A stretch of 39,521 nt of DNA from Candidatus Blautia faecavium (GTDB lineage: Bacteria; Bacillota; Clostridia; Lachnospirales; Lachnospiraceae), in contig DWYZ01000146.1 in NCBI GenBank assembly GCA_019118425.1, positions 1 through 39,521 on the forward strand, given 5' to 3'. How positions within the stretch are numbered: position 1 is the first letter of the stretch; each line of letters starts with the position of its first letter. The notes beneath the pieces were generated by a model. It made no database searches and had not been told where the DNA came from. It saw nothing but the letters and a program-made list of their open reading frames with translations. A program made the position numbers and the translations under genes. Positions 1 to 39,521 of the stretch are shown here, piece by piece.

Positions 1-2
1 AT

Positions 3-296
3 GGAGAGTTAAAAGCTGGCGAAGCGCTTCCGTCTATCAGGGGATTAGCGAAGTCGCTGCACATCAGTGTGCTGACAGTGCAGAAAGCTTACGATGTACT
101 TCAGACAGACGGATTCATAGAAACTACAGCAGGGAAAGGATGCTTTGTGTCTGCGCAGAACCAGGATTTTTATTTGGAAGAGCAGCAGAAAAAAATAGAA
201 GAGCATTTCGCAGAAGCGATTGAGATCGCCAAGGTAAGCGGGATTAAGCTGGATAAGCTAAAGTCCCTGCTGGAGCTGTTGTATGAGGAGGAATAA
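3..296 (+). CDS. GntR-family transcriptional regulator, YtrA type (5' truncated)
   Basis: The reading frame is open from the window edge (first full codon at base 3) to a TAA at 294-296, so the true start lies outside. The visible part reads LPSIRGLAKSLHISVLTVQKAYDVLQ, a winged-helix GntR recognition helix, then a wing ending in GKGCFVS. The short, charged, helical tail of about 45 residues is too small for an FadR or HutC effector domain, which is typical of the YtrA subfamily. YtrA regulators usually repress an ABC exporter encoded immediately downstream, and that is the arrangement here: the ATPase start follows by 4 nt. The ORF-track start at 69 is only an internal TTG/GTG-type codon. The effector is unknown. 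Confidence 0.85.
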   Translation, partial: GELKAGEALPSIRGLAKSLHISVLTVQKAYDVLQTDGFIETTAGKGCFVSAQNQDFYLEEQQKKIEEHFAEAIEIAKVSGIKLDKLKSLLELLYEEE

Positions 297-300
297 GCAT

Positions 301-1155
301 ATGGAAATGGCATTAGAGCTTAATAATGTAACGAAAAATTATAAAGATTTTACCTTGGATCATATTTCTTTTAACGTTCCCCAGGGGACAATAGTGGGGC
401 TGATCGGGGAAAATGGCGCGGGAAAAAGCACTACCATCTATGCTGTTTTAGGTCTGATCTCCAAGGATGAAGGATCCATCACTATATTAGGGGAAAACGA
501 TCCTGAGTCTGTAAGTAAAGATGACATCGGCGCAGTATTCGACGGAAACAATTACCCGGATATACTAACGCCCGGACAGCTTGGCAAAGTATTTCGAAAT
601 ATATATCATTCCTGGGAAGAAAATACCTATATGGAATTGCTGGATAAATTCCAACTTCCATTAAACAAGAAGATCAAACAATTTTCCAAAGGCATGAAAA
701 TGAAATTTGCCATATCCGTAGCTCTTTCTCACCATTCCAAGCTTCTGGTCCTGGACGAGGCTACAAGCGGTCTGGATCCGGTGATGCGGGACGAGATACT
801 GGAATTGCTTTTGGATTATATTCAGGATGAGGATCATTCCATCCTGGTATCTTCCCATATTACAAGCGACCTGGAAAAAATAGCAGATTATATTGTTTTT
901 ATCCATGAAGGAAAAATCGTATTTTTTAAACAGAAGGATGAGCTACTGGAAAAATACGGCATTGTAAAATGCGGGGCTGCATTATTTGATGAAATGGAAA
1001 AAGAACAGATCATTGCTTATCGAAAAATGGACTATGAATGGCAGATCCTTGTGGACGACAGACAGGCGGTACAAAGAAAATATCCCAAAGCCCTGGTCGT
1101 TCCGGCCACTATAGATGAGATTATGCTTATGTATGTAAAGGGGGAAGTGAGATGA
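301..1155 (+). CDS. ABC transporter ATP-binding protein
   Basis: This is the nucleotide-binding subunit of an ABC-2 type exporter, 284 residues. Visible motifs are Walker A GENGAGKST (about 36-44), a signature-like SKGMK (about 129-133), Walker B LLVLDEA (about 148-154) followed by SGLDP, and the H-loop His in SSHITSD (about 186). The C-terminal 80 residues are a non-catalytic extension common in bacitracin/YtrB-like exporters. I chose ATG 301 rather than the track's 283 because GAGGAGGAA at 286-294 sits at a proper distance from 301, whereas 283 lies inside the upstream gene with no site. It overlaps the permease by 4 nt (ATGA), implying translational coupling. The substrate cannot be read from sequence; a GntR-linked pair like this often responds to cell-envelope stress. 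Confidence 0.93.
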   Translation: MEMALELNNVTKNYKDFTLDHISFNVPQGTIVGLIGENGAGKSTTIYAVLGLISKDEGSITILGENDPESVSKDDIGAVFDGNNYPDILTPGQLGKVFRNIYHSWEENTYMELLDKFQLPLNKKIKQFSKGMKMKFAISVALSHHSKLLVLDEATSGLDPVMRDEILELLLDYIQDEDHSILVSSHITSDLEKIADYIVFIHEGKIVFFKQKDELLEKYGIVKCGAALFDEMEKEQIIAYRKMDYEWQILVDDRQAVQRKYPKALVVPATIDEIMLMYVKGEVR

Positions 1156-1754
1156 AAGGACTTCTTTTAAAAGATTTTTATATTGTAAGAGCAGTGGCAG
1201 CGCTGATGGGAATAGTATTTATTGTGATCGGGGCGTGTATGTCCTACATTGTAACTCCCTGGGTACTGACCGTTATTGCTACAGTCATGCTGGGAATGAT
1301 CGTTACCTCTACCATAAATGTAGATAAAACTTCCGGCTGGATCAGGAATGTGATGGCCATGCCGGTCTCAAGGAGAACTTTTATAAGCAGCAAATATATC
1401 CTGTATCTCATCCTGAGCCTGACAGGACTGGTATTCGGTACTTTTTTTGGCTTTATCGCCAATCTGCTTTTGGGCGGAAACGCAGAAGAGGCAGGCATCT
1501 TTATCTGCACCAGTCTGACAATGACCCTGCTTGCAGGAAGCATTGTCTTACCCTTTTATTTCCTGATGGATGAAACAAAAAGTATAATCGGCATGATACT
1601 GGCCTATCCCGCCACAGCAGGAATCTTTATCCTATTCATAATGACCCTGGGAGACCGTCCATTCACCTATGGCCTCATCATACTCCTTGGAGCCGCCGCC
1701 TTCCTGCTGTCCTGGTGCATATCGGTAAAAATCCTGTCCCAAAAAGACCTGTGA
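1152..1754 (+). CDS. ABC-2 type transporter permease
   Basis: This is a 200-residue integral membrane protein with about six hydrophobic segments, beginning MKGLLLKDFYIVR, an N-terminal signature common to small ABC-2 permeases partnered with YtrB-like ATPases. It overlaps the ATPase stop by 4 nt and is almost certainly its membrane partner. Two copies of each subunit, or a further permease outside the window, would be needed for a complete exporter. No substrate-binding protein is present, which supports export rather than import. No clear terminator follows the stop codon. Confidence 0.85.
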   Translation: MKGLLLKDFYIVRAVAALMGIVFIVIGACMSYIVTPWVLTVIATVMLGMIVTSTINVDKTSGWIRNVMAMPVSRRTFISSKYILYLILSLTGLVFGTFFGFIANLLLGGNAEEAGIFICTSLTMTLLAGSIVLPFYFLMDETKSIIGMILAYPATAGIFILFIMTLGDRPFTYGLIILLGAAAFLLSWCISVKILSQKDL

Positions 1755-1859
1755 TCAAACAGATCCCACCCAGCATTCCATCATCTTTAAACAACAAGAA
1801 CAATACCTTGACGGCCGAAAAAAATCAGCCCAAGATCAATTATAGAAAGGAAACCAACC

Positions 1860-2051
1860 ATGAAAAAATACGAATACGCAGAAATAAAATACCAAGAAAA
1901 GGGCATCCTCTTTTCCAACACCACAGAACATAGAAAACTCATAGACGAATACGCCAAAAAAGGCTTCCAATACATCGGCTTCCTCCCCACCGAAATCGAC
2001 GCCAAAGGAAGCTTCCGCAAAATCGACCTAATCTTCCAAACCCCAGAATAA
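1860..2051 (+). CDS. DUF4177-like small protein
   Basis: This 63-residue protein opens MKKYEYAEIKY and ends with a glycine, then an I-D-L-I-F strand, which matches the layout of small DUF4177 proteins (N-terminal strand, a helix containing 'YAKKGFQYIG', closing strand). AGAAAGG lies upstream at a suitable distance from ATG 1860. The function of DUF4177 is unknown. Its codon choice is unusual for the window: it strongly favours A/C-ending codons (gcc, ttc, atc, ctc, ccc), unlike the G/T-richer neighbours, hinting at different origin or mutational history. It is separated from the ABC permease by about 100 nt and may be monocistronic. Confidence 0.65.
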   Translation: MKKYEYAEIKYQEKGILFSNTTEHRKLIDEYAKKGFQYIGFLPTEIDAKGSFRKIDLIFQTPE

Positions 2052-2166
2052 CCCACCACATCGGCCGAAAATACACCATTTCAGCCCCCTCCGGAGAGAA
2101 GAGAACGTGTAAGAAAAATCCTTCAGCAAGGTACACCTAAGAACATCTTGTTTCAGGCAAAAACCA

Positions 2167-2338
2167 GCCGGAGAGGGGAGGGGCTTGGGAGGGAAAGCCT
2201 TGGGCAAAGTGCGCCCGAGAATCCAGCGCTTAGAAAGCACTTACCGAAGAGCGCTCTTCGCGATGAGGTTAGTGCGTCTTAGCGCTTAGTCGAGGGGAAA
2301 CGACCGGCTTTCCCTCCCAAGCCCCTCCCCTCTCCGGC
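2167..2338. repeat. Long palindromic element: 33-bp perfect inverted repeat with structured centre
   Basis: Arms at 2167-2199 and 2306-2338 are perfect reverse complements over 33 bp (left arm begins gccggagaggggagggg). The 106-nt centre is itself palindromic: CGAAGAGCGCTCTTCG at 2245-2260 is a perfect 16-bp palindrome, flanked by an imperfect pair of AGCGCT...GCACT and AGTGC...AGCGCT. The whole element would fold into one very long hairpin. It occupies most of the gene-free stretch 2052-2458 and contains no credible gene. I see no target-site duplication and no transposase; it looks like a dispersed REP/MITE-type repeat, which is inference. Confidence 0.75.
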
Positions 2339-2382
2339 GTCCCTTACCAACATCCTCCTAAATCGTCCCCATCTCCCTCACC

Positions 2383-2430
2383 AAAAAAAAGGACCACAGC
2401 CCCCTCTCACCAGCGCCATAGTCCTTTTTT
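2383..2430 (-). terminator. Rho-independent terminator of pyrBI
   Basis: AAAAAAGGAC (2385-2394) pairs with GTCCTTTTTT (2421-2430) around a 26-nt loop. On the minus strand the stem is followed by a run of eight T, and it lies about 30 nt past the pyrI stop. The A and T runs on both sides could make it bidirectional. Confidence 0.75.
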
Positions 2431-2458
2431 GCCATCTTTTTTTACAAAAAAAGATCCC

Positions 2459-2896
2459 TTATTTATTCCGCTTCCCTCTATACTTCTCCTCACAATACTT
2501 ACACCGATAAATCTCCTTCTCCGGATCCGCCAGGAAAAACACCTGATCCAGCCCCTGCTCAATGGAGGTGATACACCGCGGATTTTTACATTTGATCACA
2601 TTCGTGATCTCCTTAGGAAGCTTAAGCTGCCGTTTCTCCACGATCTGCTCGTCCTTAATGATATTCACGGTGATATTATGGTCGATAAATCCCAGGATAT
2701 CCAGATCCAGCTTTTCAATCGGGCACTCTACCTTGATGATATCTTTTTTGCCCATTTTATTGCTGCGGGCGTTTTTGATGATAGCTACGGTACAGTCCAG
2801 CTTGTCCAGTTTCAGGTCATGGTAGATGGTCATCGCCTTTCCGGCCTTGATATGATCTAAAACATAACCTTCGCGAAGAGCTCCAACATTTAACAT
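2459..2896 (-). CDS. pyrI: Aspartate carbamoyltransferase regulatory subunit
   Basis: This is the regulatory chain of aspartate transcarbamoylase, 145 residues, which binds CTP/ATP and holds the catalytic trimers together through a zinc domain. The four zinc cysteines are clear: CKNPRC (103, 108) and CKYC (132, 135). The N-terminal allosteric domain carries IDHN and KxxGKxxTIYHD-like segments typical of PyrI. The length is close to the E. coli protein. Its ATG overlaps the end of pyrB by 7 nt, and GGAGGTGG inside pyrB provides its ribosome site. Presence of PyrI implies an allosteric ATCase holoenzyme rather than the unregulated trimer of Bacillus. Confidence 0.96.
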
Positions 2897-3813
2897 GATA
2901 CATCCACCTCCAGTAATGTAAGAATCAATGCCATGCGTACATATACGCCATACTGCGCCTGCTTAAAGTAAGCGGCTCTGGGATCAGAATCCACTTCTAC
3001 AGAGATCTCATTGACACGGGGAAGAGGATGGAGGATATACATATCTTCCTTGGCAAGTTCCATTTTCTGCTTGTCCAGTATGTAGAAGTCTTTCATACGG
3101 ACATAATCTTCTTCGTTAAAGAAACGCTCCTTCTGTACACGTGTCATATATAAAATATCAAGGTTGGGAAGGGCATCTTCCAGTCTTTCCACTTCTATAA
3201 ATTCGATGTGGTTTTTCTCTAACACATCGTCACGGATATAGCTGGGAATGCGAAGTTCTTCCGGGGAAATGAGGATGAATTTTACATTTTTGTATCTTAC
3301 CAGAGCTTCAATCAGAGAGTGAACGGTACGTCCGAACTTCAAGTCGCCGCAAAGTCCAATGGTAAGGTCATGCAGGCGCCCTTTTAAGGAACGGATAGTA
3401 AGCAGGTCAGTTAAAGTCTGGGTGGGATGCTGATGGCCGCCGTCGCCGGCATTGATAACCGGAATGGAAGAGGCCATAGATGCGACAAGCGGAGCTCCTT
3501 CTTTAGGATGCCGCATAGCGCAGATATCTGCATAACAGGAAGTAACACGAATCGTATCGGCAACGCTTTCGCCTTTGGCTGCGGAGCTGGAATCTGCTGT
3601 GGAAAAACCTAAGACCTTTCCTCCAAGATTCATCATAGCTGCCTCAAAACTAAGACGGGTACGTGTGCTTGGTTCGTAGAACAGTGTAGCTAATCGTTTG
3701 TCGTCACAGGTATGTGCGTACTTTTTGGGATTTTTCTCAATATCGTTGGCTAAATCCAAAAGCTTATCCAGCTCTTCAACGGAAAAATCCAACGGACTCA
3801 TTAAGTGTCTCAT
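2890..3813 (-). CDS. pyrB: Aspartate carbamoyltransferase catalytic subunit
   Basis: This enzyme catalyses carbamoyl phosphate + L-aspartate to N-carbamoyl-aspartate, the committed step of UMP synthesis, in the cytoplasm. The 307 residues include the carbamoyl-phosphate loop STRTR (49-53), HPTQTLTD in the middle and HPLPR near 262. The length is normal for the family. ATG 3813 is preceded by GGAGG at good spacing. It is first in a two-gene pyrBI operon with its own promoter and a hairpin in the leader. No other pyr gene is nearby. Confidence 0.97.
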
Positions 3814-3841
3814 GTCATACCTCCATATTTTTCTGTACAGG

Positions 3842-3874
3842 AATTTGCAGACGTCATTAGGACATCTGCAAATT
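3842..3874 (-). promoter_or_regulatory. Stem-loop in the pyrBI leader RNA
   Basis: Arms 3842-3855 and 3861-3874 pair over 14 positions with a 5-nt loop. One position is C/A on the plus strand but becomes a G-U pair in the minus-strand RNA, so the structure is best formed in the pyrBI transcript. It begins only a few nt after the predicted transcription start and ends 28 nt before ATG. No U-tract follows, so it is not a terminator; roles in mRNA stability or pyrimidine control are possible. I do not see the PyrR-binding consensus. Confidence 0.5.
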
Positions 3875-3887
3875 GTCTGTTTCCACC

Positions 3888-3916
3888 ATCATATAATATG
3901 CTGGCCTATTTTTCAA
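3888..3916 (-). promoter_or_regulatory. Predicted promoter of pyrBI
   Basis: On the minus strand TTGAAA (3916-3911) is separated by exactly 17 nt from TATGAT (3893-3888). The predicted start near 3880 gives a leader of about 65 nt. The -35 box overlaps the stop region of the adjacent upstream membrane-protein gene. Confidence 0.7.
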
Positions 3917-4299
3917 GAAGATTTGGTAAGTATTTTTTCGAAAAGCAGGCCTGTGATAAACCACAGCGGCGCGTAATCGAACCGGATCAGCCCTTTATAA
4001 TGGTAGGGAGTATCGCTGTAATCCCAGGGACACATATGAAAATGCTTTAAGATAGAGCCGCTGGAATATTCGGCGGCAAAAATGCCCGTAGTATATAGAA
4101 AGCCTCTTATAACAGTGGGAAGTGAGGCGATTTTTTTATAGACAGGCCCGATGACCGCGGCGCATCCGTAAATCGGAAACATAAGAAGGGAAGTCTTTCC
4201 CATCATGGTAGCTTCTCCGGAACAAAGAGCATGAAAGCCTGTCCAGAAGATCTCCAGGCACCAGCCGACAGAGCCGCAGAGCAGAAAATTTCGTTTCAT
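3913..4299 (-). CDS. Small membrane protein, putative ABC-transporter type IV (CmpB/DUF1113-like)
   Basis: This is a 128-residue protein with about four hydrophobic segments and the motif FPIYGCAAVIGP followed by EYSSGSIL and PWDYS, the pattern of the PF06541-like 'putative ABC-transporter type IV' membrane family. The biochemical role is unestablished. I prefer ATG 4299 (MKRNFLLCG) to the track's GTG at 4311, because AAGGAG lies 11 nt before 4299 and is too close to 4311. It is divergent from folC and ends inside the pyrB promoter. Confidence 0.65.
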   Translation of the reverse strand: MKRNFLLCGSVGWCLEIFWTGFHALCSGEATMMGKTSLLMFPIYGCAAVIGPVYKKIASLPTVIRGFLYTTGIFAAEYSSGSILKHFHMCPWDYSDTPYHYKGLIRFDYAPLWFITGLLFEKILTKSS

Positions 4300-4376
4300 A
4301 AGATAAAACACTCCTTAAAACAGAAAATTTTACAAAATGCTGATATAAATTTTACCTAGTTCTAGTATTGCCCGCC

Positions 4377-4405
4377 TTGAAAAAATCATACATGTAGGGT
4401 ATAAT
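4377..4405 (+). promoter_or_regulatory. Predicted promoter of the folC-pheA operon
   Basis: TTGAAA (4377-4382), a 17-nt spacer and a perfect TATAAT (4400-4405). The start would lie near 4412, giving a leader of about 130 nt that includes the repeated hairpin element. Confidence 0.8.
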
Positions 4406-4459
4406 GAGTAGAACATTTAACGATTGCCGGAAAATACGGTACAGACAGGAGAAATAAAA

Positions 4460-4541
4460 GTTTGGAAGTGAACTTCCAAATCTACTATTATTGACGCAGC
4501 CAACGTACTCCGTGAGTAAAGTGCGTCAGAAAGAGGAAAAG
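4460..4541 (+). repeat. Hairpin leader repeat, copy 1 (folC)
   Basis: This element is homologous to 8294-8357. It holds a 9-bp perfect hairpin (TTTGGAAGT/ACTTCCAAA, 4461-4480), then TGACGCA (4492-4498) pairing with TGCGTCA (4522-4528), then the Shine-Dalgarno AGAAAGAGGAAAAG running straight into ATG 4542. Compared with copy 2 it carries 18 extra nt inside the second loop, themselves a small hairpin (TACTC/GAGTA). The sequence from TTG 4491 onward is in frame with folC. Confidence 0.7.
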
Positions 4542-5831
4542 ATGGACTATCAGCAAAGCAGGACATATATTGAAGATGCAAAACAATACGGAAGTGTTCT
4601 GGGGCTTAAGAATATGCAGGAAATGATGCAGCGCCTGGGAAATCCACAGGATAAACTTTCCTATGTCCACGTTGCCGGGACCAATGGCAAGGGTTCCGTG
4701 ATCGCCTATTTATACAGCGTGCTGTCTAAGGCAGGATACCGGATAGGAAGATATATTTCACCAGCTATATATTCCTATCGGGAACGTATGGAGACAGCGG
4801 GGATTCCGGTAAGCCGGGAAAAATTTGCCGAATATGTCACTCGTGTTGCGTATGTTATTGAAAATATGACAAAAGCAGGTCTCCCACATCCCACCCCTTT
4901 TGAAATAGAAACGGCGGTGGCGTTTTTATTTTTTGCAGAAGAAAAATGTGATCTGGTTCTGCTGGAAGTGGGAATGGGAGGGAATCTGGACGCAACGAAT
5001 ATCGTTTCTTGTACCCTTGTGGCTGTTCTTGCCTCTATCAGTATGGATCATCAGGAATTCCTTGGAAATACCTTACAGGAAATAGCAGAAAAAAAAGCGG
5101 GCATTATAAAACCAGGATGCACAGTGGTTTCCGCCTGCCAGGAAGAAAAAGTGCGGGAAACCATCCGAAAAGCAGCGAAAAGAGCGGGAGCAAGGTGGAG
5201 AGAGGTAAAAGCAGAGAAGCTGACTGTAGAAAAAGCAGATATCTGGGGCCAGAGATTTCTGTACGAGGGAGAAGAATATGAAATTTCTCTCTCCGGAGAA
5301 CATCAGCCGGGAAATGCGGCGGTTGCACTGAAAACCCTTCAATGCCTGGATGAAAAAGGCTTTCCCACTACTCTGGAACAGAGAAAGACAGGGTTAAAAG
5401 AAGCTCAGTGGCCGGGAAGATTTTCCGTTATACACAGATCGCCGTTGTTTATCGTAGATGGCGCCCATAATCCGGGAGCGGCAGAGATGTTGGCGGAGTC
5501 GGTGCGCAGATATTTCAATGGAAAGAAAATATTTTATATCATAGGAATGTTTAAGGATAAGGACTATAATAAGGTTCTGGAGATTACTTGTCCTTACGCA
5601 CAAAAAATCTGGACAATCCAGACACCGGACAATCCAAGAGCTCTTCCTGCTGGGAAACTTGCCCGGGCAGCTGCCAGGTTTCACCCCTGCGTGGAGGAGG
5701 CTGGCTCTATGGAAGAGGCGGTGAAAAAAGCTTTTCATACAGCAGGAAAAGAGGATGTGATCCTTGCCTTCGGGTCCCTCTCTTTCCTGGGAGAGCTTTC
5801 AAGGATAGTAAAAACACAGGAGGAGAAATAA
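4542..5831 (+). CDS. folC: Bifunctional folylpolyglutamate synthase/dihydrofolate synthase
   Basis: This Mur-ligase-family enzyme adds glutamate to dihydropteroate and/or folates in the cytoplasm using ATP. It has 429 residues, with P-loop GTNGKGS (46-52), LLEVGMGGNLDATN, and a C-terminal Mur-ligase domain containing VDGAHNPGA. ATG 4542 is chosen over the track's TTG 4491 because GAAAGAGGAAAAG immediately precedes it and the protein then starts like its relatives. No dihydropteroate synthase is nearby, so whether it has both activities cannot be decided here. The stop codon abuts the pheA ATG with no gap, so the two are translationally coupled. Confidence 0.93.
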   Translation: MDYQQSRTYIEDAKQYGSVLGLKNMQEMMQRLGNPQDKLSYVHVAGTNGKGSVIAYLYSVLSKAGYRIGRYISPAIYSYRERMETAGIPVSREKFAEYVTRVAYVIENMTKAGLPHPTPFEIETAVAFLFFAEEKCDLVLLEVGMGGNLDATNIVSCTLVAVLASISMDHQEFLGNTLQEIAEKKAGIIKPGCTVVSACQEEKVRETIRKAAKRAGARWREVKAEKLTVEKADIWGQRFLYEGEEYEISLSGEHQPGNAAVALKTLQCLDEKGFPTTLEQRKTGLKEAQWPGRFSVIHRSPLFIVDGAHNPGAAEMLAESVRRYFNGKKIFYIIGMFKDKDYNKVLEITCPYAQKIWTIQTPDNPRALPAGKLARAAARFHPCVEEAGSMEEAVKKAFHTAGKEDVILAFGSLSFLGELSRIVKTQEEK

Positions 5832-6986
5832 ATGGTGGATTTACAAGAATGTAGGAGAGAGATAGATGAGATAGATGATAAGATCCTTCGGCTTTTTGAA
5901 AAAAGAATGCAGGTTTGCGAGGATGTGGCCGCATATAAGATAAAAACAGGAAAAAAGGTACTGGATCCGGAAAGAGAGAGAGTAAAGATTAAGACCTTAA
6001 AAGGAAAGGCGCATGGGGCGTTTAACGCTTCCGGCGTGGAGGAACTGTTCCATCAGCTTATGGCCATCAGCAGGAAGAGACAGTACCAGCTCCTTACGGA
6101 AAACGGGATAGAAGAAGAGCTGGATTATGAGATGAGGGATAAATTGCCCCTTGCCCAGTCTACAGTGGTTTTCCAAGGAGTAGAGGGCGCCTATAGCTAT
6201 GCCGCCATGCGGGCTTATTTCGGCGATGAAATTACCAGTTATCATGTAAATACTTGGCGGGAGGCTATGGAAGAGGTGCAGTCAGGGAAGGCTGACTATG
6301 CGGTGCTGCCCATAGAAAATTCTACAGCGGGAATTGTGGCAGATATTTATGATCTTTTGACGGAGTACAGCCTGTACATAGCCGGGGAACAGATCATCCG
6401 TGTGGAGCATGTGCTTTTGGGGCTTCCGGGAGCTTCCCTGGATCAGATCCGGACGGTGTGCTCTCACCCCCAGGGACTGGCCCAGTGCAGCAAATTTTTA
6501 GAGGAGCATCCTGCGTGGAAGACGATACAGGTAGAAAACACGGCAGGTGCGGCGAAGAAAGTCCACGAGGAAGGGGACTTGACCCAGGCGGCCATTGCCA
6601 GCCGGGAAGCCGGAAGATTATTCGGCCTGGTGCCTTTGGAGGAGAATATCTGTCATAATGGAAAAAACGTAACAAGATTTATCATTGTAGAGAAAAATCC
6701 GGTTTATAAAAAGAATGCCGGAAAGATCAGCATATTTTTTGAACTGCCCCATGAGAGCGGAACTTTGTACAGCATGCTTTCTCACATTATTTATAACGGT
6801 CTGAATATGACGAAAATAGAATCCAGGCCCATCCCCGGGAAAACCTGGGAATATCGGTTCTTTGTGGATTTTGAGGGAAACCTTAAGGAAAGCGCGGTGA
6901 AAAATGCCTTGAGAGGCTTAAGAGCAGAGGCAAACCGTATGAGAGTGCTGGGAAATTATGAACTGCAGGGGGAGGAAGAATCATGA
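5832..6986 (+). CDS. pheA: Bifunctional chorismate mutase/prephenate dehydratase (P-protein)
   Basis: This enzyme converts chorismate to prephenate and then to phenylpyruvate, the phenylalanine branch. Domains in order: AroQ-type chorismate mutase (about 1-90, IDEIDDKILRLFEKR), prephenate dehydratase (about 110-285, FQGVEGAYS, the TRF triad in NVTRFIIVE), and an ACT domain (about 295-380) with GTLYSML and KIESRP, the phenylalanine-binding sites. The 384-residue length matches fused P-proteins. Feedback inhibition by Phe through ACT is expected from the family. It overlaps the downstream ATPase by 4 nt. No T-box or Phe-rich leader peptide was seen upstream. Confidence 0.95.
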   Translation: MVDLQECRREIDEIDDKILRLFEKRMQVCEDVAAYKIKTGKKVLDPERERVKIKTLKGKAHGAFNASGVEELFHQLMAISRKRQYQLLTENGIEEELDYEMRDKLPLAQSTVVFQGVEGAYSYAAMRAYFGDEITSYHVNTWREAMEEVQSGKADYAVLPIENSTAGIVADIYDLLTEYSLYIAGEQIIRVEHVLLGLPGASLDQIRTVCSHPQGLAQCSKFLEEHPAWKTIQVENTAGAAKKVHEEGDLTQAAIASREAGRLFGLVPLEENICHNGKNVTRFIIVEKNPVYKKNAGKISIFFELPHESGTLYSMLSHIIYNGLNMTKIESRPIPGKTWEYRFFVDFEGNLKESAVKNALRGLRAEANRMRVLGNYELQGEEES

Positions 6987-8284
6987 TAAGGATTCATGAA
7001 TGTATTCTGTACCGGAATTTCCAGCAGGGAGATATATTGGAAAAGATGACTGTCCTGATGAATATTCCGGAAGGAAAAGAAGGGACAGAAGAAGAAAGAG
7101 AAACCCTATTTTCCTGTATAAACGGTTTGGTGGAGCTCGCGGGAAACTACGGCTTTTCCGGAAATCTCTGGCATAATTATCTTACCTACCTTTTGGTAAA
7201 CCATGAAAACGCCTTTAGCATGGCCTGTGAGATCCGGGGAGCGGTAATAGGCAGCATAAACGAGGCCGCTGAAAATGATTTTCGTATTTTTAAGGAAGCA
7301 TATGATTTTGACCTGGAGCTGTTTGACCGCCGTTACGGAACATCCTGCTGTTCTCTGATCAAAGAATACGAAAACACAGACGAGGACAGTAAAATGTTTA
7401 ATTCCCGTATCAGGGACAGAATCTGTGAGATGAGCAAGACCCTGGCTGCGGCAAAGACTGTGGATGAGTTTATGGAAGATATGGTCCGGTTTTATAAAGA
7501 CTTCGGCGTAGGAAAGCTGGGGCTGCACAAAGCCTTCCGCATCCGTCATGGTCTGGATGATGAAGTGATCATTGAACCTATTACAAGAATAGCTCATGTT
7601 CAGTTGGATGACCTGGTGGGATATGAGCTGGCGAAAAAAAAGCTTATTGACAATACAGAGGCTTTTGTGCGGGGACGAAAAGCAAACAACTGCCTTCTTT
7701 TCGGAGATGCGGGCACAGGAAAATCCTCCAGTATAAAAGGGATCCTGAACCGGTATTACGAGGAAGGGCTGCGGATCATCGAGGTGTATAAGCATCAGTT
7801 CCAGGATCTGAACCAGGTGATCGCGCAGATTAAAAACAGAAATTATAAATTTATTATCTATATGGATGATCTTTCTTTCGAGGAATTTGAAATCGAATAT
7901 AAATATTTAAAGGCGGTGATAGAAGGTGGCCTGGAGAAGAAGCCGGACAATATCCTGATCTATGCGACCAGCAACAGGAGGCATCTGGTAAGAGAGCGTG
8001 CAGGAGACAAGCTGGAAATCATGGATAAAGACGATCTTCATTCCTCGGATACGGTACAGGAAAAGTTGTCCCTGGTATACCGGTTCGGTGTCCGTATTTA
8101 TTTCGGGGCTCCCAACAAAAAGGAATTTCAGAATATCGTACGCGTTTTGGCGAAACGATACGGTGTGCAAATGCCGGAGGAAGAGCTCCTTTTGGAAGCA
8201 AATAAATGGGAACTTTCTCATGGCGGGCTGACGGGAAGGACCGCTCAGCAGTTTATTGATTACCTTTTAGGACAACAAGGATAG
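6983..8284 (+). CDS. DUF815 AAA+ family ATP-binding protein
   Basis: This is a 433-residue protein with an N-terminal helical half of no known role and a C-terminal AAA+ ATPase of the DUF815 (PF05673) type: Walker A GDAGTGKSS (241-249), Walker B FIIYMDDLSF (about 290-299), then YATSNRRHL at sensor-1 position. DUF815 proteins are widespread in Clostridia and some proteobacteria but lack an agreed function; by architecture they resemble loader- or chaperone-like ATPases. It overlaps pheA by 4 nt and is followed after 73 nt by ppx, so it probably is co-transcribed with folC-pheA and ppx-ppk. No secretion signal or membrane segment is present. Confidence 0.85.
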   Translation: MIRIHECILYRNFQQGDILEKMTVLMNIPEGKEGTEEERETLFSCINGLVELAGNYGFSGNLWHNYLTYLLVNHENAFSMACEIRGAVIGSINEAAENDFRIFKEAYDFDLELFDRRYGTSCCSLIKEYENTDEDSKMFNSRIRDRICEMSKTLAAAKTVDEFMEDMVRFYKDFGVGKLGLHKAFRIRHGLDDEVIIEPITRIAHVQLDDLVGYELAKKKLIDNTEAFVRGRKANNCLLFGDAGTGKSSSIKGILNRYYEEGLRIIEVYKHQFQDLNQVIAQIKNRNYKFIIYMDDLSFEEFEIEYKYLKAVIEGGLEKKPDNILIYATSNRRHLVRERAGDKLEIMDKDDLHSSDTVQEKLSLVYRFGVRIYFGAPNKKEFQNIVRVLAKRYGVQMPEEELLLEANKWELSHGGLTGRTAQQFIDYLLGQQG

Positions 8285-8293
8285 AAGATGAAA

Positions 8294-8357
8294 GTTTGGA
8301 AACGAACTTCTAAAATTACCATAATTGACGCAGCAAGTGCGTCAGAAAGGGGAAAGT
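8294..8357 (+). repeat. Hairpin leader repeat, copy 2 (ppx)
   Basis: Homologous to 4460-4541: GTTTGGAA..GAACTTC..AA, then ATTGACGCAGCAAGTGCGTCAGAAAG and a Shine-Dalgarno ending at ATG 8358. TGACGCA (8326-8332) and TGCGTCA (8338-8344) form a perfect 7-bp stem with a GCAAG loop, the same loop as in the two repeats flanking the topoisomerase B gene. As in copy 1, the TTG at 8325 is in frame with the following gene. Confidence 0.7.
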
Positions 8358-9893
8358 ATGGCAATGACTACTTTTGCGGCGATTGATGTTGGTTCTTATG
8401 AGATCAGCTTGAAAATTTTTGAATTGACAAAAAAGCTTGGCCTTCGGGAACTGAATCATGTAAGGTTCCGGCTGGAACTGGGAAAGGAGGCTTATGCTGT
8501 CGGAAGACTGGATATGGATCTGGTGGAGGCGTTGTGCGACATTCTAGAGGATTTTAAAAGGATCATGGCGGAATTCGGGACAACGGAATACCGAGCCTGT
8601 GCCACCAGCGCGTTCCGCGAGCTGGACAATCCCATCATTGTGCTTGAACAGATTTATCAGAGGACGGGGATCCGTATAGAAATCCTCAGTAACGCGGAAC
8701 AGCATTTTCTGGGCTATAAGTCCATAGCTGCCATAGAGGCCGGATTTAAGAAAATGATCCAGAAGGGAACTGCTATTCTGGATGTAGGAGGCGGAAGTCT
8801 TCAGGTTTCTTTGTTTGACAAGGATGCCCTTGTAACTACCCAGAGCCTGAAAATGGGAAGCTTGCGTATTCGGGAGCGCCTGAAAGAACTGGAAAAACAA
8901 AATACCCATTACGACCAGCTCATTGAAGAGTTTATCCGGAACGACCTTACCGGTTTTCAGCGACTTTACCTGAAAGAAAGAGACATTAAGAATGTGATTC
9001 TCATGGGAGATTTCCTTACGGACACTATTTTTCAGGGAGAAACTGATGATAATATCATTACGCGGACAGAATTTATGAAACGTTATGAAGATGTAGTGTA
9101 TAAGCCGGAGGTTATGCTGGCGGAGGAGATGGAGATTGATCCGGAATACGCCTCCCTGGTGGTTCCTACCATGGTTATCTGTAAAAATTTTCTTGATATT
9201 TTTAACGCAGAATCCATTTGGGTTCCCGGAGTTTCTCTTCTGGACGGAATCGCCTATGACTTTGGGGAAAAGAAAAAATTTATTAAAAGCGCTCACAATT
9301 TCGAAAATGATATCCTGGTGGCTGCCAGAAACATCGGCAAACGTTATTCAAGCGGAAAAAATCACATTCAGGGAACCACGAAGCTTGCCCTGGCCATTTT
9401 CGACAGCATGAAAAAGGTGCACGGCATGGGCGCCAGGGAAAGACTGCTCCTGCAGATCGCCGTTCAGCTCCACGATTGCGGAAAATATATCAGCATGAGT
9501 GATGTGGCGGAATGTTCTTATCGGATCATCATGGCTACAGAGATCATCGGGCTTTCCACAGAGGAAAGACAGATCATCGCAAGCGCGGTGCGCTATAATA
9601 CCACAGAATTTGTATATTATGAAAAAAACGATGACGGCTCCGGCCTGGACAGGAACCGTTATCTTCTTGTGGCCAAACTGACAGCAATCCTGCGGCTGGC
9701 AAATGCCATGGACAGAAGCCATTATCAGAAAGTGGAAGGGCTGAAAGCAGTCTTAAAGGACAGAGAGCTGCGTTTGGTTATTGATTCCAGCAGGGATATT
9801 TCCCTGGAGCTTGGTCTTTTAAAAGATAAGGTGGATTTTTTCGAAGAAGTGTTTGGTATCCGTCTGGTTCTCAGACGAAAGAGAAGAATGTAG
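8358..9893 (+). CDS. ppx: Ppx/GppA phosphatase family protein with HD domain (exopolyphosphatase)
   Basis: This 511-residue enzyme probably releases phosphate from polyphosphate and/or hydrolyses pppGpp. The N-terminal half is an actin/ASKHA fold with FAAIDVGSYEISLKI and the glycine-rich ILDVGGGSLQVS. The C-terminal third is an HD hydrolase-like domain (QLHDCGKYIS), usual in long Ppx/GppA proteins. ATG 8358 is preferred over the in-frame TTG at 8325 because GAAAGGGGAAAG directly precedes it. It lies 10 nt before ppk, an arrangement that places polyphosphate synthesis and breakdown under common transcription. The preference for polyphosphate versus pppGpp cannot be settled from sequence. Confidence 0.88.
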   Translation: MAMTTFAAIDVGSYEISLKIFELTKKLGLRELNHVRFRLELGKEAYAVGRLDMDLVEALCDILEDFKRIMAEFGTTEYRACATSAFRELDNPIIVLEQIYQRTGIRIEILSNAEQHFLGYKSIAAIEAGFKKMIQKGTAILDVGGGSLQVSLFDKDALVTTQSLKMGSLRIRERLKELEKQNTHYDQLIEEFIRNDLTGFQRLYLKERDIKNVILMGDFLTDTIFQGETDDNIITRTEFMKRYEDVVYKPEVMLAEEMEIDPEYASLVVPTMVICKNFLDIFNAESIWVPGVSLLDGIAYDFGEKKKFIKSAHNFENDILVAARNIGKRYSSGKNHIQGTTKLALAIFDSMKKVHGMGARERLLLQIAVQLHDCGKYISMSDVAECSYRIIMATEIIGLSTEERQIIASAVRYNTTEFVYYEKNDDGSGLDRNRYLLVAKLTAILRLANAMDRSHYQKVEGLKAVLKDRELRLVIDSSRDISLELGLLKDKVDFFEEVFGIRLVLRRKRRM

Positions 9894-9903
9894 AGGTGCG
9901 AGT

Positions 9904-12057
9904 ATGGATCTGAAAAAATATAGCAAACCGGAATATTTTGTAAACAGAGAGTTAAGCTGGCTGAAATTCGATGACAGAGTGTTAAGTGAGGCAAGGGATA
10001 AATCCATCCCTCTTTTTGAACGCCTAAAATTTTTAAGCATTACCTCCTCTAATCTGGATGAATTTTTTATGGTGCGTGTGGCATCCCTTAAAGATCAGGT
10101 GCATGCGGGATACGAAAAGCCGGATCTGGCAGGCTTGCCCCCGAAAGAGCAGCTGATCCGGATCAGTCAGGAGACCCATGAGCTGGTGCAGGTGCAGTAT
10201 AATGTGTTTAACCGCTCCATCCTTCCTGCTCTGGAAAAGGCGGGGCTTCACCTGATCACAGAGCATGAAAGCCTTTCTGACGAACAGAAGGAATATGTAG
10301 ACCGGTATTTTGAAGATAATGTATATCCGGTGCTCACGCCTATGGCTATGGACTCTTCAAGACCTTTTCCTCTGATCCGGAATAAAACGCTGAATATTGG
10401 CGCGCTGATCTCTAAAAAGGATAAAAAGAAGGGGAAAGAGGTTTTAGTCTTTGCCACAGTGCAGGTGCCTTCTGTGCTTCCAAGAGTGATCGAAATTCCT
10501 TCCGGAAAAGAAGAGAAAAAGACGGTTATCCTCCTGGAAGAAATTATAGAAAGAAATATAGACAAGTTGTTTTTAAGCTATGACGTAGTCTGCGCTCATC
10601 CATACCGTATCATGAGAAACGCGGATCTTACCATTGATGAGGACGAGGCGGAAGACCTGCTGGTGGAGATCCAAAAGCAATTGAAGAAGCGCCAGTGGGG
10701 AGAGGTGATCCGCCTGGAAGTGGAAGAAAAGATGGATGAACGTCTTCTGAAAATATTAAAAACGGAATTTGACATAAAAAATGAAGATATCTTTTTGATC
10801 GGCGGCCCGCTGGACCTGACAATGCTTATGAAGGTTTACGGGTTAGAGGGATTTAATAAATATAAAACAGAAAAATACGTACCAGCGCCGGTTCCGGCTT
10901 TCCAGAATGATAAGGATATTTTCCAGGTTATCCGTGAGGGGGACGTTTTTCTCCATCATCCCTATATGAGCTTTGATCCGGTGGTGAATTTCGTTCGCCA
11001 GGCGGCAAAGGATCCGGATGTACTTGCCATTAAGCAGACCTTATATCGTGTCAGCGGCAATTCGCCTATCATCGCCGCTTTGGCCCAGGCGGCGGAAAAT
11101 GGAAAGCAGGTTTCTGTCCTGGTAGAGTTAAAAGCACGTTTCGATGAAGAGAATAACATTGTCTGGGCAAAGATGCTGGAAAAAGCGGGCTGCCATGTTA
11201 TCTACGGTTTGGTGGGACTGAAAACCCACAGCAAGATCACATTGGTGGTGCGCAGAGAAGATACGGGGATCCGCCGTTATGTACATCTTGCCACTGGAAA
11301 CTATAATGATTCTACAGCAAAGCTGTATACAGACTGCGGTATCTTTACCTGCGATGAGCGGTTCGGTGAGGATGCCACTGCTGTGTTTAATATGCTGTCG
11401 GGCTATTCCGAGCCGAAACGGTGGAATAAGCTGATCGTTGCTCCTATTTGGATGAAAGACCGTTTCCTTAAGCTGATCGAGAGAGAGGCTGAAAATGCAA
11501 AAAAAGGAATGCCCGCTCATATTGTGGCAAAAATGAATTCGCTTTGTGATCCGGTGATCATAGAGGCACTTTATTACGCTTCTTCCTGCGGCGTACACAT
11601 TGATCTTCTGGTAAGGGGAATCTGCTGCCTAAGGGTAGGCATCCCTGAAGTCAGCGAGAATATACATGTGCGCTCCATTGTTGGAGATTTCCTTGAGCAC
11701 AGCCGTATCTTCTACTTCTTTAACGCGGGAAGCGAAGAAGTGTATATGGGAAGCGCAGACTGGATGCCTAGAAATCTGGACCGCCGGGTGGAGATCGTAT
11801 TCCCTGTGGAAGATGAGGAAATAAAAAAAGAAGCCATCCATATTTTGGAACTGGAGTTTAAGGATAATGTAAAAGCACATATCCTTCAGCCGGATGGAAC
11901 TTACACAAAACAGGACAAGAGAGGGAAGGTTCTTGTTAATTCTCAGATGGAATTCTGCGCAGAGGCCAAGGAGAAGGCAAAACAGAAGAAAAAAGAGGAA
12001 AAAGAGAAGTCTCGCGTCTTCGTTCCGGCAGAACCGGCAGCAGATCCGCAGGAGTAA
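9904..12057 (+). CDS. ppk1: Polyphosphate kinase 1
   Basis: This enzyme polymerises the ATP gamma-phosphate into inorganic polyphosphate, reversibly. It has 717 residues, a normal PPK1 length, opening with NRELSWLKFDDRVL (N domain). The two phospholipase-D-like histidines are visible: His442 in GLKTHSKI, the expected phospho-acceptor, and His599 in LEHSRI. The C-terminal 40 residues are lysine/glutamate rich and low complexity. ATG 9904 follows AGAGGTG, whereas the track start at 9853 lies inside ppx. The genes ppx and ppk together suggest regulated polyphosphate storage. Confidence 0.96.
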   Translation: MDLKKYSKPEYFVNRELSWLKFDDRVLSEARDKSIPLFERLKFLSITSSNLDEFFMVRVASLKDQVHAGYEKPDLAGLPPKEQLIRISQETHELVQVQYNVFNRSILPALEKAGLHLITEHESLSDEQKEYVDRYFEDNVYPVLTPMAMDSSRPFPLIRNKTLNIGALISKKDKKKGKEVLVFATVQVPSVLPRVIEIPSGKEEKKTVILLEEIIERNIDKLFLSYDVVCAHPYRIMRNADLTIDEDEAEDLLVEIQKQLKKRQWGEVIRLEVEEKMDERLLKILKTEFDIKNEDIFLIGGPLDLTMLMKVYGLEGFNKYKTEKYVPAPVPAFQNDKDIFQVIREGDVFLHHPYMSFDPVVNFVRQAAKDPDVLAIKQTLYRVSGNSPIIAALAQAAENGKQVSVLVELKARFDEENNIVWAKMLEKAGCHVIYGLVGLKTHSKITLVVRREDTGIRRYVHLATGNYNDSTAKLYTDCGIFTCDERFGEDATAVFNMLSGYSEPKRWNKLIVAPIWMKDRFLKLIEREAENAKKGMPAHIVAKMNSLCDPVIIEALYYASSCGVHIDLLVRGICCLRVGIPEVSENIHVRSIVGDFLEHSRIFYFFNAGSEEVYMGSADWMPRNLDRRVEIVFPVEDEEIKKEAIHILELEFKDNVKAHILQPDGTYTKQDKRGKVLVNSQMEFCAEAKEKAKQKKKEEKEKSRVFVPAEPAADPQE

Positions 12058-12122
12058 TTTAATGTCTTTTTAAGGCATTCTCGGCCGGCTTGAAAAAAAA
12101 TTGAAAAAAATAAAAAAAAAGC

Positions 12123-12151
12123 TTGCATTTTCCAAAAAAGTAGTATATACT
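12123..12151 (+). promoter_or_regulatory. Predicted promoter of tRNA-Glu
   Basis: TTGCAT (12123-12128), 17-nt spacer, TATACT (12146-12151), 20 nt before the tRNA. The 65 nt between ppk and this promoter hold a weak hairpin (12061-12079) and A-rich runs but no convincing terminator. Confidence 0.75.
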
Positions 12152-12171
12152 AAGCAAGTCGGTTGAGACAA

Positions 12172-12243
12172 GGCCAGTTGGTCAAGGGGTCAAGACGCCG
12201 CCCTCTCACGGCGGAAACACGGGTTCGATTCCCGTACTGGCTG
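12172..12243 (+). tRNA. tRNA-Glu (anticodon CTC)
   Basis: A 72-nt cloverleaf: acceptor GGCCAGT pairs with ACTGGCT (first pair G-U), anticodon stem CCGCC/GGCGG encloses CTCTCAC, putting CTC at 34-36, and the T arm reads ACGGG-TTCGATT-CCCGT. The 3' CCA is not encoded (TCA follows the discriminator G). It stands alone with its own promoter and terminator. Confidence 0.93.
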
Positions 12244-12248
12244 TCAAG

Positions 12249-12290
12249 AAAGAGTCAATCCAGAAGCGTATCTTGGGATTGACTCTTTTT
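12249..12290 (+). terminator. Rho-independent terminator of tRNA-Glu
   Basis: AAAGAGTCAATCC (12249-12261) pairs perfectly with GGATTGACTCTTT (12276-12288), followed by a T run. It starts 5 nt after the tRNA. Confidence 0.9.
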
Positions 12291-12323
12291 CTTATGCCGT
12301 CAGGCCGCAGATAGTTATTCATT

Positions 12324-12449
12324 GTTACTGGTCACATAGTGACCAGTAACGGGCGATTTGGCATTTAAAGTTTGCTTTAGCCAATTGCCTGTTGAATCAT
12401 GCTGGCCCGTAGCCACGCAGCAAGTGCGTGGTTCGGGTGTGATATGCAG
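12324..12449. repeat. Three-hairpin repeat, copy A (upstream of topoisomerase B gene)
   Basis: Three adjacent hairpins: GTTACTGGTCAC/GTGACCAGTAAC with a 3-nt loop (12324-12350, perfect 12 bp); GGCGATTTGGC with GCCAATTGCC (12352-12389, one bulge); and CCCG-t-AGCCACGCA / TGCGTGGTT-CGGG with loop GCAAG (12406-12437). The reverse complement of this element recurs at 14486-14616, about 90% identical by eye. It lies between the tRNA terminator and the promoter of the next gene, and I see no ORF in it. Confidence 0.85.
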
Positions 12450-12491
12450 TTTTTCATTACCTGTCCCTGTGTGACATAACATATTTTTTAC

Positions 12492-12521
12492 TTGCAAACC
12501 TGCGGGAATTTGGGGTATGAT
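12492..12521 (+). promoter_or_regulatory. Predicted promoter of the topoisomerase B gene
   Basis: TTGCAA (12492-12497), 18-nt spacer, TATGAT (12516-12521), 37 nt before ATG 12559. It sits just beyond repeat copy A, so the repeat itself would not be in the main transcript. Confidence 0.7.
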
Positions 12522-12558
12522 AAAATGCAAACGCTCAAAGAAAGGAATTGGAACAGTC

Positions 12559-14484
12559 ATGGCAAAAAAAGAAACATATGATGCAGGCAGTATTTCCGTT
12601 CTGGAAGGCTTGGAGGCAGTGCGGAAGCGTCCGGGTATGTATATAGGAAGCGTATCCAGGAAGGGCTTGAATCATTTGATTTATGAAATTGTAGACAATG
12701 CGGTAGACGAACACCTGGCAGGGTATTGCGATAAGATCCAGGTGATCCTGGAAAAAGACGGTTCCTGTACAGTCAGTGACAATGGACGGGGAATTCCCGT
12801 AGATATGCACGAAAAGGGAGTGTCAGCGGAGAGACTCGTCTTTACCACCCTCCATGCAGGAGGAAAATTCGACAATTCTGTTTATAAGACCAGCGGAGGG
12901 CTTCACGGGGTAGGCTCTTCTGTGGTAAACGCTCTGTCTACTTATCTGGATATTAAAATCAGCCTTGACGGCTATATCCATCATGATTACTATGAAAGAG
13001 GAATTCCAGCGCTGGAACTGGAAAACGGACTTCTGCCCAAGATCGGAAAGACTAAGACTACCGGGACTACGGTGAATTTCCTGCCGGACCCGGAAATCTT
13101 CGAAAAGACCAGATTTTCCGCCACAGAGGTAAAAAGCCGCCTTCACGAAACCGCCTACCTTAACCCGGATCTGACGATCCTCTTTGAAGACAGAAGAGGG
13201 GAAACACCGGAAGCAATAGAATACCACGAGCCGGATGGAATCGTCGGTTTTATACGGGATCTGAATCAGAACAGTGAAGCTCTCCATGAGCCGGTATATC
13301 TGAAGGGAGAAGCAGACGGCATACAAGTGGAAGCTGCCTTTCAGTTTACCAATGAATTCCGTGAGAATGTACTTGGCTTTTGCAACAATATCTATAATGC
13401 AGAGGGAGGCACCCATCTTACAGGCTTTAAAACCACCTTCACTACAGTGATGAACAACTATGCCCGGGAGATCGGCGTGCTGAAAGAAAAAGACGCCAAT
13501 TTCACAGGAGCGGACATCAGAAACGGCATGACCGCTGTAGTTTCCATAAAACATCCGGCTCCCAGGTTTGAAGGACAGACGAAAACGAAGCTGGATAATC
13601 AGGACGCAGCTAAGGCGGTGAGCAAGGTTTTAGGGGAGCAGCTTGTGCTTTACTTTGACAGGAATCTGGAAACCTTAAAAAGTGTACTTTCTTGTGCGGA
13701 AAAAGCGGCAAAAATACGAAAAACAGAGGAGCGGGCGAAGACGAATCTTCTTACCAAGCAGAAATATTCCTTTGACTCCAACGGCAAGCTTGCCAACTGT
13801 GAAAAAAAAGACCCGGCTCTTTGTGAGATATTTATCGTGGAGGGAGATTCAGCCGGCGGTTCCGCGAAAACCGCCAGAGACAGGAACTATCAGGCTATCC
13901 TTCCCATCCGCGGGAAAATTTTAAACGTGGAGAAAGCCACTATAGATAAAGTGCTGGCAAACGCGGAGATCAAGACTATGATCAATGCCTTCGGCTGCGG
14001 CTTTTCAGAAGGCTATGGAAATGACTTTGATATTTCCAAGCTGCGTTATGACAAGATCGTGATCATGGCGGACGCGGATGTGGACGGCGCTCATATTTCT
14101 ACCCTTCTTTTAACCTTGTTCTACCGGTTTATGCCGGAGCTGATCTATGAAGGACATGTTTATATTGCCATGCCTCCTCTATATAAGGCTATGCCTAAGA
14201 AGGGAAAAGAGGAGTATCTTTATGATGATAAGGCGCTGGAGAAGTACAGGCGCACCCATAAGCCCGGAAGCTTTACCCTGCAGAGATATAAAGGCCTGGG
14301 AGAAATGGATGCCCAGCAGCTGTGGGAGACCACGTTAAATCCGGAAACACGGATGATGAAAAGGGTGGAGATCGAAGACGCCCGGCTGGCTTCCAGCGTG
14401 ACAGAAGTCCTTATGGGAAGTGAGGTTCCTCCAAGGCGGACCTTTATTTATGAACATGCCAGAGACGCGGAACTGGATATTTAG
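12559..14484 (+). CDS. Type IIA DNA topoisomerase subunit B (GyrB/ParE family)
   Basis: This is the ATPase/TOPRIM subunit of DNA gyrase or topoisomerase IV, 641 residues. Visible: GHKL ATPase motifs DNAVDEHLAG, DNGRGIPV and GGLHGVGSS; TOPRIM EGDSAGGSAK and the metal site DADVDGAHI; C-terminal QRYKGLGEMD. ATG 12559 follows AAAGGAATTGG; the track start at 12517 lies in the -10 box. The locus is not next to dnaA/recF, and its partner lacks a canonical GyrA box, so a topoisomerase IV-like role (ParE) is my preferred reading, but a second gyrase is possible. It stands between two inverted copies of a hairpin repeat. Confidence 0.9.
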   Translation: MAKKETYDAGSISVLEGLEAVRKRPGMYIGSVSRKGLNHLIYEIVDNAVDEHLAGYCDKIQVILEKDGSCTVSDNGRGIPVDMHEKGVSAERLVFTTLHAGGKFDNSVYKTSGGLHGVGSSVVNALSTYLDIKISLDGYIHHDYYERGIPALELENGLLPKIGKTKTTGTTVNFLPDPEIFEKTRFSATEVKSRLHETAYLNPDLTILFEDRRGETPEAIEYHEPDGIVGFIRDLNQNSEALHEPVYLKGEADGIQVEAAFQFTNEFRENVLGFCNNIYNAEGGTHLTGFKTTFTTVMNNYAREIGVLKEKDANFTGADIRNGMTAVVSIKHPAPRFEGQTKTKLDNQDAAKAVSKVLGEQLVLYFDRNLETLKSVLSCAEKAAKIRKTEERAKTNLLTKQKYSFDSNGKLANCEKKDPALCEIFIVEGDSAGGSAKTARDRNYQAILPIRGKILNVEKATIDKVLANAEIKTMINAFGCGFSEGYGNDFDISKLRYDKIVIMADADVDGAHISTLLLTLFYRFMPELIYEGHVYIAMPPLYKAMPKKGKEEYLYDDKALEKYRRTHKPGSFTLQRYKGLGEMDAQQLWETTLNPETRMMKRVEIEDARLASSVTEVLMGSEVPPRRTFIYEHARDAELDI

Positions 14485-14485
14485 G

Positions 14486-14616
14486 TGCATGTCACACCCG
14501 AACCACGCACTTGCTGCGTGGTTACGGGGCAGCATGATCCAATAGGCAATTTGGCTAAAGCGAAGCGAACTGTAAATGCCAAATTGCCCGTTACTGGTTA
14601 CCGTGTGACCAGTAAC
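14486..14616. repeat. Three-hairpin repeat, copy B (inverted relative to copy A)
   Basis: Starting 2 nt after the topoisomerase B stop, the hairpins come in the opposite order to copy A: CCCG-AACCACGCA / TGCGTGGTT-a-CGGG with loop CTTGC (14497-14528), GGCAATTTGGC/GCCAAATTGCC (14545-14588, perfect 11 bp), and GTTACTGGTTAC/GTGACCAGTAAC (14590-14616). Differences from copy A mostly keep pairing (for example A-U against G-U in the third stem), which suggests the folded form matters. Confidence 0.85.
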
Positions 14617-14625
14617 GATATTTAA

Positions 14626-14705
14626 CCGAAGCCGCGAAGCGGTTATTCGGCTATAAGCAAGTAGCGAAGCGGATGAGTGCCCTTGGGCACTGCGGAAATC
14701 CGCTT
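14626..14705 (+). promoter_or_regulatory. Two further hairpins in the leader of the topoisomerase A gene
   Basis: CCGAA-g-CCGC/GCGG-tta-TTCGG (14626-14650) and a nested stem AAGCGGAT ... ATCCGCTT (14667-14705) enclosing AGTGCCC/GGGCACT. With repeat B this makes the whole 244-nt gap between the two topoisomerase genes hairpin-packed. No promoter of good match is seen here. Confidence 0.6.
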
Positions 14706-14728
14706 TACAAGCAGTGAGGGAAAAGGCA

Positions 14729-16975
14729 ATGAATACAAAGCAGGAAAACATCATCCGCACAGATTATGCGGAGATCATGCAGAAATCCTATATTGATTAC
14801 GCCATGAGCGTGATCGTTTCCCGTGCCCTGCCAGATGTGAGGGACGGATTAAAACCAGTGCAGAGAAGGACTTTATATGACATGTATGAGCTTGGCATCC
14901 GCTATGACCGGCCCTACAGGAAGTGCGCCCGTATCGTAGGGGATACGATGGGTAAATATCATCCCCATGGAGACAGCTCTATTTATGACGCGCTGGTAGT
15001 GATGGCACAGGACTTTAAAAAAGGCAAGACCCTTGTGGATGGCCATGGAAATTTCGGCTCCATAGAAGGGGACGGAGCCGCCGCTATGCGTTACACAGAA
15101 GCACGGCTGGAAAAACTTACCCAGGAAGTGTTTCTGGCGGATTTGGACAAAGATGTGGTGAATTTTGTCCCTAATTTTGATGAGACGGAAAAGGAGCCGG
15201 AGGTACTCCCTGTAAAAATCCCCAACCTTCTGGTAAACGGCGCCGATGGGATCGCTGTGGGAATGGCTACCAGCATTCCGCCCCATAATCTGGGAGAAGT
15301 GGTGGATGCGGTAAAGGCTTATATTAAAGACAGCAAGATCAGCGTCAAAGGCCTGATGCGCTATCTTAAGGGACCAGACTTTCCTACCGGAGGGATCATC
15401 GTCAATAAAGACGATCTGCTCAATATTTATGAAACCGGCACCGGAAAGCTGCGGATCCGTGGCAGGGTAGAGGTGGAAAAATTAAAAGGCGGCAGGCAGC
15501 AGCTGGTGATCACAGAGATTCCCTACACCATGCTAGGGGCCAATATCGGAAAATTTTTAAATGACGTAGCCGCCCTTGTGGAAACGAAAAAAACTACGGA
15601 TATTACGGATATTTCCAACCAGTCCTCTAAAGAAGGGATCCGCATTGTCCTAGAACTGAAAAAAGATACGGACATAGAGAACCTTACCAATATGCTCTAT
15701 AAGAAGACACGGCTGGAAGATACCTTCGGGGTAAATATGCTTGCCGTGGCGGATGGCAGGCCGAAAACCCTGAGCCTGAAGAAAGTCATTGAATACCATG
15801 TGGATTTTCTCTTTGACATTACTACCAGGAAATATACCAATCTTCTTTCCAGGGAGCAGGAAAAAAAGGAAATCCAGGAAGGACTGATCAAGGCCTGTGA
15901 TGTAATCGACCTGATCATCGAGATCCTCAGGGGAAGCAAAAACCGCGAGCAGGTAAAAAAATGCCTGGTGGAAGGTGTTACAGAAGGAATCCGTTTTCGT
16001 TCCAAGGCCAGTGAAAAAGCGGCAGGCCAGCTTCGGTTCAGCGAGCGGCAGGCCACAGCGATCCTGGACATGCGCCTTTATAAGCTGATCGGGCTGGAGA
16101 TCCAGGCACTGATGGCGGAACATGAGGAAACGTTGAAAAACATAAAGATTTACCAGGATATTCTTGACAATTATGATTCTATGGCGAATGTGCTCATCAA
16201 GGAACTGGATTCCATAAAAAAGGAATACGGCACAAAGCGCCGCACTGCTATAGAGAATGCCGAGGAAGCAGTCTACGAGGAAAAGAAACCGGAAGAGATG
16301 GAAGTCTGCTTTCTTATGGATCGTTTCGGATATATGAAGCTGATCGACATGACTGCTTATGAGAGAAATAAAGAAGCGGCCCATAATGAGAGCAAGTACC
16401 TTTTTCGCTGCATGAATACGGATAAGATCTGTATTTTTACAGATAAAGGAAAGATGCATACCGTGAAAGTCATGGACATTCCTCTGGTCCGTTTCCGGGA
16501 CAAGGGAACGCCGGCGGATAATCTGAGCAATTATGATAGTTCCGAAGAACAGATGATTTATGTAAGCAGCATGGGGGACCTGAAAAATTCCGCGCTTTTG
16601 TTTGTGACAGCTTTTGGGATGTGCAAGATGGTGGAGTCCGGTGAGTTTGACGTATCGAAAAGGACCATTGCCTCTACGAAGCTTTCGGATGACGACAGGC
16701 TGATATTTGTGGGGAAAGCGGACGAGATGGACAATGTGGTGCTCCAGAGTGAAAACGGATACTTCCTTCGCTTTATGACAAAGGAAGTGCCGGAAAAGAA
16801 AAAAAGCGCCCTTGGCGTGCGCGGCATCCGGCTGGGCGATAAGGATGTCCTGTCTCATGCGTATCTGATTCACAGCCATACTGAATATTCGATTTCCTAT
16901 AAAGAAAAACAAGTGTCACTAAACAAACTAAAGCTTGCCAAACGGGACGGCAAAGGAGTAAAGATCCGAATCTAA
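14729..16975 (+). CDS. Type IIA DNA topoisomerase subunit A (GyrA/ParC family)
   Basis: This is the DNA breakage-reunion subunit, 748 residues. Tyr122 in RYTEARL is the expected catalytic tyrosine. The quinolone-resistance region reads [13 protein letters not shown] with Ser and Asp at the usual interaction sites, that is, wild-type-like residues. The C-terminal beta-pinwheel region is short and I do not find the GyrA-box consensus QRRGGKG, which gyrases need for DNA wrapping; this favours decatenation (ParC-like) over supercoiling. ATG 14729 is chosen because GAGGG lies 8 nt before; the track's GTG 14714 has no site. Paired with the B subunit 244 nt upstream. Confidence 0.9.
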
Positions 16976-16983
16976 AAAAATCC

Positions 16984-17012
16984 TTGCTTTTCCATACAGA
17001 CAGTGCTAGAAT
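16984..17012 (+). promoter_or_regulatory. Predicted promoter of the rimP-nusA-infB operon
   Basis: TTGCTT (16984-16989), 17-nt spacer, TAGAAT (17007-17012), starting 9 nt after the topoisomerase A stop. The predicted start near 17019 gives a leader of about 90 nt. Confidence 0.65.
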
Positions 17013-17040
17013 GGATTTAAGTTGATACTGGACATCATGA

Positions 17041-17071
17041 GAGTGGACCAAAGGTCCACTCTTATTATATG
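17041..17071 (+). terminator. Leader hairpin of the rimP operon, possible attenuator or topoisomerase A terminator
   Basis: GAGTGGACC (17041-17049) and GGTCCACTC (17053-17061) form a perfect 9-bp stem with an AAA loop, followed by TTATTATAT. The interrupted U-tract makes it a weak intrinsic terminator. Lying between promoter and rimP start, it could attenuate this operon; it could also end transcripts coming from the topoisomerase gene. Confidence 0.65.
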
Positions 17072-17108
17072 CAGCAGTTTATCGAAATGGAAGGAAGAGG
17101 TGAGAGAC

Positions 17109-17573
17109 ATGAGCAGACGAGAGGAATATGTACAGAGAGCGGAAACTCTGCTGGCTCCTATTGTCGAGGCGAATGGATATGAGCTGGTAGACATGGAGTA
17201 TGTAAAGGAAGCGGGAGAATGGTATCTGAGAGCATACATCGATAAGCCGGGAGGCTTTACTTTAGATGACTGCGAGCTGGTAAGCCGGGAATTCAGTGAA
17301 AAGCTGGATGAGGAGGATTTTATTGACGGCAGCTATATATTGGAGGTCAGTTCCCCCGGACTTGACCGCCCGCTGAAAAAAGAAAAAGATTTTGAACGCA
17401 GTATGGGAAAACTGGTGGAAATACGCACCTACCGACCAGTGGATAAGCAAAAAGAGTTCTGCGGCACTTTAACTGCATATGATAGTAACAGTGTGACGAT
17501 CGAGGAGGAGGGGCAGCCAAGAACATTTGAAAAAAAAGATATTGCCCTTATCCGGCTGGCGATTGAATTTTAA
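17109..17573 (+). CDS. rimP: Ribosome maturation factor RimP
   Basis: This protein is needed for 30S subunit maturation, 154 residues. It has the two-domain RimP form: an N-terminal alpha/beta domain (VEANGYELVDMEY, ISSPGLDRPL-like SSPGLDRPLKKEKDF) and a small C-terminal SH3-like barrel. ATG 17109 follows GAGGTGAG; the track's start at 17022 would extend through the leader hairpin and is rejected. First gene of the translation operon, with nusA 30 nt downstream. Confidence 0.95.
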   Translation: MSRREEYVQRAETLLAPIVEANGYELVDMEYVKEAGEWYLRAYIDKPGGFTLDDCELVSREFSEKLDEEDFIDGSYILEVSSPGLDRPLKKEKDFERSMGKLVEIRTYRPVDKQKEFCGTLTAYDSNSVTIEEEGQPRTFEKKDIALIRLAIEF

Positions 17574-17603
17574 GGATTGACAATTTAGGAGGAAAAGAGA
17601 AAC

Positions 17604-18878
17604 ATGAACAGAGAATTGATGGAAGCGCTGGACATCCTTGAAAAAGAGAAGAGTATCAGTAAGGATACACTGCTGGGTGCTATTGAGCAGTCTTTGCTCC
17701 AGGCTTGCAAGAATCATTTTGGCAAGGCGGATAACGTGCACGTTACCATTAATCCGGAAACCTGTGACTTTAGTGTATATGCGGAGAGAACAGTGGTAGA
17801 ATACGTAGACGATCCTGCCCTTGAGATTTCTCTTGTAGATGCACAAAAAATAAACACAAATGCGGAAATCGGAGATGTGGTCCGCGTGCCGATCCAATCC
17901 AAGGAATTTGGCCGGATCGCCACACAGAACGCGAAAAACGTGATTCTCCAGAAAATCCGTGAGGAAGAAAGAAAAGTCCTTTACGATCAGTACTATGGAA
18001 AAGAAAAAGAAGTAGTGACCGGGATCGTTCAGCGTGTGATGGGCAAGAATGTAAGCGTAAATCTGGGGAAGGCGGACGCCATCCTGGGAGAGAATGAGCA
18101 GGTAAAGGGCGAGGTGTTTAAACCCACAGAAAGAATCAAGGTATATATCCTGGAAGTAAAAGACACTCCCAAGGGACCGCGTATTCTGGTATCCAGAACC
18201 CATCCGGGACTGGTCAAGCGCTTGTTTGAGTCAGAAGTGGCGGAGGTCAGGGACGGAACGGTAGAGATCAAGAGCATTGCCAGAGAGGCCGGCTCCCGTA
18301 CTAAGATTGCTGTGTGGAGCAACGATCCCGATGTGGATCCGGTGGGCGCCTGCGTTGGTATGAACGGGGCGCGTGTGGGCGCGATCATTAACGAACTGAG
18401 AGGGGAAAAGATCGATATCATCAACTGGAATGAGAATCCGGCCCTTCTGATCGAAAATGCCCTAAGTCCTGCCAAGGTCATTGCCGTTATGGCAGATCCG
18501 GATGAAAAGACGGCCCTGGTAGTGGTGCCGGATTACCAGCTTTCTCTCGCCATAGGAAAGGAAGGTCAGAACGCCCGTCTGGCGGCCCGGCTGACTGGTT
18601 TTAAGATAGATATTAAAAGTGAGACCCAGGCAAGAGAGGCCGGCGACTTCTACGATTACGAAGACGATGAAGAATATTATGAGGAATATGAGTCCGATGA
18701 AGAGGATGCTTATGAGGAAACGGATGAAGAGGAAGAACTGATTCAGGAAGAATCAAAACCTCAGGAAGAAGATGCATATGTGGATTTTCAGGAAGAATCC
18801 TATGAAGAATTTCCGGAGACCTCACAGGCAGAGGATGTCAAAGCGGAAGCGGTAGAAGAATATGAAGACGAAAAGTAA
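17604..18878 (+). CDS. nusA: Transcription termination/antitermination protein NusA
   Basis: This RNA polymerase-binding factor modulates pausing and termination. Its 424 residues contain an N-terminal polymerase-binding domain (MNRELMEALDILEKEK), an S1 domain (GIVQRVMGKNVSVNLG), and two KH domains (GACVGMNGARVGAI, SLAIGKEGQNARLAA). The last 75 residues are an extremely acidic, Tyr-rich low-complexity tail that the shorter Bacillus protein lacks; it takes the place of the acidic repeats of proteobacterial NusA. AGGAGGAAAAG precedes ATG 17604. The end overlaps ylxR by 17 nt. Confidence 0.96.
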   Translation: MNRELMEALDILEKEKSISKDTLLGAIEQSLLQACKNHFGKADNVHVTINPETCDFSVYAERTVVEYVDDPALEISLVDAQKINTNAEIGDVVRVPIQSKEFGRIATQNAKNVILQKIREEERKVLYDQYYGKEKEVVTGIVQRVMGKNVSVNLGKADAILGENEQVKGEVFKPTERIKVYILEVKDTPKGPRILVSRTHPGLVKRLFESEVAEVRDGTVEIKSIAREAGSRTKIAVWSNDPDVDPVGACVGMNGARVGAIINELRGEKIDIINWNENPALLIENALSPAKVIAVMADPDEKTALVVVPDYQLSLAIGKEGQNARLAARLTGFKIDIKSETQAREAGDFYDYEDDEEYYEEYESDEEDAYEETDEEEELIQEESKPQEEDAYVDFQEESYEEFPETSQAEDVKAEAVEEYEDEK

Positions 18879-19137
18879 GATTCCCATGCGTCAGTGTATC
18901 GGCTGCAGGGAGATGAAGAGTAAAAAGGAAATGATCAGGGTTTTAAGAACAGCCGATGAGGAGATCGTGCTGGACGAAACCGGTAAAAAAAACGGCCGGG
19001 GCGCCTATCTTTGCTTTTCCAGGGAATGTCTGGATAAGGCAATAAAAAATCATGGGCTGGAGCGTTCGTTAAAAGTAGCGATCCCCAAGGAGGTTTATGA
19101 AAACCTTAAGAAGGAGCTAGAAGTGATTGAAAAATAA
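18862..19137 (+). CDS. ylxR: YlxR family RNA-binding protein (RnpM)
   Basis: This 91-residue basic protein has the YlxR/DUF448 fold signature: RQCIGCREMKSKKEMIR, then GRGAYLC and a second Cys. Family members bind RNA; in Bacillus the protein has been connected to RNase P (RnpM). It overlaps nusA by 17 nt and the next gene by 11 nt, the standard operon position. Confidence 0.93.
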   Translation: MKTKSKIPMRQCIGCREMKSKKEMIRVLRTADEEIVLDETGKKNGRGAYLCFSRECLDKAIKNHGLERSLKVAIPKEVYENLKKELEVIEK

Positions 19138-19435
19138 TAAAATACTATCTTTGATAGGACTTGCCACGAAAGCCGGCAAGACTGTAAGCGGAGAATTTTC
19201 TACAGAAAAATCCGTAAAAACAGGGAAAGGCTTTTTAGTTTTGGTGGCGGACGATGCCTCTTTAAACACAAAGAAAAAGTTTCGGAATATGTGCGGATTT
19301 TATCAGGTCCCGATTTATTTCCTTTCGGACAAAGAGCAGCTGGGAAGAGCGATGGGCAAAGAATTCCGGGCCAGCCTGGCTGTGCAGGATGAGAATTTTG
19401 CCAATGCCATAATAAAAGAACTAGAGAAACGTTGA
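19127..19435 (+). CDS. ylxQ: L7Ae/L30e/S12e-like ribosomal protein YlxQ
   Basis: This 102-residue kink-turn-binding-type protein has LIGLATKAGKTVSGE and a central strand region FLVLVADDASLNT, the L7Ae-family core. The best start is TTG 19127, with AAGGAG 10 nt before and an 11-nt overlap with ylxR. Its exact ribosomal or RNA target is not established. Confidence 0.88.
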   Translation: MKNNKILSLIGLATKAGKTVSGEFSTEKSVKTGKGFLVLVADDASLNTKKKFRNMCGFYQVPIYFLSDKEQLGRAMGKEFRASLAVQDENFANAIIKELEKR

Positions 19436-19485
19436 TTGGGTTGGAAAAGCAGAAAGCAGATTTGGACTAAAGGAGGTAAAGCGGT

Positions 19486-22302
19486 ATGTCAAAGATAAGA
19501 GTACATGAGCTTGCCAAGAAGCTTGGCAGGCAGAACAGAGAAGTAATGGATGCATTAAAGGCAGCCGGCGTGGATGTAAAAAGCCATATGAGCAATATCG
19601 AAGAAGACCAGGCTGCCATGATAGAAAAAAAATTTATACAATCGGGAAAGGAGCAGGTTTCTAAAGTGGATACTCCTAAAACAGAAGAAAAGAACATTAC
19701 GGCGAAAACAGATGCAGATAAGCAGGAAGCGCCAAAAAAGAAAAAAAATATTATCCGTGTGTTTCACGCACAGAATGCCAGCGACGCAGGTAAGATGAAA
19801 GGAAAGCGTCCCGGACAGGAGAGGAGAAACAGCGGAAGAGGACAGGGAGGCCCCCAGGCAGCACGTCCGCAGCAGGGGATAAAGCCTGCGGAACAGGCAG
19901 CAGAAAAGCCAAGAACCGCCTCTCCAGAGGTAAAGGCAGCGGAGACAGCCCCTGTACAGAATAAACCGCAGAATCAGGAAGCACAGGCGGGAAACCGTCC
20001 GGCCGCCCGCTTCAGCAAAGAAAACAGAGAAGGACGGGATAGCGCTGCCCGCCAAGGTGAGAAAAAAGGCGACAGAGGTCCTGCAAAGAATGCCCGCCCT
20101 GCGCGTCAGGGAGAGGCAGGAACCGGCCGCCCAGCCCGCGGCAGTGAGGGAAATCGTCCGCCAAAGGCCCAGGGAAGCCGCCCATCCGGACGTCCGGACA
20201 GCCGTGACGGAAGAGACAGCAGAGACGGAAGAGACGGCCGAGACGGTAGAGATAACAGCCGTGGGAGAGGCGAAAACAAATTTGGCGCAGGCCAGGGCAG
20301 AGGCTCTAACAGGAACAATACAAGAAGAAATGACAATGATGTGGTCTTTGCTCCGGAACTTACGAAAACTTCTAAAGACAGCAAGAGAGAAAGAGACAGA
20401 GAAAACAAGAATAAAAAGAAAGATTTTGAGAAAAATTCAGGAAACGGATTCAAACAGAATCAGGGGGGCAAAAAGTCCGGTGTAAGACTGCCTAAGGCAC
20501 TGCAGAAACCGGTACCCCATCCGCCGAAACAGGAAGAGAAAAAGCCGGAAGTAAAAGAAATCACCCTTCCTGAAAAAATGACCATCCGTGAACTTGCGGA
20601 AGCTATGAAAATGCAGCCGTCCGCCATTGTCAAGAAGCTGTTCATGCAGGGCGTGATGGTAACGGTAAACCATGAGATCGACTTTGATCAGGCACAGGAG
20701 ATCGCCCTTGATTTCGACATCATTGCGGAAAAGGAAGAGCAGGTGGATGTGATCGAGGAGCTGCTGAAGGAGGAAGAAGAGGATGAATCCACTATGGTTC
20801 CCAGACCTCCGGTAGTGTGTGTTATGGGCCACGTAGACCATGGAAAGACTTCCCTTTTGGATGCCATCCGAAATACCAATGTTACCCGGGGAGAGGCTGG
20901 CGGCATTACCCAGCATATCGGCGCTTATGTGGTGAAGGTGGGAGAACAGAAGATTACCTTCCTGGATACACCTGGACATGAGGCGTTTACAGCCATGCGT
21001 ATGCGTGGAGCCAACGCCACGGATATCGCTGTCCTTGTAGTCGCTGCGGATGATGGTGTCATGCCCCAGACGGTAGAGGCAATCAGCCATGCGAAAGCAG
21101 CAGGGGTGGAGATTATTGTAGCTATCAATAAGATTGATAAGCCATCCGCTAATGTAGAAAGAGTAAAACAAGAGCTGTCCGAGTACGATCTGATTCCGGA
21201 AGATTGGGGCGGAAGTACCATCTTTGTTCCTGTATCCGCGCACACAGGAGAAGGGCTGGATACCTTATTGGAGATGATTCTTCTCACAGCGGAAATGTGC
21301 GAGCTGAAGGCAAATCCAAAGCGTGCGGCCAGGGGACTTGTCATTGAAGCGCAGCTTGATAAAGGAAAAGGGCCGGTTGCAACGATCCTTGTGCAGAAGG
21401 GTACCCTTCATGTGGGAGACTTTATTGCCGCAGGCGCATGCAGCGGCAAGGTACGCGCCATGATGGATGATAAAGGCCGCAGGGTAAAAGAGGCAGGACC
21501 GTCTACACCGGTGGAAATTCTCGGACTTGGAGATGTGCCTAACGCAGGAGAGATCCTTATGTCCTTTAAGAGCGACAAAGAGGCGAAAAACTTTGCCGGC
21601 GCCTTTGTATCTGAAAATAAAAAGCATCTCCTTGAGGAGACGAAAGGCAAGCTTTCCCTGGATAATCTTTTTGACCAAATTCAGGCAAGTGATCTTAAGG
21701 AACTGCCGATTGTCGTTAAGGCGGATGTACAGGGGTCTGTGGAAGCGGTGAAGCAGAGTCTTGTGAAGCTTTCTAATGAAGAAGTGGTGGTTCGCGTGAT
21801 CCACGGCGGCGTAGGCGCGGTCAATGAGTCGGATGTTTCTCTTGCGGCTACTTCGAATGCTATTATCATCGGATTTAATGTACGCCCGGACGCTATGGCA
21901 AAACAGCTTGCAGAGCAGGAAGGCGTGGATCTGCGTCTTTATAAGGTCATTTACCAGGCTATCGAAGATATAGAAGCGGCCATGAAGGGAATGCTGGATC
22001 CTGTTTACGAAGAAAAAGTGATCGGCCATGCCCAGATCCGCCAGCTGTTCAAGGCCTCCGGAGTAGGAAACATTGCCGGAAGCTATGTGCTGGACGGTGT
22101 GTTCCAGAGAAACTGCAAGGTTCGCATCACCAGAGAAGGAGAACAGATCTACGAAGGAGAACTTGCTTCCTTAAAGCGGTTTAAGGACGATGTAAAGGAA
22201 GTAAAGGCAGGCTATGAATGCGGCCTTGTGTTTGAGGGCTTTAATGATATTAAAGAAGAAGATCTTGTAGAAGCGTATATCATGGTAGAGGTACCCAGAT
22301 AG
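19486..22302 (+). CDS. infB: Translation initiation factor IF-2
   Basis: This GTPase places initiator tRNA on the 30S subunit. The 938 residues comprise an IF2N domain (1-55), a long disordered basic linker (about 60-350) with an RDG-rich tandem repeat, a second IF2N domain (about 360-420), the G domain beginning GHVDHGKTS at residue 448 with DTPGHE and NKID, then the C-terminal beta-barrels. ATG 19486 follows AAAGGAGGTAAAG. The length is at the long end for IF-2 because of the linker. The 14-nt gap to rbfA implies co-translation. Confidence 0.97.
20201..20266 (+). repeat. Tandem coding repeat in infB (Arg-Asp-Gly units)
   Basis: Within infB the near-repeated unit 'gtgacggaagagacagcaga' / 'gacggaagagacggccgag' encodes a run of about six R-D-(G/S) triplets in the disordered linker. 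Length variation between strains would be expected and would keep the frame. Confidence 0.6.
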
Positions 22303-22315
22303 GAGAGATGCATAA

Positions 22316-22696
22316 ATGAGAAAAAACAGCATTAAGAATACGAGGGTAAATGCAGAGGTGCAAAGAGAACTGAGCTCGATCATTCGAAATGAGATCAAAG
22401 ATCCCCGCATTCATCCAATGACATCTGTCATGAATGTGGAGGTGGCACCGGATCTTAAGACCTGTAAGGCGTATATCAGTGTTCTGGGGGATGAGGCGGC
22501 CAAGGAGTCTACCATTAAGGGCCTCTCTAATGCGGAGGGATATATCAGGCGAGAACTTGCCAGAAACCTGAACCTCCGCAATACGCCGGAAATCCGTTTT
22601 ATACTGGATGAATCTATCGAATATGGAGTGAATATGTCCAAACTGATCGATGACGTAACAAAAAAAGACGCTTCACATGAGGTCAAGGAAGCATAA
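22316..22696 (+). CDS. rbfA: 30S ribosome-binding factor RbfA
   Basis: This late 30S maturation and cold-adaptation factor has 126 residues with the KH-like core: VNAEVQRELSSIIRNEIKDPRI at the start and IRRELARNLNLRNTPEIRF in the middle. AGGAGAGATGCATAA precedes the ATG. Normal length and position after infB. Confidence 0.95.
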   Translation: MRKNSIKNTRVNAEVQRELSSIIRNEIKDPRIHPMTSVMNVEVAPDLKTCKAYISVLGDEAAKESTIKGLSNAEGYIRRELARNLNLRNTPEIRFILDESIEYGVNMSKLIDDVTKKDASHEVKEA

Positions 22697-22708
22697 CAGG
22701 GAGGAACC

Positions 22709-23671
22709 ATGAAGAATATTTCAGAAGTGCTGCACGATGTGCGTACCATAGGAATTGCAGGGCATATCCGTCCGGATGGAGATTGTGTCGGCTCTTGTAT
22801 GGCATTGTATTTATATTTAAAAAAGAATTATCCGGATATTCAGACGGATATTTATCTGGAAGAGCCTCGTCCGGTTTTTGCGTATATAGAAGGAATTCAT
22901 GAGATAAAAACAGAGACAGAGGGAGAAAAGGAATACGATCTGTTCATTACCTGTGATGTAAGCGCGAAGGATAGGATCGCAGTAGCTGCAGAATACTTTG
23001 AAACGGCGAAAGAGACTGTCTGCATTGATCATCATGTGAGCAACCGGGGGTTTGCCTGGATCAATCATGTGATGGGGGACGTAAGCTCTGCAAGCGAAGT
23101 CTTGTATGGACTTTTAGATGCAGATAAGATTGATCGTTCCATAGCGGTAGCGATATATACAGGGATCATCCATGATACAGGCGTGTTCCAGTATTCTTCT
23201 ACCTCCCCGGAGACCATGCGCATCGCGGGAGAGCTGATGAAGACGGGATTTGATTTTAATAAGGTGATCGAGAAATCTTTCTACGAAAAAACCTATATTC
23301 AAAATCAGGTTATGGGAAGAGTCCTTGCGGAAAGTATCATGCTCCAGGACGGCAAATGCATTGTAGGGTATTTACGCAGAAAAGATATGATCTTTTACGG
23401 AGTGGAAGGCAAGGATCTGGAGGGAATCGTAAGCCAGCTGCGCCTTACTAAAGGAGTAGAGGTGGCAATCTTTCTCTACGAGATCAAAACGCAGGTGTTT
23501 AAGGTTTCTATGCGTTCCAATGGAAATGTGGATGTAAGCAAGATCGCGGTGTATTTCGGCGGAGGCGGCCATACCCGCGCCGCAGGCTGCGATCTTCAGG
23601 GCTCCATGTATGATGTGGTAAATAATATTACTGCTGAGATTGAACGTCAGATGCCTATGGAGCAGGAATGA
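22709..23671 (+). CDS. nrnA: DHH-family oligoribonuclease/phosphoesterase NrnA
   Basis: NrnA-type proteins degrade very short RNA (nanoRNA) and some convert pAp to AMP. The 320 residues show the DHH-family motifs: HIRPDGDCVGS, the TCDVS Asp, IDHHVSN, and the DHHA1 tail GGGGHTRAAG. Other family members cleave cyclic dinucleotides, but the lack of membrane and PAS/GGDEF domains argues against GdpP. GGGAGGAACC precedes the start. Its stop overlaps the truB start. Confidence 0.9.
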   Translation: MKNISEVLHDVRTIGIAGHIRPDGDCVGSCMALYLYLKKNYPDIQTDIYLEEPRPVFAYIEGIHEIKTETEGEKEYDLFITCDVSAKDRIAVAAEYFETAKETVCIDHHVSNRGFAWINHVMGDVSSASEVLYGLLDADKIDRSIAVAIYTGIIHDTGVFQYSSTSPETMRIAGELMKTGFDFNKVIEKSFYEKTYIQNQVMGRVLAESIMLQDGKCIVGYLRRKDMIFYGVEGKDLEGIVSQLRLTKGVEVAIFLYEIKTQVFKVSMRSNGNVDVSKIAVYFGGGGHTRAAGCDLQGSMYDVVNNITAEIERQMPMEQE

Positions 23672-24555
23672 TGGACGGTATATTAGTGATCTGTAAGGAA
23701 AAAGGATATACCTCCCATGATGTGGTGGCAAAGCTGAGAGGAATCCTCCATATGAAAAAAATCGGACATACAGGGACTCTGGATCCGGATGCAGAGGGAG
23801 TTCTGCCGGTAGTTTTAGGAAAGGCTACGAAGCTGGCAGATATGCTCACGGAAAAGGAGAAAACTTATGAAGCGGTCCTTCATCTGGGAATAGAGACAGA
23901 CACACAGGACATGACAGGAACCGTCCTTTCCAGATCAGAGGTGAATCTTAAGGAGGAACAGGTCCGTCAGGCTGCGGAAAGCTTTTTAGGACCTCAGATG
24001 CAGGTGCCGCCCATGTATTCCGCACTGAAAGTAAACGGAAAGAAATTGTATGAACTGGCAAGAGAAGGAAAGACTGTTCCCCGCACGCCCAGGCCGGTAC
24101 ATTTTTATTCCATAGATATTCTGGATATGAAGCTGCCTTTGGTAAAACTTCGGATTACCTGCAGCAAAGGCACTTACATCCGCACCCTTTGTCATGATAT
24201 AGGAGAAAAGCTGGGGGTGGGAGGCTGCATGGAAGAACTGATCCGGACAGAGACCGGCAGATTTTCGCTGGAAGAAGCTCTGACCCTTTCACAGGTACAG
24301 GCCATGGCGGAAGAGGGCACCATAGAAAACCATATTCTGAGTGTGGAGACAGTCCTGAATGAATATCCGGCCGTTCACAGCAGACCGGAAGGCGACAGGC
24401 TTCTGGAAAATGGCAATGCCATAAAACCAAAGGATTTAACAGAGCCGGCGGCGGACGGCTGGGTGAGAATGTACACCAGCCAGGGGAGGTTCATCGGCAT
24501 TTATACCCGGGATTCCCAAAAGCAGCGGTTCATCCCTGTGAAAATGTTTTTATAA
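23668..24555 (+). CDS. truB: tRNA pseudouridine(55) synthase
   Basis: This enzyme makes pseudouridine 55 in the tRNA T-loop. Its 295 residues include GHTGTLDPDAEGVL with catalytic Asp near 39, YSALKVNGKKLYELAR and CSKGTYIRTLCHDIG, all TruB signatures. Two adjacent ATGs (23668 and 23671) are possible; MDGILVI at 23671 matches relatives equally well. Overlap with nrnA indicates coupling. Confidence 0.96.
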   Translation: MMDGILVICKEKGYTSHDVVAKLRGILHMKKIGHTGTLDPDAEGVLPVVLGKATKLADMLTEKEKTYEAVLHLGIETDTQDMTGTVLSRSEVNLKEEQVRQAAESFLGPQMQVPPMYSALKVNGKKLYELAREGKTVPRTPRPVHFYSIDILDMKLPLVKLRITCSKGTYIRTLCHDIGEKLGVGGCMEELIRTETGRFSLEEALTLSQVQAMAEEGTIENHILSVETVLNEYPAVHSRPEGDRLLENGNAIKPKDLTEPAADGWVRMYTSQGRFIGIYTRDSQKQRFIPVKMFL

Positions 24556-24586
24556 AAGGAAATGACGGTATAAGTAGGAGGGGATC

Positions 24587-25489
24587 ATGGAGTATGTAAA
24601 GATTGGCGGGGAATTCCCCAAGCTTAAACGAAGCGCAGTAACCTTGGGTAAGTTTGACGGGATACATAAAGGTCACCGGAAACTGATTGAAAAGATCCTG
24701 GAGCAAAAGGATCAGGGAGCCCAAAGTGTAGTCTGCGCTTTTGAAGTGTCCAGCCAGATGCTTCTTTCCCATAAGGAGAGGGCTGCCCTTTTAGAAAAGG
24801 CAGGAGTAGACATCCTGATGGAATGTCCTTTAGACGAGCAGATCCGGCACATGAAAGCAGAGAGCTTTGTAAAAGAGATACTGGTAGGAGACCTTAAAGC
24901 CATCTATGTGGCTGTGGGAGAAGACTACCGGTTTGGTTTTGAGAGAAAGGGAACGCCGGCCCTTTTAAAGGCTTTAGGGGAAAGGTATGGATTTGCGGTG
25001 GATATCCTTTCCAAGGAGATGGATGGACATCGAAAGATCAGCAGCACTTATATCCGGGAAGAATTAAAACGTGGAAATATGGAAAAAATAACATCACTTC
25101 TGGGATACGACTTTTTTTTAGACGGTGTGGTGGAGCACGGCAGGGGATTGGGCCATAAGGTGCTGTTTCCTACAACGAATCTTATCCCGGCTTCTGAAAA
25201 GCTGATGCCTCCCAACGGCGTATATGTAACGGCTTCAGAGCTTGAAGGAAAGCTTTATGAAGGTATCACCAACGTGGGATTCAAACCTACAGTGGGAGGA
25301 CAGTTCCTTGGAGTGGAAACCTATTTGTTCCATTGCAAAGAAGATCTGTATGGAGAGAAATGCAGAGTTTCCTTTAAAAAATTCCTTCGCCCGGAAAAGA
25401 AATTCCATTCGCTGGAGCTTTTAAGGGCACAGATGGAACAGGACATTATAAACGCAAAAAAATATTTGCAAAAAGAAACCGGCAGATAA
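24587..25489 (+). CDS. ribF: Bifunctional riboflavin kinase/FAD synthetase
   Basis: This enzyme makes FMN and then FAD from riboflavin. Its 300 residues have an N-terminal nucleotidyltransferase domain with GKFDGIHKGH (21-30) and ISSTYIRE, and a C-terminal riboflavin kinase domain with HGRGLGHKVLFPTTN and GITNVGFKPT. AGGAGGGGATC precedes the ATG. The position after truB is standard in Firmicutes. Confidence 0.96.
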   Translation: MEYVKIGGEFPKLKRSAVTLGKFDGIHKGHRKLIEKILEQKDQGAQSVVCAFEVSSQMLLSHKERAALLEKAGVDILMECPLDEQIRHMKAESFVKEILVGDLKAIYVAVGEDYRFGFERKGTPALLKALGERYGFAVDILSKEMDGHRKISSTYIREELKRGNMEKITSLLGYDFFLDGVVEHGRGLGHKVLFPTTNLIPASEKLMPPNGVYVTASELEGKLYEGITNVGFKPTVGGQFLGVETYLFHCKEDLYGEKCRVSFKKFLRPEKKFHSLELLRAQMEQDIINAKKYLQKETGR

Positions 25490-25521
25490 AAAACTGCTTG
25501 TATTTAAGCGGAGGAGAAAGA

Positions 25522-25596
25522 TTGGATAGTATTAGAAAAGCGATTGGAAAATACAAGGGAGATAGAAAAGAATGGCAGCGAGTATTCTTGGATTGA
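25522..25596 (+). CDS. Possible 24-codon leader ORF before the phosphate symporter
   Basis: A TTG at 25522 follows a strong GGAGGAG and opens a 24-codon frame (MDSIRKAIGKYK...) that ends at TGA 25594-25596, overlapping the start of the symporter gene by 25 nt. It may couple translation of the symporter or be chance. No homologue is recognised, and the case rests on the ribosome site alone. Confidence 0.25.
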   Translation: MDSIRKAIGKYKGDRKEWQRVFLD

Positions 25597-27233
25597 TAGG
25601 AGGGCTTGGGCTCTTTTTATTTGGAATGAAGCAGATGAGCGATGCGCTGGAAAAGGCTGCCGGGGCGAAAATGAGGGGAATCCTGGAGTTTTTTACTAAA
25701 ACCCCTCTTCGGGGAATTCTGGTAGGTACTTTTTTTACTGCCGTCATCCAGTCTTCAAGTGCTACTACCGTTATGGTAGTCAGTTTTGTAAATTCAGGTC
25801 TTTTAAATCTGTATCAGGCAGCCGGCGTCATCATGGGAGCCAATATCGGCACAACGGTTACCTCCCAGCTGATCTCATTTAACCTTTCCGTTGTCGCGCC
25901 GGTAATCGTAATGGCTGGTGTTATTATGGCTATGTTCTGTAAAAATACCAGGATACAGAGGATCGGTGAGGTCTGTCTTGGTTTCGGCATCCTGTTTTTA
26001 GGCTTAAATTATATGTCGGACTCTATGTCCGTGCTTCGGGAATCCTCCCAGGTTATGGAGATCATGAGTTCTTTGACCAGTCATTTTCTGGCTGTGCTCA
26101 TGGGAATCGTGGTGACGGCGATTCTGCAGAGTTCTTCCGCCACTGTGGGGATTGTACTCCTTTTAGCACAGCAGGGAATGCTGGATATCCGGATCTGCTT
26201 TTTTATTATCCTGGGATGCAATATCGGTTCCTGTGTGTCCGCGCTTCTGGCGGCTCTCAACGGCAAAAAAATAGCTATGCGGGCGGCGCTGATCCATCTG
26301 TTCTTTAATCTGATAGGAACTTTATTCATGTATATCGTCTTTACCGCTGCTCTTGAACCCATCACTGCGTTTATTGGAGGTATTTCCAATATGGATCCGG
26401 GAAGGGAAGTGGCAAATGCCCATACACTGATAAAAATCGCGGAAGTGATCCTTCTTGCTCCTTTTATCAAACAAATCGTTAAACTTACAGGATTTTTTGT
26501 GAAAGGAGATGAGGATACAAAGAAAAACACCTGTGATCTGCAGTATATTGGGAAACAATCCGTTTTTTCTCCTACAACGGCAGTGTTTGACGCAACCAGA
26601 GAGATGGAGAGGATGGGCAGGATGGCCGTGGAAAATCTAGAGCGTGCCATGAATGGCCTGCTTACTCTAAATGAGAAGGATATCCGTCAGGTGTACCAGG
26701 TGGAAGAGCAGATTGATTTTCTAAACCGTGCGGTCACAGATTACCTTGTGAAGATCAATCAGACAACCCTTCCCATGGATGACGCCAGGAGTATAGGCGG
26801 CCTTTTCCATGTGGTCAACGATATCGAAAGGATCGGGGACCATGCGGAGAATATTGCGGACGCGGCCAGGACAAGAATGACGGACAAGATAGATTTCAGT
26901 CCGGCGGCGGAGAAGGAACTTTTAGAAATGCTGGATATGGTTCTTAAGATCACAGGATATGCGCTTGACACCTTTTCCAATAATAATCAGCAGCATATGC
27001 AGGAAATCTTAGAACTGGAGGACAAGGTGGATACGGCGGAAAGAGAACTGCAGGAATCCCATGTACAGAGACTGACCAGAAATGAATGTACAGCTGAGGC
27101 AGGGATGCTGTTTTCCGATATTATATCCGGCCTTGAGCGGGTGGCGGATCATGCGACGAATATCGCCTTTTCCCTTTTGGAAGAGGATCCCATGGACACA
27201 TATAAGAAAAATCAGGGATACAGCCTGCGCTGA
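25572..27233 (+). CDS. Na+/phosphate cotransporter family protein with PhoU-like domain
   Basis: This NptA/PF02690-type membrane protein has 553 residues. Two inverted symporter repeats are marked by QSSSATTVMVVSFVN and LQSSSATVGIVLLL, about eight to ten hydrophobic segments in all. From about residue 340 it changes to a helical cytosolic PhoU-like region (two helical bundles, with IGGLFHVVNDIERIGDHAENIA and ERVADHATNIAFS). Such fusions are believed to import or balance phosphate. It sits between ribF and rpsO, where Firmicutes normally have nothing, yet in the same direction. GGGAG precedes ATG 25572. Confidence 0.9.
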   Translation: MAASILGLIGGLGLFLFGMKQMSDALEKAAGAKMRGILEFFTKTPLRGILVGTFFTAVIQSSSATTVMVVSFVNSGLLNLYQAAGVIMGANIGTTVTSQLISFNLSVVAPVIVMAGVIMAMFCKNTRIQRIGEVCLGFGILFLGLNYMSDSMSVLRESSQVMEIMSSLTSHFLAVLMGIVVTAILQSSSATVGIVLLLAQQGMLDIRICFFIILGCNIGSCVSALLAALNGKKIAMRAALIHLFFNLIGTLFMYIVFTAALEPITAFIGGISNMDPGREVANAHTLIKIAEVILLAPFIKQIVKLTGFFVKGDEDTKKNTCDLQYIGKQSVFSPTTAVFDATREMERMGRMAVENLERAMNGLLTLNEKDIRQVYQVEEQIDFLNRAVTDYLVKINQTTLPMDDARSIGGLFHVVNDIERIGDHAENIADAARTRMTDKIDFSPAAEKELLEMLDMVLKITGYALDTFSNNNQQHMQEILELEDKVDTAERELQESHVQRLTRNECTAEAGMLFSDIISGLERVADHATNIAFSLLEEDPMDTYKKNQGYSLR

Positions 27234-27305
27234 GGCGCGGCCGCAGCAGGTGTGTGGTTTGGATAGACATGGAACAAAAATAAGCCCTTTGAGAGAAAAA
27301 AACAG

Positions 27306-27335
27306 TTTACAAGAGCGCAGAGTATGTGCTATACT
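27306..27335 (+). promoter_or_regulatory. Predicted promoter of rpsO
   Basis: TTTACA (27306-27311), 18-nt spacer, TATACT (27330-27335). The start near 27342 gives a leader of about 85 nt containing a long stem-loop. Confidence 0.7.
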
Positions 27336-27354
27336 AGGCAAGATGAATTCAGCC

Positions 27355-27394
27355 CATATTCAGAAACCGGAGACTCCGACCGTTTCTTAATATG
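27355..27394 (+). promoter_or_regulatory. rpsO leader stem-loop, candidate S15 autoregulatory site
   Basis: CATATT / AATATG (27355-27360 with 27389-27394), AGAAAC / GTTTCT (27362-27367 with 27382-27387) and CGGA / TCCG (27368-27371 with 27375-27378) stack into one interrupted hairpin with a single mismatch and a small ACC bulge. It lies between promoter and the S15 ribosome site. S15 leaders in several phyla bind S15; whether this one does is inference. Confidence 0.55.
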
Positions 27395-27427
27395 CGGCGG
27401 TTAAAAAGAAAAAAGGAGGAAATCAAA

Positions 27428-27694
27428 ATGATTTCAAAAGAAAAGAAAGCAGCGATCATGAAAGAATATGCAAGAAGTGAAGGCGACACAGGATCACCGG
27501 AGGTTCAGGTTGCAGTCCTGACAGCTAGGATTCAGGAGCTTACCGAGCATTTACAGACACATCATAAAGATCATCATTCCAGACGCGGTCTGCTGAAGAT
27601 GGTTGGACAGAGACGTGGTCTGCTGGCTTATCTGAAGAAAACAGACATCGAAAGATACCGTGCACTGATTGAAAAATTAGGATTAAGAAAATAA
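27428..27694 (+). CDS. rpsO: 30S ribosomal protein S15
   Basis: This is a primary 16S rRNA-binding protein of the small subunit platform, 88 residues. The conserved core [25 protein letters not shown] and RRGLLAYLK is intact. AAAGGAGG precedes ATG 27428; the track's 27392 start would put the ribosome site inside the gene. It has its own promoter and a terminator downstream. Confidence 0.98.
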
Positions 27695-27707
27695 TTGGTA
27701 TGCGGAA

Positions 27708-27735
27708 GGGCGGATTATCCATCCGCCCTATTTTT
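27708..27735 (+). terminator. Rho-independent terminator after rpsO
   Basis: GGGCGGAT (27708-27715) pairs with ATCCGCCC (27721-27728) with a 5-nt loop, followed by TATTTTT. Some read-through into pnp is likely since no clear pnp promoter is seen. Confidence 0.85.
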
Positions 27736-27745
27736 GGATGTTCAG

Positions 27746-27827
27746 ACAGGAGTTATTTCCGAGACTACTGAAAAGCCTATTTAGAGAAATTAAGGAAATA
27801 GTTTTTTCAGTTGTTTCGGACTCCTGT
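27746..27827 (+). promoter_or_regulatory. Long leader hairpin of pnp, candidate RNase processing site
   Basis: ACAGGAGT (27746-27753) pairs with ACTCCTGT (27820-27827). Inside are CCGA/TCGG (27759-27762 with 27816-27819), CTGAAAA/TTTTCAG (27768-27774 with 27804-27810) and CTATTT/AAATAG (27777-27782 with 27796-27801). A second hairpin CACATT/AATGTG (27831-27846) precedes the pnp ribosome site. There is no U-tract, so it is not a terminator. Confidence 0.65.
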
Positions 27828-27872
27828 TTCCACATTCTGAAATGTGATTATTATTGGTAAAGGAGAAAAATT

Positions 27873-29966
27873 ATGTACAAAAGTTATTCCATGGAATTAG
27901 CTGGAAGAACGCTGACTGTAGACATAGACCGTGTCGCAAAACAGGCAAACGGCGCAGCTCTCATGCACTACGGAGAGACAACAGTGCTGTCCACAGCTAC
28001 AGCGTCTAAAGAGCCGAGGGAAGGGATCGATTTCTTCCCGTTAAGTGTAGAATACGAAGAAAAAATGTATGCTGTGGGAAAGATTCCGGGCGGCTTTAAT
28101 AAAAGAGAAGGAAAGGCAAGCGAGCATGCTATCCTCACATCCCGTGTGATCGACCGTCCTATGCGTCCTTTGTTCCCTAAGGATTACAGAAACGATGTGA
28201 CTCTTGTAAATATGGTAATGTCTGTGGATCCGGAGTGTAACCCGGAGATACCGGCTATGCTGGGCTCTGCCATAGCTACCTGTATTTCTGACATACCTTT
28301 TGACGGCCCCTGCGCGACTACCCAGGTGGGAATGATCGATGGAGAATTTGTGATCAATCCTTCCTTAGAGCAGAAGGAAATCTCTGATCTGCAGCTTACT
28401 GTGGCTTCTACAAGAGAAAAGGTTATCATGATCGAGGCAGGAGCGAAGGAAGTTTCGGAAGAAACCATGATCGAAGCCATCTACAAGGCTCATGACGTAA
28501 ATCAGGAGATTATCCGCTTTATTGACAAGATCGTGGCTGAGTGCGGAAAAGAAAAGCACACTTACGAATCCTGTGCAGTGCCGGAAGAGCTGTTTGCGGC
28601 TATTAAGGAAATTATCCCACCGGAAGAAATGGAAAAGGCTGTATTTACAGACGAGAAGCAGGTGAGAGAAGAAAATATCCGTGAACTGACCGCTAAGCTT
28701 GAGGAAGCTTTTTCCGACAAGGAAGAATGGCTTGCCGTGTTAGGAGAAGCCGTATACCAGTATCAGAAAAAGACAGTGCGCAAGATGATCCTGAAAGACC
28801 ATAAACGCCCGGATGGAAGAGAGATCACACAGATCCGTCCTCTGGCGGCAGAAGTGGACATCATCCCCAGAGTACACGGTTCAGCCATGTTTACACGTGG
28901 ACAGACACAGATCTGTACAGTGACGACTCTGGCTCCTCTGGCAGATGCGCAGCGTCTGGACGGCCTGGATGAATTTGAGACATCGAAAAGATACATGCAT
29001 CATTATAATTTCCCGTCCTACTCTGTAGGTGAGACGAAACCATCCAGAGGACCGGGACGCCGGGAGATCGGACATGGAGCTCTTGCGGAGAGAGCCCTTG
29101 TGCCAGTCCTTCCTTCAGAGGAAGAATTCCCATACGCGATCCGTACCGTGTCTGAGACTTTTGAATCCAATGGTTCCACTTCTCAGGCCAGCATCTGTGC
29201 TTCCACCATGTCTCTTATGGCGGCAGGCGTGCCCATCAAAAAGCCAGTTGCCGGTATTTCCTGCGGTCTTGTTACAGGAGAGACAGATGACGATTACATT
29301 GTCCTGACCGATATCCAGGGACTGGAAGATTTCTTTGGGGATATGGACTTTAAGGTGGCAGGAACCCATGACGGGATCACCGCTATCCAGATGGATATTA
29401 AGATCCACGGCCTGACAAGAGAGATCGTGGAGGAAGCCATCCGCAGGACGAAAGAGGCCAGAGAATATATCCTTACAGAAGTAATGGAAAAATGTATTGC
29501 AGAGCCAAGAAAGACGGTGGGCAAATACGCGCCGAAGATCATTCAGATCCAGATCGATCCTCAGAAGATCGGCGATGTGGTAGGCCAGAGAGGAAAGACC
29601 ATTAACACCATCATCGAGCGCACTGGAGTAAAGATCGACATTACAGATGACGGCGCGGTATCCATCTGCGGACTGGATCAGAAAAACATGGATGAAGCGG
29701 CACGTATGGTAAAGATCATTGCCACAGATTTTGAAGCTGGTCAGATCCTTACCGGCCGTGTGATCAGTATTAAAGAATTCGGTGCATTTATAGAGTTTGC
29801 ACCTGGAAAAGAAGGAATGGTACACATTTCCAAGATCTGTAAAGAAAGGATCAACCGTGTGGAAGATGTTCTTACCCTTGGAGATAAAGTGAAGGTGGTT
29901 TGCCTTGGCAAAGATAAAATGGGCAGAGTCAGCTTCAGCATGAAGGATGTACCGGAAGAAGCGTAA
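27873..29966 (+). CDS. pnp: Polyribonucleotide nucleotidyltransferase (PNPase)
   Basis: This phosphorolytic 3'-5' exoribonuclease is a core of RNA decay, 697 residues. It has two RNase PH domains (the second with HGSAMFTRGQTQ, GPGRREIGHGALAERAL, GISCGLV), a helical linker, then KH (IGDVVGQRGKTINTI) and S1 (GRVISIKEFGAFIEF) domains. AAAGGAG precedes ATG 27873. Length is normal. It follows rpsO as in most bacteria and is preceded by a long leader hairpin. Confidence 0.98.
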   Translation: MYKSYSMELAGRTLTVDIDRVAKQANGAALMHYGETTVLSTATASKEPREGIDFFPLSVEYEEKMYAVGKIPGGFNKREGKASEHAILTSRVIDRPMRPLFPKDYRNDVTLVNMVMSVDPECNPEIPAMLGSAIATCISDIPFDGPCATTQVGMIDGEFVINPSLEQKEISDLQLTVASTREKVIMIEAGAKEVSEETMIEAIYKAHDVNQEIIRFIDKIVAECGKEKHTYESCAVPEELFAAIKEIIPPEEMEKAVFTDEKQVREENIRELTAKLEEAFSDKEEWLAVLGEAVYQYQKKTVRKMILKDHKRPDGREITQIRPLAAEVDIIPRVHGSAMFTRGQTQICTVTTLAPLADAQRLDGLDEFETSKRYMHHYNFPSYSVGETKPSRGPGRREIGHGALAERALVPVLPSEEEFPYAIRTVSETFESNGSTSQASICASTMSLMAAGVPIKKPVAGISCGLVTGETDDDYIVLTDIQGLEDFFGDMDFKVAGTHDGITAIQMDIKIHGLTREIVEEAIRRTKEAREYILTEVMEKCIAEPRKTVGKYAPKIIQIQIDPQKIGDVVGQRGKTINTIIERTGVKIDITDDGAVSICGLDQKNMDEAARMVKIIATDFEAGQILTGRVISIKEFGAFIEFAPGKEGMVHISKICKERINRVEDVLTLGDKVKVVCLGKDKMGRVSFSMKDVPEEA

Positions 29967-29970
29967 GATC

Positions 29971-30462
29971 ATGAGATATCATAATATCACAAAAGACGAT
30001 ATGCTGAATGGAGACGGCCTGCGCGTAGTCCTTTGGACCGCAGGCTGTTCCCATTGCTGTAAAGAATGTCAGAATCCCATTACCTGGGACCCAAATGGAG
30101 GCCTTCCCTTTACAGAAGCGGAGAAGGCAGAGATATTCGCAGAGCTGGATAAGGACTACATAAGCGGCATTACTTTTTCTGGAGGGGATCCGCTGCATCC
30201 GGCGAATATACGCGGAGTTACCGCCCTTGCAAAAGAGATAAAAGAAAAGTATCCAGATAAGACCATATGGCTCTATACAGGAGCCTTGTGGGAGGAGATA
30301 CAGAATGAAGAGATTGTCCGCTATCTGGACGTATGTATTGACGGGGAATTCCAAGTGGATAAAAAAGAACTTTCACTGAAATGGAGAGGCTCCAGCAATC
30401 AGCGGATTATAGAGGTGCCTGCCACTCTCCGCGAGGGCAGAGTGGTGCTTAAGGCGGATTAA
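29971..30462 (+). CDS. nrdG: Anaerobic ribonucleoside-triphosphate reductase activating protein
   Basis: This radical-SAM activase generates the glycyl radical of NrdD. Its 163 residues include the CX3CX2C cluster motif in GCSHCCKEC (Cys26, 30, 33), with an extra Cys29, and the SAM-binding GGDPLHPAN. ATG 29971 is preferred over the track's 29947, which lies inside pnp; GGAAGAAG precedes it by the right distance. The reductase NrdD is not in the window. It begins 4 nt after pnp, so it is probably co-transcribed. Confidence 0.93.
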   Translation: MRYHNITKDDMLNGDGLRVVLWTAGCSHCCKECQNPITWDPNGGLPFTEAEKAEIFAELDKDYISGITFSGGDPLHPANIRGVTALAKEIKEKYPDKTIWLYTGALWEEIQNEEIVRYLDVCIDGEFQVDKKELSLKWRGSSNQRIIEVPATLREGRVVLKAD

Positions 30463-30476
30463 GGAGGCGCATGTCA

Positions 30477-30989
30477 ATGAAAAGAATTGCCAGATTTCAC
30501 AAAGTAAGTGAGGCAAGATTTATAGAGGACTGGAAAGATACCTTTGGAGAGACTCCCCAGGAGGTCATAGAGGAAATTTATGCACAGATCCGCCTTCCCA
30601 GAAGAGCCACGGCGGGAAGCGCCGGTTATGATTTTTTCTCTCCGGCGGACGTGGTTTTGCATCCAGGGGAAACCATTAAGATCCCCACTGGGATCCGTGT
30701 GGAGATGGACCAGGAGTGGGTATTAAAGTGCTATCCCAGAAGCGGACTGGGCTTTAAGTACCGTCTCCAGATGAACAATACCGTAGGCATTATCGACAGC
30801 GATTATTTTTATTCAGACAATGAAGGCCATATTTTCGCAAAGATCACCAATGACACGAACGAGGGAAAGACAGTGGAGATTCCTGCCGGAACCGGGTTCA
30901 TGCAGGGAATCTTTGTAGAATATGGGATCACCGTAGACGATGAGGTGACCGATGTGCGCAACGGCGGACTGGGAAGTACGACGAAGTAA
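30477..30989 (+). CDS. dut: dUTP diphosphatase (dUTPase)
   Basis: This enzyme hydrolyses dUTP to dUMP and keeps uracil out of DNA, 170 residues. Trimeric dUTPase motifs are present: TAGSAGYDF (motif 1), PRSGLGFK (motif 2), NTVGIIDSDY (motif 3), and a C-terminal variant RNGGLGSTTK (motif 5, usually ending GFGSTG). It has about 38 residues of N-terminal extension before motif 1. ATG 30477 gives 9-nt spacing from AAGGAGG, while the track's 30471 gives only 3. Next to nrdG, both serve dNTP supply. Confidence 0.9.
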   Translation: MKRIARFHKVSEARFIEDWKDTFGETPQEVIEEIYAQIRLPRRATAGSAGYDFFSPADVVLHPGETIKIPTGIRVEMDQEWVLKCYPRSGLGFKYRLQMNNTVGIIDSDYFYSDNEGHIFAKITNDTNEGKTVEIPAGTGFMQGIFVEYGITVDDEVTDVRNGGLGSTTK

Positions 30990-31007
30990 GGAAAAGGAGG
31001 GATCAAT

Positions 31008-32192
31008 ATGGTGATCAAACCAAAAATCCGGGAGTTTATCTGTACCACCGCCCATCCCGTGGGATGTGCGGTAAGCGTGGACAAGCAGATTTCTCACTCC
31101 GCTTCCAAGGGAAGTGTAGATGGGGCAAAGAGAGTTTTGGTGATTGGCTGTTCCACAGGCTATGGACTGGCATCCAGGATCAGCGCCTTAGAAAATCTGA
31201 AGGCGGCTACCCTGGGAGTGATGTTTGAGCGGCCGGCAACAGGAAAAAGAACAGCAACCCCGGGCTGGTATAATACCGCTGAGTTTGAAAAGGCAGCGGA
31301 GAAAAAAGGAATTTATGCAAAAACCCTTAATGGAGATGCCTTCTCAAAAGAAATGAAAGAAAAGGTGATAGAAACAATCCGTAAAGATTTAGGTACGGTC
31401 GATCTTGTAATCTATAGTCTCGCTGCTCCCAGAAGAACAGATGCCCAGGGCGTTACCTGGACCTCCTGTTTAAAAACTACAGGAGAGCCTTATACAGAAA
31501 AAAGCCTGGATCTGAGAGATAATACCATTGTAGAAAAGACTATTGAGCCCGCCACCGAGGAAGAAATTCAGGGAACGATCAAAGTAATGGGAGGAGAAGA
31601 CTGGGCAGAGTGGATCCGTGACCTGAGAGAGGCGGGAGTCCTGGCTGATCAGGCTCTTACCGTGGCGTATTCTTACATAGGCCCTGAGATCACTTATCCT
31701 ATTTATTATCATGGGACCATCGGCGCGGCGAAACAGCATCTTCATAAAACAGCAGAGGAGATCACGAAGTCCAACCCTGGCGTCCGCGCATTGATTTCCG
31801 TGAATAAAGGACTGGTGACACAGGCCAGCGCGGCGATCCCGGTAGTGCCTCTGTACTTTTCCATTCTTTATAAGGTGATGAAAGAAAAGGGAATCCATGA
31901 AGGCTGTATCCAGCAGATGGTCCGCCTGTTTACAGAAAAGCTTTACACAGACAATGGGCCTTTGACGGATGAGAATGGATTTATCCGTATGGACGACCTG
32001 GAGATGAGAGAGGATGTGCAGGAAGAGATAAGAAAGTCCTGGAAAGCGGTAAATACGGACAATATCCGGGAATACTGCGATATTGACGGCTATTGGGAGG
32101 ACTTTTACCACATGTTCGGATTCGGCCATGATTCCGTTGACTATGACGCGGATGTGGAGGCACAGGTAGCCATTCCAAGTATAAACGAATAA
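31008..32192 (+). CDS. fabV: Trans-2-enoyl-ACP/CoA reductase FabV
   Basis: This NADH-dependent reductase of the last step in fatty-acid elongation or of crotonyl-CoA-type reduction has 394 residues. It contains the nucleotide site GCSTGYGLASR and the FabV active-site Tyr-X8-Lys (Tyr233-Lys242 in YYHGTIGAAK). FabV enzymes are long SDR proteins unrelated in length to FabI and are usually less sensitive to triclosan. AAAAGGAGGG precedes the start. No fab cluster is adjacent, so a role in butyrate-type metabolism (TER) is as likely as in lipid synthesis. Confidence 0.93.
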   Translation: MVIKPKIREFICTTAHPVGCAVSVDKQISHSASKGSVDGAKRVLVIGCSTGYGLASRISALENLKAATLGVMFERPATGKRTATPGWYNTAEFEKAAEKKGIYAKTLNGDAFSKEMKEKVIETIRKDLGTVDLVIYSLAAPRRTDAQGVTWTSCLKTTGEPYTEKSLDLRDNTIVEKTIEPATEEEIQGTIKVMGGEDWAEWIRDLREAGVLADQALTVAYSYIGPEITYPIYYHGTIGAAKQHLHKTAEEITKSNPGVRALISVNKGLVTQASAAIPVVPLYFSILYKVMKEKGIHEGCIQQMVRLFTEKLYTDNGPLTDENGFIRMDDLEMREDVQEEIRKSWKAVNTDNIREYCDIDGYWEDFYHMFGFGHDSVDYDADVEAQVAIPSINE

Positions 32193-32250
32193 AATATGTT
32201 ATAGGGAAGTTCAGCGAATTTCCGCACAGAAAAAACTTTTCTATAAGATA

Positions 32251-32286
32251 AAAAAAGAAGAATTCCTGGGAGAGTTCTTCTTTTTT
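32251..32286 (+). terminator. Rho-independent terminator after fabV
   Basis: AAAAAAGAAGAA (32251-32262) pairs with TTCTTCTTTTTT (32275-32286), ending in a T run, 58 nt past the fabV stop. Confidence 0.85.
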
Positions 32287-32352
32287 ATTGGGAATAATAT
32301 AGTATTATATCTGTGCATTGACTTCAGGGTGCCGGGGAAAGGATGAGGTAAA

Positions 32353-32562
32353 GTGAGAGAGCAGATGCCGCAGACAAATGAAGACCCAAAGTCATATGAA
32401 AAATGTGTGCTTTGCCGTCAAACGGTAAAGATTAGGATCTCCCAGACTGTTTCAAGCAGGAAATACTATGTAGAAGGCGCAGGACAGCTTTGCCCTGCAT
32501 GTTATGCCCGCGTGTATGAGACCTGGAACCATGGACAGGCAGGAAAAAAGGCAGCCCCCTAA
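32353..32562 (+). CDS. Small CxxC protein, function unknown
   Basis: This protein of 69 residues (from GTG 32353) or 65 (from ATG 32365) has two cysteine pairs, CVLC (about 18-21) and CPAC (about 47-50), in the spacing of a small zinc ribbon. GGATGAGG lies just upstream of the GTG. No family is recognised with certainty. Its stop codon falls inside the terminator hairpin shared with the convergent DUF1292 gene. Confidence 0.6.
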   Translation: MREQMPQTNEDPKSYEKCVLCRQTVKIRISQTVSSRKYYVEGAGQLCPACYARVYETWNHGQAGKKAAP

Positions 32563-32576
32563 AAGGAGCTGCCTTT
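32547..32576. terminator. Bidirectional terminator between convergent small genes
   Basis: AAAGGCAGC (32547-32555) pairs with GCTGCCTTT (32568-32576), with an inner CCT/AGG stem. A runs lie on one side and T on the other, so it can act in both directions. It overlaps the plus-strand gene's stop codon and begins 14 nt past the minus-strand gene. Confidence 0.8.
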
Positions 32577-32589
32577 CTGCACACAAGCC

Positions 32590-32964
32590 TTATTCTAAAG
32601 GTTCTCCGGCTTCTTCCGCCTTTCTGGCGTTTTCCAGGACGATTTCAAAGGCGTTTGCCGCCCTGGTGTATTCTTCCTGCTCTTCAATATTTTCCAGCAT
32701 GGGATCTCCTGCCGGTGTTCGTGAGAAGGAGTAGAGATATACTTCTCCGTCCTCATTCTGGCCGTTTTCATCCAGGGGGAGGAGGGCGATGTATTCCTTT
32801 TCTTCTACCGGAAAGATGGTAAGGATGGCGCATTCCACCTCTGTGTCATCCTCCAGGGTCAATGTGATGGTGTGATGCTCCTCGTCCATTCTGGAGCTGC
32901 AGCTGCTCTGGCAGGATGCACAGTCAGAAGGGCTGCAGCCTGCACCCATAAATTCTTCACTCAT
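32590..32964 (-). CDS. DUF1292 protein with Cys-rich N-terminus
   Basis: This 124-residue acidic protein's last 85 residues match the DUF1292 (YrzB-like) pattern: ITLTLEDDTEVECAILTIFPV, YIALLPLDE, VYLYSFSR. The N-terminal 25 residues hold five Cys (GCSPSDCASCQSSCSS), unusual for the family and possibly metal binding. ATG 32964 is chosen because GAGGAA lies 7 nt before; the track's 32988 has no site. It has its own promoter and is not part of the urease operon although it lies downstream of it on the same strand. Confidence 0.8.
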   Translation of the reverse strand: MSEEFMGAGCSPSDCASCQSSCSSRMDEEHHTITLTLEDDTEVECAILTIFPVEEKEYIALLPLDENGQNEDGEVYLYSFSRTPAGDPMLENIEEQEEYTRAANAFEIVLENARKAEEAGEPLE

Positions 32965-33015
32965 AGGATCATTCCTCGCTTTATTCATTATATTTCTATG
33001 TACCGCAGTTACCTC

Positions 33016-33044
33016 ATTCTAACAGAAAGATCCGGGTAATGCAA
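33016..33044 (-). promoter_or_regulatory. Predicted promoter of the DUF1292 gene
   Basis: On the minus strand TTGCAT (33044-33039), 17-nt spacer, TAGAAT (33021-33016), about 50 nt before the start codon. It lies just after the ureD stop. Confidence 0.7.
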
Positions 33045-33075
33045 TGGGTGTTTTTTCCCTCTTTGGGAAAAAGAC

Positions 33076-33867
33076 TCATTCCTGGCTGAGTTTGAAAAGT
33101 TTCTGGTTGAGTTCCTCCAGAACCTGGGCGCGCCGGCCGAAGATGCGCACAGCGAAATCCCCTTCTGAGAGCTCTGTGACGGCTCCTTCCCAATCTTCTC
33201 CTTTTTCAAGGAGTTTCTGGACCTGTCCGGGAAAATCGGGAGATGAGGGACGGGTGAAAAAAAGATTGGACAGATGGGTGTAATCTTCGTACATTCCCAT
33301 TCCCTCCATAGGAAAGAGATCGGGATCATAGCGGCTGTTGTCACGATAGATCAGACGGCCTTTCCTGCGGATTTCCACAAGATTATGATAGAAACGGTAG
33401 GCAAAGCGTTCTCCTCTGGCATACCGGCCGCAGGACAGGATTTCACCCATCTGGAAGCGGGAAGTCTCGTCTGAGAGAGAAATTTCCATACGGCTTTCAA
33501 AAGCAGAATCCTTAAAGGGAATGGTGGGCTGGGGGCAGTAACGAAAAAAAGTCCCCGGCTCTAAATGAACGGCAGTCTTTCGCACCGCGCAGCCTTCGCG
33601 CATCTGGTGAATCTTATCGTAGGATTGTGAAAAGAATTCCATCCTGGCTCCGGAGCGTATATGAAAAGAAAAATCCTGGCAGTCCCCCTCCATGATTCCG
33701 GCGGAGGCGGAAAGGAGCATTACCTGGATGCCGCCCTTTTCCATAGGAAAAGGCTGCATGATCTTGTAGGGCGCAGTAAAAGAGACGTCCCGAAGATAAG
33801 TTTTTTCCTCTTTAAAATCCACATCCAGGGACAGGGTGGAGACTTTGCCAAACTGGTTTTTGCTCAT
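33076..33867 (-). CDS. ureD: Urease accessory protein UreD (UreH)
   Basis: This scaffold protein docks with UreF and UreG on apo-urease for nickel delivery. It has 263 residues, mostly beta-strand, with the UreD-like segments QPFPMEKGGIQVMLLSASAGIMEGD and FFSQSYDKIH. ATG 33867 is preceded by GGAAGGA at the end of ureG; the track's 33894 start lies inside ureG. It is the last gene of the operon. No obvious terminator follows: a TTTTTCCC/GGGAAAAA hairpin lies next to the stop but lacks a U-tract. Confidence 0.88.
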   Translation of the reverse strand: MSKNQFGKVSTLSLDVDFKEEKTYLRDVSFTAPYKIMQPFPMEKGGIQVMLLSASAGIMEGDCQDFSFHIRSGARMEFFSQSYDKIHQMREGCAVRKTAVHLEPGTFFRYCPQPTIPFKDSAFESRMEISLSDETSRFQMGEILSCGRYARGERFAYRFYHNLVEIRRKGRLIYRDNSRYDPDLFPMEGMGMYEDYTHLSNLFFTRPSSPDFPGQVQKLLEKGEDWEGAVTELSEGDFAVRIFGRRAQVLEELNQKLFKLSQE

Positions 33868-33871
33868 AATT

Positions 33872-34480
33872 TTACATTCCTTCCAGAAGCACATTCTTTT
33901 TGATCCACTGGACTACCTGATCCACATTTTCATTCCCGCGGATATTCGTAAAAATAAAGGGGCGTTCTCCCCGCATTTTTTTAGAATCCCGTTCCATGAC
34001 GGCTAGGCTTGCCCCTACGTAGGGAGCCAGGTCGATCTTATTGATGACCAGAAGGTCGGAGCGGGTAATGCCGGGGCCGCCTTTTCTTGGGATTTTATCA
34101 CCCTCAGAGACATCGATGACAAAGATAGTGGCATCCACCAGTTCCGGCGAGAAGGTGGCGGAAAGATTATCCCCGCCGCTTTCGATAAAGAGAAGCTGGA
34201 TATCCGGGAATTTTTCCAGCATTTCGTCTACCGCCTCCAGGTTCATGGAAGCATCCTCCCGGATGGCTGTATGGGGGCATCCTCCGGTCTCCACCCCGAT
34301 AATGCGTTCTCTTGGTATAACGCTGTTTTTGGCAAGGAATTCCGCGTCTTCTTTCGTATAGATATCATTGGTGATGACGCCGATGCTGTAATCCTTCGCC
34401 ATGCACCGGGTCAGGGCTTCGATTAAAGCGGTCTTTCCGGAACCTACCGGTCCGGCCACTCCGATTTTTACATATGACAT
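33872..34480 (-). CDS. ureG: Urease accessory GTPase UreG
   Basis: This SIMIBI GTPase drives nickel insertion into urease, 202 residues. It has P-loop GPVGSGKT near the start, the metal-binding CPH in [26 protein letters not shown], and the guanine-specific NKID. AAGGAG precedes ATG 34480. Four nt separate its stop from the ureD ATG. Length is normal, without the His-rich N-terminus of some UreG, but the neighbouring UreE carries a His tail. Confidence 0.97.
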
Positions 34481-34506
34481 GATCGTATTACTCCTTACAT
34501 AATGTA

Positions 34507-35202
34507 TTAAGACATATAAAGCCTTGAATATAAGTATTCGTGTTCCATACAGCGCAGGTCAAAGGCTGGGGCGGACACACAGAACATTTCCTTTGAGCAG
34601 CTGATGGTCTCTTTTAAGATTTCCTGGAAAAGAGGATACATGTCCCTAAGCAGCCTCTGTCCGTCCGACTGGCTTAAAGGAATGGTCTTTACGCAGTTGG
34701 TGACGGAGGCGGAAGCTTGGGAATAAAGAAAAGCGCTTAATGTATCCATAAGAGGGATCCCGGCGCAGGCGCAAAAGACGCCGTAGGCGCAGGGATGGCT
34801 GGAGGTTTTTCCCTGGCGTAATTTTATATAGGAGGAGAAAAAACCATCCAGATAAGGGGCATGCATGTGAAGCAGAGTTTTTATAAAACGGCTTCCCAGC
34901 TTTTTCGACGCTTCCCGGATTTCTTTAGGGATCCTGGAAGCCTCCAGGATCTCTTCTAAAGCGTCAAGGGAAGACAGATCCTGGCTGGAAGCCGCCTCGT
35001 AGGAGAGGCGGCCTGCCATGAGGTCTGTGTATAGAAAATTATAGCGCAGCCGGTTATGCAGGTATTCCCTGGCTGTGTCATAGTCATGGACCAGCCCCTT
35101 TTGAATGTAAGTTTCCAGGCCGTAGGAGTGAGAATAGCCTCCTATGGGAAAAAGGGAGTCGTTCAGCTGTAAAAGAAGAAACTGATTTTCCAGATTCTGC
35201 AT
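34507..35202 (-). CDS. ureF: Urease accessory protein UreF
   Basis: This helical protein acts as activator/adaptor for UreG in the UreDFG complex, 231 residues. The conserved start [20 protein letters not shown] is clear. ATG 35202 is chosen since AAAGGAG lies 10-12 nt before; the track's 35289 start overlaps ureE in another frame and lacks a site. Nineteen nt separate it from ureE. Confidence 0.94.
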
Positions 35203-35221
35203 TTTATATACCGCTCCTTTT

Positions 35222-35707
35222 TCAATGGTGATGATGGCCGTGTCCGCTGCCTGAGGAAATCCGTCGGGCAAAATCCAGCTTTTGAACAATTTTTTCAGCG
35301 GATACCCCGTGAAGCTTGGAAAGCATCAAAAGCATCGGCTCATTGTATGGGGTGAGGAAGGTATAGCTGTCCTCTCCGTAAAAAAGCGGCGCATGACGGT
35401 TTCCGATCTCATAGCAGACCTTGGGTATCATAAAAGCGTGGTCAGCGGACACTGTGATATGGATTACTTCGCATGGAGGCGTATGTACACTAATGACAAG
35501 ATCATCATCCATATAGATCACATCGCCTTCAAACAGACCTCTGGTAAGGATGGAATCATCCATACGGATTCCTACCTCACGGCCTGTGTCAGTTACTTTT
35601 CTGTGGATTTTTTTAAAAGCCTCGTCCCATTCAATATCCACATATTCCATGGATTTTCCAGATACGTCAAGGGTATCTAAAGTTCCCAGCAGTTTTTCAC
35701 AAATCAT
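35222..35707 (-). CDS. ureE: Urease accessory protein UreE (nickel metallochaperone)
   Basis: UreE binds nickel and hands it to UreG, 161 residues. N-terminal peptide-binding-like domain, C-terminal ferredoxin-like domain with GNRHAPLF (the interface His) and a His-rich tail, GHGHHHH, at the very end. ATG 35707 follows AGGAG with 8-nt spacing; the track's 35725 start has none. Confidence 0.94.
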   Translation of the reverse strand: MICEKLLGTLDTLDVSGKSMEYVDIEWDEAFKKIHRKVTDTGREVGIRMDDSILTRGLFEGDVIYMDDDLVISVHTPPCEVIHITVSADHAFMIPKVCYEIGNRHAPLFYGEDSYTFLTPYNEPMLLMLSKLHGVSAEKIVQKLDFARRISSGSGHGHHHH

Positions 35708-35773
35708 GTTTGTATCTCCTAACAAAATAATTTTCGTTGCCGGTCAGCTTGTTACCGGCAGCGTTTTTTATGC

Positions 35774-36280
35774 TTACCACATGCCGATGAGCATAAGAAG
35801 TCCGGGAATCCATGCGGTCACGATACCCTCAAAGATCTGCAGATAAGGAACAAATTTCCCAAGTTTTTTATGGCAGATATCTTCCACAAAAGAGGTGCCC
35901 CAAAGGATTGCCCATAAATACCAGATGGCTGCCCAGCGCCAGTCTGCAGTGATGCCCAGGGCTTCGCTTCCGGTAAGCCCTTCAAGCGTTCCGAATACCA
36001 GGGCATTTACAGCCACAAAGGTGGAAAACCAGGCAAAAGGGATAGGACTTAATTTCTGCAGTTTTACGAAGGCTACGAAAAGGTAGGTAAAGCCGAACAG
36101 CAGTCCTGTGCCCGCGGCGTAATAATTTCCCATGACCAGGTTTACCCCATTGATGAAAATAGAAAGGCCTCCGGTAAGGATATTCATAACGGCAGCAGAT
36201 TTTCCGTCTACCTTATAAAGCGTACACATGCCGTTGTTGATTAGTACGATTCCTACAAATAATAAACAAACACCTAACAT
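35774..36280 (-). CDS. ureI: AmiS/UreI family urea channel
   Basis: This 168-residue membrane protein has six hydrophobic segments, opening LGVCLLFVGIVLINNGMCTL, as in the UreI/AmiS family that forms urea or short-amide channels in the cytoplasmic membrane. It is shorter than the acid-gated H. pylori channel and close in size to streptococcal UreI, so acid gating cannot be assumed. It lies between ureC and ureE within the operon, which supports urea import for the enzyme. AAGGGGAG precedes the start. Confidence 0.92.
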   Translation of the reverse strand: MLGVCLLFVGIVLINNGMCTLYKVDGKSAAVMNILTGGLSIFINGVNLVMGNYYAAGTGLLFGFTYLFVAFVKLQKLSPIPFAWFSTFVAVNALVFGTLEGLTGSEALGITADWRWAAIWYLWAILWGTSFVEDICHKKLGKFVPYLQIFEGIVTAWIPGLLMLIGMW

Positions 36281-36300
36281 GATCGATCTCCCCTTTTATT

Positions 36301-38019
36301 TTAGAATAAGCTGTAAAGCTGAGTAAGCGGAAGCTTTTTCGCAGGACTGGAAGTGATGTGCTCTCCGTTTACACGAACCTCATAGGTTTCGGGGTTCACT
36401 GTGATCTCCGGGGTCTCGCTGTTGAATTTCATATCTTTCTTTCCTACATTGCGGCAGCCTGATACAGGCACTACCGTTTTTTCAAGATGATATTTTTCCT
36501 TTACCTTCTCGTCCATCGCCGCTTTAGAGACAAAAGTGAGGCAGGAGGCATATTTTGCCTTGCCCTGGGCGGCGAACATAGGCTTATACATAACCGGCTC
36601 GCAGGTAGGGATGGAAGCGTTTGCATCGCCCATTTTAGAGGCGATGATCATGCCGCCTTTGATGATGATATCCGGTTTGATCCCGAAGAACATAGGATTC
36701 CACAGAACCAGATCCGCAAATTTGCCCACTTCCACAGAACCCACATAGGAGGAAACTCCATGGGTGATGGCCGGGTTGATAGTGTATTTGGAAATATAAC
36801 GCTTTACACGGAAATTGTCATTGTCATGTCCCTGATCTTCAGGAAGAACGCCGCGCTCGTCTTTCATTTTGCTCGCTGTCTGCCAGGTCCGGGTGATCAC
36901 CTCGCCTACACGGCCCATTGCCTGGGAATCAGAACTCATCATGGAGAAAATTCCCATATCGTGCAGCACATCCTCCGCGGCAATGGTTTCCGGACGAATC
37001 CGGGAATCCGCAAAGGCCACATCCTCCGGTATTCTTTTATCCAGGTGATGGCATACCATCAGCATGTCCAGATGCTCATCCAGAGTGTTTACGGTGAAGG
37101 GCATGGTGGGATTCGTGGAGGAGGGCAGTACATTAGGAGCTGCCGCCGCACGGATGATATCCGGTGCATGTCCGCCGCCGGCACCCTCTGTGTGGTAGGT
37201 ATGGATTGTCCTTCCGGCGATAGCTGCCAGGGTATCCTCCACGCAGCCGCCTTCATTTAAGGTGTCCGTATGGATCGCCACCTGTACATCGTAATCGTCC
37301 GCCACATTTAAGCAGTGGTCGATAGCGGCAGGAGTGGATCCCCAGTCCTCATGAAGCTTTAAGCCCATGGCTCCGGCGCGGATCTGTTCCTCAAGAGCTT
37401 TTTCATCGGAACAATTTCCCTTTCCTAAAAGACCTATGTTCATGGGGTATTCTTCGCATGCCTTAAGCATCATTTCCATATTCCATGGACCCGGGGTACA
37501 GGTGGTGGCGTTTGTGCCGTCCGTAGGTCCGGTTCCTCCGCCGATCATAGTGGTAACGCCGCTGTAGAGGGCGCATTCCACCTGTTGGGGAGAAATAAAG
37601 TGAATATGGGTGTCCAGGCCGCCGGCTGTAAGGATCAGGCCCTCCCCGGCCAGAGCTTCAGTGGAAGCCCCCACACTCATGCCAGGGGTAACCCCGTCCA
37701 TGATGTCCGGATTTCCTGCTTTTCCGATACCGGCGATCTTTCCGTCCTTGATGCCGATATCTGCTTTATAAATTCCTGTGTAATCCACTACCAGAGCATT
37801 GGTGATGACAAGATCCAGGGCGTCACGGCTTGTGGCCATCACGGACTGGCCCATGCCGTCCCGCAGGGTTTTGCCGCCCCCGAATTTTGATTCGTCTCCA
37901 TAAGTGGTATAGTCTTTTTCTACCTGGATGACCAGGCTGGTATCCGCCAGACGCACCTTGTCGCCTGTGGTGGGACCATACATCATTGCGTATTTGTCAG
38001 CAGATATTTTTATGCTCAT
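36301..38019 (-). CDS. ureC: Urease subunit alpha
   Basis: This is the catalytic subunit, which hydrolyses urea to ammonia and carbamate, 572 residues. Nickel ligands and catalytic residues are all visible: [11 protein letters not shown], the carbamylated Lys in [47 protein letters not shown] with the flap and catalytic His, and SSDSQAMGR with the Asp ligand. ACGGAGG precedes ATG 38019. Full length, no disruption. Confidence 0.98.
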
Positions 38020-38036
38020 GTCTATTCCTCCGTAAT

Positions 38037-38399
38037 TTATATGATAAAGCCTTTTTGCCTTGCCTTTTCCAGGGAAGCCTCCTTCGTAGCAGGGGAAACC
38101 TGGGCACAGGTCAGGTCGTTAAGCCCAAAGACTCTCTTTGTTCCGCCCATAGCGGTGAGAGTGATTTCTTTTTCCTCGCCGGGCTCGAAACGTACCGAGG
38201 TGCCGGAAGGGATATCTAAATGAAAACCGTAAGCTTTTTCCCTGTCAAAGACAAGGCAGCGGTTGACCTCAAAAAAATGATAATGGGAGCCGACCTGGAC
38301 CGGACGGTCCCCTGTATTTACAACCATGAGGGTCACGGTGGGCTTTCCTTCATTGAGAGTGATCTCTCTGTCAAGGGGCATGATTTCTCCAATTTTCAT
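38037..38399 (-). CDS. ureB: Urease subunit beta
   Basis: This is a structural subunit, 120 residues, with [19 protein letters not shown] and [10 protein letters not shown] typical of UreB. GAAAGGA precedes ATG 38399. It is separate from UreA (three-subunit UreABC type, unlike the fused Helicobacter form). Seventeen nt separate it from ureC. Confidence 0.97.
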
Positions 38400-38428
38400 A
38401 GCAGTGGTTCCTTTCTGTATGTATTTGC

Positions 38429-38731
38429 TTATTGAATGGGATTGTGTACGGTGACAAGCTTTGTTCCGTCCGGGAAGGTAGCTTCCACCTGGATTTCCGT
38501 GACCATGTCGGCAACTCCTTCCATTACGTCGTCTTTTGAAAGGATCTTGGCGCCAAGCTGCATCAGCTCTGTCACTTCCTTTCCGTCCCGGGCCATCTCC
38601 ATCAGCTCAGAGCTTATGTAGGCGACAGCCTCTGCATAATTCAGCTTCAGGCCTCTTGCCTGTCTTTCTTTGGCAAGGCTGCCTGCTAGATGCAGCAGGA
38701 GCTTTTCCTGTTCCTTTTGTGTTAAACGCAT
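38429..38731 (-). CDS. ureA: Urease subunit gamma
   Basis: This is a small structural subunit, 100 residues, with [17 protein letters not shown] and [21 protein letters not shown], standard for UreA. ATG 38731 follows AAGGAGG; the track's 38770 start would run through the terminator region and is rejected. It is the first gene of ureABC-ureI-ureEFGD, with a long regulated-looking leader. Confidence 0.97.
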
Positions 38732-38767
38732 ATGTAAACCTCCTTGTATTGATGTGCAAGGAAAGCA

Positions 38768-38808
38768 CAAAAAAAGACAAGGCGCCTTAAAAAGAGACGT
38801 CCTTGTCT
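38768..38808 (-). terminator. Intrinsic terminator in the urease leader (attenuator)
   Basis: On the minus strand AGACAAGG (38808-38801) pairs with CCTTGTCT (38782-38775), followed by a run of T to 38769. It lies 37 nt before ureA, downstream of the operon's predicted promoter, and no other minus-strand gene lies upstream for it to serve. Confidence 0.75.
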
Positions 38809-38845
38809 GTTTATGCTTTCTTTATAAGAAAACCTCCGGATTTTC
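38795..38845 (-). promoter_or_regulatory. Tandem hairpins in the urease leader, ANTAR-like antiterminator candidate
   Basis: The proximal hairpin is AGAC-AAGGAC-GTCT (38808-38795) with a six-base loop having A at position 1 and G at 4. It uses the same bases as the 5' arm of the terminator, so the two cannot coexist. About 19 nt upstream, GAAAAT-CCGGAG-GTTTTC (38845-38828) gives a second six-base loop with G at 4 but C, not A, at 1. The layout fits two-hairpin ANTAR targets; the first-loop mismatch is a weakness. Confidence 0.45.
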
Positions 38846-38869
38846 CCTTGGGGCTTTCTGTTTTTGAAA

Positions 38870-38898
38870 ACTTTACCATAAGTAAAAAGAAATGTCAA
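38870..38898 (-). promoter_or_regulatory. Predicted promoter of the urease operon
   Basis: On the minus strand a perfect TTGACA (38898-38893), 17-nt spacer, TAAAGT (38875-38870). The start near 38863 gives a leader of about 130 nt. Confidence 0.75.
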
Positions 38899-38942
38899 AT
38901 ATTTTTAGGTGAAAAATTCATGGTATGTAAAGAAAAAGAGGT

Positions 38943-38970
38943 TTGTTGAATGGGGAAAACGTGTTATAAT
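38943..38970 (+). promoter_or_regulatory. Predicted promoter of the exonuclease III gene
   Basis: TTGTTG (38943-38948), 16-nt spacer, perfect TATAAT (38965-38970), giving a leader of about 90 nt with an inverted repeat. It is divergent from the urease promoter, 45 nt away. Confidence 0.65.
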
Positions 38971-38997
38971 AAAAAATATGAATGATAGATTGTAAAA

Positions 38998-39030
38998 ATT
39001 TTCCGTAAAAATAAGCAGTTTACGGAAAAT
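38998..39030 (+). repeat. 12-bp perfect inverted repeat in the exonuclease III leader
   Basis: ATTTTCCGTAAA (38998-39009) and TTTACGGAAAAT (39019-39030) are perfect reverse complements 9 nt apart. No U-tract follows. It could be an RNA stem-loop or an operator; it does not match the Gram-positive LexA box. Confidence 0.6.
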
Positions 39031-39065
39031 AATAATTCATTTTATAACAGAACAAGGAGAACATA

Positions 39066-39521
39066 ATGAAATTTATTTCGTGGAATGTGAACGGAATCCG
39101 GGCATGCCTTTCCAAAGGCTTTGAAGAAAGCTTTCAGAAGTTGGATGCCGATATTTTTTGCCTTCAGGAAACCAAGTGCCAGGAAGGACAGGTAGAGCTT
39201 GCCCTTCCTGGCTATCACCAGTACTGGAATTACGCGAACCGCCGGGGCTATTCCGGAACGGCTATATTTACAAAGAAAGAGCCAATCTCCGTTTCCTACG
39301 GAATGGGCATGGAAGAGCACGACAAAGAAGGAAGGCTGATCACCCTGGAATTTGAGGATTTTTATTTCCTCACAGTCTATACCCCTAATTCCCAGAGTGA
39401 GCTGAAGCGGCTTTCTTACAGAATGGACTGGGAAAGAGACTTTCTCGCCTATATGTGCAGGCTTGAAGAAAAAAAGCCGGTCATCTGCTGCGGAGATATG
39501 AACGTGGCCCATCAGGAGATC
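39066..39521 (+). CDS. xth: Exodeoxyribonuclease III / AP endonuclease (3' truncated)
   Basis: This base-excision repair nuclease continues past the window edge, which is why the ORF track lacks it; 152 residues are visible. Motifs: MKFISWNVNGIRA, CLQETKC with the metal-binding Glu, RRGYSGTAIFTK, TVYTPNS and CCGDMNVAH with Asp-Asn of the active site. AAGGAG precedes ATG 39066. The alternative name exoA is used in Bacillus. Confidence 0.93.
   Translation, partial: MKFISWNVNGIRACLSKGFEESFQKLDADIFCLQETKCQEGQVELALPGYHQYWNYANRRGYSGTAIFTKKEPISVSYGMGMEEHDKEGRLITLEFEDFYFLTVYTPNSQSELKRLSYRMDWERDFLAYMCRLEEKKPVICCGDMNVAHQEI

Follow-up and report, generated by a model that had tools for sequence, protein, structure and literature searches.

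Background

Positive control by ANTAR antitermination is known from AmiR/AmiC of Pseudomonas and from NasT/NasS, which act on dual hexaloop targets and have dedicated ligand-binding partners; AmiR contains a pseudo-receiver governed by its partner protein. NitR of Clostridium is presumably a further case, an ANTAR-type antiterminator tied to glutamine synthetase. In PMC4676874, nitR is cited as an antiterminator, alongside an antisense RNA, in ammonia assimilation. The dual motif itself was defined for EutV (Ramesh 2012, PMC3369931). EutV requires the closing AC/GU pairs, induction is lost when P1 is deleted, and binding to a lone stem-loop is weaker; dual motifs also precede genes for PII, ammonium and urea transporters, and glutamine and glutamate synthases. 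In the structural work (Walshe 2022, PMC8934654), Tyr164 and Met172 of EutV read the hexaloop, R142, K143 and K147 contact the RNA, and only a single hexaloop is in contact with the dimer at any time. Antitermination is still held there to need both, and further analysis of single hexaloops is called for. Two hexaloops are the accepted requirement for ANTAR antitermination, and why both are needed was left open. Is there any system that works with one? Since EutV needs both hairpins in vivo, a single-hexaloop form would bear directly on this mechanistic question.

Here we describe the urease operon of Candidatus Blautia faecavium, which lies in a window of 39,521 nucleotides (contig DWYZ01000146.1, the whole stretch analysed). 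Its leader resembles the targets of EutV/EutW of Enterococcus faecalis in the A1/G4 hexaloop, the AC/GU closing pairs and the overlap with the 5' arm of a terminator, and the genes concerned are likewise nitrogen-related. It differs in having one hexaloop, usually near the RNA 5' end, where EutV/EutW targets have two. The likeness to NitR would be the ANTAR-type antiterminator linked to glutamine synthetase and ammonia assimilation; the ANTAR gene here adjoins glnA and the element precedes that operon. The difference is that the RNA target is defined here, and that the element reaches urease, glnN, purF, amtB, gdhA and transporters in Lachnospiraceae.

The urease operon and its leader

The features are collected in Table 1. 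An earlier note on this DNA had proposed the promoter TTGACA-N17-TAAAGT, a leader of about 130 nt and a terminator 37 nt ahead of ureA, and all three were located. Transcription is predicted to start at about 38863 on the minus strand, the leader measures about 132 nt, and 37 nt separate the end of the terminator from the ureA ATG (38731). The names ureB, ureI-type channel, ureE, ureF and ureD are assigned from gene order and sequence.

Table 1. Features of the urease operon and its leader in the window
Feature	Position	Strand	Basis or remark
Sigma-70-type promoter of the urease operon, TTGACA-N17-TAAAGT	38870..38898	-	10/12 matches; TG ahead of -10
10-bp hairpin upstream of the switch	38827..38859	-	-11.6 kcal/mol
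Antiterminator hairpin AGAC-AAGGAC-GUCU, proposed ANTAR binding site	38795..38808	-	folding, conservation
Hexaloop AAGGAC, with A1 and G4	38804-38799	-	inside the antiterminator hairpin
Intrinsic terminator, 5' arm contains the hexaloop hairpin	38769..38807	-	-17.5 kcal/mol
Hairpin CCUUG-N10-CAAGG over part of the ureA ribosome-binding site (AAGGAGG)	38742..38761	-	in the minimum-energy structure
ureA, urease gamma subunit, first gene of the operon	38429..38731	-	NCBIfam TIGR00193, 169 bits
Remaining urease operon, ureB to ureD	33076..38399	-	order and sequence
ureB	38399-38037	-	gene order and sequence
ureC	38019-36301	-	NCBIfam
ureI-type channel	36280-35774	-	gene order and sequence
ureE	about 35725-35222	-	gene order and sequence
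ureF	about 35289-34507	-	gene order and sequence
ureG	34480-33872	-	NCBIfam
ureD	33894-33076	-	gene order and sequence

The hairpin AGAC-AAGGAC-GUCU, which the note had placed over the 5' arm of the terminator, was also found there and is conserved in relatives. Its stem and loop are the 5' arm, and the two structures are mutually exclusive. The leader folds with a z of -5.8 relative to shuffles, a value that 0 of 200 shuffles reach. When growing prefixes of the leader are folded, the small hairpin appears first, and the terminator displaces it once the 3' arm has been made. A pairing of GAAAGCA with UGUGCUUUC lengthens the terminator beyond its U tract. Upstream of the switch, the 10-bp hairpin perhaps serves in 5'-end protection; downstream, the hairpin over part of the ribosome-binding site suggests a possible second layer of control on ureA. 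A search of Rfam over the leader, at the gathering threshold and at E up to 10, gave no meaningful match. Within the operon, 5_ureB_sRNA (RF02514) matches at 37572-37863 on the plus strand, antisense to ureC, with 128.9 bits; the probable cause is that the sequence coding for urease is conserved, and not a real antisense RNA.

Conservation of the hexaloop hairpin

To what extent is the hairpin shared by other urease operons? The ureA loci were drawn from public genomes, 64 of the genus and 397 of the family, and the leaders were scanned for a hexaloop [AG]A-N-G-NN that is closed by C-G on a stem of at least 3 bp and overlaps a terminator. Such an element is found in 46 of 58 ureA leaders, compared with 1.2% of shuffles, and in the family set it precedes 37 of 45. 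In the eight family loci without it, ureA follows close behind another gene in L121 and L123-L126, L090 lies at a contig end, and L113 and L116 have near-variants of the element, judged by eye. A near-consensus promoter stands ahead of the element in most relatives. Of the two hairpins that the alignment with relatives was expected to show, the one at the terminator is kept with its hexaloop and its overlap, but the upstream one is not.

The distinct urease elements, 34 in number, were then aligned. The 12-bp terminator stem covaries in 9 of its 12 pairs. The small antiterminator stem is paired in 99% of cells, and pairing falls to 21-52% when the partner is slid out of register. Changes on both sides of the small stem occur in 7 cells (1.5 +/- 1.0 in shuffles; 0 of 500 shuffles reach 7), the main compensatory exchange being from GAC/GUC to GGC/GCC. 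Note that the pattern by which most of the elements were collected fixed G4, A2 and the closing pair, and these positions therefore carry no evidential weight; pairing at the other stem positions was not imposed on this set. Among 76 distinct elements, on which the scan imposed A2, G4 and the closing pair, the first loop base is A in 67 cases and G in 9, and position 5, which the scan left free, is a purine in 75.

Any terminator in a leader reduces expression, and this one might be a constitutive attenuator, or a terminator protecting the 5' end, that lowers expression without switching. However, the small stem which competes with the terminator covaries independently, and the loop bases, including the purine at position 5, are common to unrelated genes, so that a device of this kind seems highly improbable. 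The hairpin overlapping the terminator is real and, to judge from its conservation, very probably functional.

Two loci show further variation. In L120, two terminators with one hexaloop each stand in series ahead of ureA, at distances of about 232 and 133 nt. The same arrangement precedes an amtB-type gene in L290; both are apparent cases of double attenuation. The spirochaete Treponema zioleckii (L011) has a ureA that is 74% identical. A terminator bearing GGC-AACGAG-GCC stands 54 nt upstream of this ureA, which was possibly transferred along with its switch.

One hexaloop or two

The earlier note took AAAAU-CCGGAG-GUUUU (38829..38844, minus strand) for a first six-base-loop hairpin, and with it the leader for a paired ANTAR target. 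In such a canonical switch the ANTAR protein would be recruited by hairpin 1, with its loop CCGGAG, and would then move to hairpin 2. The loop does have G4, the spacing to the antiterminator hairpin is about 20 nt, in agreement with the note, and EutV needs both P1 and P2 in vivo (PMC3369931). However, C1 pairs with G6 and closes a tetraloop, CGGA, with a stability of -0.5 kcal/mol, and the same bases are outcompeted into the 10-bp hairpin of -11.6 kcal/mol; nor do the relatives have a counterpart with A1.

There is a further question, whether the leaders offer a first hairpin any room. The distance from the -10 box to the three-base stem is 7-13 nt in glnA leaders; most other genes have a similar spacing, and in urease leaders it ranges from 9 to 75 nt. 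The present leader is an outlier in length, as those of most relatives are much shorter. With the start taken about 6 nt after the -10 box, 40 of the 64 leaders with a promoter call have no room for a first hairpin, and none of the 24 with room has an A1/G4 first hexaloop. If any base is allowed at position 1, a G4 'hexaloop' is found in 7 of the 24, compared with 3.9 by chance, and several of these seven close by C1-G6 into tetraloops. Likewise, no transcribed A1/G4 hexaloop lies upstream of the 71 elements of urease (46) and glnA (25); the search gave two matches, both overlapping the -10 region. The same search recovers a clear dual element in a distant relative from another family of the class (L237, genome G460), where GCGC-AAUGGA-GCGC and then ACUC-AACGGC-GAGU precede glnA; the dual form is possibly ancestral. 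Small hairpins with loops of 4-5 nt and variable loop sequence were seen between promoter and switch in L088, L089, L091, L096, L097 and L118.

Taken together, a dual-hexaloop switch at the urease operon is very unlikely, even with the example of L237. Of the dual motif as defined in Ramesh 2012, this leader has the A1/G4 hexaloop, the overlap and mutual exclusion with the terminator, and an ANTAR protein in the genome, and it lacks the upstream P1 hexaloop with A1 and G4. Although it falls outside that definition, it very probably acts like an ANTAR switch.

The regulator encoded beside glnA

The earlier note supposed a diffusible ANTAR protein encoded elsewhere, and the genome search which it proposed yielded exactly one ANTAR gene, away from urease and directly downstream of glnA (domain at G000:C220:21120-21257). 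Each of the 45 genomes of the family that carry urease likewise has a single ANTAR gene, which by its coordinates adjoins glnA; since every urease genome tested has the gene, its presence does not discriminate within the family. In a class-wide draw, an ANTAR match is present in 79 of 146 genomes. This type of glnA occurs in 30 of 30 sampled ANTAR-bearing genomes compared with 2 of 20 ANTAR-lacking ones, and the element is absent from the leaders of both glnA genes in the latter.

The ANTAR domain of the regulator scores 55.6 bits, and its assignment from sequence is clear. The receiver-like half reaches 14.3 bits for Response_reg, compared with a cut-off of 30.2. In the 13 extracted proteins, one of them truncated, the phospho-acceptor Asp, the acidic pair and the Lys of the receiver are all replaced, at positions which we judged by eye against CheY. 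Because these phosphorylation residues have been lost, control by a partner protein or a ligand is likelier than control by a kinase. What might the partner be? The constant neighbourhood of glnA suggests glutamine synthetase, which by analogy with AmiC-AmiR would be the obvious candidate. The regulator would then be comparable to AmiR in its pseudo-receiver and in positive control by antitermination, but unlike AmiR/AmiC and NasT/NasS it has no dedicated partner gene adjoining, only glnA, and it would work on a single hexaloop. With EutV it shares the ANTAR domain and the Tyr and Met that read the hexaloop. In an alignment with EutV, with residue numbers counted backward from Tyr164, the positions of Tyr164 and Met172 are retained, and R142, K143 and K147 are replaced by Q, N and N; a receiver without a phosphorylation site and the lack of an adjoining kinase gene set it further apart.

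Other genes behind the element

The element is not confined to urease. The leader of the glnA-ANTAR operon in the same genome consists of TTGACA-N17-TATAAT, 8 nt, GAAC-AAAGGC-GUUC and a terminator, and the element is found in 25 of 30 glnA leaders (this genome included), compared with 0.5% of shuffles. In the same genome it also precedes glnN (GSIII), purF and a PPDK_N-like gene. In relatives, amtB has it in 10 of 10 cases, 8 of them recognised by the scan and 2 by eye. Further genes behind it in relatives are a second type of amtB, gdhA, those for solute-binding proteins of families 3 and 6, for a TauE permease and for a circularly permuted ATP-grasp protein, and again the PPDK_N-like gene. 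The last recurs behind the switch (L132, at G000:C264:9756-9803, L297 and L298), and its product is a candidate member of the nitrogen control. Judged from the sequences, this set of genes probably forms a nitrogen regulon. Among distant ANTAR-bearing Clostridia outside the family, the hexaloop is found in only about 8 of 30 glnA leaders, so the single-hexaloop form is not universal in Clostridia.

Could the hexaloop terminator be read by some other factor, either another RNA-binding protein or a tiny riboswitch for a small molecule? The tie between protein and RNA is one of sequence comparison, and some genomes with an ANTAR gene have no element before glnA. However, with 3-5 bp and 6 nt the element is too small to be an aptamer of the typical kind, and Rfam has no family that matches it at threshold. 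The loop and its closing pairs fit ANTAR recognition, and the element stands on the ANTAR gene's own operon. For these reasons we regard another reader as unlikely.

Proposed control of the urease operon

The earlier proposal that an ANTAR protein controls urease is thus retained in part. The hairpin at the terminator is conserved, an ANTAR gene is present and other nitrogen genes share the element, but the paired architecture does not hold, since the supposed first hairpin closes to a tetraloop, belongs to a competing structure and is absent in relatives, which usually leave it no transcribed room. We consider it probable that urease is controlled by antitermination at a single hexaloop by the glnA-linked pseudo-receiver ANTAR protein. 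RNA polymerase would start near the predicted site and the nascent RNA would fold the small hairpin. If nothing holds this hairpin, the 3' half of the terminator would displace it and transcription would stop ahead of ureA. Under nitrogen shortage, the product of the single ANTAR gene behind glnA would bind the hexaloop, with G4 stacking on the conserved tyrosine as in EutV, and the bound hexaloop would block the terminator so that the urease operon is transcribed. We infer that the protein binds there, that its control is positive and that nitrogen status is the signal. The same protein would control its own glnA operon, together with glnN, purF, amtB, gdhA and amino-acid transporters, through a single hexaloop each.

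Note that the loss of induction on deletion of P1 and the weaker binding of a lone stem-loop by EutV (PMC3369931) suggest that a single hexaloop might not suffice. One explanation is offered by position. The hexaloop usually lies near the 5' end of the RNA, where it would be the first structure the RNA can form, and a recruiting P1 may then be unnecessary. In its widest form the proposal is tentative, and more doubtful than the control of urease alone: the Lachnospiraceae might run a nitrogen regulon, urease included, on one 5'-proximal hexaloop that is both recruitment and antitermination hairpin, with the ANTAR protein gated by glutamine synthetase and not by phosphorylation.

Control by an ANTAR gene linked to glnA is not new in itself, in view of nitR as cited in PMC4676874. 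What appears to be new, within the literature searched, is urease as a target, the breadth of the regulon and the use of a single hexaloop. A search for urease together with ANTAR found nothing relevant, and the available part of a 2025 study of Blautia urease (PMC12001548) describes no regulatory mechanism. A conserved, promoter-proximal regulon with one hexaloop provides natural test cases for the question of why two are needed. What is more, gut Blautia and their relatives may couple urease, and hence the recycling of host urea, to nitrogen status. Search models built on dual hairpins would miss such elements.

Search for further elements

When a covariance model (R1) was built on the whole terminator, it found mostly ordinary terminators in the genome and missed glnA. 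For this reason patterns of promoter and hexaloop were adopted, combined with a filter for hairpin and terminator. The raw pattern shows no enrichment over a reversed control. After filtering in four genomes, 9 of 11 survivors are leaders of genes named above; two survivors, L212 and L217, were discarded as apparent chance matches. Evidential weight therefore lies in the filter and the functions of the genes, and not in the raw pattern. Recurrent matches to TTTAACAAGGGAGCC were rejected, as they are not self-complementary and run into another leader type. A different type of leader, TATAAT-ATATTTAACAAGGGAGCCGGAAGGTGA, recurs in L302 and L304, the latter upstream of a gene resembling rnfC.
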